Notes: a model not told the origin generated them from the letters alone. Shown: positions 1 through 64,000, counted from the stretch's first letter. The stretch: 64,000 bases of DNA from Natrarchaeobius oligotrophus (GCF_003841465.1 NZ_REFZ01000015.1:1-64000), one strand, 5' to 3'. Numbers and translations: made by a program.

Positions 1-20
1 GAGCCGACGCATAATCCGAG

Positions 21-59
21 ATGAGGAGGCTTCGTTGTGCACACTCGTCGCCTCCTCAT
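21..59. repeat. Inverted repeat beside truncated permease
   Basis: Perfect 10-bp arms ATGAGGAGGC (21-30) and GCCTCCTCAT (50-59) flank a centre containing the palindrome TGTGCACA (36-43). It lies about 55 nt past the premature stop of the truncated permease. It could be a transcription-terminating hairpin or the trace of a small mobile element; the sequence alone does not decide. Confidence 0.5.
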
Positions 60-114
60 TCCTCTCGAAAAGATGCCTCGATAAGCCGCCGCTGTCACGT
101 GGTTTCTCGCTTAG

Positions 115-537
115 CTAAAGACGGATAATCGGTTCACCGGCCACAGACCACAGCGGCATGACGTTGAATCCGGGAATAATGAAAGCCATGGCAGACGGCA
201 GGGCGACCGCTTCGAAGGCAGCTACGGTGACATACCCAAAGATAATCGCCCAGGTACAAATGAACGAACCGATCGGTCCTAACGCACGGAGACTGTAGAC
301 GTGTTCACCACCGACGAGGGGCATCGAAGAAGCGAGTTCGCTGTAGATGATGGCGACGAACCCAACGACGATTCCGCCTAAGACAAAGGCGGATATCGCT
401 CCTAACGGTCCACCTTCACTGATCCACTCTCCTGTTAATATGATCCATCCCCACCCGATCATCGCACCGAACGAAAGGATCAACACTTCTTTCGACGACA
501 ACGTCTTTGCGAGACCGCTGTGTGTAGTTTCAGCCAT
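115..537 (-). pseudogene. Truncated APC-family amino acid permease (N-terminal fragment)
   Basis: This encodes 141 residues beginning MAETTHSG, with the APC-superfamily signature SFGAMIGWGWIILTG around residues 15-30 and about three to four hydrophobic segments. Full APC permeases are about 450-550 residues with 12 membrane helices, so at least two thirds is missing. The frame stops at TAG (115-117). None of the three minus-strand frames below that resumes a membrane protein before the window edge, so the loss looks real and not a single frameshift. The start ATG (535-537) is chosen because the upstream part of the open frame does not look like permease. An inverted repeat lies just downstream and a decayed transposase just upstream, which fits damage by mobile elements. 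Substrate unknown; probably non-functional. Confidence 0.75.
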
Positions 538-669
538 GTGTTGATTTTTGGATGATCTCTCGATCAGTAATGATAGAATGTATAGTGTCAAGACAGTCAG
601 GCTTGATAGCGCAAGGGAATTCGCCTCGAGACAGATGATTCATCGCTCTCGTGTAGCACTTTGTTGATT

Positions 670-868
670 TCACAGCGTCGCTTTGATAGCGTGTCTGAGC
701 GCTTTTCTCCCCGTTTTCGGAATAGTTTCCGCCGAAGTTGGAAGGCTCGGAGATACTGTGTGAGCGTATTTTTTTGAGATGGCTCTCGCAGGTATTGACG
801 TGAACGTCGTCGTCGTCCGCATATTCGCCATTACCGTGGACGACGCATTCGACCGAGCTATCTAACAA
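670..868 (-). pseudogene. Decayed IS1595/ISH4-type transposase, C-terminal remnant
   Basis: Minus-strand translation from 868 gives SVECVVHGNGEY...DVHVNTCESH, which resembles the end of the catalytic domain of IS1595-family (ISH4-like) transposases, where HVNTCESH is characteristic. In a shifted frame, about 720-770, the text becomes NTLTQYLRAFQLRRKLFRK, which is the conserved C-terminal helix of the same family. A third frame gives ALRHAIKATL followed by TGA at 670-672, a natural-looking terminus. So one transposase tail is broken by at least two frameshifts, and the segment usually found between CESH and the helix is deleted. No 5' half was found; an in-frame TGA sits just above 868. It is certainly inactive. 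Confidence 0.7.
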
Positions 869-907
869 TCAGTACAGAGCAAGGGGATGCCGTAGAACAC
901 GTCCTCG

Positions 908-1705
908 TCAGCCTTCTCGCATAACTGCTAACCGGAACTGCTCGAACGACCGAATTACCTCGACAAACTCACCGGGATCAACTGGTTTTTCGAGGATTGC
1001 ATCTTCGTCTGCATCGTGGTCGAGGTCACGGGCTTCAATCAGGGTTTCGTTCAACCCGGTGAGGACGATCACTGGAACGTGATTCAGTTCAGGGTGGTGT
1101 TTGATTTCGTGCAGTACGTCTTCGCCGTCCACTTTCGGCAGTTTCAGGTCCAACATGACAATATCCGGTTGTGGAGTGTCCTCGTACGCTCCGCGCTGAT
1201 GAATGAAGTCGAGCGCTGCTTGGCCGTCGCTGACGGTATGAAGCGTGTTTTCGATGTTGCCCTCAGAGAAGGCTTCCTCGATGAGACGAACATCACCGGG
1301 ATTGTCTTCGACGAGTAGAATTACTGCTTCCGATGATCTGCTTTCCGTAGCGTGACGAGAGGGAGAACGTTGGTTCAGCGCTGTGGCGAGTTGCTCACCC
1401 CGTTCAGTCAACTCTACCACATCCCGCTCCTGTTCGTACTGAACGACTTCCATCTCGGCTAACTTCGGAATGTGCGAGTGGTAAAGAGACATATAGACCT
1501 GTTTGACCTCCTCTGCGGGAATTTCTTGGATCGAACGGCTGCCGTTTCTCTGAATAACTTCCTCGGCCGCATCTGCCAGCGCAACCGAAACCCCGTGTTC
1601 ATCGAGACAGTCGATGAGTGCGCGACGATGTGTATGACTCAACAATCGGTATACGTCCTCTTCCGAAAGATCCCCTCCTGCGATTCGAAGTTGCTCCTCA
1701 CTCAT
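908..1705 (-). CDS. DUF7344-type winged-helix protein fused to response-regulator receiver domain
   Basis: 265 residues. Residues about 15-105 match the haloarchaeal winged-helix domain often called DUF7344 (LSHTHRRALIDCL, then VYMSLYHSHIPKLAEMEVV and ELTERGEQLA), a likely DNA-binding unit. Residues about 128-258 form a CheY-like receiver: acidic pair in VEDNPGD, phosphoacceptor Asp186 in MLDLKLPKVDG, switch Thr in VIVLTG and Lys in LEKPV. It should switch DNA binding on phosphorylation by a histidine kinase, but none is encoded nearby. The DNA-binding-first order is the reverse of classical response regulators. The start at 1705 (MSEEQLRIAGG) is preferred over an upstream in-frame codon at 1777 because the extra 24 residues look non-coding. 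A Bat-like regulator lies 73 nt upstream on the same strand. Confidence 0.85.
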   Translation of the reverse strand: MSEEQLRIAGGDLSEEDVYRLLSHTHRRALIDCLDEHGVSVALADAAEEVIQRNGSRSIQEIPAEEVKQVYMSLYHSHIPKLAEMEVVQYEQERDVVELTERGEQLATALNQRSPSRHATESRSSEAVILLVEDNPGDVRLIEEAFSEGNIENTLHTVSDGQAALDFIHQRGAYEDTPQPDIVMLDLKLPKVDGEDVLHEIKHHPELNHVPVIVLTGLNETLIEARDLDHDADEDAILEKPVDPGEFVEVIRSFEQFRLAVMREG

Positions 1706-1778
1706 TACGAGGGATACCCTCGTGAAGGGGAAGAGATGAGGACTTGCACTCTGCAAGTCTTTACGTGTAGATGACATC

Positions 1779-2438
1779 TCATTGATCCCTTGAGTTGTCT
1801 TCGACGGTCAGCGTAGACAGGACGAGGTTCTCGGTTCCGCGGCGCAGGAGTTCGGAGAGGGCTTGATGAGAAATATCAAGTTTGTCGGCAAGCGCGTCGG
1901 TCGTTGTTTCTCTCGGGACGCGAAAGTAGCCGTGTTCGACTGCGGTGACGAGCGCGTCTCGTTGTGCCGGTGTGAGATTGTCGTAGCGCTGGTGTGGTAT
2001 CTCCGGCTCGTACAGTTGTGTGAGTCGAAACGTGTGACCGGCGTCGATCACGTTCTCGCGGAAGGCGTCGAACTGATCGCGGGTGGCGAAACGCAGTTTC
2101 AGTTGCCACTCACGCTCGGAAAATTCCGCTTCGAGAATCGATCCTTCTTTCTCGGTGTACCCATCGATACGACGTTGAACTTCTTCAGCCCACTCGACCT
2201 GGTAGAACGCCTCTTCATCGAATCGAGCACCATCTACAATCTGCTCTATCGACGAATCTGAACGAAATGCCTCGGTGACGGCATCGAATTCGGAGTGAGA
2301 CACCCAGAGACATGGCATGACCCATTTCGTGCTGTGGGCAGCGATTCGTTCCGCTTCGATCTCGATGTCAGGCACGGTTTGCGCCGTGTGTTCGAGCGCG
2401 AGTGCTTCGGGTGGAAGCGAGACGGATGCAACCAGCAT
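1779..2438 (-). CDS. Bat-like HTH-10 transcriptional regulator
   Basis: 219 residues. The N-terminal ~150 residues form the sensory-like domain seen in haloarchaeal bacterio-opsin-activator relatives (WVMPCLWV near residue 40, RLTQLYEPE near 145). Residues about 155-215 are the HTH-10 DNA-binding domain: LTPAQRDALVTAVEHGYFRVPRETT followed by the helix-turn-helix LADKLDISHQALSELLRRGT. It probably regulates transcription; the ligand and targets are not evident. It lies 73 nt upstream of the DUF7344-receiver gene on the same strand and may be co-transcribed with it. Codon use is less GC-biased than that of the men operon that follows, which supports separate acquisition. Confidence 0.85.
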   Translation of the reverse strand: MLVASVSLPPEALALEHTAQTVPDIEIEAERIAAHSTKWVMPCLWVSHSEFDAVTEAFRSDSSIEQIVDGARFDEEAFYQVEWAEEVQRRIDGYTEKEGSILEAEFSEREWQLKLRFATRDQFDAFRENVIDAGHTFRLTQLYEPEIPHQRYDNLTPAQRDALVTAVEHGYFRVPRETTTDALADKLDISHQALSELLRRGTENLVLSTLTVEDNSRDQ

Positions 2439-2854
2439 AGTGTTGGTAGTGTATCCAGCGGCAAAAGGCGGGCGGGGAAGAAGTCACGATAAATTGGAAT
2501 TACGTGCTCCACGGTTGGACTGACCGACCACTCTCCTTCGCATATCGAGTCTCGTCCGTACCACATTCGCACTGTGGGTTCACCATAGGTCGAGAATTAC
2601 TGTGTGTGCGACTCCTCTCGTGACGGAGTGGCTGACCTGATTACTGAATACGCCGATTACGACTCGTTCACCCGTGAACTACACCATCCGATCCGGGTGC
2701 AAATCTCTCAAATCGCGTGACTTCTCCTCCGATCTCGTTTGTAACGGTGGCAGATCCCGAAAACGTGGACGAGGCCAGACGCATCGGACTCCGCGGAACG
2801 CGTGACCTCCACCGACGGGAACCTTATCACGGATCGCCCGCCAATCTCGAGGCG
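2439..2854. other. Intergenic region with possible coding relic
   Basis: AT-richer than the flanks. A minus-strand TATA-like AATTTATCG near 2489-2497 could serve the HTH-10 gene. On the plus strand, 2589-2720 reads without interruption to a stop (ending HHPIRVQISQIA) in protein-like composition but has no start codon of its own; it may be a relic of a lost gene. Nothing else recognisable; menD or menF are not here. Confidence 0.4.
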
Positions 2855-3796
2855 ATGGTTTCGGAACTCTTCGACGACGAGCGCTGGGAGCCCGTCACGC
2901 CGCTGAACGACGACTTCCGCGACGTCACGTACCACCGCGCGGTCGATTCGGGAACGGTCCGGATCGCCATCGACCGCCCCGAGGTCAGAAACGCCTTCCG
3001 GCCGGGGACCGTCGACGAACTGTACGACGCCCTCGATCACGCGAAGCGTCAGACCGACGTGGGCTGCGTGTTGTTGACCGGCAACGGACCGTCGCCGAAG
3101 GACGGCGGCTGGGCGTTCTGTTCCGGCGGCGACCAGACGATTCGCGGCGAGGACGGCTACCAGTACGAGGACGCCGACACGGGCGAACCCGGCGGCAGCG
3201 AACCCGGCGGCGAGGACGGAACGCGAGCGCGGGCGGCGAAACAGGGCCGACTCCACATCCTCGAGGTCCAGCGACTCGTTCGCCACATCCCGAAGGTGGT
3301 CGTCTGCGTCGTCCCCGGCTGGGCGGTCGGCGGCGGCCACTCGCTGCACGTCGTCTGCGACCTGACGCTTGCGAGCGCCGAGCACGCGAAGTTCCTCCAG
3401 ACCGATCCGGACGTCGCGAGCTACGACGCCGGCTTCGGCTCGGCCTATCTCGCGAAACAGATTGGTCAGAAGAAAGCCCGCGAGGTGTTCTTCCTCGGAA
3501 AGACCTACTCCGCCGAAGAGGCCGCCGAGATGGGCATGGTCAACGAGGTCGTTTCCCACCACGAACTCGAGGAGACCGCCCTCGAGTGGGGCGACCGCAT
3601 CAACTCCAAGAGCCCGACTGCGATGCGCATGCTGAAGTACGGCTTCAACATGACCGACGACGGCATGATCGGCCAGCAGGTGTTCGCCGGCGAGGCGACC
3701 CGCCTGGGCTACATGACCGACGAGGCGAAGGAGGGACGGGACGCGTTCGTCGAGGGCCGAGAGCCCGAGTTCGACGAGTATCCCTGGCACTACTGA
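2855..3796 (+). CDS. menB: 1,4-dihydroxy-2-naphthoyl-CoA synthase
   Basis: 313 residues of the crotonase fold. MenB cyclises o-succinylbenzoyl-CoA to dihydroxynaphthoyl-CoA in menaquinone synthesis. Visible hallmarks are the oxyanion-hole segment FCSGGDQ (Ser90), GWAVGGGHSLHVVCDL, the YDAGFGSAYLA catalytic loop, the FFLGKTYSAEEA block and a C-terminal FDEYPWHY. A Gly/Glu-rich insert after GEDGYQYE lies in the disordered loop typical of the family. The ATG at 2855 is chosen because the 46 residues upstream in the open frame do not match the family. It is the first gene of the men cluster, but menF and menD are not found upstream in the window. Next gene 285 nt downstream. Confidence 0.93.
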   Translation: MVSELFDDERWEPVTPLNDDFRDVTYHRAVDSGTVRIAIDRPEVRNAFRPGTVDELYDALDHAKRQTDVGCVLLTGNGPSPKDGGWAFCSGGDQTIRGEDGYQYEDADTGEPGGSEPGGEDGTRARAAKQGRLHILEVQRLVRHIPKVVVCVVPGWAVGGGHSLHVVCDLTLASAEHAKFLQTDPDVASYDAGFGSAYLAKQIGQKKAREVFFLGKTYSAEEAAEMGMVNEVVSHHELEETALEWGDRINSKSPTAMRMLKYGFNMTDDGMIGQQVFAGEATRLGYMTDEAKEGRDAFVEGREPEFDEYPWHY

Positions 3797-4081
3797 CCGG
3801 TATCGCCGGATACCGTCGGCCGGCTTCTCGACCGTCAGCGGCCGCTCGTCCGCCGATCGTCTGATTCGTCGTCGAAGGCGGGCGAATGGTTCGGATCTCC
3901 CCGGCAACACGTTCCGGTACCTGACGCCGGAGATCGAATCGCCCTCAAGTTGGCATTCCGTCTCGAGGGATCGGTATTCGGAACTTCGGCCCGGCTAGAG
4001 ACGGGTGGTGGCGTCACTCGAGATGGAAGATACGGCAGCGAAGCGCAACGTTTTGGGCGTTGCGTCCCCGACTCTCGGACG

Positions 4082-5359
4082 ATGACCCTCCCCGATCGGT
4101 CCTCGCTCTCCCGCCGCGAGTACGCCCGCGCGCTGGTAGCCGCGGGTGGCGTCGCGGCGCTTTCGGCGTGTCTCGGCGTCGACGGGAACGACGGGGAACG
4201 CGACGTTCCACCGGGGACGAGCGATCCCGACGCGCTGCCCGAGCGCCAGCACGCCTGGAACGAGGCCCTCGAGACCGACGCGGACGGCAACGTCCGCCTC
4301 CCGGAACATCACGTTCTGGTTCCGCTTTCGCTGCGAGACGACCCGGACGAAGTTGCCAGCGAAACCACCGAGGACGCTCTCAGAACCCTCGAACGCGCCT
4401 ACGAGTGGAGCAACGACGGGTTGGTCTTTACGGTCGGCTACGCGCCGGCGTACTTCGACCGGTTCGACGAGTCGATGCCGCCGTCGGTCGACCTGCCCGA
4501 TCCCGAGGCGCTGACCGACCGCGAGAGCCCCGAGTTCGACGAGTTCGACGCCGTGATCCACCTCGCGAGCGATCGACCCGACGTCGTACTCGAGGCCGAG
4601 GAGGGACTGTTCGGCGAACGCGAGACGCTCAACGGCGTCGACGTCGAGGCGACGCTCGCGGACGTCTTCGAGCGGATCGACGACAGACGCCGGACCGGAT
4701 TCGTCGGTCCCGGTCTCCCGGCCGAACGGACGGACGTTTCGGGCGTTCCGGAGTCGATTCCCGAAGAAGCGCCGTTTTTCATGGGTTTTCGGTCCGGCTT
4801 CAGGGAGAGCCAGGCGACCGAGGATCGCGTGACGATCGACGAGGGACCGTTCGCCGGCGGCACGACCCAGCACGTCTCCTCGATGGACCTCCAGCTCGAG
4901 GTCTGGTTCGAACAGGACAACCACTACCAGCGCGTTTCGAAGATGTTCAGCCCGGAACACGCCGAGGACGACCTCGTCGGCGAACACGGCGAACGTCTCG
5001 GCGCGACCAGCGGACTGACCGACGAGCGCATCGAGGCGACGTCGGCCGACGCCCGCGAACGCGGCGTCGTCGGTCACGCACAGAAGGCGGCTCGAGCCCG
5101 GGAGGACGGCGATCCGCTGCTCCTCCGGCGGGATTTCAACACCGTCGACGGCGACCGACCCGGCCTGCACTTCCTCTCGCTGCAGCGCGGGATCGACGAG
5201 TTCGTTCGCGTGCGCGAGGCGATGACCGGTGCGGATCTCGACGTCCCGTTCGCGAACAACGGCATCCGCCACTACATCTTCGTCAACCGCCGCGGGAACT
5301 TCCTGATTCCGCCGCGGCCGCTGCGGTCGCTTCCCTCGCCCGATCCGGATCCGACGTGA
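4082..5359 (+). CDS. Tat-exported DyP-type peroxidase-like lipoprotein (DUF7405-like)
   Basis: 425 residues. It starts with a Tat signal (SRREYARALVAAGGVAALSAC) whose lipobox places Cys30 at the mature N-terminus, so it is probably a membrane-anchored extracellular protein. The body matches the dye-decolorising peroxidase/EfeB fold: a candidate proximal heme ligand His332 in GHAQKAAR, a candidate distal Arg in LLLRRDF (349-350), and LHFLSLQRGIDEFVRVREAM, which parallels the C-terminal block of EfeB. The catalytic GXXDG motif appears as GFRSG (235-239), so the acid-base Asp is Ser238 and classical peroxidase chemistry is doubtful. It is followed 48 nt later by a His/Asp-repeat lipoprotein. By analogy with EfeB it may act in heme or iron handling; this is inference. 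Confidence 0.75.
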   Translation: MTLPDRSSLSRREYARALVAAGGVAALSACLGVDGNDGERDVPPGTSDPDALPERQHAWNEALETDADGNVRLPEHHVLVPLSLRDDPDEVASETTEDALRTLERAYEWSNDGLVFTVGYAPAYFDRFDESMPPSVDLPDPEALTDRESPEFDEFDAVIHLASDRPDVVLEAEEGLFGERETLNGVDVEATLADVFERIDDRRRTGFVGPGLPAERTDVSGVPESIPEEAPFFMGFRSGFRESQATEDRVTIDEGPFAGGTTQHVSSMDLQLEVWFEQDNHYQRVSKMFSPEHAEDDLVGEHGERLGATSGLTDERIEATSADARERGVVGHAQKAARAREDGDPLLLRRDFNTVDGDRPGLHFLSLQRGIDEFVRVREAMTGADLDVPFANNGIRHYIFVNRRGNFLIPPRPLRSLPSPDPDPT

Positions 5360-5407
5360 ACAGTTCGAAAATCGACGACCACGACGACGCCACAACCACC
5401 ACGACAC

Positions 5408-6865
5408 ATGCAGAATCCAGACACGATCGATCGACGCGCGTTCGTTCGCCTCGGCGCGGCGACGGGGACGCTCGCGCTCGCGGGCTGTTTCGGAACCGAA
5501 GACGAAAACGGCACGGACGCGGACCCGGACGACGATTCGGGGGACGAGGCGGGCGACGGAACCGGAGACGACGTCACCGCCGCACCCGAGCTCATCGAGG
5601 TCGAGGATCCGCCCGAGGCGGTCTACGTGCCGACCCACCGCGAGGCGATGCGGATGCTCGAGCCGATCCACGAAGGCGATTTCGCGCTCGCGCCGATGCT
5701 CTCGTACCCGCACCCGTTCTGGGTGATCGCGGGCGGCGGCGACGACGACGAGGTCGAGCGCGTCGACCCCGAGGACGGACGCGGCGTCCACATGATGTTC
5801 ACCCTCTGGGACGCCGAGACCGGGATCGTCCTCCCCGTCGACGAGGGTGCCCAGCTTCGCGTGCTCCGGGACGGCGAGCCTGTCGGATCGCCGCGGTCTC
5901 CGTGGGCGATGATCTCCCAGGAGATGGGGTTTCACTTCGGGGACAACGTTCCGCTCCCCGAGGACGGGACGTACACGGTCGAAGTGACGGTTCCGTCTAT
6001 TTCGACCCGCAAGACCGGCGACCTCGAGGGCCGCCTGGAACAAAGCGAGACGATGACGTTCGAGTTCGTCTACGACGACGAGTTCCGCCACGAGGTCGTC
6101 GAGGGCGTCGAATACCTCGACGAGGAGCTGTGGGGCCAACGCGGCGCGCTCGAGCCGATGGAGCACGGCCACGACGGCCACGACGATCATGGCGGGGACG
6201 ACGATCACGGTGACCACGACGGCCACGACGATCACGACGGCCACGACGATCACGACGATCACGACGATCACGACGACCACGACGACCACGACGATCACGA
6301 CGACCACGACGGCCACGACGATCACGACGATCACGACGATCACGACGACCACGACGACCACGACGATCACGACGACCACGACGGCCACGACGATCACGGC
6401 GGACACCACGTCCCGTACTCCGCATTGCCCCGAATCGAGGCCTATCCCGGCACCCGTCTCGTCGACCCGAACGCGGACGAGGTAGCCGTGGAGACGAGCG
6501 ACCTCCCGCGAAGCGGCGACGCGGCGGTATTCGCCACGCTGCTGGAGTCGGGTTCGCGGCTCGCGGACGGCGACGAGGGATATCTGCTCGTCTCGCCCCG
6601 GACGCCGTACAACCGCGTACCGCTCGCGGATATGTCGATCGTCGCGACCGTCGAACGGGATGGCGAGGTCGTCGCCGAACCCGCGCTCGAGCAGACGCTC
6701 GACGACGAGTACGACCTCCACTACGGCGCGTCGGTCGAGGGCGTCCAGCCGGGCGATTCGGTCACGATCGCGTTCGAGTCGCCGGCGCAGGTCGCCCGGC
6801 ACATGGGGTACGAGACGGCGTTTCTCGAGATGCCCCCGGTCGAACTCGTCGTCGAGGAGCCATGA
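5408..6865 (+). CDS. Tat lipoprotein with 83-residue His/Asp repeat (DUF7350/FetP-like)
   Basis: 485 residues. The Tat signal with DRRAFVRLG and lipobox LAGC makes Cys27 the lipidated residue, followed by an acidic linker. Residues about 60-245 include GFHFGDNVPLPEDGTYTVEV, which recalls the P19/FetP periplasmic iron- and copper-binding family (HYG-N-v then G-Y-v). Residues 252-334 are almost only His, Asp and Gly in HDD units: a large low-affinity metal sink. A second beta-rich domain (about 335-485), probably the haloarchaeal DUF7350, ends the protein. Its last codon overlaps the next gene (ATGA at 6862-6865). It most likely binds divalent metal at the cell surface; which metal is unknown. 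The repeat DNA contains a perfect 72-bp duplication. Confidence 0.75.
   Translation: MQNPDTIDRRAFVRLGAATGTLALAGCFGTEDENGTDADPDDDSGDEAGDGTGDDVTAAPELIEVEDPPEAVYVPTHREAMRMLEPIHEGDFALAPMLSYPHPFWVIAGGGDDDEVERVDPEDGRGVHMMFTLWDAETGIVLPVDEGAQLRVLRDGEPVGSPRSPWAMISQEMGFHFGDNVPLPEDGTYTVEVTVPSISTRKTGDLEGRLEQSETMTFEFVYDDEFRHEVVEGVEYLDEELWGQRGALEPMEHGHDGHDDHGGDDDHGDHDGHDDHDGHDDHDDHDDHDDHDDHDDHDDHDGHDDHDDHDDHDDHDDHDDHDDHDGHDDHGGHHVPYSALPRIEAYPGTRLVDPNADEVAVETSDLPRSGDAAVFATLLESGSRLADGDEGYLLVSPRTPYNRVPLADMSIVATVERDGEVVAEPALEQTLDDEYDLHYGASVEGVQPGDSVTIAFESPAQVARHMGYETAFLEMPPVELVVEEP
6239..6382 (+). repeat. Perfect 72-bp tandem duplication in His/Asp repeat
   Basis: Units 6239-6310 and 6311-6382 are identical base for base, including the mixture of GAT and GAC codons. 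Each encodes a 24-residue block beginning GHDDHDD; a partial third unit starts at 6383. The wider repetitive region is 6161-6409. Identity at synonymous positions implies a recent duplication. Confidence 0.95.
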
Positions 6866-7707
6866 CGCTCGATCGATCCGACGCGTCGTACGGTCGCGTC
6901 CTGCTCTCCGTCTGTCTCCTCGCGGCGCTCGCGGCGGGGCTGGTCGTTCCGGCACCCGCACTCGCCGGCGATAGCGTGACCATCGTCTTCGTCGAGCCGA
7001 GCGAAGTCGACGCCGACTCCGGCGACTCGTTCGAACTCGACGTCGTGGTGAGCGATCACGGCGACTACAACGCCAACGGGATCGACGAGCTGTCGTTCGA
7101 CATCGAGTACGATCCCGACGTCTTCACCGTCGCCGACGTCGAACACCGGTCGATGCTCGCGGCGGGCGATCCCGACGCCGAGGTCGTCGGCTCCGCGGAG
7201 ATCGACGACGAGACGGGAACGGTGTCGATCGAGCAGGAACGCGAACCGTCGGGTGACGGAGCGATCGCGACCGAGCCCGCGGTGACGATCACCGTCGAGA
7301 TCGCCGACGACGTCTCGCCGACGACGGAGACGATCGACCTGACCAACGGCGCTGCGACGCTCGTCACCGACTACCCGCAGTCGGTGTTCGAACGCGACGC
7401 GACCGTCGCGATCGACGGCGGAGGCGAGCAGACCGACGCCGACGCAGACGCGAACGCCGACGGCGATCCCGACGGCGTCACGCTCGCCGACGATCCGGAC
7501 GAGGGCGGGTCCGGGGACGGTACCGGCGGAGCCGACGACGGCTCGAGCGCGGCGGACGACGAAAGCGGGGCTGGAGCCGCCGACGCGGGACAGAGCGAGG
7601 TCGCAGAGAGCGACGACGGCGATCCTATCCCGGGATTCGCCGCGACTGCGTCCATCGTCGCCGTCGTCGCTGCGCTCGCGTACGCGCTCGTCGCCAGCCG
7701 GTCCTGA
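6862..7707 (+). CDS. Secreted cohesin-like domain protein with PGF-CTERM sorting signal
   Basis: 281 residues. An N-terminal signal peptide (VLLSVCLLAALAAGLVVPAP, residues 14-33) is followed by a cohesin-like beta-sandwich at about 38-165 (VDADSGDSFELDVVV, then LSFDIEYDPDVFTVADVEH). An acidic, Ser/Gly-rich linker of about 75 residues leads to IPGFAATASIVAVVAALAYALVASRS at the end: the PGF motif, hydrophobic helix and basic tail of a PGF-CTERM archaeosortase substrate. The protein is therefore expected to be cut and lipid-anchored at the cell surface. It overlaps the previous gene by 4 nt and is surely co-transcribed. A role as scaffold or partner of the two upstream lipoproteins is inference. 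Confidence 0.75.
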   Translation: MTLDRSDASYGRVLLSVCLLAALAAGLVVPAPALAGDSVTIVFVEPSEVDADSGDSFELDVVVSDHGDYNANGIDELSFDIEYDPDVFTVADVEHRSMLAAGDPDAEVVGSAEIDDETGTVSIEQEREPSGDGAIATEPAVTITVEIADDVSPTTETIDLTNGAATLVTDYPQSVFERDATVAIDGGGEQTDADADANADGDPDGVTLADDPDEGGSGDGTGGADDGSSAADDESGAGAADAGQSEVAESDDGDPIPGFAATASIVAVVAALAYALVASRS

Positions 7708-7809
7708 CGGGCTGGCGAGCCGATCGCTGCGACCGCGATGGACGTCGACCACCGCTCGGGCGGTCGCAATGCCAACGTTGACACTCTCTCGAGTGGGACA
7801 CTCGAACGA

Positions 7810-8751
7810 ATGAGCACTGCCGAGCTCGAACGATCACGCACGAAAGCCTGGGTGATGGCCGCGCGACCGCAGACGCTCCCCGCAGCCGCGGCGCCGGTGG
7901 TCGTCGGAACGGGACTGGCGGTCCACGAGGGCGTCTTCGCCCCGCTGCCCGCGCTGATGGCGTTCGTCGGTGCGGCGCTGATCCAGATCGGCACCAACTT
8001 CGCGAACGACTACTACGACGCGATCAAGGGGGCCGACACCGACGACAGGGAGGGGTTCACCCGCGTGACGCAGGCGGGACTCATCCCCCCAGACCGGGTC
8101 AAACTCGCGACGCTCGTCACCTTCGCCCTCGCTATCGTCACGGGAACGTACCTCGTCTACGTCGGCGGCCTGCCGATCCTGGTCGTCGGACTCGTGAGCG
8201 TCGTCTGCGGCTGGGCGTACACCGGCGGTCCGTACCCGCTCGGCTACTACGGACTCGGCGATCTGTTCGTCTTCGTCTTCTTCGGATTCGTCGCCGTCGT
8301 CGGCACCTACTACGTTCAGGCCGCCGCGGCACTCGACCCCCTCGTAACGACGATCCCGCCGGGAACGATCACGCGCGAGGCGATCCTCGCCAGCCTCCCG
8401 ATCGCGGGACTCTCGACGGCGATCCTCGTCGTGAACAACGTCCGCGACCGCGAGACCGACGCCGCCACGGGGAAACGAACTCTCGCGGTCCGACTCGGCT
8501 ACCGCTGGAGCCGAATCGAGTACCTCGCCATGCTCGCGCTCGCGTACCTCACACCGATCTGGTTCTGGCTGGTGGAAGGGTTCTCCCCGGTCGTGTTGCT
8601 CCCGCTAGCTTCGCTGCCCTATGCCGGCGCGGTTTCCCGGACGGTCTGTACCAGAACCGACGGCGACGCGCTCAACCCGGCGCTCGAGCGAACCGGGAAG
8701 CTGCTGGCGATGGTCGCGGCCCTGTTCGCGCTCGGGCTGGTGATCGCATGA
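7810..8751 (+). CDS. menA: 1,4-dihydroxy-2-naphthoate polyprenyltransferase
   Basis: 313 residues, an integral membrane UbiA-family prenyltransferase with about eight or nine hydrophobic segments. It attaches the polyprenyl tail to dihydroxynaphthoate. The two Mg-binding Asp-rich motifs are NDYYD (66-70, followed by KGADTDDREG) and NNVRDRETDAATGKRTLAVR (from 209). The ATG at 7810 (MSTAELERSRTKAWVMAARPQT) is chosen over 7738 because the family starts close to AWVMAARPQT. It overlaps menC by 4 nt (ATGA). Confidence 0.93.
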   Translation: MSTAELERSRTKAWVMAARPQTLPAAAAPVVVGTGLAVHEGVFAPLPALMAFVGAALIQIGTNFANDYYDAIKGADTDDREGFTRVTQAGLIPPDRVKLATLVTFALAIVTGTYLVYVGGLPILVVGLVSVVCGWAYTGGPYPLGYYGLGDLFVFVFFGFVAVVGTYYVQAAAALDPLVTTIPPGTITREAILASLPIAGLSTAILVVNNVRDRETDAATGKRTLAVRLGYRWSRIEYLAMLALAYLTPIWFWLVEGFSPVVLLPLASLPYAGAVSRTVCTRTDGDALNPALERTGKLLAMVAALFALGLVIA

Positions 8752-9842
8752 GCGACGGCGCGTCCCTCGCGTTCGAGTACCGGCGATTTTCGCTCTCGCT
8801 CTCGAGTCCGATGGAGACGGCGACCGGGACGATCGACTCGCGGGACGGCTTCCTGGTGCGACTCGTCGACCGCGGCGATTCCTCCGGCAGCGACGACGCG
8901 GAGGCGGCGGTCGGCTACGGCGAGGCGACACCGTTGACCGGGTGGACTGAGTCAGTCGCCGACTGCGAGGCGGCGCTCGAGCGCGCCCGAGAGGCGTTTC
9001 GGACCGGCGGTCCGAGCGAGGCCCTCGAGGCGGTCGACAGGCAGGTCGCGGCCCGACACGCGGTGTCGCTCGCGGTCGCGGACCTGCAGGCGACGCGGGA
9101 GTCGACGCCGCTGTACCGGTACCTCTGTCGGGGACCGATGGTCGGACGCGTGCCGGTGAACGCGACGATCGACGACGGCTCGCCGTCGGAGACCGTGGCG
9201 GCCGTCCGCGAGGCGGTCGGACGCGGCTTCGACTGCTGCAAGCTGAAAGTCGGCGTTCGCGACGTCGAAGCTGACGTCGAGCGGATCCGGCGGGTGCGCG
9301 AGGCGGTCGGTCCGGGGGTCGAACTCCGCGTCGACGCGAACGAGGCCTGGACGTACGAGGAGGCCGAAACCGCACTCGAGACGTTCGCCGACTTCGACGT
9401 GTCGATCGTGGAACAGCCGCTTCCGGCGGGAGCGCTCGAGGGACACGCCGCGCTCCGCGAGCGGGCCGACGGCGTGGGGATCGCAATCGACGAGGGCGTC
9501 CTCGAGCACGGCGTGGACGCGATCTGCGAGGCGAACGCGGCGGACGCCGTCGTCCTGAAGCCGATGGCCCTGGGCGGCATCGACGTGGCTCGCCGGATGG
9601 CCGCCTGGGTGTGCGAACTCGAGGTGGCGCCGATCGTGACGACGACGATCGACGGCGTCGTCGCGCGCACTGGCGCGGTCCACCTCGCGGCGTCGATTCC
9701 GGACGTACCCGCCTGCGGCCTCGCGACGGCGAAATTTCTCGCGGACGACCTCGGTCGCGATCCCGTTCTGCTCGAGAAGGGGTCCGCGGTCGTCCCCCAG
9801 GCGAAGGGGATCGGCGTCGACGGAGTGTGGGACGGACGATGA
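8748..9842 (+). CDS. menC: o-Succinylbenzoate synthase
   Basis: 364 residues, enolase superfamily. It dehydrates SHCHC to o-succinylbenzoate. The catalytic architecture is intact: K-x-K at Lys165/Lys167 (CCKLKVG), metal ligands Asp196 (VDANEAW), Glu222 (VEQPLPAG) and Asp248 (AIDEGV), and the second-side Lys271 (VLKPMALGG). It overlaps menA by 4 nt and menE by 4 nt, so the three enzymes are translationally coupled. Confidence 0.93.
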   Translation: MSDGASLAFEYRRFSLSLSSPMETATGTIDSRDGFLVRLVDRGDSSGSDDAEAAVGYGEATPLTGWTESVADCEAALERAREAFRTGGPSEALEAVDRQVAARHAVSLAVADLQATRESTPLYRYLCRGPMVGRVPVNATIDDGSPSETVAAVREAVGRGFDCCKLKVGVRDVEADVERIRRVREAVGPGVELRVDANEAWTYEEAETALETFADFDVSIVEQPLPAGALEGHAALRERADGVGIAIDEGVLEHGVDAICEANAADAVVLKPMALGGIDVARRMAAWVCELEVAPIVTTTIDGVVARTGAVHLAASIPDVPACGLATAKFLADDLGRDPVLLEKGSAVVPQAKGIGVDGVWDGR

Positions 9843-11410
9843 TCCCGCTCGGTGACTGGCCCGGACGCGATCTCCTGGCCCACCGCGCGGCGACGACGCC
9901 CGGTACCCCTGCGATCGTCGACGCCGACCGCGACGAGGAGTGGACGTACGCGGCGTTCGACCGACGCGTCGACGCGGTTGCGGCCGAACTCGAGACTGTC
10001 GTCTCGGGTCCCGACGACCGCCTCGGCGCGCTGCTCGGAACCCGCCCCGCGTTCGCCGCGATCTACTTCGCCGCGATGCGTCTCGGCGTCACGCTCGTCC
10101 CGCTGAACGTCCGCGAGACGCCCGCCGAACTCGAGGAAAAGGCGAGTCGCGTCGACCTCGACGCCCTCGTCTGCGAATCGCCGACGGAGGGGGTGGCGCT
10201 CGCGGTCGCGGACTGTCCAATCCGCTCGGTCGACGAACCGACGCACGACGGCGCCGGCCGACTCGGGACGGGAGCCGAGGGCGGCGAGGGCGGCGGCTCG
10301 GGGAACTCCTCGAGCGGCCCGCTCGAGGGTCGGATTCCGTTCGATCCGGATCGAACCCACCTGCTCATGTTCACCTCGGGAACGTCGGGCGAGCCGAAGG
10401 CGGTCCGGCTGACCGTCGGAAACGTCGTCGCCAGCGCGATCGGGTCGGCGTTCCGGCTGGGCGTGCTGCCCGACGATCGGTGGCTGTGCTGTCTCCCGAT
10501 GTACCACATGGGCGGGCTGGCACCGCTCGTCCGGTCGACGCTGTACGGGACGACGCTCGTCGTCCAGCGCGAGTTCGATCCCGTCGAGACGGCGAGCGTC
10601 CTCGAGAGGGACAAGATCACGGGCGTCTCGCTCGTGCCGACGATGTGCGACCGGCTGCTCGAGGCCGGCTGGTCGCCGTCCGACGACCTTCGGTTCGCGC
10701 TGGTCGGAGGCGCACCCGCCTCGAGGGAGCTGATCGAGCGCTGTCGCGAGCGTGGCGTGCCGATCCACCCGACGTACGGCGCGACCGAGACGGCCTCGCA
10801 GGTGGCGACGGCCCGTCCCGCGGATGCGTTCGCCGACCCCGAAACTGTCGGCCACCCCCTCTCGTCCGTCGAGGTGTCGATCGTCGACGACGACGGCGAT
10901 CCCGTCGAGTCGGGCGTCGAAGGGGAACTCGTCGTCTCCGGGCCGGCGGTGACGCCGGGGTACCTGTCCGACGACCGGACCGCCGAGGCCTTCGACGAGC
11001 GCGGCTTCCACACCGGCGACGTCGGCCGGCGGGACGCGGACGGCCGGCTCCGGATCAGCGGTCGGCGGGTCGACCGCATCGTCACCGGCGGCGAGAACGT
11101 CGACCCCGCCGAGGTCCGCGAGGTCCTGTGCGACCACCGCGTCGTCTCCGAGGCCGCGGTGGTCGGGTTAGCCGACGACGAGTGGGGCGAGCGCGTCGCG
11201 GCGCTCGTGGTTCCCGCAGCCGACGACCGTGCCGCGGCCGATCCGATCGACCTCGAGTCGCTGCTCGCACGCTGCGACGAGCGACTCGCGTCGTTCAAGC
11301 GGCCGAAGACCGTCGGAACGGCCGACGCGCTTCCGCGGACGGCGTCGGGAACCGTCGATCGCGACGCGGTTCGCGAGCGTCTTCGTGCGGACGGCACCGA
11401 CGTCTCGTGA
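9839..11410 (+). CDS. menE: o-Succinylbenzoate-CoA ligase
   Basis: 523 residues, ANL adenylate-forming superfamily. It activates o-succinylbenzoate as the CoA thioester that MenB uses. Seen are the P-loop FTSGTSGEPKAV (about 178-189), the adenylate-binding PTYGATETASQ, the hinge region GRRVDRIVTGGENVDPAEV and the C-terminal Lys region PRTASGTVDRDAV. A Gly/Ser/Glu-rich insert before the P-loop (about residues 140-160) is probably a flexible loop. The start at 9839 is set by the ATGA overlap with the menC stop. It is the last gene of the operon. Confidence 0.92.
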   Translation: MIPLGDWPGRDLLAHRAATTPGTPAIVDADRDEEWTYAAFDRRVDAVAAELETVVSGPDDRLGALLGTRPAFAAIYFAAMRLGVTLVPLNVRETPAELEEKASRVDLDALVCESPTEGVALAVADCPIRSVDEPTHDGAGRLGTGAEGGEGGGSGNSSSGPLEGRIPFDPDRTHLLMFTSGTSGEPKAVRLTVGNVVASAIGSAFRLGVLPDDRWLCCLPMYHMGGLAPLVRSTLYGTTLVVQREFDPVETASVLERDKITGVSLVPTMCDRLLEAGWSPSDDLRFALVGGAPASRELIERCRERGVPIHPTYGATETASQVATARPADAFADPETVGHPLSSVEVSIVDDDGDPVESGVEGELVVSGPAVTPGYLSDDRTAEAFDERGFHTGDVGRRDADGRLRISGRRVDRIVTGGENVDPAEVREVLCDHRVVSEAAVVGLADDEWGERVAALVVPAADDRAAADPIDLESLLARCDERLASFKRPKTVGTADALPRTASGTVDRDAVRERLRADGTDVS

Positions 11411-11575
11411 ACGCGCTCACTCGTGTCTCGGATTCGTGGCGATTCGTCCGCTCGAGCCCGCGCCGCGTGAGTCGTCTCGCCGAGCGATCGACGCGGTCGC
11501 GGGCGACGGTTCGGCTTCGGTGACCGAACTCCCGAGGACGCAAGGCATATCCCGCTCACCGCCGTACCGACGCAC

Positions 11576-11920
11576 ATGGACTTCCCACCGAACCAGGGAC
11601 TCGACCAGGAGGAGGTCGACGAACGGGTCGAAACGGCGATCGAGGACAACGACGTCGTGCTGTTCATGAAAGGAACTGCGCTGATGCCCCAGTGTGGCTA
11701 CTCGCGGCGTGCGCTCGGACTGATCGACCAGTACCGCGAGGAGTACGAGACGGTCGACACCCTCGAGTCGCTCGACGAGTTCCGCGTGGCCCTCGAGCGC
11801 CACAGCGGCTGGGAGACGATTCCGCAGACGTTCGTCGACGGCGAGTTCGTCGGCGGCTCGGACATTCTCGCGGAGCTCGAAGAGCGCGGCGAGCTGGCCG
11901 AGACGCTCGAGGCGGAGTAG
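11576..11920 (+). CDS. Monothiol glutaredoxin (Grx4/GrxD type)
   Basis: 114 residues. The single active-site cysteine lies in CGYS (Cys40) after FMKGT, and the thiol-binding features TIPQTFVDGEFVGGSD follow, which defines the monothiol class that carries [2Fe-2S] clusters. Haloarchaea lack glutathione but contain gamma-glutamylcysteine, so the bound thiol may differ; a glutamate-cysteine-ligase-like gene lies at 46714. Starts 165 nt after menE with its own upstream region. Confidence 0.9.
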   Translation: MDFPPNQGLDQEEVDERVETAIEDNDVVLFMKGTALMPQCGYSRRALGLIDQYREEYETVDTLESLDEFRVALERHSGWETIPQTFVDGEFVGGSDILAELEERGELAETLEAE

Positions 11921-12173
11921 TACGGATCGCCGTTCCGGTTTCCCGGCACAACCGCGAGGAGGGTTGGGTTTCCCGGTGAGACTGACCGCAGTCCGTGCGA
12001 GTCGACCGGGATCGATTGCGTTCGGATCGCGAGTTTCACGAGGTAACCGTATCCGTACCCGAGGTCGCCGATTGAATTTATCCGTGGGGGTACGACACGT
12101 AGTTAATAGCAGGTCATATAAGTCACGCGCTCGTACTCACACTCAAGCGACTGTCGCCGCAAACCTTCCCACT

Positions 12174-12755
12174 ATGTCCACAGAGGAATCCAGACACGTT
12201 TATCGGTTGCACTCGACGCTCGAACTTCCGCTCGAAGACCTTCGCGATCACATCGACGAGGCCGAGTTCCCGGACGGCATCACCGACGTAGAGATCACGC
12301 GGCGAAACAACACGCTCATCCTCAAAGCCGTCGCCGAGGACGAATCCGTCAGCAAGTACACCCCGAGCGCCCAGCTCAAAGCCAGCGTCACCGAAAACCG
12401 GGTGTACGAGGAGGATCCCGACGAGCGGCGCAACTCCTTTCACTGGGACGAAGAGGACGAAGAGGAAATCGAGTCCGAACTCGTCGAGTTCGCCGCGTTC
12501 AAAGGCGACCGCGAGACCGTCCTCCAGAACTCCCTGTTGCAGTACGAGATGTTCCTCGTCCTCTGTGAGATCGCAGAAGTGACGGAGAAAGGGACGCTGA
12601 CGGCCATCTCCGAGCGCGACGGCGAACTCGAGGCGACGCGGATCGTCGAGGGCGAACCCCGCCCCGCCAACATCGAAGTCGTGGAAGGGCCTCGAGATCA
12701 CGGCTCTGGCGAGTCCGGGGTCAACTGGCGGGACAACAAGTTCATCAGCGACTGA
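12174..12755 (+). CDS. Conserved haloarchaeal protein (possibly DUF7110)
   Basis: 193 residues, acidic. Beginning MSTEESRHVYRLHSTLELPLE, it resembles a protein conserved in Halobacteria that I recall as DUF7110; its function is unknown. Residues about 5-85 look like a small alpha/beta domain (GITDVEITRRNNTLIL, then a probable strand KYTPSAQLKASV). An acidic hinge HWDEEDEEEIESE precedes a helical segment with LLQYEMFLVLCEIAEV and a C-terminal GESGVNWRDNKFISD. No catalytic motif is visible. The ATG at 12174 is preferred because the 70 upstream residues of the open frame do not look coding. The upstream region is AT-rich (TTAATA near 12101 and ATATAA near 12115). Confidence 0.7.
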   Translation: MSTEESRHVYRLHSTLELPLEDLRDHIDEAEFPDGITDVEITRRNNTLILKAVAEDESVSKYTPSAQLKASVTENRVYEEDPDERRNSFHWDEEDEEEIESELVEFAAFKGDRETVLQNSLLQYEMFLVLCEIAEVTEKGTLTAISERDGELEATRIVEGEPRPANIEVVEGPRDHGSGESGVNWRDNKFISD

Positions 12756-13099
12756 CGCGCAACCGTCTTTGTATTCACACCCGGGTAGCGACCGCTGGGA
12801 CGGACGAATAAGTTGGTCGTCGCGTCCGTGCGCGCGATAGGGTCCGGAACGACGGACGCCGGTGGCCGACGAACCGGCCCGATCGTTCGGTTCGACGGAC
12901 GACCGGATCGCCGTGGGGAGGAGCGATCCCGTCTCGTTTCGACCGTCGACCCTCCGGCGCTCACCCGGTGACGGCGTGTTGAGGTTCGACAGGTGGTAGT
13001 CACGCACGTCTCGAGTCCCGCCGGAGCCGATCTCGAGCGTGCTCGAAACTGCAGGCACCACACGCTTGCTGCGTTGGGGCGGTAGGTCCGACGACAACA
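12756..13099. other. Intergenic, nothing recognised
   Basis: 344 nt between two plus-strand genes. Open frames here on both strands have no recognisable protein composition, and no RNA fold or repeat stood out. Confidence 0.4.
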
Positions 13100-14872
13100 A
13101 TGAGTCCACGATTCACCGACGACGACGTCGATAAACCCGTCGAGAGCACCGCTGGCGAGCTCATCGGAACCGTCGCCTCGATCGAAGACGACGCCGTACT
13201 CGTCCGACCCAGTCCCGGCGTGCTGGATTCGATCAGGGCGAGGCTCGGCTGGAAACGGGCGCGCGAAGACGCGATCGTGATCCACGAAGACGCCGTCGTC
13301 GAGGCTTCCGAAGGCGTACTCGTCCTCGAGACCGAGCCGCCCGATCGACCCGAGTTCGCCGACGGGGTCGAATCCGAATCCGCACCGACGACGGACCGCC
13401 CGTCGTCGACGGAGACGGCCACGGATTCGACGCCGGAGTCACTCGAGACCGGCGAGACGGATGCCGACGGTCGGTTCGAAGCCGGATCGGGGCGGCGCGT
13501 CGAACCGACGGACGCGGAGGCGACCGGAGAAACCGAGATTCCGCCCGTCGGAGAGGAGCCGAGCGAGGTCGACGAGGCGGACCGAGCGGACCGCGACCGA
13601 CCGGGCGTCGCCGATCCCGAGTTGATCGAGGCGATCGACGAACAGCGGGACGAAGACGAAGGACGAGACGACGGCGAAAGACGGGACGGAGGCGAAACGG
13701 AGAGCGAGATGGCGGGATCGACGGGAACGGAGTCGCCGACTGAAGAAGAAGCCGGCGCGGACACGCGGCTGGGGGTCCGAGAGGAGAGCCCCGACGGGGT
13801 GGACGACGGTCACCGCGTCGACTCGAGTTCGGTTTCCGACGAAGGGGCCGACGCGAGCGACGTCGGAGTCGAAGCGACGACGGCCGGGGGAACCCATGAA
13901 ACCGAACGATCGGCGTCGATCGATTCCGGGCCGGACGTCGAGGCCCCCGAGGAAACCGGCGGGATCGAGGAGGATACGGGCGGAGAGTCGGAATCCGAGG
14001 GTGCGGACCTGACCGACGAACTCGGTCGGGACGTGGCGACCGATCCGGACGAGATGCCGGGCACCGAAATCGGCGCGGATTCCGATCGGAGTCCGGCGAC
14101 TCCCGCCGACGAAGACGCGGCCGAGCACGTCGACGCGGGTGTCGATCTCGAAGGGGCGATCGACGCGACCGAGGCGGACGTCGATAGCGATCCCCTCGAG
14201 CGTCGATCGTCGGCGGTGGGTGAAACCGAGACCGAAGCGACATCCGCGGAAGCGTCGGCCGATTCGGGGGCCGCAGTCGCGATCGAGCATCGACCCGGTA
14301 CGGCGAGCGAACGATACGTCGTCGACCAACTGGTCGACGTCGAACCCCGATCAGGCCGGGAGCGCAAGAGCGATCGAGAGGGAAGGCTTGCAGGAGCGCA
14401 GGAGGGGGCGAGCGAGAGAGCGAAAGCGACTCGAGAGCGATCGACTGGTGCCGAAATCGCGATGCTCGAACCGCAACGAATCGCGTTCGAGCAGGGACTC
14501 GCGATCCAGCGGCGCTCGATTCGGCTGACCGGTTCCGCCCTCGAGACGCAGGCGACCGTCCAGCGTCGAACTCTCGAGGCCGCGGCACTGGCTGCGTCCG
14601 CACCGCTCAGCGCGACCGCATCGACGGTCGAATCGGCGCTGCCTCGAGAGCGGACGCGGGTGCGGGATCGATCCGGGGATGACGGGGGATCGAACCGGGA
14701 ACCTCGACTCGAACTCGTCGACGGTATCGACTCGATGTACCGCTCGCGACTCGAGGAAGCCGGGATAACCTCCCTCGACGACCTCGCAGCCGCCGACGTC
14801 GAAACCGTCGCCGACGCTGCGGAGGTCACCGAAAAACGGGCGATCGACTGGATCGAACGGGTCGACGGCTGA
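13100..14872 (+). CDS. Acidic PRC-barrel / helix-hairpin-helix protein
   Basis: 590 residues in four parts. Residues 1-75 form a PRC-barrel-like domain (FTDDDVDKPV, GELIGTVASIEDDAVLV, GVLDSIRARLGW, EDAVVEASEGVLVLE). Residues about 76-390 are a low-complexity acidic region rich in Asp, Glu, Ser and Thr. Residues about 410-530 turn basic and then form long amphipathic helices (GAEIAMLEPQRIAFEQGLAI and following), loosely reminiscent of phasins. Residues about 538-590 are a helix-hairpin-helix domain (LVDGIDSMYRSRLEEAGITS, LDDLAAADVETVADA) of the sort that binds DNA or protein. The combination suggests an adaptor with two binding ends joined by a disordered linker. Function unknown. Confidence 0.65.
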   Translation: MSPRFTDDDVDKPVESTAGELIGTVASIEDDAVLVRPSPGVLDSIRARLGWKRAREDAIVIHEDAVVEASEGVLVLETEPPDRPEFADGVESESAPTTDRPSSTETATDSTPESLETGETDADGRFEAGSGRRVEPTDAEATGETEIPPVGEEPSEVDEADRADRDRPGVADPELIEAIDEQRDEDEGRDDGERRDGGETESEMAGSTGTESPTEEEAGADTRLGVREESPDGVDDGHRVDSSSVSDEGADASDVGVEATTAGGTHETERSASIDSGPDVEAPEETGGIEEDTGGESESEGADLTDELGRDVATDPDEMPGTEIGADSDRSPATPADEDAAEHVDAGVDLEGAIDATEADVDSDPLERRSSAVGETETEATSAEASADSGAAVAIEHRPGTASERYVVDQLVDVEPRSGRERKSDREGRLAGAQEGASERAKATRERSTGAEIAMLEPQRIAFEQGLAIQRRSIRLTGSALETQATVQRRTLEAAALAASAPLSATASTVESALPRERTRVRDRSGDDGGSNREPRLELVDGIDSMYRSRLEEAGITSLDDLAAADVETVADAAEVTEKRAIDWIERVDG

Positions 14873-15189
14873 GTCACGCGAGTCACGCCGCGTGCGACCG
14901 TCTGACCGCCGTCGACGCTCTCGAGGAGAGCGGTAGACGCCTCGGGGTCGTTGATCGTCCGGTTCGCGGAGTCGGGAGGGCGCGCTCGCGTTCGTGGTTC
15001 GATGCGGACGTGTTTTCGTTGATCCGTAAGCAGGTTCCTTTCAGTTCGGGCCGTTCCATCGCGTCGACGTCACGGACCCGGATTCCGAACGGGAGATCGA
15101 AGGTTCGGCGGACGGCTTTGTCACTTCTACTGGCGCTGTTTCGGTCCCACGTCCGCGCTCGAGCGAAAAGGGAAACCTGGAGCTTCCGA
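14873..15189. other. Convergent intergenic region
   Basis: 317 nt between converging genes. A T-rich stretch on the minus strand (CCCTTTTCGC near 15165-15174) just after the hydroxylase large-subunit gene could help end its transcript. Nothing else recognised. Confidence 0.35.
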
Positions 15190-17496
15190 TCACTCCATCG
15201 CGTCCTCGACGCGCTCGGCCGTGATCGGGAGCTGTCTGACTCTGGCGTCGACCGCGTCGGAGACGGCGTTGGCGATCGCGGCCGCGGTCGGCCCTTGGGA
15301 GGTCTCGCCGGTGCCGAGGTAGGGTTCACCGGGTCGGTCGACGAGTTCGACTTCGACCTCGGGCACGTCGGGGAACGTCATGATCGGGTAGTCGCTCCAG
15401 TCGTCGTCGAGGGGCCCCTCCTCGTCGAAGTCGACGTCCTCGTACAGCGTCCAACTCGCGGACTGGATGATCCCGCCCCAGATCTGCTGGCGGACCCCGT
15501 CCGGGTTGACGATCTCTCCCGAGTCGTCGGCGGCGACGGCACGGTCGACGGTTACTTCACCGGAGTCGTCGTCGACCGTCACTTCGGCCACGACGGCACA
15601 GTACGCGGACAGGTTCTTGTACTGGGCGAAGCCGATGCCCATCCCCTGGTCGTCGTCGAGTTCCCGGTCGCCCCAGTCGGCGGCATCGGCCGCGGTCTCG
15701 ATCACTTCCCTGCCCCGCTCGTCCTCGAGGTGATCGAGGCGGAACTCGACGGGATCGGCGTCGGCTGCCGCGGCGAGTTCGTCGACGAACGACTCGAGCG
15801 CAAAGACGTTGGCGTAGCCGCCGAGTGCGCGGAGCGCTGAGACCCGAACGTCGGGCTCCGGCAGGAAGTGGTGTGTCACGCGGGTGTTCTCGAACTCGTA
15901 GAGGGGGATCGAGTTACGCGTTCCGCCGCCGGTCGGGAGCGGAATCGGGTCGTTCTCCCGGAGTTCGATCCCATTCTCGCGCTGACGGCCGCCGAGGAGC
16001 GGTTGGCCGGGCGGTCTGGTCGAGTGCGGGTAGCTCCAGACGTCGTAGTCCCAGCCGACGATCGTCCCGTCGTCGTCCAGTCCGCCCTGGACCTCCATGA
16101 TCATCGCGGAGCCGTAGGGTTCCCAGCGGTGTTCGTCCTCGCGCATCCACTGGACGCGGACGGGCTGTCCGTCGACCGCGTCGCTGAGCAGCGCGGCGTC
16201 GCCGGCGACGTCGTCGGCGCCGTTGTGGCCGTAACAGCCGGAGCCCTCGAGGTGCGTACAACGAACGTCGTCCATCTGCTCGTCCTCGAAGAGCTCGATC
16301 AGGGCCTCACGGAGCGGGTAGACGCCCTGGCTGTGCGTCCACACGTTGAGCTCCCGTTCCTGGTCGTCGGCGACGATCTCGGCGACCGCACACGACGGCC
16401 CGATGGAAGCGTGCATCTGGTAGGGTCGGCGGTACTCCGCCTCGAGCGTCTCCGCGGCGTCCTCGAGCGCGTCCTCGGCGTTGCCCTCGTCCTCGGCGAT
16501 GGTCTCGTCGACCTCGTCCTCGCGGAGGTGCTCCCAGAGGTTCTCCCGCCCGGGTAGCGTCTCCTCGACGGACCACTCGGCGGCGTCGACCAGCTCCTCT
16601 CTCGCCTGGATCGCCTGCCACTCGGTCTCGGCGACGACGCCGAGGAAGTTGCCGTCGCGGACGACTTCACGCACGCCCTCCATCTCGAGGACGGCCTCGT
16701 CGTCGACGGATTCGAGTTCGGCCTCGTAGCCGGACGGCCTGACGACGCGACCGTGCAACAGCTCCTGGGCTTCGTGTTCGTCGCGTGCGTCGATCTCCTC
16801 TTCGGGGAGATCCCGAATGGTCACGCCGCCACGGACATCAGCGGTGTCTCGGAGGTCCTGGACGTAGCTCGGTTCGCCGAGGACCTTTCCCGGAACGTCG
16901 ATCCGCGACATCGCCTCGCCGACGATCTCCTTCTCGTCGGCCGGCTTCGGCTCGACGTCGGCGGACGCCTCGCCCGCCAGGGCCTCCTCGGTTGCGATCT
17001 CCCAGTAGGTGGTTTCGTTTCCGTTGCCGTCAGTGACGGTCCCGTCGTCGACCGACAGCTGGTCCGCTTCGGCGTCGAGTTCGTCCGCGGCGGCCTCGAG
17101 CAGAATCTGGCGCACCTCGGCCGCGGCGTACGTGATCGCCGTTCCGCTGTCCTCCATCGACTGGCTTCCGGCGGTGTACCCCTCGTCGGGGGTCCGTTCG
17201 GTCTCGGCGGTGATCAGGTCGATCCGGTCGACGTCGACGTCGAGTTCGTCGGCCGAGATCTGAACGAGCGACGTCTTGATTCCCTGGCCCAGCTCGACCT
17301 TGCCGGTGTACACCGTCACCCGTTCGTCGCGGATGACGATCCAGGAGTCGAGTTCCGGGTTGTCCTCGAGACTTCCCGGAAGCTCCTCCTGGGTCGTCGC
17401 GACCGTCGTCTTCGCGGACGTTCCCAGCGAGAACGCGACCGCGAGCGCGCTGCTCTGGACGAACCGTCGTCGGGACATTCGCGTCTCGTCGCTCAT
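15190..17496 (-). CDS. Tat-exported molybdenum hydroxylase, large subunit (IorB/aldehyde oxidase type)
   Basis: 768 residues, xanthine dehydrogenase/aldehyde oxidase family, molybdopterin-binding subunit. The N-terminus (MSRRRFVQSSALAVAFSLGTSAKT) is a Tat signal, so the enzyme is expected outside the membrane. The family regions are present: the substrate-entry start SWIVIRDERVTVYTGKVELGQGIKTSL, the MCD-binding core QGVYPL, HSTRPPGQP, ALGGYANVFALESFVDELA, and the C-terminal GTGE with the conserved catalytic Glu (LGTGETSQGPTAAAIANAVSDAV). Organisation and length fit isoquinoline 1-oxidoreductase IorB relatives. Its start lies 2 nt after the stop of the Fe-S subunit. No FAD subunit is present, so electrons may go to a membrane acceptor. 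Substrate unknown. Confidence 0.88.
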   Translation of the reverse strand: MSDETRMSRRRFVQSSALAVAFSLGTSAKTTVATTQEELPGSLEDNPELDSWIVIRDERVTVYTGKVELGQGIKTSLVQISADELDVDVDRIDLITAETERTPDEGYTAGSQSMEDSGTAITYAAAEVRQILLEAAADELDAEADQLSVDDGTVTDGNGNETTYWEIATEEALAGEASADVEPKPADEKEIVGEAMSRIDVPGKVLGEPSYVQDLRDTADVRGGVTIRDLPEEEIDARDEHEAQELLHGRVVRPSGYEAELESVDDEAVLEMEGVREVVRDGNFLGVVAETEWQAIQAREELVDAAEWSVEETLPGRENLWEHLREDEVDETIAEDEGNAEDALEDAAETLEAEYRRPYQMHASIGPSCAVAEIVADDQERELNVWTHSQGVYPLREALIELFEDEQMDDVRCTHLEGSGCYGHNGADDVAGDAALLSDAVDGQPVRVQWMREDEHRWEPYGSAMIMEVQGGLDDDGTIVGWDYDVWSYPHSTRPPGQPLLGGRQRENGIELRENDPIPLPTGGGTRNSIPLYEFENTRVTHHFLPEPDVRVSALRALGGYANVFALESFVDELAAAADADPVEFRLDHLEDERGREVIETAADAADWGDRELDDDQGMGIGFAQYKNLSAYCAVVAEVTVDDDSGEVTVDRAVAADDSGEIVNPDGVRQQIWGGIIQSASWTLYEDVDFDEEGPLDDDWSDYPIMTFPDVPEVEVELVDRPGEPYLGTGETSQGPTAAAIANAVSDAVDARVRQLPITAERVEDAME

Positions 17497-17498
17497 GG

Positions 17499-18065
17499 TC
17501 AGTTCATCTCCTCCGCCGCCTGGCGAACTGCGGCCATAATTTCCGGGTGAGTGCCACACCGACAGAGGTTGTCCGCGAGGGCGTCCCGAATTTCGTCGTC
17601 CGACGGATCGGGGTTGTCCTCGAGCAGGACGACCGCCTCCATCACCATTCCGTGGATGCAGTAGCCGCACTGGGCGGCCTGCGTGTCGATGAACGCCTCC
17701 TGCACCGGGTGGGGATCGTCGCGGGTTCCGAGTCCCCGCGTCGTCGTCACCTCGCTTCCCTCGACGTCGTCGACGGTGACGACACACGAGATTGCTGTCT
17801 CGCCGTCGACTATCACGTCGCAGGACCCACACTGGGCCAGTCCGCAGCCGAACTTCGGCCCGTTCAGCTCCGCGTCGTTCCGAAGGACGTACAGCAACGG
17901 CTTCTCCGGATCGCCGTCGAAGGTTACGTCTTCGCCGTTCAGTTCGAACTCGATGGTCTCTTCCACCTCCTCTGTTTCGTCTCCCTCTTCCTGGGTCGTT
18001 AGTCGCTCGAAACCTCGATCGCCGTCTTTCAGTATACTGAAAGGATCGTTCTCGTTCGTGCTCAT
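17499..18065 (-). CDS. Molybdenum hydroxylase, [2Fe-2S] small subunit
   Basis: 188 residues. Residues about 38-115 are a plant-type ferredoxin domain with the cluster CGLAQCGSC plus a later Cys (AISC). Residues about 116-188 are the all-helical second cluster domain with CGYCIHG and CRCGTHPE. It passes electrons from the molybdenum centre in the partner subunit. There is an acidic N-terminal extension of about 37 residues but no export signal, so it probably leaves the cell by hitchhiking on the Tat signal of the large subunit. The ATG at 18065 (MSTNENDPFS) is chosen because upstream codons are not family-like. Confidence 0.9.
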   Translation of the reverse strand: MSTNENDPFSILKDGDRGFERLTTQEEGDETEEVEETIEFELNGEDVTFDGDPEKPLLYVLRNDAELNGPKFGCGLAQCGSCDVIVDGETAISCVVTVDDVEGSEVTTTRGLGTRDDPHPVQEAFIDTQAAQCGYCIHGMVMEAVVLLEDNPDPSDDEIRDALADNLCRCGTHPEIMAAVRQAAEEMN

Positions 18066-18280
18066 GTCTCGGGTGGACCACCACGAAACCGGACGACCGG
18101 TCGGAGGTGGCGAACCGTACGACCACTCTTGTGCTCTTATCGGTTTTCGGGAATCGTGGTGACTGTCACTAGTACGGACGGCTTCCCGCGCGGAACGATG
18201 GTCGTCGACCGATCGTCGCACCCGGTCACGTTTGCTCTCGTCGTGGTGCGTGGCCTGAGACGGTCTATCGTAACGATTTA

Positions 18281-18315
18281 CCGGTGGGTCCGCAGACGGA
18301 TCGCGGTCCCACCGG
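18281..18315. repeat. Imperfect hairpin
   Basis: Arms of 13 bp (18281-18293, CCGGTGGGTCCGC; 18303-18315, GCGGTCCCACCGG) pair with one mismatch around a 9-nt loop. It may be a structured leader element or an operator. Confidence 0.4.
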
Positions 18316-18390
18316 CAACGACTTACAGTAGTCCGCGTGATGCGGTGGAGTCCGATTCGGGGATCGCCCGTACTCGATCCGGCCGTTTCA

Positions 18391-18413
18391 ATTACTTCGA
18401 ACTTCGAAGTAAT
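18391..18413. promoter_or_regulatory. 23-bp perfect palindrome, candidate operator
   Basis: ATTACTTCGAA (18391-18401) and TTCGAAGTAAT (18403-18413) are exact inverted copies around a single central C. It lies 326 nt upstream of the hydroxylase operon and 408 nt upstream of wecB, between the two. Its AT content stands out from the surroundings. A dimeric transcription factor site is the simplest reading. Confidence 0.5.
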
Positions 18414-18808
18414 GGCTTAGGAACGCTCTCGAGCCCGAACCGTCCGTCGGTAGCGATCGTCTTCGACGTCGTAACCGACGCCTTGCGTCCGGCTCGAGCG
18501 ATCGCGACTCGAGTACTCGAGTGCCGACTGCGGTTTCGCTGACCGTACTCGGAGCCTCGATCACGCAGCGGGAGTCGACCGCCTCCGACCGAAAATCGCA
18601 GCGAGGGGCTTCTGGAGGGTAGCGCCACGATAACGAAATGATGCGTTCTAGAAGGGGAGACTGCCATGATTTCCGAGGTGATCCGCGTACGACGCTTCTC
18701 TTTCGGGCCGCCGAGGACTCGGTCGCCCTCCGATCGCACGGCCGGTGGGGTCGCCGGCCGAGCCGACGAACGCGTCAGCGACCGCCCGAACGAGGAACCG
18801 GACGGTCC

Positions 18809-18816
18809 GGAGGTGA
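18809..18816 (+). promoter_or_regulatory. Shine-Dalgarno of wecB
   Basis: GGAGGTGA lies 4 nt before the ATG at 18821 and decides the start within a longer open frame. It implies a leadered transcript. Confidence 0.6.
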
Positions 18817-18820
18817 GCTG

Positions 18821-19930
18821 ATGCGCGTGTGTTCGGTCGTGGGAGCCCGCCCGCAGTTCGTCAAGGCGGCGGTCATCTCCCGAAAGCTTCGCGAGGTCGG
18901 CGAGGAGGTTCTGGTCCACACCGGCCAGCACTACGACGAGGAGCTCTCGGACGTCTTCTTCGAGGAACTCGACATTCCGGAGCCGGAGTACAATCTCGGG
19001 GTCGAGTCGGACACGCACGGACGACAGACGGCGAAGATGATCGCGGCGCTCGAGCCCGTCGTCGAGGAGACCGATCCCGACGCGATCTTGCTCTACGGCG
19101 ATACGAACTCGACGCTCGCGGGAGCGATCGTCGGCTCGAAGCGCGACCTGACCGTCGCCCACGTCGAAGCCGGCCTGCGCAGCGCGAACTGGGAGATGCC
19201 CGAGGAGGTAAACCGAGTGCTGACCGATCACGCCTCCGACCTCTGTTTCGCGCCGAGTCGGGCCGCGGTGACCAACCTCGCCGAGGAGGGGATCACCGAG
19301 GGCGTCCACTGGACCGGCGACGTGATGTACGACGCGATCCTCGACGCTCGGGAGCGCTCGCGCCGTCGATCGACGATCCTCGAGGAACTCGACGTCGACG
19401 AGGGGGCGTTCGTCCTGGCGACGGTTCACCGGGCGAGCAACACCGACGAGCGGTCGAATCTCGTCTCGATTCTCGACGGGTTGTCGGCCGCGCCGATGCC
19501 GGTCGTCGTTCCCGCGCACCCGCGGACGGTGTCTCGCCTCCGGGAGTTCGATCTCTGGCGGCGCGCGACCGAGGAACTCGAGGTGATCGAACCGCAGGGC
19601 TACCTCGACTTCGTGCGGCTGCTCGATGGGGCCGAGCGGGTCGCGACCGACTCCGGCGGCGTCCAGAAGGAGGCGTTTTTCCTCGGCACCCGCTGTCTCA
19701 CGCTCAGGGAGGAGACGGAGTGGACCGAGACGGTAGACTGCGGCTGGAACCGACTCGTGGGGCCGAACGCGGACTCGATCCGGGACGGACTCCGCGACGA
19801 CTGGGAGCCCACCTCGAGTCCGCACCCCTACGGGGACGGTGCGGCCGGCCGGCGGATCGTCCGACGACTGCAGGAGCACCTCTCGGTCGACGATCCGGAG
19901 CGCCGGATCGAAGCGCCGGCGCTCGACTGA
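18821..19930 (+). CDS. wecB: UDP-N-acetylglucosamine 2-epimerase (non-hydrolysing)
   Basis: 369 residues, WecB family of the GT-B fold. It interconverts UDP-GlcNAc and UDP-ManNAc for cell-surface glycan synthesis. Hallmarks are VVGARPQFVKAAVISR at the start, HTGQHYD, LLYGDTNSTLAGA, HVEAGLRS, PEEVNRVLTDH, ATVHRASNTDE and TDSGGVQKEAFFLG. The ATG at 18821 is set by a strong Shine-Dalgarno (GGAGGTGA, 18809-18816), unusual among the mostly leaderless genes here. No other sugar-nucleotide gene is adjacent. Confidence 0.93.
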   Translation: MRVCSVVGARPQFVKAAVISRKLREVGEEVLVHTGQHYDEELSDVFFEELDIPEPEYNLGVESDTHGRQTAKMIAALEPVVEETDPDAILLYGDTNSTLAGAIVGSKRDLTVAHVEAGLRSANWEMPEEVNRVLTDHASDLCFAPSRAAVTNLAEEGITEGVHWTGDVMYDAILDARERSRRRSTILEELDVDEGAFVLATVHRASNTDERSNLVSILDGLSAAPMPVVVPAHPRTVSRLREFDLWRRATEELEVIEPQGYLDFVRLLDGAERVATDSGGVQKEAFFLGTRCLTLREETEWTETVDCGWNRLVGPNADSIRDGLRDDWEPTSSPHPYGDGAAGRRIVRRLQEHLSVDDPERRIEAPALD

Positions 19931-20029
19931 GCGGGTTCGTCGCGGTTCGCTCCCCGCTCCCGCCAGGGACGGGTCCGCCGTCGTAGCTTCCGTCAGAGGT
20001 TTCCGGTCTCCCAAAGCGTTTAACCGTGC

Positions 20030-20045
20030 TAATTATATCTAATTA
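20030..20045. promoter_or_regulatory. AT-rich promoter region with inverted repeat
   Basis: TAATTA (20030-20035) and TAATTA (20040-20045) flank TATC, just before the ATG at 20053. A TTTAAC box near 20019-20024 lies about 30 nt before the ATG and could be the TATA element of a leaderless transcript; the repeat would then sit over the transcription start as an operator. Confidence 0.4.
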
Positions 20046-20052
20046 CACTACG

Positions 20053-21024
20053 ATGACGACGAACTTCCCCGACTACGTCGACGTCGACTACGAGGACGGA
20101 GACGGCGAAGACCCCGCGGATTACCCGCACATCAACGACAAGATCGAGCAGGCGATCGAGGTCACTCGACAGGGCCTCGAGGAGTACGAGAATCCGGCGG
20201 TCATGTGGACCGGCGGGAAGGACTCGACGCTCGTGCTCTACTTCGTCAAAGAGGTCGCCGAGCAGTACGACCTCGAGGTGCCGCCCGCGATCTTCATCGA
20301 CCACTACCAGCACTTCGACGCGATTCACGACTTCGTCGACCGCTGGGCCGACGAGTGGGATCTCGAGGTCATCTACGCCCGCAACGAGGACATCGGCGAG
20401 TACGTCGAGGAGAACGACCTCGAGCCGGGCGACGACGTCCCCGTTTCCGACCTCTCGGAACACAACCAACACCACGTCGAGAACATCCTCGAGTACGACG
20501 AGGAGACGTTCCCGTTCCTGCTCGACACCTACGCGGGCAACCACCTGCTGAAGACCGTCGCGCTCAACGACGCGCTCGAGGAGTACGACGTCGACGGCGT
20601 CATCTCCGGCGTCCGCTGGGACGAACAGGAGGCCCGCGCGGACGAGACGTTCTTCTCCCCGCGACACGATCCGGACATCTACCCGCCACACGACCGCGTA
20701 CAGCCGATCCTCCAGTTCGACGAGGCCGCCGTCTGGGAGGCGTTCTGGAACTTCGTCGTCCCCGACACCGTCGCCGAGTTCCCCGACGACGGCTACGTCC
20801 CCCAGAGCGACGACGACCTGCCGAACGACCTCGAGCAGGACGACATCCCCGTCTCGCCCAAGTACTTCGCCGGCTTTCGCTCGCTCGGCAGCGAGATCAG
20901 CACCGAAAAGAGCGACGAGGACCCGGCCTGGCTCCAGGACCTCGAGGAGACGACCGAACGCGCGGGCCGCGCCCAGGACAAAGAGGATCTGATGGAGCGC
21001 CTGCGCGACCTCGGCTACATGTGA
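20053..21024 (+). CDS. PAPS reductase/CysD-like PP-loop protein
   Basis: 323 residues, adenine-nucleotide alpha-hydrolase fold. The PP-loop is at VMWTGGKDSTLVLYFVKE (about 49-66). IFIDHYQHFDAIHDFVDRWA and GVISGVRWDEQEARADETFFSPRHD match the PAPS reductase/sulfate adenylyltransferase CysD group, and the end RPLGSEIST-like segment (FRSLGSEISTEKSDEDPAW) also fits. The family activates sulfate or reduces adenylylated sulfate. No cysN, cysH partner or Cys-Gly-x-x-C tail is visible, so the exact reaction is undecided. The N-terminus is acidic. ATG 20053 follows an AT-rich promoter. Confidence 0.75.
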   Translation: MTTNFPDYVDVDYEDGDGEDPADYPHINDKIEQAIEVTRQGLEEYENPAVMWTGGKDSTLVLYFVKEVAEQYDLEVPPAIFIDHYQHFDAIHDFVDRWADEWDLEVIYARNEDIGEYVEENDLEPGDDVPVSDLSEHNQHHVENILEYDEETFPFLLDTYAGNHLLKTVALNDALEEYDVDGVISGVRWDEQEARADETFFSPRHDPDIYPPHDRVQPILQFDEAAVWEAFWNFVVPDTVAEFPDDGYVPQSDDDLPNDLEQDDIPVSPKYFAGFRSLGSEISTEKSDEDPAWLQDLEETTERAGRAQDKEDLMERLRDLGYM

Positions 21025-21159
21025 GGCCCGCGGCGTAGTGTGCGTCGATCGACGACCGTTCTCTCGCGCGGAACCGATTTCGACCGATCCGCGAGTGGTC
21101 CCGCGGCTCGCTCCGTTCCGATCGACACTCTTCGTCCGTCGATCTCGCCGGCCCTCGAG

Positions 21160-21366
21160 TCAGCCCTGCTTCGCGGCGGCCGCGAGTCGCCGCGGAACGA
21201 TCACGGCGTTCACCAGCGCAAGGGCGACGACGATCCACCGGGCGGTCCCGTCGAACTGCCAGAACGCCACGGCGAGCAGGATCGCCGTCGTCGAGGCGGC
21301 GATCCCGTATCGAAATGTCGGACTGTCGAGCAGGTTGACCTCGTCGTCCGAGTCGGCTCGAGCCAT
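21160..21366 (-). CDS. Small two-helix membrane protein
   Basis: 68 residues starting MARADSDDEVNLLDSPTFRYG. Two hydrophobic stretches (about 21-37 and 44-58) are joined by the short FDGTARW turn and followed by a basic end PRRLAAAAKQG. Acidic N-terminus outside the helices, as in halophiles. Function unknown. The minus-strand neighbour 88 nt upstream also encodes a small membrane protein. Confidence 0.65.
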   Translation of the reverse strand: MARADSDDEVNLLDSPTFRYGIAASTTAILLAVAFWQFDGTARWIVVALALVNAVIVPRRLAAAAKQG

Positions 21367-21454
21367 GAGCGGTAATTTTCGCGGACCGACCTAACGATTG
21401 CTATCGGTCCGGATACGGTCCGCCCGAGGACACCTGCAGCTCGTTCCCGGCGGC

Positions 21455-21646
21455 TCAGCGCTCCGCGCGGTATTCGCCGTGTTTGACTCCGATGACGAGC
21501 GCGATCGCCCCAAAGACGATCATCGACGGAACGACCATCATCAGTACGGTGTCGGTCGCCATCATCGGGGTCGCGAGCATCGCCGCGGCTCCGAGCGCGA
21601 CGACCAGTGCGAACGCCACAACCGTTTTCGCGAGGTCGAACTCCAT
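21455..21646 (-). CDS. Small two-helix membrane protein (possibly DUF7333)
   Basis: 63 residues starting MEFDLAKTVVAFALVVALGA. Two hydrophobic segments (about 7-27 and 34-54) end in GVKHGEYRAER. I recall a conserved haloarchaeal family (DUF7333) of this size and pattern, but cannot confirm it. Function unknown. Confidence 0.7.
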   Translation of the reverse strand: MEFDLAKTVVAFALVVALGAAAMLATPMMATDTVLMMVVPSMIVFGAIALVIGVKHGEYRAER

Positions 21647-21733
21647 GCATGACGGTAGGGCGCGCGCGACCGAGTACCGTCGGAAACCGGAAAATCGTCC
21701 CGGACTAACGCCGGTGCGAAAACGAGGTTCGGA

Positions 21734-22486
21734 TCAGTCGCTCGACGGTCGAACGAGATCGGCGAGCGCGATCGGAATCCCGAGGAACCAGCCGAGCGGG
21801 AAGGAAATGCCGACCCACATCGCCGCGTACGCCGCCCCCTCGAGCGTGAAGTTCGCCCGGAGCCACTCGTTGAGGCCGCCGACGTGGAGGATCGTATCGA
21901 GGATCCAGACGGCGAAGTCGTAGCTGGGATCGAGCACGTAGGGCTGTAGCGTCGGGGTCACGAGCGCGGCGACGACCGGCGGGAGGAAGATCGCCGTCAT
22001 CGCGAACGGATAGGCGAACAGCACCGACGTGAGACGGCCGCCGACCTTCGAAAAGCCCGCCGCGAGCGCCGCCGAGACGATGCCGACCCCGCTCGCGGCG
22101 GCGACCGCGAGGAAGGCGTCGAACGGCAACCGCAAGTGTGCGATAACGGTCAGCGTCCCCCACGCGACGATGGCGACGCCGGTCACGCCGACGATGCCGA
22201 GACGGGTTCGCGTCGAGTCGAGTTTCACCGCGTAGTAGCGGGTCGCAAAGCCCAGAACGGTAAGGGGGTAGAGAACGAGCAAGCCGATCGTGCCGAGGAC
22301 GCTCCAGCCGTGGTAGCCGATCTTCTGCGGAAGCGACTCCGGTTTCCACTTGCCCATGACGGAGTGGCCGCGGCCACGCTGGCGCGGAAAGACGAGTTCC
22401 ATCCACGCGCCGTGTAACCGCTCGAGGTCGGCCCTGATCGCGCCGACGATCCCACCACCGCCGCCCCTCCGAGTGCGGGTCGACAT
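21734..22486 (-). CDS. Multi-pass membrane protein, unknown function
   Basis: 250 residues. After a basic, Gly-rich N-terminus (MSTRTRRGGGGG) and WKPESLPQKIGYHGWSVLG, there are about six hydrophobic segments, among them TIGLLVLYPLTVLGFATRYY, GVAIVAWGTLTVIAHL, VAAASGVGIVSAALAAGF and AYPFAMTAIFLPPVVAALV, with an acidic end. No catalytic or transport signature was recognised. Start 22486 (MSTRTRR) is chosen over a codon two residues earlier. Confidence 0.65.
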   Translation of the reverse strand: MSTRTRRGGGGGIVGAIRADLERLHGAWMELVFPRQRGRGHSVMGKWKPESLPQKIGYHGWSVLGTIGLLVLYPLTVLGFATRYYAVKLDSTRTRLGIVGVTGVAIVAWGTLTVIAHLRLPFDAFLAVAAASGVGIVSAALAAGFSKVGGRLTSVLFAYPFAMTAIFLPPVVAALVTPTLQPYVLDPSYDFAVWILDTILHVGGLNEWLRANFTLEGAAYAAMWVGISFPLGWFLGIPIALADLVRPSSD

Positions 22487-22591
22487 ACGCAAGCCAAACT
22501 GCCGGTGAACCGTAAACTTTCCTTCTCTTTCTTCTCGGTCGACAGATCCCGAAGCGGCGTGCGAACGGCCGACGCGACAGCAGCGTCGCGG

Positions 22592-23434
22592 TCAGTTCCA
22601 GGGGCCGAACTCCGGATCGACGATCCGCTCTTCCGTTTCGATCGCGTCGATCCGCTCGATCTCGTCGGGCTCGAGTTCGAGCGAGAGCGACTCGAGGTTC
22701 TCTCGGATGTGGGCTTTCCCGGTCGCTTTCGGGATCGCGACGACGCCCGACTGACGCAGCCAGGCGAGGCTGACCTGCGCCTCCGTGACGTCGCGTGCGG
22801 CCGCGATCTCGCTCAGCACCGGCCGGTCGAACACCGTTCCCCGTGCGATCGGTGCGTACGCGACGACGTCGACGCCGTGACGCTCGCAGGCTTTCCGAAG
22901 CTCCGGCTGTTGAAGCAGCGGGTGGAGTTCGACTTGGTTCGCGACGATCGGCGCGTCGCAGACGTCGATCGCCTCCTCGAGTAACTCGGGCGTGAAGTTG
23001 CTCACGCCAACGGCGTCGACGATCCCGTCGTCGTACAGCTGTGAGTAGGCGGCCAGCGTTTCCTCGGCGTCGTACGTCTCCGTGGGCCAGTGGACGTACA
23101 GCAGGTCGACGTACTCGACGCCCAGCCGCTCGAGGCTCTCGCGGGTCGTCTCGACGACGTCGTCGGACGCCAGGTTGGTGTACCACACCTTGGTCGCCAG
23201 ATACACGTCTTCGCGGTCGACGTCGGCCCGGGCGATCCCCTCGCCGACCGCCCGCTCGTTGTCGTACAGCTGGGCGGTGTCGACGTGTCGATAGCCCCGT
23301 TCGAGGGCCGTCCGAACGCTTTCTGCGCACTGCGCCGGGTCGGTGTTGCGGTAGGTTCCGAGGCCGAGCACCGGGAGGCCGTTCCCGGTCGTCGGCGTTT
23401 GCGGCGGGGCCGCGTCGACGTCGTCTCTTTCCAT
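22592..23434 (-). CDS. Aldo/keto reductase
   Basis: 280 residues, AKR superfamily (2,5-diketo-D-gluconate reductase type). It should reduce aldehydes or ketones with NADPH. The tetrad is visible: Asp and Tyr in GYRHVDTAQLYDNERAVGEG, Lys in LATKVWY, His in LLYVHWPTETY. The cofactor segment VVAIPKATGKAHIRENLESL and GVSNFTPELLEEAI also fit. Substrate unknown. Monocistronic. Confidence 0.9.
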   Translation of the reverse strand: MERDDVDAAPPQTPTTGNGLPVLGLGTYRNTDPAQCAESVRTALERGYRHVDTAQLYDNERAVGEGIARADVDREDVYLATKVWYTNLASDDVVETTRESLERLGVEYVDLLYVHWPTETYDAEETLAAYSQLYDDGIVDAVGVSNFTPELLEEAIDVCDAPIVANQVELHPLLQQPELRKACERHGVDVVAYAPIARGTVFDRPVLSEIAAARDVTEAQVSLAWLRQSGVVAIPKATGKAHIRENLESLSLELEPDEIERIDAIETEERIVDPEFGPWN

Positions 23435-23511
23435 GTCTCACCCGAGGACGGGCGAGAAAAAATGAATTCGGGTCGGGCTCGACGACGGAATCGAAAGCGC
23501 GGGAACCGGCG

Positions 23512-24888
23512 TCAGTACTTGGGATCTGCCCCGGTGATCTCGTAGACGCCCTCGAGGACGGCGTCGCGATCGTCGCGCCACGCGGCGAACTCCGCCGGGT
23601 CGTCGGGATAGTCGTCGTAGACGTCCTTGAGGGAGGCGGCGGCCCGCTGGACGCGGTAGAGCTCGTAGAGGACGTCCCAGTGGCCGAACGTCTTCACGAG
23701 CGTCTTCAGCTTGAGCCCGAGGCTCATGTCGGCGGTTCCCTTCTTGCCGATCGCGTCGACGAGCTGCTGGCCGGGAAGCGCCGTGATGACGGCGACAAGT
23801 TCGTCAAGGTCGTGGGCCGTCCCGAAGATGTTGTAGCAGTCCATCGCCGCGAAGCGCTTGCCGAAGTCGGTCTGGACGCGCCGGTTGTACTCCCACAGCG
23901 CCGCCTCGCTCACGTCGCCGTCGCCGATCGCCTCCGCGGCGACCCTGGCGGCCCAGTGGCCGGCCTTCGCCGCGCCGGGGATGCCGCCGCCCGTGCAGGG
24001 ATTGACGTGGCCCGCCGCGTCGCCGACCGCGACGTACCCCGGGTGGACCGCCGAGTCGTACGGCCGCCGGGTCGGCAGCGCCGCGCCGAGTTTGTTCTTG
24101 ACCGTCGCGCCCGCGAACTCCGCTCTGTTGGCGATGTCTTCTTTGAGGGTGTCGACCAGCTCCATCGGTTCCTGGCACATCTGAAAGCCCAGCCCCGCAT
24201 TGATCTCCGTCGACGAGCGCGGGAAGTACCAGAGGTAGCCAAGCTCCGCCGTCGGCTTGAAGACGAGGGCGTCGTCCCACTCGACCGGCTCCGGAAGCTC
24301 GATCACCTCCCGGTAGGCCGAGCAGAACTGCGAGTAGTCCACGTTCGTGTCGAACGACGACGACGCGAAGTCGGTCTTGTCCTGGAGCACCGACAGCGAG
24401 CCCGCGCCGTCGACGACGACCTCCGCCTCGTACTCGAGGGCCTCGCCGTCGCGAACCGCGGTGACGCCCGTCACCGTTCCGTTTGGCTGGACGACGTCGT
24501 TGACGACCGTGTCGTAGTGGATCTCGGCTCCGGCGCGGTCGGTCTCGTCGAGCAACACCTGTCCGTAGGCGAGCCGGTCCACGACCGCGCCGGTCTCGCC
24601 GAACGGGATCTCGAGCGACTCCCCCGACCGCGGATTCTCGAAGATGCCGCGGCTGATCTCGCGGTTGGTGAACGATTCTTCCTTGAGACGGTCGCGGTCG
24701 ACGACGTCGGGAAACGTGCTCTTTCCCTTGATTCCGTCCCCGCAAGCGATGTGACCCGCCTCTTCGGCGGACTTTCGCTCGAGGAGGACGACGTCGAGCC
24801 CGTCCCGAGCCGCCGTCGCCGCGGCGAAACAGCCGGCCGTTCCGCCGCCGACGACGACCATATCGTAGGACTCGGTGCCCGTAGTCAT
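23512..24888 (-). CDS. Geranylgeranyl reductase family flavoprotein
   Basis: 458 residues. The N-terminal FAD-binding Rossmann motif is VVVGGGTAGCFAAATAARDGLDVVLLERK. The second FAD motif GYVAVGDAAGHVNPCTGGGIPGA is typical of geranylgeranyl reductases, which saturate isoprenoid chains of archaeal lipids or menaquinone. LEIPFGETGAVVDRLAYGQVLLDE is the family's substrate-side segment. Whether it acts on lipids, quinone or another isoprenoid cannot be told; the menaquinone operon is about 12 kb away. The start at 24888 (MTTGTESYD) lies just before the Rossmann motif. Confidence 0.87.
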   Translation of the reverse strand: MTTGTESYDMVVVGGGTAGCFAAATAARDGLDVVLLERKSAEEAGHIACGDGIKGKSTFPDVVDRDRLKEESFTNREISRGIFENPRSGESLEIPFGETGAVVDRLAYGQVLLDETDRAGAEIHYDTVVNDVVQPNGTVTGVTAVRDGEALEYEAEVVVDGAGSLSVLQDKTDFASSSFDTNVDYSQFCSAYREVIELPEPVEWDDALVFKPTAELGYLWYFPRSSTEINAGLGFQMCQEPMELVDTLKEDIANRAEFAGATVKNKLGAALPTRRPYDSAVHPGYVAVGDAAGHVNPCTGGGIPGAAKAGHWAARVAAEAIGDGDVSEAALWEYNRRVQTDFGKRFAAMDCYNIFGTAHDLDELVAVITALPGQQLVDAIGKKGTADMSLGLKLKTLVKTFGHWDVLYELYRVQRAAASLKDVYDDYPDDPAEFAAWRDDRDAVLEGVYEITGADPKY

Positions 24889-25048
24889 CTCTGTTCCCCC
24901 GAAACGGTCTCGAGAATAAAAAATACGCGGGAGTTGTTCTGACGCCGACGGACCGACGAAAAGCGTCGTGCGGCGATTGTCGGCGCGGGCCGACGGTACT
25001 CGAGTCGCCTGTGCTCCCGCCGGCAAATCGGTACGACGATCCGTCTGA

Positions 25049-25798
25049 CTACTGGTACATCCGCAGCGGCTGGGGCTGGGCCTGCGTGCTCTCGTCCTGG
25101 CCCATCGCCTGCATCTGCTGGGCGAGTTGCTCGCGCTTGTGGCGGATCTCCTCGGCTCGCTCGACGAGTTCGCTCACGTCGACCGAGAGGTCCGCGATCG
25201 GCGCGACGCCGCCCTCGAGCAGGACGCTCGCGGCCTCGGGATCGGGGAACTGGGGGCTGCACTCGACGACGAGTCCCATGCTGGCGTAGTCGATCTGTGC
25301 GGCGCGGTTGATCAGCGCTCCCGTCGGACCGGTGACGACGCCGTCCTCGGGCGGGACGTCCACGCCGTGCTCCTCGAGGCGGTCGCCGGCGTCGCCGGTC
25401 GCGATCCCGTACAGACCGGGGCGGTCGTCCTCGCGCTCGCTCGGGAGTCCGCTCAGGTAGATCGGCGTCGCCTCCCGGTCGACGATCCAGCTGGTGACGC
25501 AGCCGGCGACCTCCTCGACGGCGCGGGCGCTGACCGGCGCGTCGCTCTGCAGGGCGAGCAGATCGTCCTCCTCGTTAACGTAGATTCGAACCGGCGGGCG
25601 GGCGGTTCGATCGCCGCCCCGGTAGACGCCGATCCGGGGCAACCCCTCGCAGTGGACGCTCGCGTAATAGCGCATGTCGAGTTCGCTGACGAGGTGGTCG
25701 GTCGCGATCTTTCCAACCAGTCCGACGCCCGGAAACCCCTCGACGATCGTCGGCTCCTCGAGGTCGGCCTCCGGACCCTGCACGCGGATCTGTGCCAT
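25049..25798 (-). CDS. PAC2-family protein (proteasome assembly chaperone-like)
   Basis: 249 residues. EPTIVEGFPGVGLVGKIATDHLV near the N-terminus, YLSGLPSEREDDRPGLYGIAT in the middle and GPTGALINRA are signatures of the PAC2 family (archaeal PbaA/PbaB relatives), thought to chaperone proteasome-type complexes. The last 40 residues form a likely coiled coil (VSELVERAEEIRHKREQLAQQMQAM) with a Gln-rich tail. Start 25798 (MAQIRVQG) is chosen over 25825 by fit to the family. Confidence 0.85.
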   Translation of the reverse strand: MAQIRVQGPEADLEEPTIVEGFPGVGLVGKIATDHLVSELDMRYYASVHCEGLPRIGVYRGGDRTARPPVRIYVNEEDDLLALQSDAPVSARAVEEVAGCVTSWIVDREATPIYLSGLPSEREDDRPGLYGIATGDAGDRLEEHGVDVPPEDGVVTGPTGALINRAAQIDYASMGLVVECSPQFPDPEAASVLLEGGVAPIADLSVDVSELVERAEEIRHKREQLAQQMQAMGQDESTQAQPQPLRMYQ

Positions 25799-25866
25799 AC
25801 GGGAGATGAGTCGCGGAGAAACCATAAAATCGAGGGCTCGACGCTCCCCCTGGGTGGTTTCCGTCG

Positions 25867-26568
25867 CTACGCCGGCTCGACGAGAAGCATCTCCGTCGAA
25901 CCAGAGAGGAACTCGAACGGCGTCGCCGTAACGCTCACGCCGTACCCCTCGTCTTCGAGGACCTCGACGACGCCGTCGAGATGACGGGATTGCGTCCCGT
26001 CGAACGCCTGTAGCGGATACACCCGCACTTCGTCGGTTGCGACCCGTGCGAGTTCGCGCAGTGAATCGAGGTGAAACTCGCGATCGAAGCGATCGTCGTA
26101 CAGAAACAGGAGGTGCGACGAGAGAACGACCGAGACCGAGTCCGTGGCGAACGGGAGCGACGGGAGGGCGGCGGCGACGTACCGTCCTGAACTAGCAGCG
26201 CTCACGTAATCCGTAACGAATCGCTCCGACGCGCGTCTGAGATATCGATCCCGCTTTGCGGGGGACCCGTAAAACGACCACTCGAACAGGTCGCGTTTCT
26301 CGCGGAGCTGTTCGACGGCGGCCTCGCGATCGGTTCGACAGCGACGCGCCAGTTCGCCCGGCGGGACGCGGTACACCACGTCGGCACCGACGGCGTCGAT
26401 CCCGCGCTCGGTCGCTGTAACGACGAACGACGCGACCCCGGACGGACAGTCGAGTATCCGTTTCCCCTCGAGTTCGGCCGGCTCGAGGTCGAACATCGCG
26501 ACGTACTCCTCGAACGTTCGCCCGACGATGGCACAGTCGGTGACTTCGTACGCCGTCGAATTTGCCAT
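25867..26568 (-). CDS. Class I SAM-dependent methyltransferase-like protein
   Basis: 233 residues. Motif I appears as GKRILDCPSGVASFVVTATERGIDAVGAD; a later SDSVSVVLSSHLLFLYDD-type segment and DEVRVYPLQAFDG fit the strands of the Rossmann-like fold. The acidic residue after motif I is Asp in VGADVVY. The substrate is unknown. It is divergent from the RNA methyltransferase gene, with a 143-nt AT-rich region between them carrying TATA-like boxes for both. Confidence 0.75.
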   Translation of the reverse strand: MANSTAYEVTDCAIVGRTFEEYVAMFDLEPAELEGKRILDCPSGVASFVVTATERGIDAVGADVVYRVPPGELARRCRTDREAAVEQLREKRDLFEWSFYGSPAKRDRYLRRASERFVTDYVSAASSGRYVAAALPSLPFATDSVSVVLSSHLLFLYDDRFDREFHLDSLRELARVATDEVRVYPLQAFDGTQSRHLDGVVEVLEDEGYGVSVTATPFEFLSGSTEMLLVEPA

Positions 26569-26711
26569 ACACTCTCAATTACTGTGTATACATATACATT
26601 GCTGTACTATTTCATTCAATATACTCCACAACTGGCTATCTGACGATCACCTGCGTGATCCACCACCGCGCTTCGAAACCCACAAGCGCCGTGGCCGGCA
26701 AGCGCTATCCA

Positions 26712-27623
26712 ATGGAGCCACTCGAGCGGTATCGGCCGATCGTCGACGAGTTCGAGTCGTTTCTCGCGGCGTGCGAGCGACCGCTCGGAAACGCGGTTCG
26801 GGTGAACACGATCAAGGCGTCCGTCGAGCGGGCGACGGCCGCGCTCGAGGACGAAGGGGTCGAATTCGAACGGGCGTCGTGGAACCCGCGCGTGTTGCGC
26901 CTCGAGACGGACTCGCCGGGATCGACGTGGTCGTCCGTCCACGGCTTTACCCACGGACAGGAGGAGGTCTCGGCCGTGCCGCCGATCGTCCTCGATCCCC
27001 AGCCGGGCGAGCGGGTGTGGGACTGCTGTGGCGCACCCGGCGGGAAGGCGACGCAGATCGCGGCGCTGATGGACGACCGGGGAACCGTCGTGGCAAACGA
27101 CAACAACCTCGGTCGCATCTCCGCGCTGCGGTTCAACGCCGAACGGCTGGGGGCGACGAGCCTCGCGGTGACGAACGCCGACGCCAGAAACTACTCGCTG
27201 AAGCCGTTTCCGTTCGACGCGTTCGATCGCACGCTCGTCGACGCTCCCTGTTCCTGCGAGGGGACGATCCGGAAGAATCCCGACGCGCTCGACGACTGGT
27301 CCGAAGGTCACCTCCACTCGGTCGCCGGCATCCAGAAGGGCATCCTCCGTCGGGCGATACAGACGACGCGCGAGGGCGGCACCGTCGTCTACTCGACCTG
27401 TACGTTCGCGCCGGAGGAGAACGAAGCCGTCGTCCAGCACGCCATCGAGAACGAGCCCTGTCGCGTCGTCGACTTCGATCTCGACCTCGAGTACGCGCCC
27501 GGCCTCCGGGAGTGGAACGGCGAGACGTTCGACCCGACGCTCGAGCGGGCCGCGCGCATCTATCCCCACCACAACGACACCGGCGGCTTCTTCGTCGCGA
27601 AACTCGAGGTGACCGCCGAATGA
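26712..27623 (+). CDS. RNA 5-methylcytosine methyltransferase (NOL1/NOP2/Sun family)
   Basis: 303 residues. It methylates cytosine in tRNA or rRNA. The SAM site is WDCCGAPGGKATQIAALM; the catalytic pair is Cys in VDAPCSCEGT (motif IV) and Cys in YSTCTFAPEENE (motif VI). PHHNDTGGFFVAKLE is the conserved end. The usual extra RNA-binding module is absent from this chain and is probably supplied by the next gene, which overlaps it by 4 nt. ATG 26712 (MEPLERYRPIVDEF) is chosen as the upstream open frame is not protein-like. Confidence 0.92.
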   Translation: MEPLERYRPIVDEFESFLAACERPLGNAVRVNTIKASVERATAALEDEGVEFERASWNPRVLRLETDSPGSTWSSVHGFTHGQEEVSAVPPIVLDPQPGERVWDCCGAPGGKATQIAALMDDRGTVVANDNNLGRISALRFNAERLGATSLAVTNADARNYSLKPFPFDAFDRTLVDAPCSCEGTIRKNPDALDDWSEGHLHSVAGIQKGILRRAIQTTREGGTVVYSTCTFAPEENEAVVQHAIENEPCRVVDFDLDLEYAPGLREWNGETFDPTLERAARIYPHHNDTGGFFVAKLEVTAE

Positions 27624-28144
27624 CCGACGACGAAGCGGGCGGAACGCAAAACGATGGCCAGCGATTCGATCGATTGCCGACGACGGCGGCCGAGCGAACC
27701 GTCGAGGGACGCGCCAGCCGACGCGAGGTCCTCGAGTACTTCGGGGACCGGTTCGGGATTTCGCCCGAGACGTTCGACGACTACACGTTCTGGGAGAAGG
27801 GAGCGGGGAAGATCTGGATCTACGCCGGCGAGGCGTCCTCGCCGGTCGAGATCGAAGCCATCGGCATGACCTGCCTGCGCACGCGCCAGGAACACTGGAA
27901 ACCGACGACCGATTTCGTCCAGCGCTTCGGCCGTCACGCGAGCGAGTGCGTGATCGAACTCGAACCCGAGGCCGCGCGACGGTTCGTCGCCGGCGAGGAC
28001 CAGGAACTCGAGTGGGACGGCGACTGGGGATACCTCGTCGTCGCCCACGAACTGGCCGGCGACCTCGAGCCGATCGGCGTGGGACTGTACGTCCACGGCG
28101 AACTGCGCTCGATGGTTCCGAAAGGACGGCAGCGGGTGTTGTGA
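27620..28144 (+). CDS. PUA-like RNA-binding partner of RNA methyltransferase (possibly DUF7122)
   Basis: 174 residues. Its start overlaps the methyltransferase stop (ATGA), so the two are coupled. RREVLEYFGDRFGISPETFDDYTFWEKGAGKIWIYA resembles the PUA-type module that follows the catalytic domain in bacterial RsmF enzymes. IEAIGMTCLRTRQEHWKPTTDFVQRFG and GYLVVAHELAGDLEPIGVGLYVHGELRSMVPKGR continue the fold. I infer that it gives RNA binding to the enzyme in trans. Confidence 0.75.
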   Translation: MTDDEAGGTQNDGQRFDRLPTTAAERTVEGRASRREVLEYFGDRFGISPETFDDYTFWEKGAGKIWIYAGEASSPVEIEAIGMTCLRTRQEHWKPTTDFVQRFGRHASECVIELEPEAARRFVAGEDQELEWDGDWGYLVVAHELAGDLEPIGVGLYVHGELRSMVPKGRQRVL

Positions 28145-28220
28145 GGCGACGGGAACGCTACACCAGCCCCGACGATGAATCGCTGTCGTCGCGGCTTCTC
28201 ACGTGGAAACCGCGCGAAAC

Positions 28221-29084
28221 TCAGAACGGATCGCTTCGGGCACCGGATTCGTGTACTCGAGCCGCCTCGCCGTCGAGAAACCGCCGCACCCAGTTGTCGA
28301 ACGCCTCCTTTCGCTCGAGGTACGCGCCGTGGCGGGCGTTCCGGAACATCGCGAGCTGCGCGTCGGGGAGACCAGCGTGGGTCTCTCTGAGGATCGATTC
28401 GGGGAAGAACGGATCGTCGTCGCCGCCGACGACGAGCGTTCGAGTTTCGATTTCGTCGAGACCGTCCGTCCCGTCGTACTCGAGGACGGCGTCGAACGAA
28501 ACGACGACGTCGCGCGGATCGGCGGGCGTCGGCGGTCGCAGCCTGCCGACCGTTCGCGACAGCGTCGGGTAGAGCCGTCGGCGCGTTCCGGTGTGCATCC
28601 GCTCGAGCAGTTGCGATCGAATCTCGACCCACTCGCGTTCGATCGCTTTCGTCCGGAGCGAGCGGATGGTCGGTCTCGCGGCGGCCGCGAGCCGACAGCC
28701 CGAGACGGCGACGACGAGGCGCTCGACGAGGTCGGGTCGCAATCTGGCCAGTTCCTGGCCGATCAGGCCGCCCATCGAAACGCCGAGCACCGCCGCCGGA
28801 CCGACGTGGGCCTCGAGGACGCGGGCGTAGTCCCGCGCCATCGACGTGACCGATCGGCCGTCGCCGAGCCCGCGCGGCCGGCTCACGACCCAGACGGTGT
28901 ACTCGTCGAGGAATCGCCGGAACGACGCGCGGGCCGCGAGCGCCCCGATCCGACCGTACTCGCCGTCGAACATCGCGTCGCCGATCCCGGGAACCACCAG
29001 CAGCGTCTTCGGTCCGTCTCCGACCCGGACGTAGGGGTACGCGCCAGCCAGCCGTCCCGTCTCGGAACGAATTGGAGTGAGCAT
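28221..29084 (-). CDS. Alpha/beta hydrolase
   Basis: 287 residues. Nucleophile Ser in GVSMGGLIGQELA, an acid in VVGGDDDPFFPE and His in NARHGAYLERKE give a complete triad. LLVVPGIGDAMFDGEY carries the oxyanion region. Likely an esterase or C-C hydrolase with unknown substrate. ATG 29084 (MLTPIRSETGRL) is preferred; upstream codons in the open frame are not protein-like. Confidence 0.82.
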   Translation of the reverse strand: MLTPIRSETGRLAGAYPYVRVGDGPKTLLVVPGIGDAMFDGEYGRIGALAARASFRRFLDEYTVWVVSRPRGLGDGRSVTSMARDYARVLEAHVGPAAVLGVSMGGLIGQELARLRPDLVERLVVAVSGCRLAAAARPTIRSLRTKAIEREWVEIRSQLLERMHTGTRRRLYPTLSRTVGRLRPPTPADPRDVVVSFDAVLEYDGTDGLDEIETRTLVVGGDDDPFFPESILRETHAGLPDAQLAMFRNARHGAYLERKEAFDNWVRRFLDGEAARVHESGARSDPF

Positions 29085-29239
29085 TACGCCTGCCGCCTTC
29101 CACACCCTCGACGAAAATGGTTGGACCCGCGCTGGCCGGCTTCGACGGCGGTCGTCTTCTTCGTCGGATTCTGGTCGATCGGACCGGTGGACGCCATCGA
29201 TTGGTCGGTCCGAACCGACGGCATCGGTCCGGAGCGAAC

Positions 29240-30829
29240 TCACCGCTCGAGGATCGTTCCGCCGGCCAGCCCGTCCCACTCGACGCGGTAGCCGAGCCGC
29301 GAGAGCACCGCACTCGCGTCGGCGATGCCGTACACCTCGAGCGCACGCTCGGCGTCCGCGAGATCCGTTCCCGCCTCGATCTCGTCGGCGAGCGCCTCGA
29401 GGACGGACGGGCGGACCAGCGTTCGGCCGACGAGTTCGTGTTCGGGAAACGCCACGTCGGCCAGCGCGTCGACGCTGACGCCGCGTCGGTCGGCGACGTC
29501 CTCGAGCGAGATGGCCTCCTCGTCGGGAACCAGCTCCTCAGGGAGGGAGGCGGCGCTCTCGGCGACGAGCTGGCGTTCGTACTCCCGCAGGACGTCGGCA
29601 ACGTCCTTGAGGCGGACGGTGCCGGAGTACGGGATCGCCCGAAAGTCCCGGGCGGCGATCTCTTCGCCCGCCCCGAGGGACTCGTCGACGGCGACCACCA
29701 GCTCGACGTCCTCGAGTTCCTCGAGCTGTCGGAGCTTCTTCTCGACGTACTCCGGCGTCCAGAAGCCCATGATCTCGAAGTAGACCCGAAAGCCACCGTG
29801 TTCGTACTCGAAGGCGAAATCGGGGATCATCACGCGGGTTCCCGTCGCCAGCGGCTCGGGTTCGCGCACGAGGTTCCACTCGAGGTCGAGGGCGGAAAAT
29901 CTGGCCGCGAAATCGGCTTCGACCCCGCTGTCGAAGCTGACGCCCGCGATCGGTTCCGCGTCCGGAACTCGGATCGGGTCGTCGTGACAGAGCTCGAGGG
30001 AGCGTTCGGTCCCGCGGTCGTCGATCGCCGCCTCGAGCCGCCACGCCTCCGCGCCGGCGACGGTCCGCAGGAGGCGGGCGAATCGAGTCCCGTACCGCCG
30101 CGTGGCTCGAAAGAGGTGCGTGGGGCCGGTGACGACGACTTCGCGGGTGCTCACGATGCCCTCTCCCTCCGCCGCGTCTTCCGCCGCTCGGTCCTCGCCG
30201 GTCCGTCGAATCTCGTACATCAGCCGCAATCGCTTGATCGCCGACACGAGCCCCTTCGGATCGCTCGAGCGGACGCGGAGTTCGGTCGCGTCGAACAGTG
30301 CGGTCTGTGCAAGCGAGAGGTTGTACTGATCGATCAACTCGTCGGGATCCCATCGAGGGTCGGCCTCGGTCAGGACCCGTCGCTCGTCGAGGTCGGCGTA
30401 CAGCGATCGCTCGAGTTCGTCGGCCGAGAGGCCGAGCGACTCGCCGGCGCGGACGAGCGCCATCGCCCGTTCGTCCTCGGAAACGACGCCGACGGCCTCG
30501 GCCGCCTCGAACGCGGCCCGCCTGGCGCGTTCCGGATCGACCGCGGCGTCTGTCTCGAACGTCGCGTCGCGTTCGAGCAACGCTGCGAACCCCCGGACCA
30601 GCTTGAACTCGTCCGGCGCCGGGTCCCGTCCGGTACCGCCGGCCGGGTCGCGGGCGGGTTCGCGCTCGAGGTCGGCCAGGGCGTCGTCGAGCTCCCCGCG
30701 CGGGTGTCCGACGTGGCCCTGGTAGGTTCCGATCACGCGGGCCGCGAGCGGGCGGTGTTCGCGGCCGGCGAACCGCGGGTGGTAGCCGCCGCCGGCTCGC
30801 GAGACGCGAAGCAGGTCCTTCGTCAGCAT
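29240..30829 (-). CDS. Bax1-type nuclease (DUF790), XPB partner
   Basis: 529 residues. It matches the archaeal DUF790 family (Bax1), a nuclease that works with XPB helicase in nucleotide excision repair. An N-terminal region (LTKDLLRVSRAGGGYHPRF, EFKLVRGFAALLERD) recalls the family's conserved start. The nuclease core is at IPDFAFEYEHGGFRVYFEIMGFW, with Asp337, Glu352 and Lys364 giving a PD-(D/E)xK-like set. The XPB gene lies 103 nt upstream on the same strand, the classic xpb-bax1 arrangement. Confidence 0.9.
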   Translation of the reverse strand: MLTKDLLRVSRAGGGYHPRFAGREHRPLAARVIGTYQGHVGHPRGELDDALADLEREPARDPAGGTGRDPAPDEFKLVRGFAALLERDATFETDAAVDPERARRAAFEAAEAVGVVSEDERAMALVRAGESLGLSADELERSLYADLDERRVLTEADPRWDPDELIDQYNLSLAQTALFDATELRVRSSDPKGLVSAIKRLRLMYEIRRTGEDRAAEDAAEGEGIVSTREVVVTGPTHLFRATRRYGTRFARLLRTVAGAEAWRLEAAIDDRGTERSLELCHDDPIRVPDAEPIAGVSFDSGVEADFAARFSALDLEWNLVREPEPLATGTRVMIPDFAFEYEHGGFRVYFEIMGFWTPEYVEKKLRQLEELEDVELVVAVDESLGAGEEIAARDFRAIPYSGTVRLKDVADVLREYERQLVAESAASLPEELVPDEEAISLEDVADRRGVSVDALADVAFPEHELVGRTLVRPSVLEALADEIEAGTDLADAERALEVYGIADASAVLSRLGYRVEWDGLAGGTILER

Positions 30830-30932
30830 TCGTCCGCCTCTCGAGGCCCGAAAATCAAAAGTCGTGCGGACGACTGCCCGGGTTTCGACCGACGAGACGC
30901 AACGCGTCTCGAACCGTGCGATCCGAGGGTGT

Positions 30933-32513
30933 TCATCGTCGGCGCTGTGAGACGCGCTCCTCTCCGGTTTCGCTGCTGATTACCTCGTACAGCAGCGCAC
31001 GGCTTCCGTCCGATTTCGGCCGCAGGATTCGGCCCAGTCGCTGCGTGAACTCCCGCTCGCTGGCGCTGCCCGAGAGGACGACCGCGACCGACGCGTCCGG
31101 GACGTCCACGCCCTCGTCCAGCACGTTCGACGTCGCGATCCGGGTGTAGGTGCCCTCGCGGAACCGCTCGAGAAGTTCACTGCGCTCCGCGGCTCCCGTC
31201 TGGTGGGTGATCGTCGGGATCAGAAAGCGCTCGCCGACGTCGTACGCGAGGTCGTTGTGCGCCGTGAAGACGATCGTCCGCTCCCCGCGGTGGTCGTCGA
31301 GGATCCCCTCGAGCGCCTCGAGTTTGGCCTCGCTCCCGAGCATTACCTCGCGGGCGCGCTGGCGCGCGAGCAGCGCTTCCCGCGCCTCGGGATCGGTGCC
31401 GGATCGCTTGACGAGCTCCTGGTAGTCCGAGCCACTTTGCATCCGGACGTTCGACCGCGCCAGGTAGTTCGCGAACGTCTCCTGATTTCGCTCGTATGCC
31501 TCGCGCTCGTCGGGCGTCAGCCTCACCTCGAGGCGTTTGACGTCGTACGGTGCGAGGTGTTCGCCGGCGAGCTCGTCGGCGTCGACGCGGTAGACGACCG
31601 GACCGACGAGCTCCGCGATCACCTCGTGGGCGTCGTCGGGCCGTTCGAACGTGGCCGTCAGTCCCAGTCTCGCTGGCGCAGCGAGCAGGCGCGCGATCTC
31701 GCGGTACCCCTCGCCGCCGAGGTGGTGCACCTCGTCGAAGACGACCAGACCGAACCGGTCGCCGACCGAGTCCGCCTTCAGGTACGCCGAGTCGTACGTC
31801 GAGACGGTGATCGGCTCGAGACGCTGTTCGCCGCCGCCGAAGCGGCCGATCGGAACGCCCGCGGACGATCCGGTCGCCCGACGAACGCCCGAGCCGTCGC
31901 GTCCGAACTCCGCGTCGAGTTCGCGAGTCCACTGCTCGAGGAGGTCGATCGTCGGTACCACGACGAGCGTCGGTACGTTGAGCCGCGCGATCGCCTCGAG
32001 CGCGATGATCGTCTTGCCGCTGCCGGTCGGCAACTCGAGGACGCCTCTGGGGGCGGACGCCGGGTCGTCCGTTCGATTTCCCTCGCCCGCGCGGTCGGCA
32101 TCCGCCGGGGCACCCTCCTCGAGCCACGCGGAGAGCGCCTGTCGCTGGTACGGTCGGAGTTCGTACGTAGATCGGAGTTCCGGGATCGACGCCGGATCGT
32201 ACGAGCGCACCCGGTCGTCGACCGCGACGTCGGCGTCGTCGACCGACCGCCGGAGTGTGGAGTAGCGGACGGCCGGAACGCGCACGCAGTCGGAGCGAGG
32301 ATCAGCCTCGAGGTCCGACAGCGACTCGCGGAGCCGCCGCTCGAGATTCGAACCGGTCTCGAGTCCGTCGATTCGGATCGTTCCGTCCTCGTATCGGAGC
32401 TCGATCGTCCCGTCCTGGCGAGTCCTCGTCACGTGCGTCGGTCGGGGGCGAACGATCAATACACTGTCGGGATTCGTGCTGACCGAATGGACGTCGATCG
32501 GACTTGTATGCAC
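30933..32513 (-). CDS. XPB/Rad25-type DNA helicase
   Basis: About 526 residues, SF2 helicase of the XPB group. Numbered from a TTG at 32534, Walker A is LPTGSGKT (168-175), the DEVH box is at 267-270, motif III is LTATFER and motif VI is QRLGRILRPKSDG. The upstream domain STYELRPYQRQALSAWLE carries the Q-motif. It opens DNA around damage. The start is uncertain: the TTG at 32534 lies inside the grpE promoter on the other strand, so the GTG at 32513 is preferred. It is paired with Bax1 downstream. Confidence 0.9.
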   Translation of the reverse strand: MHTSPIDVHSVSTNPDSVLIVRPRPTHVTRTRQDGTIELRYEDGTIRIDGLETGSNLERRLRESLSDLEADPRSDCVRVPAVRYSTLRRSVDDADVAVDDRVRSYDPASIPELRSTYELRPYQRQALSAWLEEGAPADADRAGEGNRTDDPASAPRGVLELPTGSGKTIIALEAIARLNVPTLVVVPTIDLLEQWTRELDAEFGRDGSGVRRATGSSAGVPIGRFGGGEQRLEPITVSTYDSAYLKADSVGDRFGLVVFDEVHHLGGEGYREIARLLAAPARLGLTATFERPDDAHEVIAELVGPVVYRVDADELAGEHLAPYDVKRLEVRLTPDEREAYERNQETFANYLARSNVRMQSGSDYQELVKRSGTDPEAREALLARQRAREVMLGSEAKLEALEGILDDHRGERTIVFTAHNDLAYDVGERFLIPTITHQTGAAERSELLERFREGTYTRIATSNVLDEGVDVPDASVAVVLSGSASEREFTQRLGRILRPKSDGSRALLYEVISSETGEERVSQRRR

Positions 32514-32537
32514 GACTTCGCGCGGGGACCTCAACCC

Positions 32538-32545
32538 TTTTATTA
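32538..32545 (+). promoter_or_regulatory. TATA-like box of grpE
   Basis: TTTTATTA lies 22 nt before the grpE ATG, in the 53-nt space shared with the divergent XPB gene. The spacing fits a leaderless or near-leaderless transcript. Confidence 0.5.
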
Positions 32546-32566
32546 CCGCTGTTCCTTGAACCGAAC

Positions 32567-33715
32567 ATGAGCGAAGACGAGGGCACGAACTCCGCCGCCC
32601 AGGGCGTTTCGTCCGCGGACGAATCGGACGGGCGCGAGCCGGACGGACGCGACGGTGCGGACGGTGCGAACGCGGAATCGGAGTCGGAATCCACGTCGTC
32701 GGAAGCGAGCGAGCCGGAAGGGGATGCGGGCGACGCCGCGACCCCGACCGATGAGGTCACCAGGATCCTCGAGCGCGTGACCGAGTACGACGACGAACTC
32801 GCAGCGCGGATCAACGCGATCGTCGACGACGTTACCGAGCTGTCGACTACGGTCGAACACCAGCGCGAGGAACTCGAGGACCTCTCGGAACGCGTCGAGG
32901 CCCAGGCCGAAACGATCGAAGAGCTACAGGCCGAACTCGAAGAGCGCGAGCGGGCGCTCGCCGAGCGGGACGAACGACTCGAGGAGTACGACGACGAAGT
33001 CGAGGAGCTGAAAAACCGCCTCAAGCGAAAGCAGGCTGACTTCCAGAACTACAAGAAGCGCGCGAAAAAGCGCCAACAACAGATCCAGGATCGGGCGACG
33101 GAAGATCTCGTGGGTCGGCTCATCGGCGTCCGGGACAACCTCAAACGCGCGCTCGAGGACGAAGGTGGCGACGTCGAGGACCTCCGACAGGGCGTCGAGA
33201 TGACCCTCCGAGAGTTCGACCGCGTGCTCGAAGACGAGAACGTCTCGGAGATCGATCCGGAGCCGGGCACCGAGACCGACCCCCAGCGCCACGAGGTCAT
33301 GATGAAAGTCGACAGCGGACAGCCGGAAGGGACGATCGCGGAGGTCTACACGCCGGGCTACGAGATGGGCGACAAGGTCATCCAGAACGCTCAGGTGACG
33401 GTCTCGAACGGAGAACTCGAGGAGGAATCCGCGGAGACGGACGCGGAGTCGAACGGCGGCGACGACGAAGACGGCGACTCGAGCGGACCGGCTGACGCCG
33501 AAACGGACGAGTCAGTCGACGACGACGCCGACGAAGCGATCGAACTCGGCGGCGAAGTCGAAGGGGACGACGGCTCGAGCGAGACGGGCGACGACTTCCA
33601 GCGCGATGACGGCGACGCAGATGGTGTACCGAAACGCAACGGGAGCGGGACGGACGACGAGGGTGCGGACGACAGCGCGGACGACAACCCGGACGACGGC
33701 TCGAGCGACAGCTGA
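32567..33715 (+). CDS. grpE: GrpE, nucleotide exchange factor of DnaK
   Basis: 382 residues, about twice the bacterial length. Residues 1-65 are acidic and low-complexity. Residues about 85-170 are a long coiled coil (VEHQREELEDLSERVEAQAE and following) leading into KQADFQNYKKRAKKR. The GrpE head follows (RLIGVRDNLKRALED, GVEMTLREFDRVLED, QRHEVMMKVDSGQPEGTIAEVY, GYEMGDKVIQNAQVTVS). The last 105 residues are another acidic tail. It releases ADP from DnaK, the next gene downstream. Confidence 0.93.
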   Translation: MSEDEGTNSAAQGVSSADESDGREPDGRDGADGANAESESESTSSEASEPEGDAGDAATPTDEVTRILERVTEYDDELAARINAIVDDVTELSTTVEHQREELEDLSERVEAQAETIEELQAELEERERALAERDERLEEYDDEVEELKNRLKRKQADFQNYKKRAKKRQQQIQDRATEDLVGRLIGVRDNLKRALEDEGGDVEDLRQGVEMTLREFDRVLEDENVSEIDPEPGTETDPQRHEVMMKVDSGQPEGTIAEVYTPGYEMGDKVIQNAQVTVSNGELEEESAETDAESNGGDDEDGDSSGPADAETDESVDDDADEAIELGGEVEGDDGSSETGDDFQRDDGDADGVPKRNGSGTDDEGADDSADDNPDDGSSDS

Positions 33716-33748
33716 GATCACCGTCACCGGTCAGTGCAGACGGTGATC
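33716..33748 (+). terminator. Stem-loop after grpE
   Basis: GATCACCGT (33716-33724) and ACGGTGATC (33740-33748) form a perfect 9-bp stem directly after the grpE stop; a TTTT run follows about 35 nt later. It may end or protect the grpE transcript. Confidence 0.4.
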
Positions 33749-34052
33749 GGCCAGCTTTCGAGACCGTCCGGAGTCAGCTCGGGTTTTGACCGCTTCGGCT
33801 CTTTTCGGTCCAACTCGAGCGTTCGAAACGCGAGCCGCAAACGCACGCTCACGATCAGCCACTCGAGCCACAGTGCGAGGACGAGGCCGATGGCTCATCC
33901 GGATTACTGTACCGGTGCATCCGCCGCCCGGGTCGCGGGTGCGCCGGTACTGACGGACAGGAAACCGTATCAGTTCCCTCAATCGACCGTCTCGAGCTCG
34001 CCACCCGCGACTCGAGCGGTTTTTATTCGGCGGTTCGGCCCGGCTAGTAACC

Positions 34053-34059
34053 TTTAAAA
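34053..34059 (+). promoter_or_regulatory. TATA box of dnaK
   Basis: TTTAAAA lies 28 nt before the ATG at 34088, the spacing of a leaderless haloarchaeal promoter. dnaK is thus expressed independently of grpE. Confidence 0.6.
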
Positions 34060-34087
34060 CAAAGTGCGCACAATACCCCTCACAACA

Positions 34088-36022
34088 ATGGCGAGCAACA
34101 AGATTCTCGGTATCGACCTCGGGACGACGAACAGCGCGTTCGCCGTCATGGAGGGCGGAGATCCGGAGATCATCGTCAACGCCGAAGGCGATCGGACGAC
34201 GCCGTCGGTCGTCGCGTTCACCGACGACGACGAGCGACTCGTCGGCAAGCCGGCGAAAAACCAGGCGATCCAGAACCCCGAAAAGACGATCGCCTCGATC
34301 AAACGCCACATAGGCGAGGACGACTACACAGTCGAGATAGAGGGCGAAGAGTACACGCCCGAGGAGATCTCGGCGATGATCCTCCAGAAGATCAAACGCG
34401 ACGCCGAGGAGTATCTCGGCGACGAGGTCGAGCGCGCCGTCATCACGGTCCCGGCGTACTTCTCGGACCGACAGCGACAGGCGACCAAGGACGCCGGCGA
34501 GATCGCCGGCTTCGAGGTCGAGCGCATCATCAACGAGCCGACGGCCGCGTCGATGGCCTACGGCCTCGACGACGACTCCGACCAGACCGTCCTCGTCTAC
34601 GACCTCGGGGGCGGAACGTTCGACGTCTCGATCCTCGACCTCGGCGGCGGCGTCTACGAGGTCGTCGCCACCAACGGCGACAACGACCTCGGCGGCGACG
34701 ACTGGGACCACGCCATCATCGACTGGCTGGCCGAGGAGTTCGAGGCCGACCACGGCATCGACCTGCGCGAGGATCGCCAGGCGCTCCAGCGGCTCAAAGA
34801 CGCCGCCGAGGAGGCCAAGATCGAACTCTCCTCGCGCAAGGAGACCGAGATCAACCTCCCGTTCATCACGGCGACGGACGACGGTCCCATCCACCTCGAG
34901 GAGTCGCTGACGCGCGCGAAGTTCGAGTCGCTGACCCAGGACCTGATCGACCGCACCGTCGAGCCGACCGAGCAGGCGCTCTCCGACGCCGGCTACGACA
35001 AAGACGACATCGACGAAGTGCTGCTCGTCGGCGGGTCGACCCGGATGCCCCAGGTCGCCGAAAAGGTCGAGGACCTGACCGGCCAGGAGCCCCAGAAGAA
35101 CGTCAACCCCGACGAGGCCGTCGCGCTGGGCGCTGCGATCCAGGGCGGCGTCCTCGGCGGCGAGGTCGACGACATCGTGCTGCTCGACGTGACGCCGCTT
35201 TCGCTCGGCATCGAGGTCAAGGGTGGCCTCTTCGAGCGACTCATCGAAAAGAACACGACGATCCCGACCGAGGAGTCGAAGATCTTCACGACGGCGGCGG
35301 ACAATCAGACGTCCGTACAGGTCCGGGTGTTCCAGGGTGAGCGCGAACTCGCCGAGAAGAACGAACTGCTGGGCGAGTTCCACCTGACCGGCATTCCGCC
35401 GGCTCCGGCGGGAACGCCCCAGATCGAGGTTACGTTCTCCATCGACGAGAACGGGATCGTCAACGTCTCGGCCGAGGACAAAGGCACCGGCGAGAGCGAG
35501 GAGATCACCATCGAGGGTGGTGCCGGTCTCTCGGACGAGGAGATCGAGCGGATGCAAGAAGAAGCCGAGAAACACGCCGAGGAGGACGAGAAAAAGCGCG
35601 AGCGCATCGAGGCCAGAAACACCGCCGAGGCGACGATCCAGCGCGCCGAGACGCTGCTCGAGGAGAACGACGAACAGGTCGACGACGACCTCCGCGAGAC
35701 GATCGAGGCGGCCGTCGAAGACTTGGAAGCGACGATCGACGACGACGAAGCCGACGCGGAGGACATCGAGGCCGCGACCGAGGAGCTGAGCTCGGAGCTA
35801 CAGGAGATCGGCAAGCAGATGTACCAGCAACAGGCCGGTGCCGCCGGAGCCGAAGGTGCCGCTGGCGGCGCTGCCGGCGCCGGTGCGGCCGGTGCCGGAG
35901 GAATGGGCGGCATGGGCGGCGGACCGAACCCCGGTCCGCAGTCCGACGTCGGCGACGACGAGGAGTTCGTCGACGCGGACTTCGAGGACGTCAGCTTCGA
36001 CGAGGACGACGAGGACGAGTAA
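34088..36022 (+). CDS. dnaK: Hsp70 chaperone DnaK
   Basis: 644 residues. The ATPase domain has [17 protein letters not shown] (phosphate 1), [14 protein letters not shown] (phosphate 2) and [13 protein letters not shown] (adenosine). The interdomain linker region is [16 protein letters not shown]. The substrate domain ([38 protein letters not shown]) and a helical lid follow. The tail is Gly/Ala/Met-rich and ends in an acidic DDEDE-type peptide. It refolds proteins with GrpE (upstream) and DnaJ, which is not in this window. Confidence 0.97.
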
Positions 36023-36613
36023 CGTCGACTACGCCGTAACGGTTGCCTGACGACGAGAATCGGACGACGACCGCACCGCTCGGGACGACCATCGCCTCCG
36101 ACCGAACGTTTTCACTTTCAGATCGATACCCGCTGACGGGGACTCGAGCGTCGCTCCGCGGTGAATTCTCTCGTCGGTGAGAACCGACCGTCGCAAACCG
36201 GGGTGGGGGCGGGACCCACCCTGGCGTGAGAGACATGAGCGTACTCGAAGCGGGGGCGAGTCCACGTTCGAGTGATCCGGGCACGAACGCACGCAATCGG
36301 CTGGTCAACGCGTCGGTACTGAGCCGAACGCGTACCCGACGGGGCGTTTCATCCCCGCACTCGGGTCGACGTGACGGCCACCCTTTGTTATGGAGAGGGT
36401 TGGTCCTCAGTAGCACGTGTGAAATACTGACAGGAAGCGTATACTCCGGGTATAGCGCGGTACTACGAATTGGTTGCGGGTGCGTTCGAACCGATAGTCG
36501 TCGACTACGCGAGCCGCTGCCGGCGACGAGCGACGTCGGAATCGAGCGTCGTCCCGTCGGATACCGGCCAGCTAACGCGACAGACCGATGGGACTCGAGG
36601 TCGTGTCGATGCT
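36023..36613. other. Intergenic, near-palindromes only
   Basis: 591 nt. A short hairpin (CCGGGGTGGG at 36199-36208 with CCCACCCTGG at 36214-36223, one mismatch) could end a transcript. GTATAC/GTATAG flank TCCGG near 36438-36454. No convincing coding frame ahead of the ATG at 36614. Confidence 0.4.
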
Positions 36614-37657
36614 ATGAGCCAGCGCGACAGCCGCTCTCGATCGCCCGTTCGGATCGGCCTGGTGGGGCTTGGATACATCGGCACCACCGTCGGGGGACAG
36701 TTCCACCGCCACCCCGACGCCACGGTACGTGCGATCTGTGACCTCGAGGTCGACGCCCTGACGGCAATCGGACGCGAGTTCTCGGTCGACCCTGCACGTC
36801 GATTCGAGGACTACGACGAGTTGCTCGAGACGACGGCGGACGACCTGGATGCGGTGTTGATCGGGACGCCGCACGCGCTCCACTACGAGCAGGTCGTCGC
36901 CGCGCTTGAGCGCGATCTGGCCGTCTACTGCGACAAACCGCTCGCGACGGACCTCGGTCACGCGCGCGACCTCGCGGCTCGGGCCGAACGCAGCCCGCGA
37001 ACGTTGATGGTCGGCTACCAGCGTCACCTCCAGACGGCGTTTCGAACCGCGCGCGACCGCTTCACCGACCGACGGCCACGCTGGCTGACCGCATCGATGA
37101 CCCAGAACTGGATCGACGACGCGAGCGGTACCTGGCGGCTCGATCCCGACCTCTCTGGTGGCGGATTCCTCTACGACACCGGAAGTCACGTCCTCGACGG
37201 CGTCCTCTGGACGACCGGACTCGAGCCCGAGTCGGTCGCCGCCAGTATGGACTTTCACGACGAGGAAGAGCGGATCGATCGCCGGGCCCACCTCGACGTG
37301 CGCTTCGAAACCGGCGCGACGGGAACGATCTCGCTCCACGGCGACGCACCGTCGGTCCGCGAACACGTCCACCTCTGGGACGACGACGGGGCGATCTACC
37401 TCGGGGGCGTCCAGTGGGGGCCGCGGGAGATCTTCGAAATCGACGACGAGGCGACCGAACGAACACCGTACGTCGATCCCCGACGGGAACCGACGCGAGC
37501 CGACGCGTTCCTCGAGTGCGTTCTGGAGGGTGCGGAGCCACCGGCGACGGCGGCGGACGCGCTTCGAGTGACCGCGCTGACCGAAGCCGCCTACGAGGCC
37601 GCCCGACGTGGCGAGCGCGTGTCGGTCGACGGCGTCCGCCCGCCTCGCGGCAACTGA
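36614..37657 (+). CDS. Gfo/Idh/MocA-family oxidoreductase
   Basis: 347 residues. The NAD(P)-binding Rossmann motif is IGLVGLGYIGTTVGGQFHRHP near the start. The family's EKP-like catalytic motif appears as CDKPLATDL, and GGGFLYDTGSHVLDGVLW supplies the conserved His of the second domain. It likely oxidises or reduces a sugar or cyclitol; substrate unknown. ATG 36614 (MSQRDSRSRSPVRIGLVGLG) fits the family start. No sugar-related neighbour. Confidence 0.87.
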   Translation: MSQRDSRSRSPVRIGLVGLGYIGTTVGGQFHRHPDATVRAICDLEVDALTAIGREFSVDPARRFEDYDELLETTADDLDAVLIGTPHALHYEQVVAALERDLAVYCDKPLATDLGHARDLAARAERSPRTLMVGYQRHLQTAFRTARDRFTDRRPRWLTASMTQNWIDDASGTWRLDPDLSGGGFLYDTGSHVLDGVLWTTGLEPESVAASMDFHDEEERIDRRAHLDVRFETGATGTISLHGDAPSVREHVHLWDDDGAIYLGGVQWGPREIFEIDDEATERTPYVDPRREPTRADAFLECVLEGAEPPATAADALRVTALTEAAYEAARRGERVSVDGVRPPRGN

Positions 37658-38012
37658 CGATCGGACCCGAAAGCGGCGACGTTACCGAACCGACGACCGG
37701 CGACTGTATCCCGAGCGTACGCGCCGTCAGATCGACCGAACCGATCTATACGGGCCGCCTACTCGTTCGACGCTCCGGTTCAAGCGGGTATTTCGCGGAG
37801 TTGACGACTCGGTTCGAACGCACCGGATTCCGCTCTCACCCTCGAGTAAGCGGGAATTACGTCCCGTCACGTGAGCGTACGCGCGCAACACCGCCGCCAC
37901 CCATGCGTTGCATTCACACGGTCCGAGCACCGGCCGGTAATACCGGCGTAGAGCTGCCTTCCCTTCGGTTACAAGCCGGATAACTACAACCGGTCGAACC
38001 GATCCGTCGGAT
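37658..38012. other. Intergenic, promoter region at right end
   Basis: 355 nt with no recognisable gene. An AT-rich GATAACTACA near 37979-37988 may be the promoter of the small zinc-ribbon gene at 38013. Confidence 0.4.
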
Positions 38013-38228
38013 ATGATCACCTGCACAAACTGCGAGACGCCACAGTTCTTGCAGATCACGCAGAGTCGGATCTACTTCGAAAACGGAGAGATCATCAACG
38101 AGATATCCGAGACGTACGAGTGTACCCTCTGTGGCTCGACCGGACAGTACGTCTACGACGACGACCGCGACGAGGAGGTCGTCAGCGGCGACGTCGAACT
38201 CACGACCGAACGGCCGAAGTTCGCCTGA
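38013..38228 (+). CDS. Small zinc-ribbon protein
   Basis: 71 residues. Two CxxC knuckles, CTNC (4-7) and CTLC (37-40), sit about 30 residues apart and would bind one zinc. The middle is beta-rich (QFLQITQSRIYFENGEIINE) and the end acidic. Similar mini-proteins are common in haloarchaea and often regulatory or RNA-associated; no role can be assigned here. It is convergent with the gas-vesicle operon end (gvpM at 38297). Confidence 0.75.
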   Translation: MITCTNCETPQFLQITQSRIYFENGEIINEISETYECTLCGSTGQYVYDDDRDEEVVSGDVELTTERPKFA

Positions 38229-38296
38229 CGGTCGGCCCCGTCGCGGGGCCACGCTCGACCGCGAGTTCGCACGCACCGTGTGTGCGTTACGATTAC

Positions 38297-38545
38297 TCAC
38301 TCTCCGTCGTTTCGCCTTCCGTACTGTCTGCGGGTGATCGCGGACCGGCGACGGTCGACGTCCCACTGTTCGAAGAGGCCGTAGTCGGTCATCGTCTCCA
38401 TGCCGGCGATCGCTGCGGTGAGTTTGATTCCGACGAGCGGCACGTCCGCGACGGAGACGATCACGTCCGCCCGGAGCACCGCACCGTCTCTGAGCAGTAC
38501 GTCAAGCACGTCGACGAGCGCTTCGTCGTCCTTTCGTGGTCTCAT
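38297..38545 (-). CDS. gvpM: Gas vesicle protein GvpM
   Basis: 82 residues of the GvpA/J/M family: DDEALVDVLDVLLRDGAVLRADVIVSVADVPLVGIKLTAAIAGMETM, then YGLFEQWD. A minor shell or nucleation component made early in gas-vesicle assembly. Start 38545 (MRPRKDDEALV) is the typical GvpM start. It lies 17 nt after gvpL and ends the minus-strand operon. Confidence 0.9.
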   Translation of the reverse strand: MRPRKDDEALVDVLDVLLRDGAVLRADVIVSVADVPLVGIKLTAAIAGMETMTDYGLFEQWDVDRRRSAITRRQYGRRNDGE

Positions 38546-38562
38546 GAATGGCGTGATACGGA

Positions 38563-39534
38563 TCAGGGTGCGTCCGACCGGCGTCGACCGGACGAGTCGC
38601 GTCCGCCCAGCTCCGGCGCGAACGTGTACGGCGGCCACGGTCCCGTAAAGCGAACCTCGAGGCCGTCGGTCGCGGCGACGTCGTCCAGTATCGATCCGAT
38701 CGCCGCCTCGTCGTCCTCGTGGGCGAGCAGGGTGAGCCGGGCTACCGTCTCGTCCGGACGTCTGGTGCCTTCGCTCGCGCGGTCGTCGCCGGCATCGTCG
38801 TCGCGATTCGTCGCCGAACCGCCGCTTTCGCTCGTCACCTCGTCCGAGAGCGTCGCCGTTTTCGATCGTTCGAGGGCGTGGACCTCTCGAGCCACCTCGT
38901 CGAGACGGCGCTCGAGATCGCCGGCGATCGATTCGCGTCGGGAGGCGCGACGCTCCTCGAGGCGGCGATCGAACTGCGTTTCGAGCAGGTACGCCGTTCC
39001 CTCCCCGGCGTCGTCGATCTTCGCCTCGAGCTCCTGAAGTCGGTCGTCGCGTTCGACCAGCGTCTCGTCGGCCACGGGATCGGTCTCGACCACCTCGACG
39101 CGGTACTCCCAGTGGTCGGCCAGCGCCGATACGGCGCGCGCTACGGTCTCCGACTCCTCGCGGAGCCACTCGCGAAGGGCATCGTCGCCGCCGCGCAGGA
39201 TCGTGTCGAACTGGAACGGGACGGGCGTTCCGAATCGCTCGCCCGCCTCGTCGACGACCGTCTGGTGGCGAACCAGCCAGCGTCTGATCTGGGCGAGATC
39301 CGCGGTGTCGTAGAGGCCGTCGCAGGAGTGGACGACCACCCCGACCCCGTTTTCGACGACGATCGACACCGGTTCGCCGTCGACCCCGGTCGTCTCGAAC
39401 GTGGCTCCCTCGTTCGCCCGAACGAGGCAGTAGAGATACCGTCCGTCGTCGATCGCGGGCCGATCGTCGTCCGGTTTCGGCGGTGATCGACCGCGGGAGC
39501 CGCTCTCGAGACTGTCGTCGCCGTCGGGGCTCAC
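38563..39534 (-). CDS. gvpL: Gas vesicle protein GvpL (GvpF/L family)
   Basis: 323 residues. [23 protein letters not shown], the central [20 protein letters not shown] and the end [14 protein letters not shown] are GvpF/L hallmarks. It carries a longer charged middle than GvpF and extra acidic ends. GvpL is thought to act as the interaction hub for the other accessory Gvp proteins. It overlaps gvpK by 4 nt. Confidence 0.92.
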
Positions 39535-39875
39535 TCGCGTTCACCTCCGAACACCGAGTAGCCGGGATCGCGGGCCATCTCGGGGCCGTCGTACAGCTGC
39601 TGGATGGCGTCGTCGACGAGCCCGTCGAGGTCGCTGCGCAGGTCTTCGACGCCTCCCTCGATTCCCTCGTCTCGTTTGAGCTGATCGATCTCGGCCTCGA
39701 TCCGCGCGAGCTGTTTCCCGAGCCGTTCGATCTCGTCGTCCGAGAGGTCGCCGGACTCCATTCGACGCACCGCCTCTCGCTCGAGGGCGTCGATCAACAG
39801 TTCGACGACGGTGACGACGAGCGTGACGAGCCCCTGTCGCGCGTCCTTCCCGTCGCCGACGTCGATCTGCGTCAC
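39531..39875 (-). CDS. gvpK: Gas vesicle protein GvpK
   Basis: 114 residues with a GTG start. [45 protein letters not shown] is the GvpK core, followed by a coiled [10 protein letters not shown] segment. It is an accessory gas-vesicle assembly protein. GTG 39875 ([14 protein letters not shown]) is chosen because it falls 1 nt after the gvpJ stop and matches the family; the open frame upstream is a shadow of gvpJ. Confidence 0.9.
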
Positions 39876-39876
39876 G

Positions 39877-40449
39877 TCAGTTCCCCTCCGTTTGCTGGGC
39901 GGGCTGCTCGTCGCTTTCCTGGCCCCCGTCCTCGTCCCCGCCGTCCGCCGACTCGCCGTCGTCGCTGAGGAGGTCGAATCCGCCGCTCGTGGGCCGTTCC
40001 GGGTCCGGGCGCGCACCCACGCGTTCGCTCCCCCGATCGGGAAGTTCGAACGTCTCCTCGCCGTCGTCACTCGAGTTTGCGCCGTCCGACCCGGTTTCGT
40101 CGTCGTCGGATCGCGTCTCGTCTACGTACCGCTGGTCGGCCGTGACGTTGACGCCCCGCGTCGGATCGATCGGCGGTCGCGGTCGCTCTCGCTCCGCGAG
40201 TTCGGGTTCGCCGACCGCGGCAGCGACGCGGCGCATATCGGTTCCCTCGGGAAACTCCAGGCCGTACTTCGCGGCGGTTTCGAACGAGGCGATCGCCGCG
40301 CGAATCTGGACGCCCAGCAGCTGAGTGTCGCCGATCGAGACGGCGATATCCGCGTTGATGACGATCCCCTTGTCGAGCAACATCTCGACGACTTCCGCGA
40401 GGTCGGTCTGCTGTCGGCTCGGCTGGAACTCATCGACCACGGTGACCAC
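39877..40449 (-). CDS. gvpJ: Gas vesicle protein GvpJ
   Basis: 190 residues. Residues about 12-75 are the GvpA-like core ([51 protein letters not shown]). The rest is an acidic, disordered extension rich in Asp, Glu and Ser, longer than in reference GvpJ proteins (about 100-115 residues). A minor structural protein, thought to help nucleate vesicles. GTG start at 40449. It is 151 nt downstream of the previous gene. Confidence 0.88.
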
Positions 40450-40600
40450 CTCTCGGTTCGGCCCGCCGGGCGTTCGAGCGTGTGTCGGTCACGTCCTCGA
40501 GAGTGCGTCGACAGGACGGTAGCTGTTGTCCGCGTCGCCGGGTCGTCCGCTGTTGTGGATCGGTCATGGGTTGATAGGTCGTAAGTGGTCGATCGGTGGG

Positions 40601-41476
40601 TCAGTCGTCGTTTCTGCGCTTTTCGCGTTCGCGTCGGAACCGTGGCCCGTATAGTCGCTCGCGACTCGGTGCGGTCGAGAGCTTCACCGATCGCGGAACC
40701 GTCGAGTGTCTGACGCCGCTGCCGAGATCCCCACGTTCGGTCGGTATCGTGGCCGCCGCCGTCGGATTCCGCGAGTTCGTGCTCGTGTCCTTGCGGCGCA
40801 TCTTCTCCCGGTTGAACTCGTACAGCCGGTGAAACTTCACGTGGGTCTCGATCAGCGCCTCGCGGAACGCGTCGATTCCCTCGATCGCACCTTGCTGGAT
40901 CGCGACCTGGTAGGCTTCGGGATCCTCCATGACGTCGATGTCTCCGAGCGTCTCCGAGAGATCGGCGTCTTCGAGCAACTCGCGTCCCTCGTCGACGAGT
41001 CCGTCCTCGTCGCCGAGGAGTTCGCCGTCGTCGCCGAGGAACTCGCCGTCACCGACGTCCTCGACCGCCTCCTCGAGTTCGCGCGTTTCCTCCCAGAGCG
41101 ATCCGAGATCGGTCGGATCCCAGGCCGACAGCAGGTCGATCGCTCGAAGGAGCCGCCCGAAGTCGACGGCGTCCCCGAGGTCTTCGTCCTCGCTCGCGAG
41201 CGCCTCCGGAATCTCTCCGGCGTCTATCGCAGAGAGCAGTTCGTCGCCGTCGACGGCCTCGGGGAGCGAGCCGAAATCGACCGTTTCGACCAGCTCCTGG
41301 GTTTCCGTCGCGAGTCGCGCGATCGCCTCGACGTCGTCGAGCGCCGACTCGAGGACGCCGTCGTCGAGTTCCGTTACGTCTTCGACGCCCTGGAACGTCG
41401 ACTCGAGCGACTCGAGGGCGTCCGCCGCGTCCTCGAGCAGTTGGTCGACCCCCTCGGTCGTCGATTCGTCACTCAT
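40601..41476 (-). CDS. Gas-vesicle cluster protein at gvpI position
   Basis: 291 residues between gvpH and gvpJ, where gvpI sits in other haloarchaea. Residues 1-215 are strongly acidic with repeated helical segments (DQLLEDAADALESLESTF, DDVEAIARLATETQELV) and LGDDGEL-type runs. Residues about 185-220 include IQQGAIEGIDAFREALIETHVKF. The last 65 residues are abruptly basic (GVRHSTVPRSVKLSTAPSRERLYGPRFRREREKRR), like a GvpI-type tail. Reference GvpI is a short basic protein, so this is either a fusion or a distinct accessory protein. It overlaps gvpH by 8 nt. Confidence 0.65.
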   Translation of the reverse strand: MSDESTTEGVDQLLEDAADALESLESTFQGVEDVTELDDGVLESALDDVEAIARLATETQELVETVDFGSLPEAVDGDELLSAIDAGEIPEALASEDEDLGDAVDFGRLLRAIDLLSAWDPTDLGSLWEETRELEEAVEDVGDGEFLGDDGELLGDEDGLVDEGRELLEDADLSETLGDIDVMEDPEAYQVAIQQGAIEGIDAFREALIETHVKFHRLYEFNREKMRRKDTSTNSRNPTAAATIPTERGDLGSGVRHSTVPRSVKLSTAPSRERLYGPRFRREREKRRNDD

Positions 41477-42113
41477 CGTCGTCCTCCGCGTCGGTCGATC
41501 GCCGGTTCGAGCTCGGTTCGACCCGGACGGTGAGGACGCCGTTTCGGATCCACGCGTCCGCCGATCGGTCGTCCCAGGGGATCGCCGTTCGCCCGAGTTC
41601 GGAGCCGGCGACGGCGACCACGAGCGTCGAATCGTCGAAGCCGACCCTGACGTCGCCCGGATCGGCCCCGGCGACGTCGGCCGTAACCAGCAGTTCGCCC
41701 TCTTCGCGTCGCGTCGTCAGGTGGTAGGCGTTCGACGACCGCTCTCGTCGCCGTCTGGTTCGTCGCGTGCGATCGGACCGCCGCTCGTCGGACCGATCGG
41801 CGTCGGCGGCTCTCCGGTCGAACCCCGAGCGATCGTCCCCGACGCGCCCGATCGAGAGGTCGCACTCGAAGATCGATCGACCGCCGCGGTTGCCTCCGGC
41901 CGTCGACCGGCTCTCGAGGGACTCGAGCGCAGAGAGCAAGCTCGAGAGCCAGTGATCGCTCTCGTCCCGTTTCCCCGGGTCGTCGACGTCGCCCTCTCGG
42001 TACCGTCGGTCGTCGATCCCGTCCTCGTCGTCGAGCCGTCGATCGTCCGATCCGCCGTTCGGGTCGTTCGGCCCGTCGTCGCGCTCGTTCGGTCCGTCAG
42101 GGTCGTCGGTCAT
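41469..42113 (-). CDS. gvpH: Gas vesicle protein GvpH (Hsp20-like)
   Basis: 214 residues. The first 130 are charged and disordered; the last 75 form an alpha-crystallin-like domain (NAYHLTTRREEGELLVTADV, VRVGFDDSTLVVAVAGSELG, WIRNGVLTVRVEP). GvpH is thought to keep other Gvp proteins soluble. The ATG at 42113 overlaps the gvpG stop (TGATG). Confidence 0.87.
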   Translation of the reverse strand: MTDDPDGPNERDDGPNDPNGGSDDRRLDDEDGIDDRRYREGDVDDPGKRDESDHWLSSLLSALESLESRSTAGGNRGGRSIFECDLSIGRVGDDRSGFDRRAADADRSDERRSDRTRRTRRRRERSSNAYHLTTRREEGELLVTADVAGADPGDVRVGFDDSTLVVAVAGSELGRTAIPWDDRSADAWIRNGVLTVRVEPSSNRRSTDAEDDDE

Positions 42114-42367
42114 CACCGCTTCACCTCCACGCGTCCGCTCGCGAGACGTTCGTGTACCTCGCGGGCGACGTCGAGTTTCTCCTCGAGCTCCGCCTTGCGT
42201 TCCCGGTACTCCTCTTCGGATCGATCTCCGATCTCGTACAGCAGCTGGTTCTCCTTGAGCTCGTCCTCGAGCGCGTCGACGTCGTAGAGTTCGTCGAGGG
42301 CGATCGTGTGCAACGCGTCGACGATGCCGACGAACGGTCTGAACAGGAGGTCGTCGAGTACGAACAT
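42113..42367 (-). CDS. gvpG: Gas vesicle protein GvpG
   Basis: 84 residues. MFVLDDLLFRPFVGIVDALHTIA at the start and the coiled-coil ELKENQLLYEIGDRSEEEYRERKAELEEKLD are GvpG hallmarks. An accessory assembly protein that binds GvpF/L. Start 42367 lies 4 nt after the gvpF stop. Confidence 0.92.
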   Translation of the reverse strand: MFVLDDLLFRPFVGIVDALHTIALDELYDVDALEDELKENQLLYEIGDRSEEEYRERKAELEEKLDVAREVHERLASGRVEVKR

Positions 42368-42371
42368 GGTA

Positions 42372-42998
42372 TCACTGTGCACCGATTTTGACGTCGACGA
42401 AACTGTAGGGGGCGAACGGCCCCGTGTACCTGATCGTCAGGTCGTCGCGTTCGTCCTCGAGTCGGGCGACCGCGTCGTCGAACGCCTCGCGCTCGTCGCG
42501 CTCGACCAAATACGATCGGTTCAACACGAGCCGGTCGCTGAACAGATCGTTCGGAACCGACTGTTCGGCGACGGGCTCGAGGATCTCCTCCGCGTCCGCT
42601 TCGACCGCGTCCCGGTCGACCCGGTCGTCCTCGTCGCGGACGGCCTTCACGCCGAGTTCGATCCGGCCTTCGACGTCGTTCATCGCGCGCCTGAACGCCG
42701 GGCGCGCCCCGCGGAGGACGTTCTTCAGCGTCCGATCGCTCTCGAAGGCCATACCGAACTGCATCGGGACGACCGCTTCGCCCTCCTCGCGGTCCATCAC
42801 CTCGCGGAGGACGTCGTCGTGGCGCTGTGCGTCCTCGTCGGTCTCTTCGGGATCGGTCGTGTCGATGTCGGAGACGACCGCGCCGAGTCGGCGATGCGAG
42901 ACGGTGTACACCCGGTCCGCGCCGCCGACGGCGTCGGTTTCGAACTCGATCGTGCCGCCGCCGATGACGCCGTAGACGTACCGGTTGGTGGCGCTCAT
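42372..42998 (-). CDS. gvpF: Gas vesicle protein GvpF
   Basis: 208 residues. NRYVYGVIGGGTIEFETDAVGG at the start, VVPMQFGMAFESDRTLKNVL in the middle and TIRYTGPFAPYSFVDVKIG at the end define GvpF. It is thought to bind GvpA monomers and control their assembly. It is the first gene of the minus-strand operon; 297 nt upstream carry a palindrome and a sequence shared with the gvpA upstream region. Confidence 0.92.
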   Translation of the reverse strand: MSATNRYVYGVIGGGTIEFETDAVGGADRVYTVSHRRLGAVVSDIDTTDPEETDEDAQRHDDVLREVMDREEGEAVVPMQFGMAFESDRTLKNVLRGARPAFRRAMNDVEGRIELGVKAVRDEDDRVDRDAVEADAEEILEPVAEQSVPNDLFSDRLVLNRSYLVERDEREAFDDAVARLEDERDDLTIRYTGPFAPYSFVDVKIGAQ

Positions 42999-43201
42999 CG
43001 CCTCGTCACCTCGAGGGCATTGCGTTCGTCGAGCCGTTCGGCTCGCTCGAACCCGACCGACGTCCTCGGCGGTTTCTCGTTCGTTACGCCGGCGGCCTCG
43101 AACGACGATGGAGGTCGTGTGGATGTCATGGATACTCGGTGTTCGACTACCCGGGAACCCCTTCGACTCCACCAGGGAGCCTGCTCCGCGGATATTCGAG
43201 T

Positions 43202-43219
43202 AACTCGTGGCCACGAGTT
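43202..43219. promoter_or_regulatory. 18-bp perfect palindrome upstream of gvpF
   Basis: AACTCGTGGCCACGAGTT is fully self-complementary and lies 204 nt upstream of the gvpF start, between gvpF and the SPW-like gene. A candidate operator; it could also be chance in GC-rich DNA. Confidence 0.4.
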
Positions 43220-43244
43220 CGATAGCTCGCGGTGTGACGGTGGT

Positions 43245-43261
43245 GCTTGCAGTCGCAGCGC
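43245..43261. repeat. 17-bp repeat, copy 1 (upstream of gvpF)
   Basis: GCTTGCAGTCGCAGCGC occurs here and, in the same orientation, at 43894-43910 just before gvpA. It is 247 nt upstream of gvpF. Confidence 0.6.
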
Positions 43262-43295
43262 CGGCTTCATGCGGCCGGGCCGACCGGAGGCGGCG

Positions 43296-43700
43296 TCAGG
43301 GCGACGTCTCGGAGGTCACGGTGGCCGTCCCCCGGCGGTTGCCGTAGACGACGCTGGTTCCCGCGAGGATAACCACGAGCGCGCCGACCACGACGTTCGA
43401 CCAGAACAGCGGCTCCCGAGTCACCTCGAGGACGAACGGGACCGCGACGGTCACGAGTCCGAGCAGGATCACGATCGCCGGCGCGACGACGCCCGGAAGG
43501 GGGCCGCCCGCCGGCTCCGCCGCCGCGTACGCGGCGGCCGTGGCGATGCCGGCACCGAGGACGAGGTTGACGACGACGACGTAGCCCGTTCCGGTGAAAA
43601 AGACCCCCGACAGCAGGATCAGCGCACCGAGGCCGGCGGCGAGACCGGCCGCTCGCTCCGGGACGGGCGACGACCGTTCGCGTGTCGATCGATCGCTCAT
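43296..43700 (-). CDS. Four-helix membrane protein with SPW-like repeat
   Basis: 134 residues. Four hydrophobic segments, roughly 16-40, 42-62, 68-90 and 97-118. EPLFWSNVVVGALVVILAGTSVVYG resembles SPW-repeat membrane proteins. Function unknown. It lies between the two gas-vesicle transcripts, in the same direction as gvpF. Start 43700 (MSDRSTRERSSP) is preferred; the upstream open frame overlaps gvpA and is a shadow. Confidence 0.75.
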   Translation of the reverse strand: MSDRSTRERSSPVPERAAGLAAGLGALILLSGVFFTGTGYVVVVNLVLGAGIATAAAYAAAEPAGGPLPGVVAPAIVILLGLVTVAVPFVLEVTREPLFWSNVVVGALVVILAGTSVVYGNRRGTATVTSETSP

Positions 43701-43893
43701 GCTCGAGCGTACGACGTCGAGTCGACTAAAGATGGTGCAGGCACGTCTCGATGGTTTACGGCGGGCTCTCGCATCCGGGATGCGAGAAGCGATTCGAACG
43801 GTGCGGCGCGTACGGCTCGAGTCGCTGTCCGTGCGATTCGCCCTCGTGATCCGAGACAACGCGCTCACGAGCGCCGTCGCACCCGCGGAGTCG

Positions 43894-43910
43894 GCTTGCA
43901 GTCGCAGCGC
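43894..43910. repeat. 17-bp repeat, copy 2 (upstream of gvpA)
   Basis: GCTTGCAGTCGCAGCGC, identical to 43245-43261, ends 40 nt before the gvpA start, where a BRE/TATA-flanking activator site would be expected. Confidence 0.6.
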
Positions 43911-43950
43911 GTGCCGTGTTAGGGGACGGTCGTGAACGATCGTACGTCTC

Positions 43951-44238
43951 ATGGCACAACCACAGCGCAGACCCGACTCCTCGAGTCTCGCGGAAGTACT
44001 CGACCGAATCCTCGATAAGGGCGTCGTCATCGACGTCTGGGCGCGAGTGTCGGTCGTCGGTATCGAACTGTTGACGATCGAAGCACGCGTCGTCGTCGCG
44101 TCGGTCGACACCTTCCTGCACTACGCGGAGGAGATCGCGAAAATTGAGCAAGCCACCGCAGAGGGCGACCTCGAAGAACTCGAAGAGCTCGAGGTCGAAC
44201 CGCGCCCCGAATCGTCACCGAAGTCAGCCTCGGAGTAA
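43951..44238 (+). CDS. gvpA: Major gas vesicle structural protein GvpA
   Basis: 95 residues. The core [60 protein letters not shown] is nearly canonical GvpA, which forms the ribs of the gas-vesicle wall. Two differences stand out: a small basic insert (QRR) near the N-terminus and a C-terminal tail about 20 residues longer and more acidic than reference GvpA (76-79 residues). No gvpC follows; gvpN starts 8 nt after the stop. Confidence 0.95.
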
Positions 44239-44245
44239 CTCCCAC

Positions 44246-45271
44246 ATGGCCGACGACGCCTCGCGAAAGCGCAAGGTCCGCGGTCGGAAGATCAGGAGCG
44301 ACCGCTCTCGAAAGGAGGGTCGCCGTGCGAAAAAAGAACTCGCACGAAAAGCCTCGGACGCCGGCGAGCGAAACGGGGACGCCCCCCTCCAGGCTCCGGA
44401 GGAGGTGGTCCCCGAACCGTTCGTCGAAACGGACGCCGTCGCGTCGCTGTGCGATCGCATCGGCGGCTGGCTCGAGGCGGACCAGCCGGTCCACCTGATC
44501 GGTCCGACGGGCTGTGGCAAGACGGCGCTGGCGCTCTCGGCCGCAGCCCAGCGGGGCAGGCCCGTCGTCTGGCTCAACGGCGACGAGTCCGTCGACACCG
44601 CCGCGCTGGTCGGCGCTCACGCCGGCGGCGAGCGCTACGAGGAACACGACCGGTTCGTCAGCGGGGTGGACAAGAAGACGCAGATCGTGCGCGAACGCTG
44701 GGTCGACAACCCCCTCTCCGTCGCCGTCAGAGAGGGCGCGACGCTCGTCTACAACGAGTTCTCGCGCAGCGATCCCGCAGCGCACAACGTGTTGCTCTCG
44801 GTGTTCGAGGAGGGCGTCCTCGAGCGACCGGGAAAGCGCGGCGACGACCGAGCGATCGACGTCCACCCCGAGTTCCGGGCGATCGTCACGTCGAACGACG
44901 CCGAGTACGCGGGTGTCCACCGACAGCAGGACGCGCTGCTCGATCGATTCGTCGGCGTTCACGTCGGCTACTACGACGACGAAACCGAACGCGAGATCGT
45001 CCGCGCGCACGTGGATCTGTCCGACGAGTCCGTCGAGACGGTCGTCGAGACGACCCGCGCGTTACGCGAGAACCTCGAGTTCGTCGTCGGCACGCGCGCG
45101 GCCATCACGGCCGCGAAGGGGCTGGCGGTCTTCGACGGTAACGGCGACGACGGCCGCCTCGACGACGACCTCCTGACGGAGATCTTCACGGACGTCCTCT
45201 CGCCGAAGGTCGCCGACGAGGACCCCGACGGCGTGGCGGAACTGCGATCGACGATCGCAGAGGCGATCTGA
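44246..45271 (+). CDS. gvpN: Gas vesicle protein GvpN (AAA+ ATPase)
   Basis: 341 residues. A very basic N-terminal extension of about 40 residues (RKRKVRGRKIRSDRSRKEGR) precedes an AAA+ domain of the MoxR/CbbQ/GvpN type: Walker A GPTGCGKT (86-93), Walker B-like LVYNEFSRSD, sensor EFRAIVTSND and DRFVGVHVGYY. GvpN enlarges gas vesicles. It is 8 nt downstream of gvpA, with gvpO 33 nt after it. Confidence 0.93.
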   Translation: MADDASRKRKVRGRKIRSDRSRKEGRRAKKELARKASDAGERNGDAPLQAPEEVVPEPFVETDAVASLCDRIGGWLEADQPVHLIGPTGCGKTALALSAAAQRGRPVVWLNGDESVDTAALVGAHAGGERYEEHDRFVSGVDKKTQIVRERWVDNPLSVAVREGATLVYNEFSRSDPAAHNVLLSVFEEGVLERPGKRGDDRAIDVHPEFRAIVTSNDAEYAGVHRQQDALLDRFVGVHVGYYDDETEREIVRAHVDLSDESVETVVETTRALRENLEFVVGTRAAITAAKGLAVFDGNGDDGRLDDDLLTEIFTDVLSPKVADEDPDGVAELRSTIAEAI

Positions 45272-45304
45272 GCAACGACAGACACCCAACTACGACCCAG
45301 AACC

Positions 45305-45847
45305 ATGGCCGAAGCCGACACCAAACAATCGGCGGACCAGTGCAAGGCGCTCACCGAGGACGGCGAGCGCTGTTCGCGGCCGGCCCAAGACGGCGACTTC
45401 TGCTTCCAGCACGACGAGAGTGATCCAACCGTGAGCGAAAGCCAAACAGCCGACGAAGGCGAACAGGCGGACGAACAGCAGGCGGACGAACAACCGCGAA
45501 GCCGTGACCTCGGCGTCGACATGACCGCCGAGGAGAAGACCGACCCCGAATCGGTCGACGCGGACGTCGACACCGAACACGAGGGAATCGAAGGCGTCCT
45601 CGCGATCCGACGCACCGTCCAGTCGACCGCGACGGAACTCATCGGTCGGGAGTTCGACGCCGTCAGCGAGATCGTTCCCACCGACGACGGCTGGCGCGCG
45701 ATCGTCGAGGTTGTCGAACGCCGGGCCGTTCCCGACACGCAGGACATCATCGGTCGGTACGAGATCGAACTCGACGAGGAGTCGACGATCCACGGCTACC
45801 GTCGACTCGACCGCTACCGCCGGGGCGACACGGCGGAGTTCGAGTAA
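45305..45847 (+). CDS. gvpO: Gas vesicle protein GvpO with N-terminal Cys/His motif
   Basis: 180 residues. Residues about 95-180 are the GvpO domain (TATELIGREFDAVSEI, DDGWRAIVEVVERRAVPDTQDIIGRYEIELD, YRRLDRYRRGD). The N-terminus adds C13-x9-C23-x9-C33-x2-H36, a zinc-binding-like motif (CKALTEDGERC, CFQH), followed by an acidic linker. GvpO is needed for vesicle formation. It closes the plus-strand gvp operon. Confidence 0.92.
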   Translation: MAEADTKQSADQCKALTEDGERCSRPAQDGDFCFQHDESDPTVSESQTADEGEQADEQQADEQPRSRDLGVDMTAEEKTDPESVDADVDTEHEGIEGVLAIRRTVQSTATELIGREFDAVSEIVPTDDGWRAIVEVVERRAVPDTQDIIGRYEIELDEESTIHGYRRLDRYRRGDTAEFE

Positions 45848-46055
45848 GACGGCCAGGTCGCGCGCGAGGCGCTCTCGCCGTCCGGGACCGCGAGTTACAT
45901 CTGGTCGCTCGCGTTCGCATCCGCTCGCACCGTCGGGAGTCGATGCAGTCTCTTTTTCGGTCGTACGGTCCGCCGTGAGGATTTGCCGTCACGACTGCCG
46001 CCGGCTCGAACGACGAGCCGGTGAGAACTCGAGCGAGGAGTCCGATACGTCCGAG

Positions 46056-46598
46056 TCACGAGATCGTGCGGGCGCGCTCGTAGACGGCTCCGCAGACGCA
46101 TCCGACGGGAATCGTCAGCCACGCGGTGAGGACAGCCGCGAAGAAGCCGACGAGGACGACGAGTCCGGTAGCCTCGGTCAGGACGGTTCCGGTACCGGAC
46201 GACCAGGCCAGGGGAATAGCGACCAGGAACACGAGGACCAGCGATCCCAGGTACGTCAACAGCGTGGCGAGCAGGCCGCCCACCAGGCCAGCGGCGGTGC
46301 CGGACGCCGGGAGGACGCGCCAGACGAGCGCGCTCGCGGCGAACGCGGTCGGCACGACGAACGGGAGCGCGACGAGCGCGCTCGCTCCCCAGAACGGGTG
46401 GACCAAGTCGGAGGTGACGCCGAGCGCCGGGAGCACGACCATCGCGACCGCGAACGCGAGGGCGAACCCCAGCGCCGCCGACGCGCCCGCGTACCCGGCA
46501 CCGATCGTTCGCCGATCCGCACCGGGGAGGCGGCCGGGACCAAAGCGCTTGCACGCCGTCGCGAGGTCGTCCATCGACGGGGACGGAAGTGGACGCAT
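46056..46598 (-). CDS. Multi-pass membrane protein, unknown function
   Basis: 180 residues with about five hydrophobic helices (GASAALGFALAFAVAMVVLPALG, ALVALPFVVPTAFAASALVW, GLVGGLLATLLTYLGSLVLVFLV, GLVVLVGFFAAVLTAWLTIPVG). No family recognised. Start 46598 (MRPLPSPSMDDL) is chosen because a TATA-like CCTATATG lies 23-30 nt upstream. Confidence 0.7.
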   Translation of the reverse strand: MRPLPSPSMDDLATACKRFGPGRLPGADRRTIGAGYAGASAALGFALAFAVAMVVLPALGVTSDLVHPFWGASALVALPFVVPTAFAASALVWRVLPASGTAAGLVGGLLATLLTYLGSLVLVFLVAIPLAWSSGTGTVLTEATGLVVLVGFFAAVLTAWLTIPVGCVCGAVYERARTIS

Positions 46599-46620
46599 GT
46601 ATCTGTGTTCAACGAGTTGA

Positions 46621-46630
46621 AACATATAGG
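46621..46630 (-). promoter_or_regulatory. TATA-like box of membrane protein gene
   Basis: CCTATATGTT on the minus strand lies 23 nt before the start codon at 46598. The divergent gene at 46714 has its own GCTTTAAAGG near 46680. Confidence 0.45.
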
Positions 46631-46713
46631 TTGGGTCGCACGCTCGAGGATCTCGCGCACCGACGAGACTCGAGTGACGTGCTTTAAAGGCGGTCGGGCC
46701 CGCACTCGGAGGT

Positions 46714-48267
46714 ATGCCAGAGGAGGAACTCGCCGCCCGGGTCGCGGACGTGCTGTCGGTCGACGCCGAGGACTTCCGCGACCGCGCGATCGAGGACGCG
46801 GCGGTGATCAAAGCCGAGATCGATGCCGGAACCTTCGACAATCCGCAGGCGATCGTCGGCCTCGAGTACGAGTTCTACGCGATCAAAAACGACGACTGCA
46901 GCCTCCGCCGAGTGCCGCGTCGGCTACTCGAGCTCATCGGCTTCGAGAAGGAACTCGGCTTGCACAACGCCGAGATGACGACCAGTCCCCAGCCGTTGAA
47001 CGCCGACGGGCTCGTCGCACAAGAGTCGGAAGTGAAAGCCCGGCTGCGGACGGCTCTCGACGTGACCCAGTCCGAACGAATGCGGCCGGTTAGCGACGCA
47101 CTCTGGACGATCCCGCCCGAAGGTGAGGACGCGGGAACCTACCTGACCGACAGCATCGAGCGAACGGCCACCGGTCCGGACGGACGCGAGCGCTCGATCA
47201 GGGTCGCGACGAACATGAGCGACTCCGCCCGGTATCACGCGATGGCGAACACGGACCGTGCCGAGTCGGCGGGGATGTGCATTCGCGCGCCGAACGTCTC
47301 GCTCGAGGCGGATACGGTGATGCCCGAGAGCCTGATCACGTCGATTCAGCCTCACTACCAGGTTCCCCACGCGCTCGACCTCCCGCTGTATTTCAACTAC
47401 GCGCTTCGCGTGGCGGGTCCGCTGCTCGCCCTCGGCGTGAACTCGCCGTTTTTTCCGCCGGATCTCTACGACGAGGACGCGACGGCCGACGAGGTCCTCG
47501 CGGACGGCTGGATGGAACACCGAATCAGCGTCTTCGAGACCGTCCTCAACGATCCGGCGACCGGCGAGGGGAAGGTCCGGTTTCCGCGCGACCTCTCGAC
47601 GATCGAGGAGGCGGTCGATCGGGTCGCCACCGACGACACGATGGTTCCGATGCCGGTCGAGGCCGGCCGACGCTTCGACGATCGCTTTCCCCACTTCCGG
47701 CGCAAACACGGCACCTACTGGCGGTGGGTTCGTCCGGTCTTCGGCGGGCCGACGCGCTCGGCCGCGAACGCACGCATCGAGTTTCGCCCGATCCCCGCTC
47801 AGCCGACGGTCAGGGACTCGATCGCGTTTCTCGCGGCGTTCGCCGGGCTGATGGAGAGTCTGACCAGGCTCGAGCATCCGGTTCACGAACTCGACTGGGA
47901 GATCGCCCGCGAGAACTTCTACGCCGCGATGCGCGACGGCATCGAGGCCGATTTAACCTGGATCACCAACGACGGCAAGGAGACGACCGACCCCCTCGCG
48001 CTGTACGAGGACCTGCTCGCTCACGCCGAGGACGGGCTGGTCAATCGCGGCCTGACCGACGAGGACGCGGCCAAGTACCTGTACCCGCTTCGCCGACGAG
48101 TTCGCCAGGGGCTGACGCCGGCGCGCTGGAAGCGCGAACTCGTGGCGGACGAACTCGACGACGACGGCGATCTCGACCGGGCGATCGAGGCCATGCAGCG
48201 TCGGTACGTGAGCCGCCAGCGGGAGACGCTGCTCGAGGGCAGTTTCGCGGACTGGATCGGCGACTGA
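46714..48267 (+). CDS. Glutamate-cysteine ligase-like protein
   Basis: 517 residues. The N-terminal part has IVGLEYEFYAIKND and ELGLHNAEMTTSPQPLN, the acidic metal-binding strands of glutamate-cysteine ligase (GCS2)-type carboxylate-amine ligases. RKHGTYWRWVRPVFGGPTRSAANARIEFRPIPAQPTVRDSIAFLAAF in the middle also matches. Such enzymes join an amine to a glutamate-type carboxylate using ATP. Haloarchaea use gamma-glutamylcysteine as main thiol, so a role in thiol synthesis is possible but unproven. A GGAGGT lies directly before the ATG and a TATA-like box at 46680-46689. Confidence 0.75.
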   Translation: MPEEELAARVADVLSVDAEDFRDRAIEDAAVIKAEIDAGTFDNPQAIVGLEYEFYAIKNDDCSLRRVPRRLLELIGFEKELGLHNAEMTTSPQPLNADGLVAQESEVKARLRTALDVTQSERMRPVSDALWTIPPEGEDAGTYLTDSIERTATGPDGRERSIRVATNMSDSARYHAMANTDRAESAGMCIRAPNVSLEADTVMPESLITSIQPHYQVPHALDLPLYFNYALRVAGPLLALGVNSPFFPPDLYDEDATADEVLADGWMEHRISVFETVLNDPATGEGKVRFPRDLSTIEEAVDRVATDDTMVPMPVEAGRRFDDRFPHFRRKHGTYWRWVRPVFGGPTRSAANARIEFRPIPAQPTVRDSIAFLAAFAGLMESLTRLEHPVHELDWEIARENFYAAMRDGIEADLTWITNDGKETTDPLALYEDLLAHAEDGLVNRGLTDEDAAKYLYPLRRRVRQGLTPARWKRELVADELDDDGDLDRAIEAMQRRYVSRQRETLLEGSFADWIGD

Positions 48268-48353
48268 CGATCGGCCCGATCTCGTCCGGCGGATCGTCGA
48301 TCGAAACCGGCCGGCGCAAGCGATTAAGTACCCTGGGTCGACAACTGTAGCGT

Positions 48354-49346
48354 ATGGTTACATTCCTCTCCGGAGGCACCGGAACACCGAAGCTGTTAGA
48401 CGGTGCTGGCGCTGCGTTCTCACCGGAGGAGACCACGATCGTCGCCAACACGGGCGACGACGTCGAACTCGGCGGACTGTTCGTCTCGCCCGACGTCGAC
48501 ACGCTGTTGTTCCAGGGCGGTGGTGTCCTCGACCGAGAGACGTGGTGGGGAATCGAGGGGGACACGCACCGGACGAACGCGGCGCTGGCGGACATCGCCT
48601 CGGCCGCCGCCCTCTCCGACGGACCGCAGTACCTCCCGGAGGATCGTCAGACGGCGGGACGCGAACTGGCGAACTGGCGGCGGTTTTCGGGAATCGCCGA
48701 GTTCATGACGATCGGAGATCGCGACCGGGCCGTCCACATCACGCGGACGAGTCTGCTCGATCGGGGCAAATCGCTGAGCGAGGCGACCCAGCGGCTCGCC
48801 GGCGCGTTCGGCCTCGAGGTCGACCTCCTTCCGATGAGCGACGATCCGGTGGCGAGTCTCATCCACACCGACGAGGGGATGATGCACTTTCAGGAGTACT
48901 GGGTCGCCCGTCGGGGCGAGCCGACGGTCGACACCGTCGAGTTCCGAGGATCGTCGACCGCGGAACCGGCACCCGGAGTGCTCGAGGCGTTCGAGGATAC
49001 GGTCGTCATCGGACCGTCGAACCCGGTGACGAGCATCGGACCGATGCTCTCGCTGCCGGGCGTTGCCGACGCGCTCGCCCAGACGACGGTCGTCGCGGTT
49101 TCGCCGTTTCTCGGCGACGAGACGTTCTCCGGACCGGCGAGCGACCTCATGGCGGCGGTCAACGCCGAACCGAGCACGCGCGGACTCGCGACCGCCTATC
49201 CCTTCGCGGACGCGTTCGTGATCGACGACGCCGACGGGACGGAGTTCGATCGGCCGACGATCCGGACGGATATCGCGATGGATACCCGCGAGGACGCGGC
49301 CCGGGTCGTCCGCGCAGTCGAGGAGGCGATCGACCTGGTGAGCTAG
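48354..49346 (+). CDS. cofD: 2-phospho-L-lactate transferase (F420 synthesis)
   Basis: 330 residues. [14 protein letters not shown] at the start, [24 protein letters not shown] and [14 protein letters not shown] are CofD signatures. It joins the activated lactyl group to Fo to form F420-0. The gene ends 1 nt before a dihydrouridine-synthase-like gene, so the two are probably one transcript. Confidence 0.95.
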
Positions 49347-49347
49347 C

Positions 49348-50100
49348 GTGGTCGAGATCGATCCGCCGCTGGCGCTTGCGAGCCTGAGCGGAGAGTCCGA
49401 CGCCGACTGGGCGACAGCCGGCGCTACCTACGCCGGAGCCGCGTTTCTGGGCGGCATCGCCGTCGACGAGGACTCGAGGGCGGCGGCGCGGAAACTCGTC
49501 GCCCGGGATCGAACCGAGTTCCTGCCCGACGATCCCGTCGCGTTCGTCGACCGGGAACTCGCCGCACTCGACGGCGTCCCCATTCAGTCGGCGGTCAACG
49601 TTCGAAGCGCGACCGTCGAGCCGATCGCCGACGTCGCGGGCGTCTGTCGCGACCGCGGGGCACTCCTCGAGATCAACGCCCACTGCCGCCAGGACGAACT
49701 GTGTGCGGTCGGCTGTGGCGAAACGCTGCTTCGAGACGCCGACCGACTCCGGACGTACGTCGAATCGGCCACGGAAACCGGCGTCACGGTCGGCGTGAAG
49801 GTTCGCGCCGAGGTACCCGGCGTCGACCTCCCATCGCTCGCTCGCGCCCTCGAGCGGGCCGGAGCGTCGTTCGTCCACGTCGACGCGATGGATACCGAAT
49901 CGGTGATTCGGGACGTCGTCGACGCGACGGATCTCTACGTCATCGCCAACAACGGCGTTCGCGACGACGGGACCGTCCGAGAGTACGTCGAGTACGGAGC
50001 CGACGCCGTCAGCGTCGGTCGCCCGAGCGACTCCCCGGCAGTGCTCGAACGCGTTCGCGCGGCGGTCGACCGACGGTTCGGCCTCGAGACCCGACCGTAG
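49348..50100 (+). CDS. tRNA-dihydrouridine synthase-like protein
   Basis: 250 residues with a GTG start, 1 nt after cofD. A TIM-barrel flavoprotein pattern is visible: INAHCRQDELCAVGCGETLLRD, VGVKVRAEVPGVDLP, SFVHVDAMDTES, YVIANNGVRDDGTVREYVEYGADAVSVGRP. The last is the Dus-type phosphate-binding end. Archaeal relatives near F420 genes form a divergent subgroup whose substrate is not established. The Cys of the usual Dus catalytic loop is not clearly placed. Confidence 0.75.
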   Translation: MVEIDPPLALASLSGESDADWATAGATYAGAAFLGGIAVDEDSRAAARKLVARDRTEFLPDDPVAFVDRELAALDGVPIQSAVNVRSATVEPIADVAGVCRDRGALLEINAHCRQDELCAVGCGETLLRDADRLRTYVESATETGVTVGVKVRAEVPGVDLPSLARALERAGASFVHVDAMDTESVIRDVVDATDLYVIANNGVRDDGTVREYVEYGADAVSVGRPSDSPAVLERVRAAVDRRFGLETRP

Positions 50101-50211
50101 TCCCCGCCGTCTCGGATCGTCTCCCACCCGGGACGTCACCGGAGCGTCTCTCTCGCGTTCGAGGAGGGACAACCAGAAAGGCATATCCAGCGGGCACCCC
50201 TGAGCACCGAC

Positions 50212-50535
50212 ATGAGCCTCGACGACCTCAACGAAGAGATTCAGGAATCGTACGCCGCCTTCGACGACGAACTCGCCGTCTCGCTCGACCGCGAGACGCG
50301 AAACGAACTCGCGCTCCTCGAGACCGCCCTCGAGCCCGATGAGACGGACGAACTCGTTCGCCGGGCGATCCACATGCTCTTTCAGACGACGGTCGACACC
50401 GGCAAACTCGACTTCCAGCTTCGAACCGGCTTCGACGTCACTTACGACGAGTACCTGTCGGGGATGACGTTCGACGAGATGACCGGCGCCGACCAGTATC
50501 CGTCGATGGACGACGAGCGGCGATACCAGTTCTGA
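50212..50535 (+). CDS. Conserved haloarchaeal protein, unknown function
   Basis: 107 acidic residues starting MSLDDLNEEIQESYAAFDDELA, then DDRETRNEL-like helical text and LVRRAIHMLFQTTVDTGKLDFQLRTGFDVTYDEYLSGMTFDEM. It looks fully helical, with no metal or catalytic motif. Possibly a small regulatory or adaptor protein. Convergent with the RecJ-like gene. Confidence 0.7.
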   Translation: MSLDDLNEEIQESYAAFDDELAVSLDRETRNELALLETALEPDETDELVRRAIHMLFQTTVDTGKLDFQLRTGFDVTYDEYLSGMTFDEMTGADQYPSMDDERRYQF

Positions 50536-50611
50536 GCAATCGTCGATCGAAGAGCCAACGCCGAGCGGAGGATCGAGCGCCGCGAAAACCGAACGGCTGG
50601 GGAGCGTGCGT

Positions 50612-52516
50612 CTAGTCGTCGATCGGCGGTGCGCTCGAGAGCGCTTCGTCGATGTCTGCCTCGGCCATCTTTTCGACGAGCGCGTCGATGACCTCCTCGC
50701 GTTTGCCCTTGATGAACTTGATCGAGCCGACGACGAGGTGACCGCCGCCGGAGACGCCGCCGCCGGAGACCTCCGCCTCGAGTTCCGAGACCATCTGCGG
50801 GATGTCGAGGCGGACGCCGTCGCTGCGGAGGACGGCGAAATCGGGCCCGTAGCCGACCGTGATGACGGGGTCGCCGGTCTCTTCGATCTTGCGGTCGTGG
50901 ATCTCGCCGGTTGTTTTGCCGGGTGCGGGGTAGGTAAAGCGGTGGGCGTAGTTTTCGACGTCGATTCGATAGAGGTGTGCGCCGTTGTCGAGGTGTTCGT
51001 GCTCGAGATGGGCCATCGCGGCGTCGAGCTGTTCGTCGACCTCCTCGCGGGCGCGCTCGGCGAAGAACGAGACGAGTTCGCGGTGGCGCTGTTCGTCGTC
51101 GCTATCGACCTGAAGCAGGTCCTGGATGAGCCGGTCGCCGGAGTTGTACCGGAGCCAGAACGCCGCGTAGTCGAGAGCCTCGCTCAGGTCCTGCAGCCGC
51201 TCTTCGTCGTAGCCCTCTTCGGCGGCGAGCGCGAGGTAGTCGTCCATCGCGTCGGCTTTCGAGCGATCCGAGAGGCCAGCGACGGCCGGAATGTGTCGAA
51301 GTTCGTCCGTGAGATCCGGGTAGATCATCCGCGCGAGTTCGACACAGCACATCCCCGTCGTGATCCGGTAATCCTCGTCGTGGAGGTACGGATTGACGTG
51401 GGCGTCGAGCAGTTCTTCGACTGCGTCGGGATCGGGATGGTGGTGGTCGACGACCGCGATCGGGATGTCGTAGTGAGCGAGCGTCTCGTAGGCGGGGACG
51501 TCCTCGACCGTCGAGCCGTTGTCGAGCATGAGCAACAGCGGAAGCTGCTGGCCGTGTTTCTCGCGGTCCTCGAGCGCGAAGTTCAGGTCCCGCGTCGCGT
51601 CTTCCATCTCGTAAAACGGCGCTTTCGCGGGCAGACGTTTGATCAGGTGACGCGGTGCGTTCTCGTCCTGGTGGACCTCGGCGATGAACCGCTCGAGTGC
51701 GATCTGCACCGGGACGGCGGCGCACATCCCGTCGCCGTCCGCGTGGTGACGGACGCGGATGGGACGTCCCTCGAGTACGGTTCGCCGGAGCAACTTCGCG
51801 ACCTCCCGGAGGTCCGGCCGGAGCTTCTCGAACGCCGGCCAGTCGATCAACGGTTCGACGTCGTGGGGTTCGGCGCGGGCGTCGAGTGCGGTGTCGATCC
51901 GTTCGCGCGCCTCCTCGGCGTCGTCACCCTCGAGTTTCGAGAGACCGTCGACTTCGACCTGGATCGATTCCTCGCGGTGTTCGGGCGTGCCGGTGATTCG
52001 GACGACGTCACCGACTTCGACCGAGGGATAGGCGCGAACGCCGGCCTCCTCGAACGCGGCACAGGGGACGACGCCGTACTCGTCGGCGACGTGAAAGATC
52101 GTCGGGCCGCCGGTCTGTTTGACCTGGACGACCTCGCCCTCGAGGTGGATCTGCTCGCCGACGCTGGCCTCGAGGCGGTCAGTGCCCGTTAGCGCGTAGT
52201 CGTGTGCGACGGATTCGAGCGTGTACTCCTCGACGTCGACGGGCTCGAACGCCATGTCGCCGTTGTCTCGGACGGTGTCGAGTTCGACGACGAGTTCCTC
52301 GCCCACTCGGTAGGTGCCCTCGAGAACCGATTCGTGGATCAGGCCGGAGACGGACTCGGAGAGATCGACGAAAACACCGTAGTCGACGATACCGTTGATT
52401 TCAGCGAGATACGGGCGGTTGCGTTCGACGTCCTCTGCGGTACAGTCGGAATCGAGATCGTAAACGACGGAATCCCCGTCGCTGGCGTCGGGTTCCCCGA
52501 CGGACTCACGTGTCAT
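50612..52516 (-). CDS. DHH-family phosphoesterase/RecJ-like protein with S1 and OB domains
   Basis: 634 residues. Residues about 35-85 are an S1 RNA-binding domain (EINGIVDYGVFVDLSESVSGLIHESVL), residues about 115-200 an OB fold (IHLEGEVVQVKQTGGPTIFHVADEYGVVPC). The DHH core has VRHHADGDGMCAAV, LLMLDNGSTVED and VVDHHHPDPDAV, with GGGHLVVGS as the DHHA1 end. Haloarchaeal proteins of this layout are RecJ-like single-strand nucleases or Cdc45-related factors in replication and repair. ATG 52516 (MTRESVGEPD). Confidence 0.88.
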   Translation of the reverse strand: MTRESVGEPDASDGDSVVYDLDSDCTAEDVERNRPYLAEINGIVDYGVFVDLSESVSGLIHESVLEGTYRVGEELVVELDTVRDNGDMAFEPVDVEEYTLESVAHDYALTGTDRLEASVGEQIHLEGEVVQVKQTGGPTIFHVADEYGVVPCAAFEEAGVRAYPSVEVGDVVRITGTPEHREESIQVEVDGLSKLEGDDAEEARERIDTALDARAEPHDVEPLIDWPAFEKLRPDLREVAKLLRRTVLEGRPIRVRHHADGDGMCAAVPVQIALERFIAEVHQDENAPRHLIKRLPAKAPFYEMEDATRDLNFALEDREKHGQQLPLLLMLDNGSTVEDVPAYETLAHYDIPIAVVDHHHPDPDAVEELLDAHVNPYLHDEDYRITTGMCCVELARMIYPDLTDELRHIPAVAGLSDRSKADAMDDYLALAAEEGYDEERLQDLSEALDYAAFWLRYNSGDRLIQDLLQVDSDDEQRHRELVSFFAERAREEVDEQLDAAMAHLEHEHLDNGAHLYRIDVENYAHRFTYPAPGKTTGEIHDRKIEETGDPVITVGYGPDFAVLRSDGVRLDIPQMVSELEAEVSGGGVSGGGHLVVGSIKFIKGKREEVIDALVEKMAEADIDEALSSAPPIDD

Positions 52517-52812
52517 CTTCGTTTTTCGTTTGGGACGGTCGCGTATAACCCTTGCCAAGACGTGATGTGTTCCCGTCACGACGAGGACGGACCGCACGTC
52601 GAGGGTTCGAGCCGGATCGCGTTCGCCGGCCCGCCGTAGCGAGTCGACGCGGATCGCGTTCGGTCACCGCCGAGTCGCGGGCGTCCTACCAGGTGTCAGC
52701 GCTGGCGCTTCCCGCGGCCGGCGTCGGCGGGTCCCGTAGAGGATACACGCTCGCCCGAACGGGAGACACCGCTTCCGGAACGTTTAGCAACCGCAAGCCC
52801 GGAAGGGGTGGT

Positions 52813-53310
52813 ATGGGGCTGCTCGACGCGCTGTTTCGCTCGAACGAGATTCTCGGCATCGCCGAGGAGACCCTCGAGTTCGCCATCGAGTCCTCGGAGG
52901 CCAGCCACCCGGCGGAGTACATGGGATTTCTCCGGGGGACCGAAGCGCGACGACTGGGACTCGAGCGCGACGGACTCGTCATCACCGACGTGCTGGTGGT
53001 GCCGGGAACCGAATCCAACAGCGTCAGCGCGACCGTCAGAACGAGCCAGATTCCGAACGACGTGAAGGCGCTCGGAAGCGTCCACTCGCACCCGAACGGC
53101 GTCATCAGTCCGAGCGACGCGGACCTCGAGACGTTCGGCCGGGGGAGCGTTCACATCATCATCGGCGCGCCGTACCGACGAACCGACTGGAAGGCCTTCG
53201 ACTCGCAGGGTCGGCCGACCTCGCTGAACGTGCTCGACGTCGAGCTACCCGACACCGAGGACTTCTTCGATTTCACGCAGGCGGACATCGACGAGGAACT
53301 GCGAGGATGA
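52813..53310 (+). CDS. JAMM/MPN+ metalloprotease (desampylase-like)
   Basis: 165 residues. The JAMM motif is complete: Glu35 ([11 protein letters not shown]), His91 and His93 with Ser101 and Asp104 ([16 protein letters not shown]). This matches the HvJAMM1 desampylase, which removes SAMP ubiquitin-like modifiers and recycles them for conjugation and sulfur transfer. ATG 52813 (MGLLDALF) is chosen; the upstream open frame is not protein-like. ribL follows after 25 nt. Confidence 0.92.
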
Positions 53311-53335
53311 AGGCGACTATGCGAGGTGGATACGC

Positions 53336-53767
53336 GTGACGCGAACGGTGATCGCCCAGGGGACGTTCGACATTCTCCACCCCGGACACGTCCACTACCT
53401 CGAGGAGGCCGCGGCGATGGGCGACGAACTGATCGTCATCGTCGCTCGCTCGTCGAACGTCGACCACAAGCAGACGCCGATCTGTCCCGCCACGCAACGT
53501 CGCGACGTGGTCGGCGCGCTCGAGGCGGTCGACGAGGCCATCCTCGGCCACGAAACGGACATCTTCGTCCCGATCGAGGAGATCGAACCCGACGTGATCG
53601 CGCTCGGTCACGACCAGCACCACGACGAGGCGGCGATCGCGGCCGAACTCGAGCGCCGCGGGATCGACTGCGAACTCGAGCGCGCGAGCGCCAGCGATTC
53701 CGCCGGCGACGAGGAGTTGCTCTCGACCCGCCTCATCGTCGATCGAATCCTCGAACGGCGGGGTTGA
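53336..53767 (+). CDS. ribL: Archaeal FAD synthetase RibL
   Basis: 143 residues with a GTG start, nucleotidyltransferase fold. [19 protein letters not shown] carries the HxGH motif (His15 to His18), and [14 protein letters not shown] and [13 protein letters not shown] fit the family. It adenylylates FMN to FAD in archaea. It lies 25 nt after the JAMM gene. Confidence 0.93.
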
Positions 53768-53846
53768 CCGTCGAACGTCGACCGCCCAGTTCTCAGTCGG
53801 TCCGACTCCGGGCCCGCAACTGACGTCGAAACCCGACGTAGGAGGA

Positions 53847-53859
53847 GGTAATAATTACC
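53847..53859. promoter_or_regulatory. Short AT palindrome upstream of lipoprotein gene
   Basis: GGTAATAATTACC is a perfect inverted repeat around a central A, 179 nt before the beta-propeller gene. The latter's own TATA-like AAACTTTTGA lies near 54003-54012. Possible operator. Confidence 0.3.
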
Positions 53860-54037
53860 GACAGCTGGGTCGAATTCGACGGTCCGACACCGGTTGACGA
53901 ACCGAGTCGGTCGATCTCGAATCGCCGCTCCAAAACCGGCACGAAGTATTGCCGCGATCTGGCTCAAGTGCCAAATTTGCCACGGAGACGGACTGAAACC
54001 CGCAAACTTTTGAATCCGCAGTCCGGAGTTCGCCAAC

Positions 54038-55417
54038 ATGGAGTTTGACCCGACCCGCAGGAAGTTTCTGGCAGGTAGTGCGTCAGCCGGCGTCGTCGCA
54101 GTCGCCGGCTGTGCCGGTGGGGACGAGGAACCGCCGGAAGAAGATGGGGACGACGACCCCGCCGAGGGTGACGACGATCCGGTCGACGACGAACCGGCGG
54201 ACGACGACGACGAACCCGAGGAAGAAGACGAGGTGGGACGGTACGAAATCTGGGCGCTCGATCAGGGGCTCGACAACATCCACCTCTACGAACCCGGCGA
54301 CGGTGACGACGAGTTCGACCACACCGACACGATCGATCTGAACGAACTCGAGGGCGTGCCGGACGAAGGCGTCGTCCCGCACATGATCGACTACAGCTCG
54401 GACTACGAGTACGCCGCCGTCGCCTGTACGGCCGGCGCGCGAACGCTCGTCTTCCGGACCGAGGACCACGAACTCGTCGGCAACATCGAAACCGGACCGA
54501 GTTCGCACTTCGCCGGGTTCTCGCCCGACGACGAGTACATCCACGTCGACGTCATCGGGGACCGAAAGATCGTCCGCGTCGACGCCGACCTCGAGGCAGA
54601 GGAGTTCGAGATCGACGACTACATCGATCTCAACGAAAACGACGCGATCCTCGACGCCGGCATCGAGTCCGGATCGCCGATCTGCCATCAGTACGCCCAG
54701 GACGGGCGCTCGCTGCACACGATCGGCCCGAGCTACCACGACGGCGCGCTCGTGATCGTCGACCACGACGACTTCTCCGTCGACAGGGCCTACTCCGGCG
54801 ACGAGCTGCCGACCAACTGTGGCACCATGCCCCACCCGACCGAGGAGAAGTTCTACCTCACCGCGGGCCTCCCGTCCGACCCCGAGGAAGACGTCGACGG
54901 CGTCGGCGACTACTACGTCTACGACACGGCCGAAGACGAGATCGTCGTCGACGGCGAGTCCACCGAAGGTATCGATGCGCACGGCTTCTGGTTCACCCCC
55001 GACGGCGAGGAGCTGTGGGTGCTCAACCGAGAGACGAACGACGGGATCGTCCTCGACCCCGAGGACGATACCGAGATCGACGAGATCGACGCCTACGGCG
55101 AGAACACGAGCGACGACCCCTCGGAGCGTGACGCACCCGACATCATGTGGTCGTCCCCCGACGGCCAGTATATGTTCGTCACGCTCCGCGGTCCCGCCCC
55201 GCAGTCCGGCGATCCCCACGCGGCGACCGGCGTGACGCCGGGCTTTTCCGTGCTCGACACCGAGACGCGCGATATCGTCGACGTCGTCGAGCCTGACCCG
55301 ATCGACGACTACGACGAGGACGACATCGACGCCGAGGAAGTGCCCGACTTCCACGGCATCGGCGTCCGACCGATCGACGACTTCGACACGGAGATTCCCA
55401 ACTCGCCGCCGTTCTAA
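54038..55417 (+). CDS. Tat-exported beta-propeller lipoprotein
   Basis: 459 residues. TRRKFLAGSASAGVVAVAGC is a Tat signal with lipobox, Cys25 being lipidated; a 45-residue acidic linker follows. The rest shows repeating beta-propeller blades (DGEELWVLNRETNDGIVLDP, PHMIDYSSDYEYAAVACTAG, DGALVIVDHDDFSVDRAYSG), like YVTN or cytochrome-d1-type propellers. PDFHGIGVRPIDD near the end is a recurrent blade closure. Extracellular; ligand unknown. Confidence 0.82.
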   Translation: MEFDPTRRKFLAGSASAGVVAVAGCAGGDEEPPEEDGDDDPAEGDDDPVDDEPADDDDEPEEEDEVGRYEIWALDQGLDNIHLYEPGDGDDEFDHTDTIDLNELEGVPDEGVVPHMIDYSSDYEYAAVACTAGARTLVFRTEDHELVGNIETGPSSHFAGFSPDDEYIHVDVIGDRKIVRVDADLEAEEFEIDDYIDLNENDAILDAGIESGSPICHQYAQDGRSLHTIGPSYHDGALVIVDHDDFSVDRAYSGDELPTNCGTMPHPTEEKFYLTAGLPSDPEEDVDGVGDYYVYDTAEDEIVVDGESTEGIDAHGFWFTPDGEELWVLNRETNDGIVLDPEDDTEIDEIDAYGENTSDDPSERDAPDIMWSSPDGQYMFVTLRGPAPQSGDPHAATGVTPGFSVLDTETRDIVDVVEPDPIDDYDEDDIDAEEVPDFHGIGVRPIDDFDTEIPNSPPF

Positions 55418-55748
55418 CGGGACGGCCGGCCAACCGACGTTTTTCCGGCGACGGCGACTCGAGTTGCCGCGTCTCCGACGGTTATACCACGGAGGCACGC
55501 CGTCGTTCGTGGCCCTTCTGTTCGCGATTGCCTCGCTGATCTCCGGCCTCGTTACCATCGGTCTCGGCGCTGGTGCGATCGTCGTCCACTGGTGGCCCGG
55601 ACGTCGCGACGAACCGTCCGATCCGGGTCCGGGGGACGTCACCGTCGGCTCAGCGGTGGGCGGGCTAGTGGCGTTCCAAGCCCGCACAGATGAGCGAACC
55701 CAAGCGGTGTGGTCCGATTTCGCTTATCAGTCGACGGTTAGAACGGTA
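55418..55748. other. Region with possible membrane-helix frame
   Basis: 331 nt between two genes. A plus-strand frame from TTG 55464 reads LLFAIASLISGLVTIGLGAG, a good membrane helix followed by a polar tail, but its downstream part overlaps ilvD and looks like shadow. It could be a small membrane protein or relic; not called. Confidence 0.3.
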
Positions 55749-55904
55749 CTAGTTCTGGAGTACCGGCGGGGGCGGAAGTCGCAGGGAATCGACCGTGTGT
55801 CCCGTCTCGACGAAATGCTCGATGGCTCGCTTCGACACCTCACGCTCGGTGTACCCGTCGGTCGTACTGACGTGCCAGTGACACTCGAGACAGTATTTGT
55901 CCAT
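55749..55904 (-). CDS. Small zinc-finger-like protein
   Basis: 51 residues: MDKYCLECHWHVST, then REVSKRAIEHFVETGHTVDS. Cys5, Cys8 and two His (in AIEHFVETGH) form a C2H2-type set. Such short zinc proteins recur in haloarchaea without assigned function. The ATG at 55904 is chosen because the 30 residues upstream in the open frame are hydrophobic and unlike the rest. Confidence 0.65.
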   Translation of the reverse strand: MDKYCLECHWHVSTTDGYTEREVSKRAIEHFVETGHTVDSLRLPPPPVLQN

Positions 55905-56024
55905 GTACGTTCTCCCGGGGCAACCGTGGAAAGAGTCGTGCAGGACATCGAAAGGAATCGCCAGCGCAGACAACACCACGACGAGACAGGTCAACCGTCT
56001 CGAACGTTCGACGTCGGAATCTGC

Positions 56025-57764
56025 TCAGTCGCGACGGTCGACGCCCGGATTCGTCACGGCACCGTCGGACGCCGAGGCGAAGTCCCGGCCGAACTTCGCG
56101 AGTACGCCGCCCTCGTAGGCCGGTTCCGGCTGGTCCCACTTCTCCCGGCGCGATTCGAGTTCCCCGTCGCTAACGTCGACCGACAGCGTCCGTTCGGGAA
56201 TGTCGACCGTGATCTCGTCGCCGTCCTCGAGGAGGCCAATGGGGCCGCCGACGAAGGCCTCGGGTGCGACGTGACCGATCATCGGCCCCCGAGTACCGCC
56301 GGAGAACCGGCCGTCGGTGATTAGCGCGACGTCGTCCTCGTGGCCCGCGCCGACGACGGCGGCGGTGACGCCGAGCATCTCGCGCATGCCGGGGCCACCT
56401 TTCGGCCCCTCGTTTCGGATGACGATCACGTCGCCGCTTTCGATGTGGCCTTCCTGGACGTAGGCCATCGCGGCTTCCTCGTCCTCGAAGATCCGGGCCG
56501 GTCCCCGGTGGTAAAACTCGTCGTCGCCGGTGACCTTGAGCACCGCGCCGTCGGGTGCGAGGTTGCCCGTGAGGATCTTGATCGCACCCTCCTCCTCTTT
56601 TGGCTCGTCGACGGAATAGAGGAAGTCGGCGTCGATCTCGTCGTCGACCGGCAGGCCGTGTTCGTCCTCGAGAAACGCCAGCTCCTCGGCGATCGTTCGG
56701 CCGGTGACGGTCATCGCGTCGCCGTGGAAGCGGTCGGCCTCGAGTAGCCGGCGGATGACGACCGGAACGCCGCCGACCTCGTGGAGGTCGTTCATCACGC
56801 GCGAGCCGCCGGGCGCGAGGTCGGCGATCTTCGGCGTTCGACGCGAGACGTCGTCGAAGTTCTCGATCTCGAGGTCGATTCCGGCCTCGCGAGCGAGCGC
56901 GAGCAGGTGGAGAACGCCGTTGGTCGAGCCGCCGACCGCGGTCTGGAGCGCGATGGCGTTCTCGAACGATTCCCGCGTGAGAATATCCGAGGGACGGCGA
57001 TCCGCCTCGATGACCTCGACCGCCAGTTCGCCGGCCCGACGGGCCACGGCGTAGCGTTCGTGGTCCTCCGCGGGCGGCGAGGCACTTCCCAGCGGGGCGA
57101 GCCCGAGCGCTTCGGAGATCGACGCCATGGTGTTGGCGGTAAACATCCCGCCACACGACCCCGCGCCCGGACAGGCGTTTCGCTCGAGTTCGTCCAGTTC
57201 GTCGGCGTCCATCTCGCCGGTTCCGTACGAGCCGACGCCCTCGAAGACGTTGACGATCGTCACGTCGCGACCCTCGTGTTCGCCGGGCATGATCGAGCCG
57301 CCGTAGAGAAAGACGGAGGGGAGGTCGGTTCGGATGGCAGCCATCATCATCCCGGGAAGGTTCTTGTCACAGCCGGCGACGGTGACGAGCCCGTCCATCC
57401 GTTCGCCGAAGCTGACCAGCTCGACGCTGTCGGCGATCAGTTCGCGGGAGATGAGCGACGCCTTCATCCCCTCGGTCCCCATCGAGATCGCGTCGGAGAT
57501 CGTGATCGTGCCGAACTCGATGGGCATGCCGCCGGCCTCGTCGGTACCTTCGATAGCCGACGTCGCGACGTCGTCCAGGTGGACGTTACACGGCGTGATG
57601 TCCGCCGCCGGGTTCGCCACGCCGATCATCGGCGAGGAGAGGTCGTCGTCGTCGAATCCCATCGCCCGAAACATCGCCCGGTGGGGCGCTTTCTCGGCAC
57701 CCTGGGTCACGTCGCGACTCGGGAGCCGCTCGTCCTTTCCGTAGTCGAACTCGTCGCTGCTCAT
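56025..57764 (-). CDS. ilvD: Dihydroxy-acid dehydratase
   Basis: 579 residues. It dehydrates 2,3-dihydroxy acids in isoleucine, valine and leucine synthesis and needs an Fe-S cluster. Cluster cysteines are in ADITPCNVHL, TVAGCDKNLPG and CPGAGSCGGMFTANTM. GGSTNGVLHLLALA, EGPKGGPGMREM and GRFSGGTRGPMIGHVAPEA are further family motifs. The ATG at 57764 (MSSDEFDYG) is preferred over 57779 because a TATA-like CTTATGG lies about 25 nt upstream of it. Confidence 0.95.
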   Translation of the reverse strand: MSSDEFDYGKDERLPSRDVTQGAEKAPHRAMFRAMGFDDDDLSSPMIGVANPAADITPCNVHLDDVATSAIEGTDEAGGMPIEFGTITISDAISMGTEGMKASLISRELIADSVELVSFGERMDGLVTVAGCDKNLPGMMMAAIRTDLPSVFLYGGSIMPGEHEGRDVTIVNVFEGVGSYGTGEMDADELDELERNACPGAGSCGGMFTANTMASISEALGLAPLGSASPPAEDHERYAVARRAGELAVEVIEADRRPSDILTRESFENAIALQTAVGGSTNGVLHLLALAREAGIDLEIENFDDVSRRTPKIADLAPGGSRVMNDLHEVGGVPVVIRRLLEADRFHGDAMTVTGRTIAEELAFLEDEHGLPVDDEIDADFLYSVDEPKEEEGAIKILTGNLAPDGAVLKVTGDDEFYHRGPARIFEDEEAAMAYVQEGHIESGDVIVIRNEGPKGGPGMREMLGVTAAVVGAGHEDDVALITDGRFSGGTRGPMIGHVAPEAFVGGPIGLLEDGDEITVDIPERTLSVDVSDGELESRREKWDQPEPAYEGGVLAKFGRDFASASDGAVTNPGVDRRD

Positions 57765-57926
57765 GGTCGAATCTTGCATCGGGAGACCATAAGTCACCCC
57801 TTCTCGGTCGATCGAACCGTCTTCGCCCGTTCGAGGCGCGGCCGGCGCCCGGTGTGGCGGGAATCGCGAATGACTGTTCTTCGCGGGTTTATTTCGCGCG
57901 ATCTTACCGATTCTCGAGGAAGAAAG

Positions 57927-57932
57927 CTTATA
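57927..57932 (+). promoter_or_regulatory. TATA-like box of gene at 57957
   Basis: CTTATA lies 24 nt before the ATG at 57957, consistent with a leaderless transcript. Confidence 0.5.
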
Positions 57933-57956
57933 CCGTCCGGTCCGACTCATCGAACC

Positions 57957-58286
57957 ATGGCACGCGATGATCCGGTACGAAGCCAGACAGAGACGACGAC
58001 AGACGACGAACTACCCAATCTCGTGACCATCGTGGGACGGGGCGTTCCCTCGACGTTCGAGATCGCCGTCGACGGCGAGATCGAGATGCTCGTGGACGAT
58101 CCGCTCCGGGAGGCGACGGTCGTCTCGAAGCACGTCGCCGAGGGGACGATCGACGTCGGCGTCCAGCAGTTCCGGTTTTCCGGGCGCATGGCAAACGTCA
58201 CGCTTGTCGACTGGAACGGCGTTTCGGCCCCGGATTCGCCGAGCACCCCGACCGTTCACGTCGATTACGACGTACCCGATCGTTGA
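57957..58286 (+). CDS. Haloarchaeal hypothetical protein, beta-rich
   Basis: 109 residues. After a charged start, NLVTIVGRGVPSTFEIAVDGEIEM, VGVQQFRFSGRMANVTLVDWNG and VHVDYDVPDR alternate hydrophobic and polar residues like a small beta-barrel. No catalytic residues stand out. Function unknown. Divergent from ilvD. Confidence 0.7.
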   Translation: MARDDPVRSQTETTTDDELPNLVTIVGRGVPSTFEIAVDGEIEMLVDDPLREATVVSKHVAEGTIDVGVQQFRFSGRMANVTLVDWNGVSAPDSPSTPTVHVDYDVPDR

Positions 58287-58423
58287 TAATACCGGCTGTT
58301 CTCTCCTGGATCTCCGACCGGACGAGCAACGGCACTGCAGACGCTCGCGCCGCGGCGAACACTCGACAGTCGTTGCCTTCGTCGAAACCCCCTTCCCCCG
58401 ACCGTTCGTATCGCGACTAACGC

Positions 58424-59404
58424 ATGCCGAAGGCGACCGTCAGCACGGGCGCACGCCTCCACGTCGGCTTTCAAAATCTCTCGCTCGCGCGGGTTCGACT
58501 CTACGGCGGGATCGGCGTCGCCCTCGAGCGTCCGCGAGTAACCGTCACGGCCCACCCGGCGGACGCAGTCGACGCCGACGATCCGCTACTCGAGGAGTAC
58601 GCGAGTCGGGCGGTCGAGGTACTCGACGTTCCCGGCGTCGATATCGAACTCGACGAGCGGTTCCCGCGTCACGTCGGTCTCGGGAGCGGAACCCAGCTCG
58701 CGCTGTCGACACTCGCGGCGACGGCGAACGCCCACGGCCTCGAGAGCCGAGTTCGATCCCGTGCGCCGGCGATGGGGCGGGGCGGTCGAAGCGGCGTCGG
58801 CGTCGCGACGTTCGAGGCCGGGGGATTCGTCGTCGACGCGGGCCACCCGACGGCGCGGTTTACGACCGAACCGCCGACCGAAGGCGACTGGAGGGTTCCG
58901 CCGGTGGTCGCCCGTCACGACCTCCCGGAATCCTGGCGATTTCTCGCCGTCGTTCCAGATTCCGAGCCCGGACGCAGCGGCGCCGACGAGGACGCGAGCA
59001 TGCGGGCGGTCGTCGAGCGCGCCGACCCCGCCGTCGCCGACGAGATCGCCGGAATCGTCACCCGGAAGCTGCTCCCCGCGGCGGCAGACGGTCACCTCGA
59101 GGCGTTCGGCGACGCCGTCGCGGAGATCGGGCGCAAGAACGGCAGCTGGTACGCCGACGCCCAGGGCGGCGTTTTCCGTCCGCCCGCTGGTGTCCTCGTC
59201 GAGGCGCTCGGCGAGTGCCCCGTCCTCTCGGGCGTCGGCCAGTCGTCGTGGGGTCCCGTCGTCTACGGACTGACCGATCGCGACCACGCTGACGAAGCCG
59301 TCATCGCCGTCGAGGACGCGCTCGACGATCGCGGCCTCGACGGCCAGGTGATACTCTCGCGTGCGGCGAACGACGGAGCGCACAGTTGGGTCGACGGCGT
59401 CTGA
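58424..59404 (+). CDS. GHMP-family protein, beta-ribofuranosylaminobenzene 5'-phosphate synthase-like
   Basis: 326 residues, GHMP superfamily. The start RLHVGFQNLSLARVRLYGGIGVALERP and the glycine-rich ATP-like loop PRHVGLGSGTQLALS (82-95) with GRGGRSGVGVATFEAGGFVVDAG match beta-RFAP synthase. In methanogens that enzyme makes the first step of methanopterin synthesis. Many haloarchaea keep a homologue, possibly for a modified pterin or folate; the exact product is not known here. Confidence 0.83.
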   Translation: MPKATVSTGARLHVGFQNLSLARVRLYGGIGVALERPRVTVTAHPADAVDADDPLLEEYASRAVEVLDVPGVDIELDERFPRHVGLGSGTQLALSTLAATANAHGLESRVRSRAPAMGRGGRSGVGVATFEAGGFVVDAGHPTARFTTEPPTEGDWRVPPVVARHDLPESWRFLAVVPDSEPGRSGADEDASMRAVVERADPAVADEIAGIVTRKLLPAAADGHLEAFGDAVAEIGRKNGSWYADAQGGVFRPPAGVLVEALGECPVLSGVGQSSWGPVVYGLTDRDHADEAVIAVEDALDDRGLDGQVILSRAANDGAHSWVDGV

Positions 59405-59471
59405 CGGTTCCGTCCTGCCGACAGCATTCGCGTGCCACAACAGGTAAGCGGATTCGCTCGAACGGTGGGGC

Positions 59472-60308
59472 ATGGAGCGGATGCCCCTCGGCGTCTCGCG
59501 ACTCGACCGCCTCATCGGCGGCGGCGCGCCGACCGGAAGCGTCGTCTTGCTCGCGGGCGGGTCCGGGGCCGGAGCGCGAGAGTTCAGCTACACGAGCGCG
59601 ATCATGAACGGGCTGGCAGCGTCCGATCCGGAGCTGTTCGAGTTGCACTACGGCGACCTCGAGCCCGAAGCGACCCGGCCGGACGGCATCCACTACGTCT
59701 CGTTCACCCACGAGCGCGACGCCGTCGCCGAGGAGATGGCTATCGTTATCGACGACGAAATCGTCGACCGCGGGATGGACGGCGTCGAGTTCGTCGAACT
59801 GGCACAGGAGTACTTCCAGCTGACGCCGGTGCCGACGGAGTGGTACGCCGATCGACCGGCGGACATCACCGAACTCGGCGGTCACGCCGACCGAAGCGAC
59901 GTCTTCGAGGCGTTCGCCGACTACCTGAGCGAACACGCGGCTTCGAACCTCGTCGTCGTCGACTCGGTGACCGACCTCGTGGCGGCGATCGACGATGGGT
60001 TCGGCTGGAGCGACCTGATCGTGGCGCTGAAGGGCCTCGCACGCGCTTCACACCGGTGGGGCGGCGTGATCCTGCTGTTGGTCAACGCGGATACGCTCAC
60101 GCCGACGCAGCTCGGACGGCTCAAGGAGGCGACCGACGGAACGCTGCGCTTCGAGTGGGAAAGCGGCGGCTCCCAGCGCGCGCGAACGCTCGTCGTCGAA
60201 CAGTTCCGGGGCGTCCTCTCGCGGCTCGAGGACGAGAACGTCGTTCGATTCGAGACGGAGATTCACGACGGCGGCTTCGACGTCAGCAACGTCCGCAAGA
60301 TCCGGTAG
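59472..60308 (+). CDS. RecA-fold (KaiC/RadA-like) protein with degenerate Walker A
   Basis: 278 residues. GVSRLDRLIGGGAPTGSVVLLAGGSG is the KaiC/RecA start, but the P-loop continues GAGARE (GGSGAGARE, 29-37), lacking the Lys and Thr/Ser that bind phosphate. A Walker B-like NLVVVDSVTDLVAAI is present. WGGVILLLVNADTLTPTQLGRL and DGTLRFEWESGG follow as in haloarchaeal HTR-like proteins. It is likely a non-hydrolysing structural or regulatory relative. Followed 73 nt later by a coiled-coil zinc-ribbon gene. Confidence 0.78.
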   Translation: MERMPLGVSRLDRLIGGGAPTGSVVLLAGGSGAGAREFSYTSAIMNGLAASDPELFELHYGDLEPEATRPDGIHYVSFTHERDAVAEEMAIVIDDEIVDRGMDGVEFVELAQEYFQLTPVPTEWYADRPADITELGGHADRSDVFEAFADYLSEHAASNLVVVDSVTDLVAAIDDGFGWSDLIVALKGLARASHRWGGVILLLVNADTLTPTQLGRLKEATDGTLRFEWESGGSQRARTLVVEQFRGVLSRLEDENVVRFETEIHDGGFDVSNVRKIR

Positions 60309-60381
60309 CGACCGACTCGCCTTCGGCGAGCGGCGGAAACGGCAAGAATCCTTATCAGTCGATCCGACGTCATTCGAGCGT

Positions 60382-61170
60382 ATGGCAGGCGAGGACCACC
60401 AGGACGGCGGCATCTCGTTCGCGCTCCCTGCCGACGTGGACGACTGGATCTCCGAGGAGGCCGACCGGCGCGACGAATCGCGCGAGGCGGTCTGTCGGGA
60501 CATGATGACGGCCGCCCACGCCGTGGCGACCGGGGACGATCACACGTCGGTCGACGAACTCGTCGGTCGCGACGACCTCGAGTCACTCGAGGGCCAGCTC
60601 GAAGCTCAGCGCGAGGAGTTCCGCGAGCTCCTCGAGGACGTCCGCTCGCGCGTCGTCCAGGTCAAACGCGAGACCGACGCCAAGGCGGCCGTCGATCACG
60701 ATCATCCCTCGCACGCGAGCGACGAGGAACTCGCCGATCTTCGCGACGACGTCGAGGCCCTCGAACGTCGCCTCGACGCCGGGTTCGGTAACTTCGAGGA
60801 GATACTCGAGCGCCTTCTCGATCGACTCGACGAACTCGACGCGCGTTCGACGACGCTCGCGTCGACGGTCGTCGACCTCCGGGACCGACGCGACGAACTC
60901 GCGGCGAACGAACGCGACAGCGCCGCCGTATCCCGCCTGCAGCTTGCGGCCAACCAGCTCGGTATCCGAACCGCCGCCTGCGAGGATTGCGGTGCGAGCG
61001 TCGACGTCGGGCTGTTGACCCGCCCGGAGTGTCCCCACTGTTCGAGTTCGATCGCCGACGTCGCCGAAAAGTCCTCGTTCTTCGGCTCCCACCGACTCCT
61101 CACCGGCGATCCGCCGTCGCTCGAGAGCGCACCGTCGTCCGATCTCGATACGCAATTCGACTATGACTGA
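60382..61170 (+). CDS. Coiled-coil protein with C-terminal zinc ribbon
   Basis: 262 residues. Residues about 10-48 look like a ribbon-helix-helix (GISFALPADVDDWISEEADR, then RDMMTAAHAV). Residues about 65-175 are long coiled coils (LEGQLEAQREEFRELLEDVR and following). The last third has a zinc ribbon, CEDCGASVDVGLLTRPECPHC (two CxxC), before an acidic tail. Together these suggest a DNA- or protein-binding adaptor. Overlaps the next gene by 8 nt. Confidence 0.75.
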   Translation: MAGEDHQDGGISFALPADVDDWISEEADRRDESREAVCRDMMTAAHAVATGDDHTSVDELVGRDDLESLEGQLEAQREEFRELLEDVRSRVVQVKRETDAKAAVDHDHPSHASDEELADLRDDVEALERRLDAGFGNFEEILERLLDRLDELDARSTTLASTVVDLRDRRDELAANERDSAAVSRLQLAANQLGIRTAACEDCGASVDVGLLTRPECPHCSSSIADVAEKSSFFGSHRLLTGDPPSLESAPSSDLDTQFDYD

Positions 61171-61600
61171 TACCGACGAGTCGACGCGGCGGAAGTTCGA
61201 CCGATCGGCCGACGAGTCCGGAGAACCGACCGCCGACGAGTCGGAACCGCTCGCCGCCCTCGCCTCGAGCGTCGCGGATTCGAGCGCGGACGATCCGCCG
61301 AACGGCGATCCGTTCGACGACCTATTCGATCGGGAGGACATCACCGCGATCGACGGCCAAGCGCTCTGGGATCGGCTCGAGAGCGATGCGCTGTCGGACG
61401 TCGATGGCGACCACTGCGAGGTCGAAAAGCGAAGCTACTGCCACCAGTGTGAGCACTTCGCGGAGCCGCCGACGGTCGCGTGTACGCACGACGGAACGGA
61501 GATTCTCGCGATGCCGACGCTGGAGACGTTTCGCGTCGTCGACTGTCCGGTCGTTCGGGAAGAGAAAGCGATCGAGCGGGGGTACGGTCGACGGGAGTGA
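61163..61600 (+). CDS. Haloarchaeal protein with Cys cluster
   Basis: 145 residues. The first 65 are acidic and disordered. The rest has CEVEKRSYCHQCEHF, ACTHDGTEILAM and DCPVVREE, where five Cys and two His could hold zinc or an Fe-S cluster. Its start lies inside the previous gene (8-nt overlap), so the two are coupled. Function unknown. Confidence 0.75.
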   Translation: MTDTDESTRRKFDRSADESGEPTADESEPLAALASSVADSSADDPPNGDPFDDLFDREDITAIDGQALWDRLESDALSDVDGDHCEVEKRSYCHQCEHFAEPPTVACTHDGTEILAMPTLETFRVVDCPVVREEKAIERGYGRRE

Positions 61601-61644
61601 TCGCGTCCGGGAAGATTTTTGCGCCCGCGGCCGTAGTCGCGGAC

Positions 61645-61974
61645 ATGCAGTTCTGCGACGAGTGCGGTTCGATGATGAAAGCGCGAGACGATCGCATGGT
61701 CTGTACCAACGACGAGTGCGGTGCCTCGAGCGAACGCGATCAGGATCGCGAGCGCGAGTTCGTCACGACGGAGTCACAGACGTTCGACGACGTGATCGAA
61801 TCGAGCGAGGAGGCGAACTTCGAGGGGAAGCCGAAGGCGTCCGACGTCGTCTGCGACGACTGCGGGAACCAGGAGGCGTGGTACACGATCAAACAGACGG
61901 CGTCCGCGGACGAGCCGCCGACGCGTTTTTTCAAGTGCACCGAGTGCGGTTACCGGTGGCGCGAGTACAATTAG
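61645..61974 (+). CDS. tfs: Transcription factor S (TFS, TFIIS/Rpb9-like)
   Basis: 109 residues. The N-terminal zinc ribbon is FCDECGSMMKARDDRMVCTNDEC, and the C-terminal TFIIS-type ribbon is VVCDDCGNQEAWYTI...RFFKCTECGYRWREYN. The acidic hairpin TASADEPPT supplies the Asp-Glu pair that enters the polymerase active site and triggers transcript cleavage. ATG 61645 (MQFCDECGS) is preferred over upstream in-frame starts. Confidence 0.93.
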   Translation: MQFCDECGSMMKARDDRMVCTNDECGASSERDQDREREFVTTESQTFDDVIESSEEANFEGKPKASDVVCDDCGNQEAWYTIKQTASADEPPTRFFKCTECGYRWREYN

Positions 61975-62131
61975 CTTCGCTCGAAGTCGGTTCGATCTGA
62001 GCCGAGATCTGTCCGTCCGATCGGCTCAGGGTCGGTCCGTCCGATCCTGTTCGAGACCGTTTCGATGGATGCGTTCAGGACCGCGTTGGAGCCGTCGAAA
62101 CGAAATGACTCGACGATCGCTGAGGGGTCGG

Positions 62132-63478
62132 TCAGTCGTCGTCCGCTTCTTCGGCCGCCTCCGCGTACGCCTCGACGTCCGGGTTGGCGAGCGGGTGCCG
62201 GTCCATGACGCCGTCCTCGCCGGGTAACGTCCGAGCGCCGAGGACGCCCTCGTCGGCGTCGTGGACCTCCTCCCACTCCGAGTAGTAGTTCCCGAGTTCG
62301 CGCTCGGGATCGTACAGCTCGAGTTCGTCCACAGGAAACGAGGCCAGATCGCCGGTGTCCGTCGAGATGCTGACGTCGCCGCCGACGAACGCGTTCAGGT
62401 AGATGCTCGTCGCGGGTGCGCCGTTAACGATGTATCGCGCCGACGATTCGAACCGGTTCAGTTCGAACCGGTCGATGTACGAGCCGTCCTGATTCGACCG
62501 AACGGTGCCGTAGATCTCGCAGCCGGTCACATGCGCATCGTACGCGCTCCTGATGTCGATCGCGAGGTCGGAGTCGGGTTTCGACTCGATCACGCAGTCT
62601 TCGAGCGCGCCGCTTCCGGTGACGTTGACACCCGATTTGAGCTCGCACCGACGCAACAGTACGCCGTTCAGACCAACCGTTCCCTCGATCGTGCTGTCGA
62701 GGACGTAGCCGTTTCGGCTCTTGAGATCTCTGTAGAACAGACACCGCCGTCCGGCGATCGACCGACCGGAGACGTCCCCGTAGAAGCGACAGTCGACCGG
62801 TTCGATCTCGTGTGAGAGGTCGTCGTTGAAGACGCTCTCGTGGGCGGTCGTCGGCCCGCCGAACGAGCCGTTGACCGTACAGTAGTTCGCGTCGATCGTC
62901 GCCTCGTCCTCCTCGTAGTCGCCCTCGTCGCCCATTCGGGTGTACTCGAGATCCGCCGGTATCTCGAGCGTCGCGTTCCAGAACCCCGGCGCGCCGTCTT
63001 CCGGGCGAAAGTGTGCGTTCCCCCGGACGACGAACGACGACTCGTCGGGCATCTCGATCTCGATCACCGTCTCGTCGGCCGACGCCCCGACGTACGTGTA
63101 CGTTTTCGTCAGGATCTCCCCCTCGAAGTCGGCGTATTCGGCCGACTGTTTGACCGAGTACCTCCCCGATTCGAGGCCGATCACGTCTCCGGACTCGAGC
63201 GAGTCGTACGCCTCCTGGAGCGTCTCGTAATCCGCCTCGTCGCTCGAGCCGACGACGAAGTCGGGTTCGGGCGGCTCCGGACCGCCGTTGCTCTCTCCGT
63301 TTTCATCGTCTCCGCCTTCGTCGTCGTCGTTTCCGTTTCCATCACCGTTTCCGCCGCCGTTGCCGGTCGAGTCGTCCGGCTCGTCGTCGAGGCACCCTGC
63401 GAGTCCGGCTATCGCGGCGCTCGAGCCGAGGACGAACGAGCGCCGGCGCAGCCGATCAAACTCCGATAGTTCCCACAT
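62132..63478 (-). CDS. Tat lipoprotein with right-handed beta-helix fold
   Basis: 448 residues. LRRRSFVLGSSAAIAGLAGC is a Tat signal with lipobox, Cys29 being lipidated. A 35-residue Gly/Asn/Asp-rich linker follows. The body begins DEADYETLQEAYDSLESGDVIGLESGRY, the usual start of pectate-lyase-like (NosD-like) beta-helices, and continues in stacked turns (NGVLLRRCELKSGVNVTGSG, YDAHVTGCEIYGTVRS). No catalytic triad seen. Extracellular; may bind polysaccharide. Confidence 0.8.
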   Translation of the reverse strand: MWELSEFDRLRRRSFVLGSSAAIAGLAGCLDDEPDDSTGNGGGNGDGNGNDDDEGGDDENGESNGGPEPPEPDFVVGSSDEADYETLQEAYDSLESGDVIGLESGRYSVKQSAEYADFEGEILTKTYTYVGASADETVIEIEMPDESSFVVRGNAHFRPEDGAPGFWNATLEIPADLEYTRMGDEGDYEEDEATIDANYCTVNGSFGGPTTAHESVFNDDLSHEIEPVDCRFYGDVSGRSIAGRRCLFYRDLKSRNGYVLDSTIEGTVGLNGVLLRRCELKSGVNVTGSGALEDCVIESKPDSDLAIDIRSAYDAHVTGCEIYGTVRSNQDGSYIDRFELNRFESSARYIVNGAPATSIYLNAFVGGDVSISTDTGDLASFPVDELELYDPERELGNYYSEWEEVHDADEGVLGARTLPGEDGVMDRHPLANPDVEAYAEAAEEADDD

Positions 63479-63500
63479 AACTTCTCGAAGTGACGAATAA

Positions 63501-63508
63501 GTAATAAA
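63501..63508 (-). promoter_or_regulatory. TATA box of beta-helix lipoprotein gene
   Basis: TTTATTAC on the minus strand lies 22-30 nt before the ATG at 63478, consistent with a leaderless transcript. Confidence 0.5.
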
Positions 63509-63583
63509 CTTTGTTCGTTGAGACGAACCGTCGTCACCGACGCACAACGTTAACAATGCGTCGACCTAACCCGCTGTAAAGGA

Positions 63584-64000
63584 ATGCCGACCGGGCCACA
63601 GCTTCCCGGCGTCGAGCGATCCGACGCCGAGGACCGAATCGTCTGCCACGTCGACGCGGACTGCTTCTACGCGTCCTGCGAGCGGCTTCGCGAGCCCGAA
63701 CTCCGGGGAGAGCCCGTCGTCGTCGGGATGGGATACGAACCCGGCGAGACCGTCGGTGCCGTCGCAACCGCCAGCTACGAGGCCCGCGAGTTTGGCGTCG
63801 AGAGCGCCCAAGCAATCTCCACCGCGCTCGAGCGCCTCCCCCGTCGCGCCACGTTCGACGCGGACGACGCGGATCTCGAACGGCAGGAGACGGGCCACTA
63901 TCGCCCGGTCGATATGGACTTCTACGAATCGGTGGCCGCCGACGTCCGGGAGATCCTCCACGACTGTGCCGACGTCGTCCGGGAGGTGAGCATCGACGAG
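63584..64000 (+). CDS. dinB: DNA polymerase IV (Y-family), N-terminal part
   Basis: 139 residues are visible; the gene runs off the window. The fingers/palm region is clear: IVCHVDADCFYASCERLREPE, VVVGMGYEPGETVGAVATASYEAREFGV, VDMDFYESVAADVREIL and the catalytic SIDE at the very end (VREVSIDE). It performs translesion DNA synthesis. ATG 63584 (MPTGPQLPGVE) gives a normal start. It is divergent from the beta-helix lipoprotein. Confidence 0.93.
   Translation, partial: MPTGPQLPGVERSDAEDRIVCHVDADCFYASCERLREPELRGEPVVVGMGYEPGETVGAVATASYEAREFGVESAQAISTALERLPRRATFDADDADLERQETGHYRPVDMDFYESVAADVREILHDCADVVREVSIDE

Follow-up and report, generated by a model that had tools for sequence, protein, structure and literature searches.

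Three genes encoding exported proteins (hereinafter designated A, B and C) lie between menB and menA in Natrarchaeobius oligotrophus and constitute a real conserved unit in one clade of the A protein tree. We propose that A-B-C is transcribed independently and encodes an extracytoplasmic module for metal binding and redox chemistry, copper being the most likely metal, a reading whose chances we judge to be evenly balanced. With somewhat less confidence, we suggest that haloarchaea possess a widespread, undescribed extracellular copper route consisting of a DyP-fold heme protein with no distal Asp, together with a tandem P19 protein in which the iron site would be rewired to a Met/His copper site across the fused halves. 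The window analyzed here is a 64,000-nucleotide stretch of DNA (NZ_REFZ01000015.1:1-64000), and the locus comprises three plus-strand ORFs and their flanking genes.

2717-3796: menB, flanking A-B-C upstream.
4082..5359, plus strand: A, a predicted DUF7405 Tat lipoprotein with a DyP/EfeB fold (PF24152, 526 bits; Z 22.9 to EfeB 6jbn; profile alignment).
5408..6865, plus strand: B, a predicted Tat lipoprotein with two P19-like halves and a His/Asp-rich linker (PF10634 and PF24041; fold Z 14.5; hhalign of the halves).
6862..7707, plus strand: C, a predicted exported cohesin-like protein with a C-terminal PGF, TM segment and basic end (PF00963, E 4e-7; alignment of relatives).
ORF 7738-8751, likely start at 7810: menA, flanking A-B-C downstream.

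The initial annotation had placed three exported proteins between menB and menA, and the ORFs are real. The overlap it reported between B and C is exactly 4 nt (ATGA, 6862-6865), and overlaps of 1-4 nt recur at this junction in most relatives. The lipoprotein signals of A and B, together with the membrane tail of C, agree with its view that all three proteins act outside the membrane.

A and B are the core pair in about 85% of haloarchaea. Among 145 haloarchaeal genomes, A is found in 128 and B in 124; both occur in 124, A only in four, B only in none and neither in 17 (Fisher 1e-18 for co-occurrence, ancestry not corrected for). The A-B-C order recurs across four families (f1, f4, f7 and f10), at no fewer than 20 loci, within men and outside it, which argues against a chance arrangement. 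Within one family, most men loci among the fetched neighborhoods have the triad in this order between the menB and menA genes. Phylogenetic analysis of 58 A proteins, with midpoint rooting only, separates a triad clade (27 rows) from a pair clade (31 rows) with support of 100/99. When relatives were examined for scattering of the three genes, A-B-C was found together in both men and non-men loci of the triad clade, supporting the three-protein metal-handling module proposed at the outset. That the three families form one unit holds for this clade but not overall, as C relatives are present in 39 of the 145 genomes and A and B are separate in some.

A matches PF24152 (DUF7405) at 526 bits in Pfam and carries a Tat motif (SRRE) and a lipobox (LSAC). 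Because a sequence search of the PDB with A returned no real relative, a fold comparison was needed. The AlphaFold model, built with 18 homologues (pLDDT 72.7, pTM 0.78), matches DyP peroxidases with a top Z of 23.1 and Foldseek E-values down to 4.9e-14, including Sphingomonas EfeB (6jbn) with Z 22.9 over 310 residues and E. coli EfeB with Z 22.0. The A profile also aligns with a profile of seven real bacterial EfeB/DyP sequences (hhalign, prob 98, E 1.5e-13), which were retrieved with an EfeB stretch used for this purpose alone. In this profile alignment H332 of A coincides with the DyP proximal His, R349/R350 with the RR motif of DyPs and S238 with the distal Asp in the DyP GxxDG motif. H332, R349 and R350 are invariant in all 58 A proteins, and the same 58 have S, A, N or G, never D, at position 238.

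The established family models do not capture A: its score against NCBIfam TIGR01413 is 18.5 bits, below the cut-off of 100.5, and a general DyP model matched none of the 145 haloarchaeal genomes. DUF7405 itself is found in Halobacteria only (247 genomes of the phylum). Fold, profile alignment, Tat motif and lipobox together bear out the original description of A as a DyP/EfeB-like lipoprotein. The missing distal Asp leaves peroxidase activity uncertain and, since a review of DyPs describes the distal Asp as critical in some members and an Arg in others, the activity of A is not predictable. As judged from the model and the alignments, A is a DyP-fold relative with putative peroxidase activity.

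B consists of two predicted domains joined by a linker.

5579..6142, plus strand: half 1 of B, P19 domain, residues 58-245, carrying H102, H128, M130, M168, M173 and H176.
6161..6409, plus strand: His/Asp-rich linker of B, about residues 252-334, assigned from sequence.
6404..6862, plus strand: half 2 of B, DUF7350, degenerate P19-like, residues 333-485, carrying H438 and H465 (PF24041).

Pfam assigns residues 170-201 to PF10634 Iron_transport (22.3 bits, cut-off 21) and residues 361-480 to PF24041 DUF7350. A PDB search with the B family profile retrieves FtrA/P19 (8vv5, E 1.9e-5), half 1 matches bacterial P19 with prob 96.9, and the half-1 model superimposes on FetP (5i0x) with Z 14.5 over 138 residues. 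The PF10634 match, the profile and the fold confirm the earlier identification of B as a His/Asp lipoprotein with a FetP/P19-like segment. Half 2 gives a weak match when compared with P19 directly (prob 18.6) and aligns in register with half 1 (hhalign, prob 96.4, E 1.2e-9). Because of this register, the DUF7350 half looks P19-like itself, and B looks like a tandem P19-like protein with a His/Asp linker.

P19 is reported to bind copper at one site and iron at an acidic patch formed by Glu3, Glu44, Asp46 and Asp92, the two lying about 7 Å apart (PMC9174327). The P19 motifs HxExD and DGPH, which bear Glu44, Asp46 and Asp92, read HxM, T/S/V and MGxH in B. CjP19 Glu44, Asp46 and Asp92 align with M130 (69/69 B proteins), T/S/V132 (64/69) and M173 (69/69), respectively, in a comparison that covers these three residues, Glu3 not being alignable. 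By contrast, H102, H128, M130, M168, M173 and H176 of half 1 are each present in all 69 B proteins, as is H465 of half 2, and H438 is present in 67. H128, M168 and H176 occupy the positions of the HxE His, MVA Met and DGPH His of P19, and the His of the P19 RHxDKETG motif, absent from half 1, is matched in half 2 by H465; we take these four P19 residues to be the ones that bind copper. In P19 itself, the fourth copper ligand would be supplied by the partner subunit. With the acidic residues replaced and the His/Met residues invariant, B appears to have lost most of the iron site and to keep the copper ligands across its two halves. On this residue pattern B should not be filed as an iron transporter, and the family-wide label would be misleading if B is a copper protein.

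C matches the cohesin model PF00963 at 30.7 bits against a cut-off of 24.1 (Pfam, E 4e-7), and the consensus of 16 relatives ends in PGF, a TM segment and a basic tail. Comparison of C with NCBIfam matched no CTERM model, with nothing at E<1. Of the original designation as a cohesin-like PGF-CTERM protein, the cohesin part stands and the PGF-CTERM part is carried by the visible motif only.

The genes found near A and B include a recurrent copper-associated neighbor, SCO1: of 150 SCO1 matches, 21 are no more than 4 kb from A or B, compared with 0.6 expected. Seven fetched loci, from the sister clade or solo, place B next to SCO1-TlpA-CcdA. The SCO1 adjacency is distributed over the pair clade, solo B loci and one men locus (G130, where A has neither B nor C adjacent), and includes no complete triad loci. 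In the sister (pair) clade, A and B genes alike are preceded by a promoter element, TTCG-N8-ACCASAAC, suggesting co-regulation; a looser form lies before A or B genes in 17 of 54 local matches, as do 33 of the 104 matches taken from a genome scan. In Paenarthrobacter, the gene for a PCu(A)C copper chaperone is followed by a DyP gene. A keyword search of silver and denitrification transcriptomes recognized no A or B genes, and the text of a Haloferax mediterranei copper survey contains neither "Dyp" nor "iron transport". Against copper, the P-type ATPases next to some B genes, considered as candidate copper-type transporters, were rejected on their motifs (CPCx4SxP and DxGx7N), which are of the P1B-2 (Zn/Cd/Pb) class. 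On balance, the ligand and context evidence leads us to infer that copper is more likely than iron as the metal of A-B-C.

An iron function, in which A would oxidize Fe(II) like EfeB, B would be an iron-binding counterpart of P19/FetP and import would fall to the FhuCDG siderophore system or to some unrelated permease, draws on the membership of both parent families in iron systems (EfeUOB and FetMP/FtrABCD) and on the database annotation of B homologues as "iron transporter". The men slot can also hold iron genes, since in Haloferax volcanii the iron-siderophore binding protein HVO_1464 (fhuD), up 8-fold under iron starvation, is numbered between menA (HVO_1462) and menB (HVO_1465). Against this, FTR1/EfeU (PF03239), a permease that adjoins P19 in bacteria, was found in none of the 145 haloarchaeal genomes while control genomes matched, most acidic iron ligands of P19 are replaced in B, and the recurrent neighbor of B is SCO1 rather than iron genes. 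We consider an iron function unlikely. The absence of an adjacent permease, recorded in the initial annotation, is upheld by the FTR1 result; an uncharacterized membrane protein that lies beside B elsewhere (MEM475), considered as the missing permease, was not found in this genome in a search run without a positive control. The connection to iron drawn there stands insofar as EfeB and P19 belong to bacterial iron systems, but it is weakened by B, where the acidic patch is mostly gone and Cu-type His/Met residues are kept, and by the gene context, with its SCO1 clustering.

Like EfeUOB/FepABC, the locus encodes a predicted exported, metal-linked redox protein, as A shares the EfeB fold, Tat signal, proximal His and Arg-Arg motif; unlike those systems, it has no EfeU, none of the three window proteins contains an EfeO domain (Pfam), and A lacks the DyP distal Asp and carries a lipobox. 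FetMP/FtrABCD resembles the locus in having an exported metal carrier, with the P19 fold and His/Met copper ligands present in half 1 of B. It differs in that B combines two P19-like halves in one chain, its acidic patch is mostly Met/Thr/Ser/Val, and neither an FTR1 permease nor an FtrB cupredoxin lies beside it.

A second alternative is metal buffering or tolerance (Zn, Cd, Ag, Cu), with B acting as a surface sponge through its His/Asp linker and A guarding against peroxide. Of 21 B proteins adjoining C, 15 contain the linker, versus 2 of 48 B proteins without C, and Zn/Cd-type P1B-2 ATPases and a CDF transporter occur near some B genes, both of which would suit such a role. However, 6 of 21 triad B proteins and almost every pair B protein lack the linker, whereas the P19-like His/Met ligands never vary, which indicates that the linker is not the core function of B, and we assign buffering a low probability.

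The position of the triad in the menaquinone operon was evaluated from upstream elements and from the A tree.

4043..4056, plus strand: GCGCAACGTTTTGG, a BRE/TATA-like putative promoter element located about 31 nt upstream of the A start (upstream alignment, 13 men loci).
7766..7805, plus strand: menA upstream element CAATGCCAACGTTGACAC with palindrome TCGAGTGGGACACTCGA, conserved in readable menA upstream regions.

A similar (A)NNAACNNTTTG element lies about 31 nt before the A start in 13 men-located loci; palindromes upstream of A were compared across loci and none is shared. CAATGCCAACGTTGACAC is located at a similar distance before menA in the readable regions, and also in a locus with a different upstream gene (L131). 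The separate promoter-like elements suggest that A-B-C and menA are on separate leaderless transcripts, menA having its own promoter. The 13 men-located A rows form one clade (100/94) nested among non-men triads. The simplest history looks like one insertion into men in one lineage, with later partial losses; among the partial men loci, one retains A (L115) and another A and B (L066). A functional link to menaquinone, raised initially, is left unsupported by this apparent single insertion and by the promoter-like elements that A and menA each possess. Reduction of metals outside the cell by A-B-C with electrons from menaquinol is very improbable: although one lineage has long kept the triad in the menB-menA interval (13 loci, a single clade), non-men triads branch deeper, A and menA have separate promoter-like elements, and no membrane electron carrier is encoded in A-B-C.

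Returning to the copper reading, the nearest working analogy for A-B-C appears to be the Sco-ECuC-DtpA system of Streptomyces. The Streptomyces lividans operon is sco-ecuc-SLI_4212-dtpA, and DtpA has been proposed to oxidize Sco-bound Cu(I) (PMC4736821). Both systems genetically link an exported Tat-type DyP protein to an extracytoplasmic metal chaperone, and SCO1 lies beside A and B in related haloarchaea. By contrast, B belongs to the P19 type and not to the ECuC type, SCO1 is not adjacent to the window triad, and the Streptomyces operon has no counterpart of the cohesin-like C.

In the copper mechanism that we envisage, B would be a covalent P19 pseudo-dimer in which H128, M130, M168, M173 and H176 from half 1 and H465 from half 2 converge on a single Cu(I)-type site, and its His/Asp linker, where present, may buffer divalent metal. 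A would bind heme through H332 and react with peroxide through R349/R350, either oxidizing Cu(I) to Cu(II) or clearing H2O2 near copper, as proposed for Streptomyces DtpA. C may hold the complex at the cell surface, and possible end users of the copper include, as examples, cupredoxins or terminal oxidases.

Our literature search found no paper naming DUF7350 or DUF7405. A and B occur together in about 85% of the sampled haloarchaea, and the members of the proposed route are now labeled "Dyp-type peroxidase" and "iron transporter". If B handles copper rather than iron, haloarchaeal copper supply would gain a candidate system, and a fused P19 with a rewired site would be a natural test case for the way in which the copper and iron sites of P19 are kept apart.

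The conserved element upstream of menA, on the window's contig, contains a palindrome:

window 7766-7805, menA upstream element with palindrome TCGAGTGGGACACTCGA

It is retained in neighbourhood L131 despite a different gene upstream, and is a possible operator of menA-menC-menE. In Haloferax volcanii, the menA-menB gap holds HVO_1464, a siderophore binding protein induced by iron starvation (PMC11349517).

Several exported or membrane proteins accompany relatives of the DUF7405 lipoprotein (A) and the P19-like/DUF7350 lipoprotein (B). An uncharacterised multi-pass membrane protein of ~470 aa, without Pfam or NCBIfam matches, repeatedly adjoins B:

L085, 2518-3945
L140, 6444-7853
13 further loci

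Genes of one subfamily of DUF7405 proteins lacking partner genes alongside follow a gene for an exported protein of 640-670 aa and unknown family (L080, L118, L119). Close to five A-B-cohesin-like triads outside the men loci (L065, L069, L089, L090, L093) lies a beta-propeller-like exported protein weakly similar to lactonase-type NosZ.

Pair-type A and B genes, from the clade sister to the triad clade, are preceded in many genera by a promoter element, often with an HTH gene of HVO_0163 type close by:

TTCG-N8-ACCASAAC-N4-TTT, upstream of A or B in L085, L086, L087, L096, L097, L099, L101, L102 and L129

This element may represent a regulon motif.
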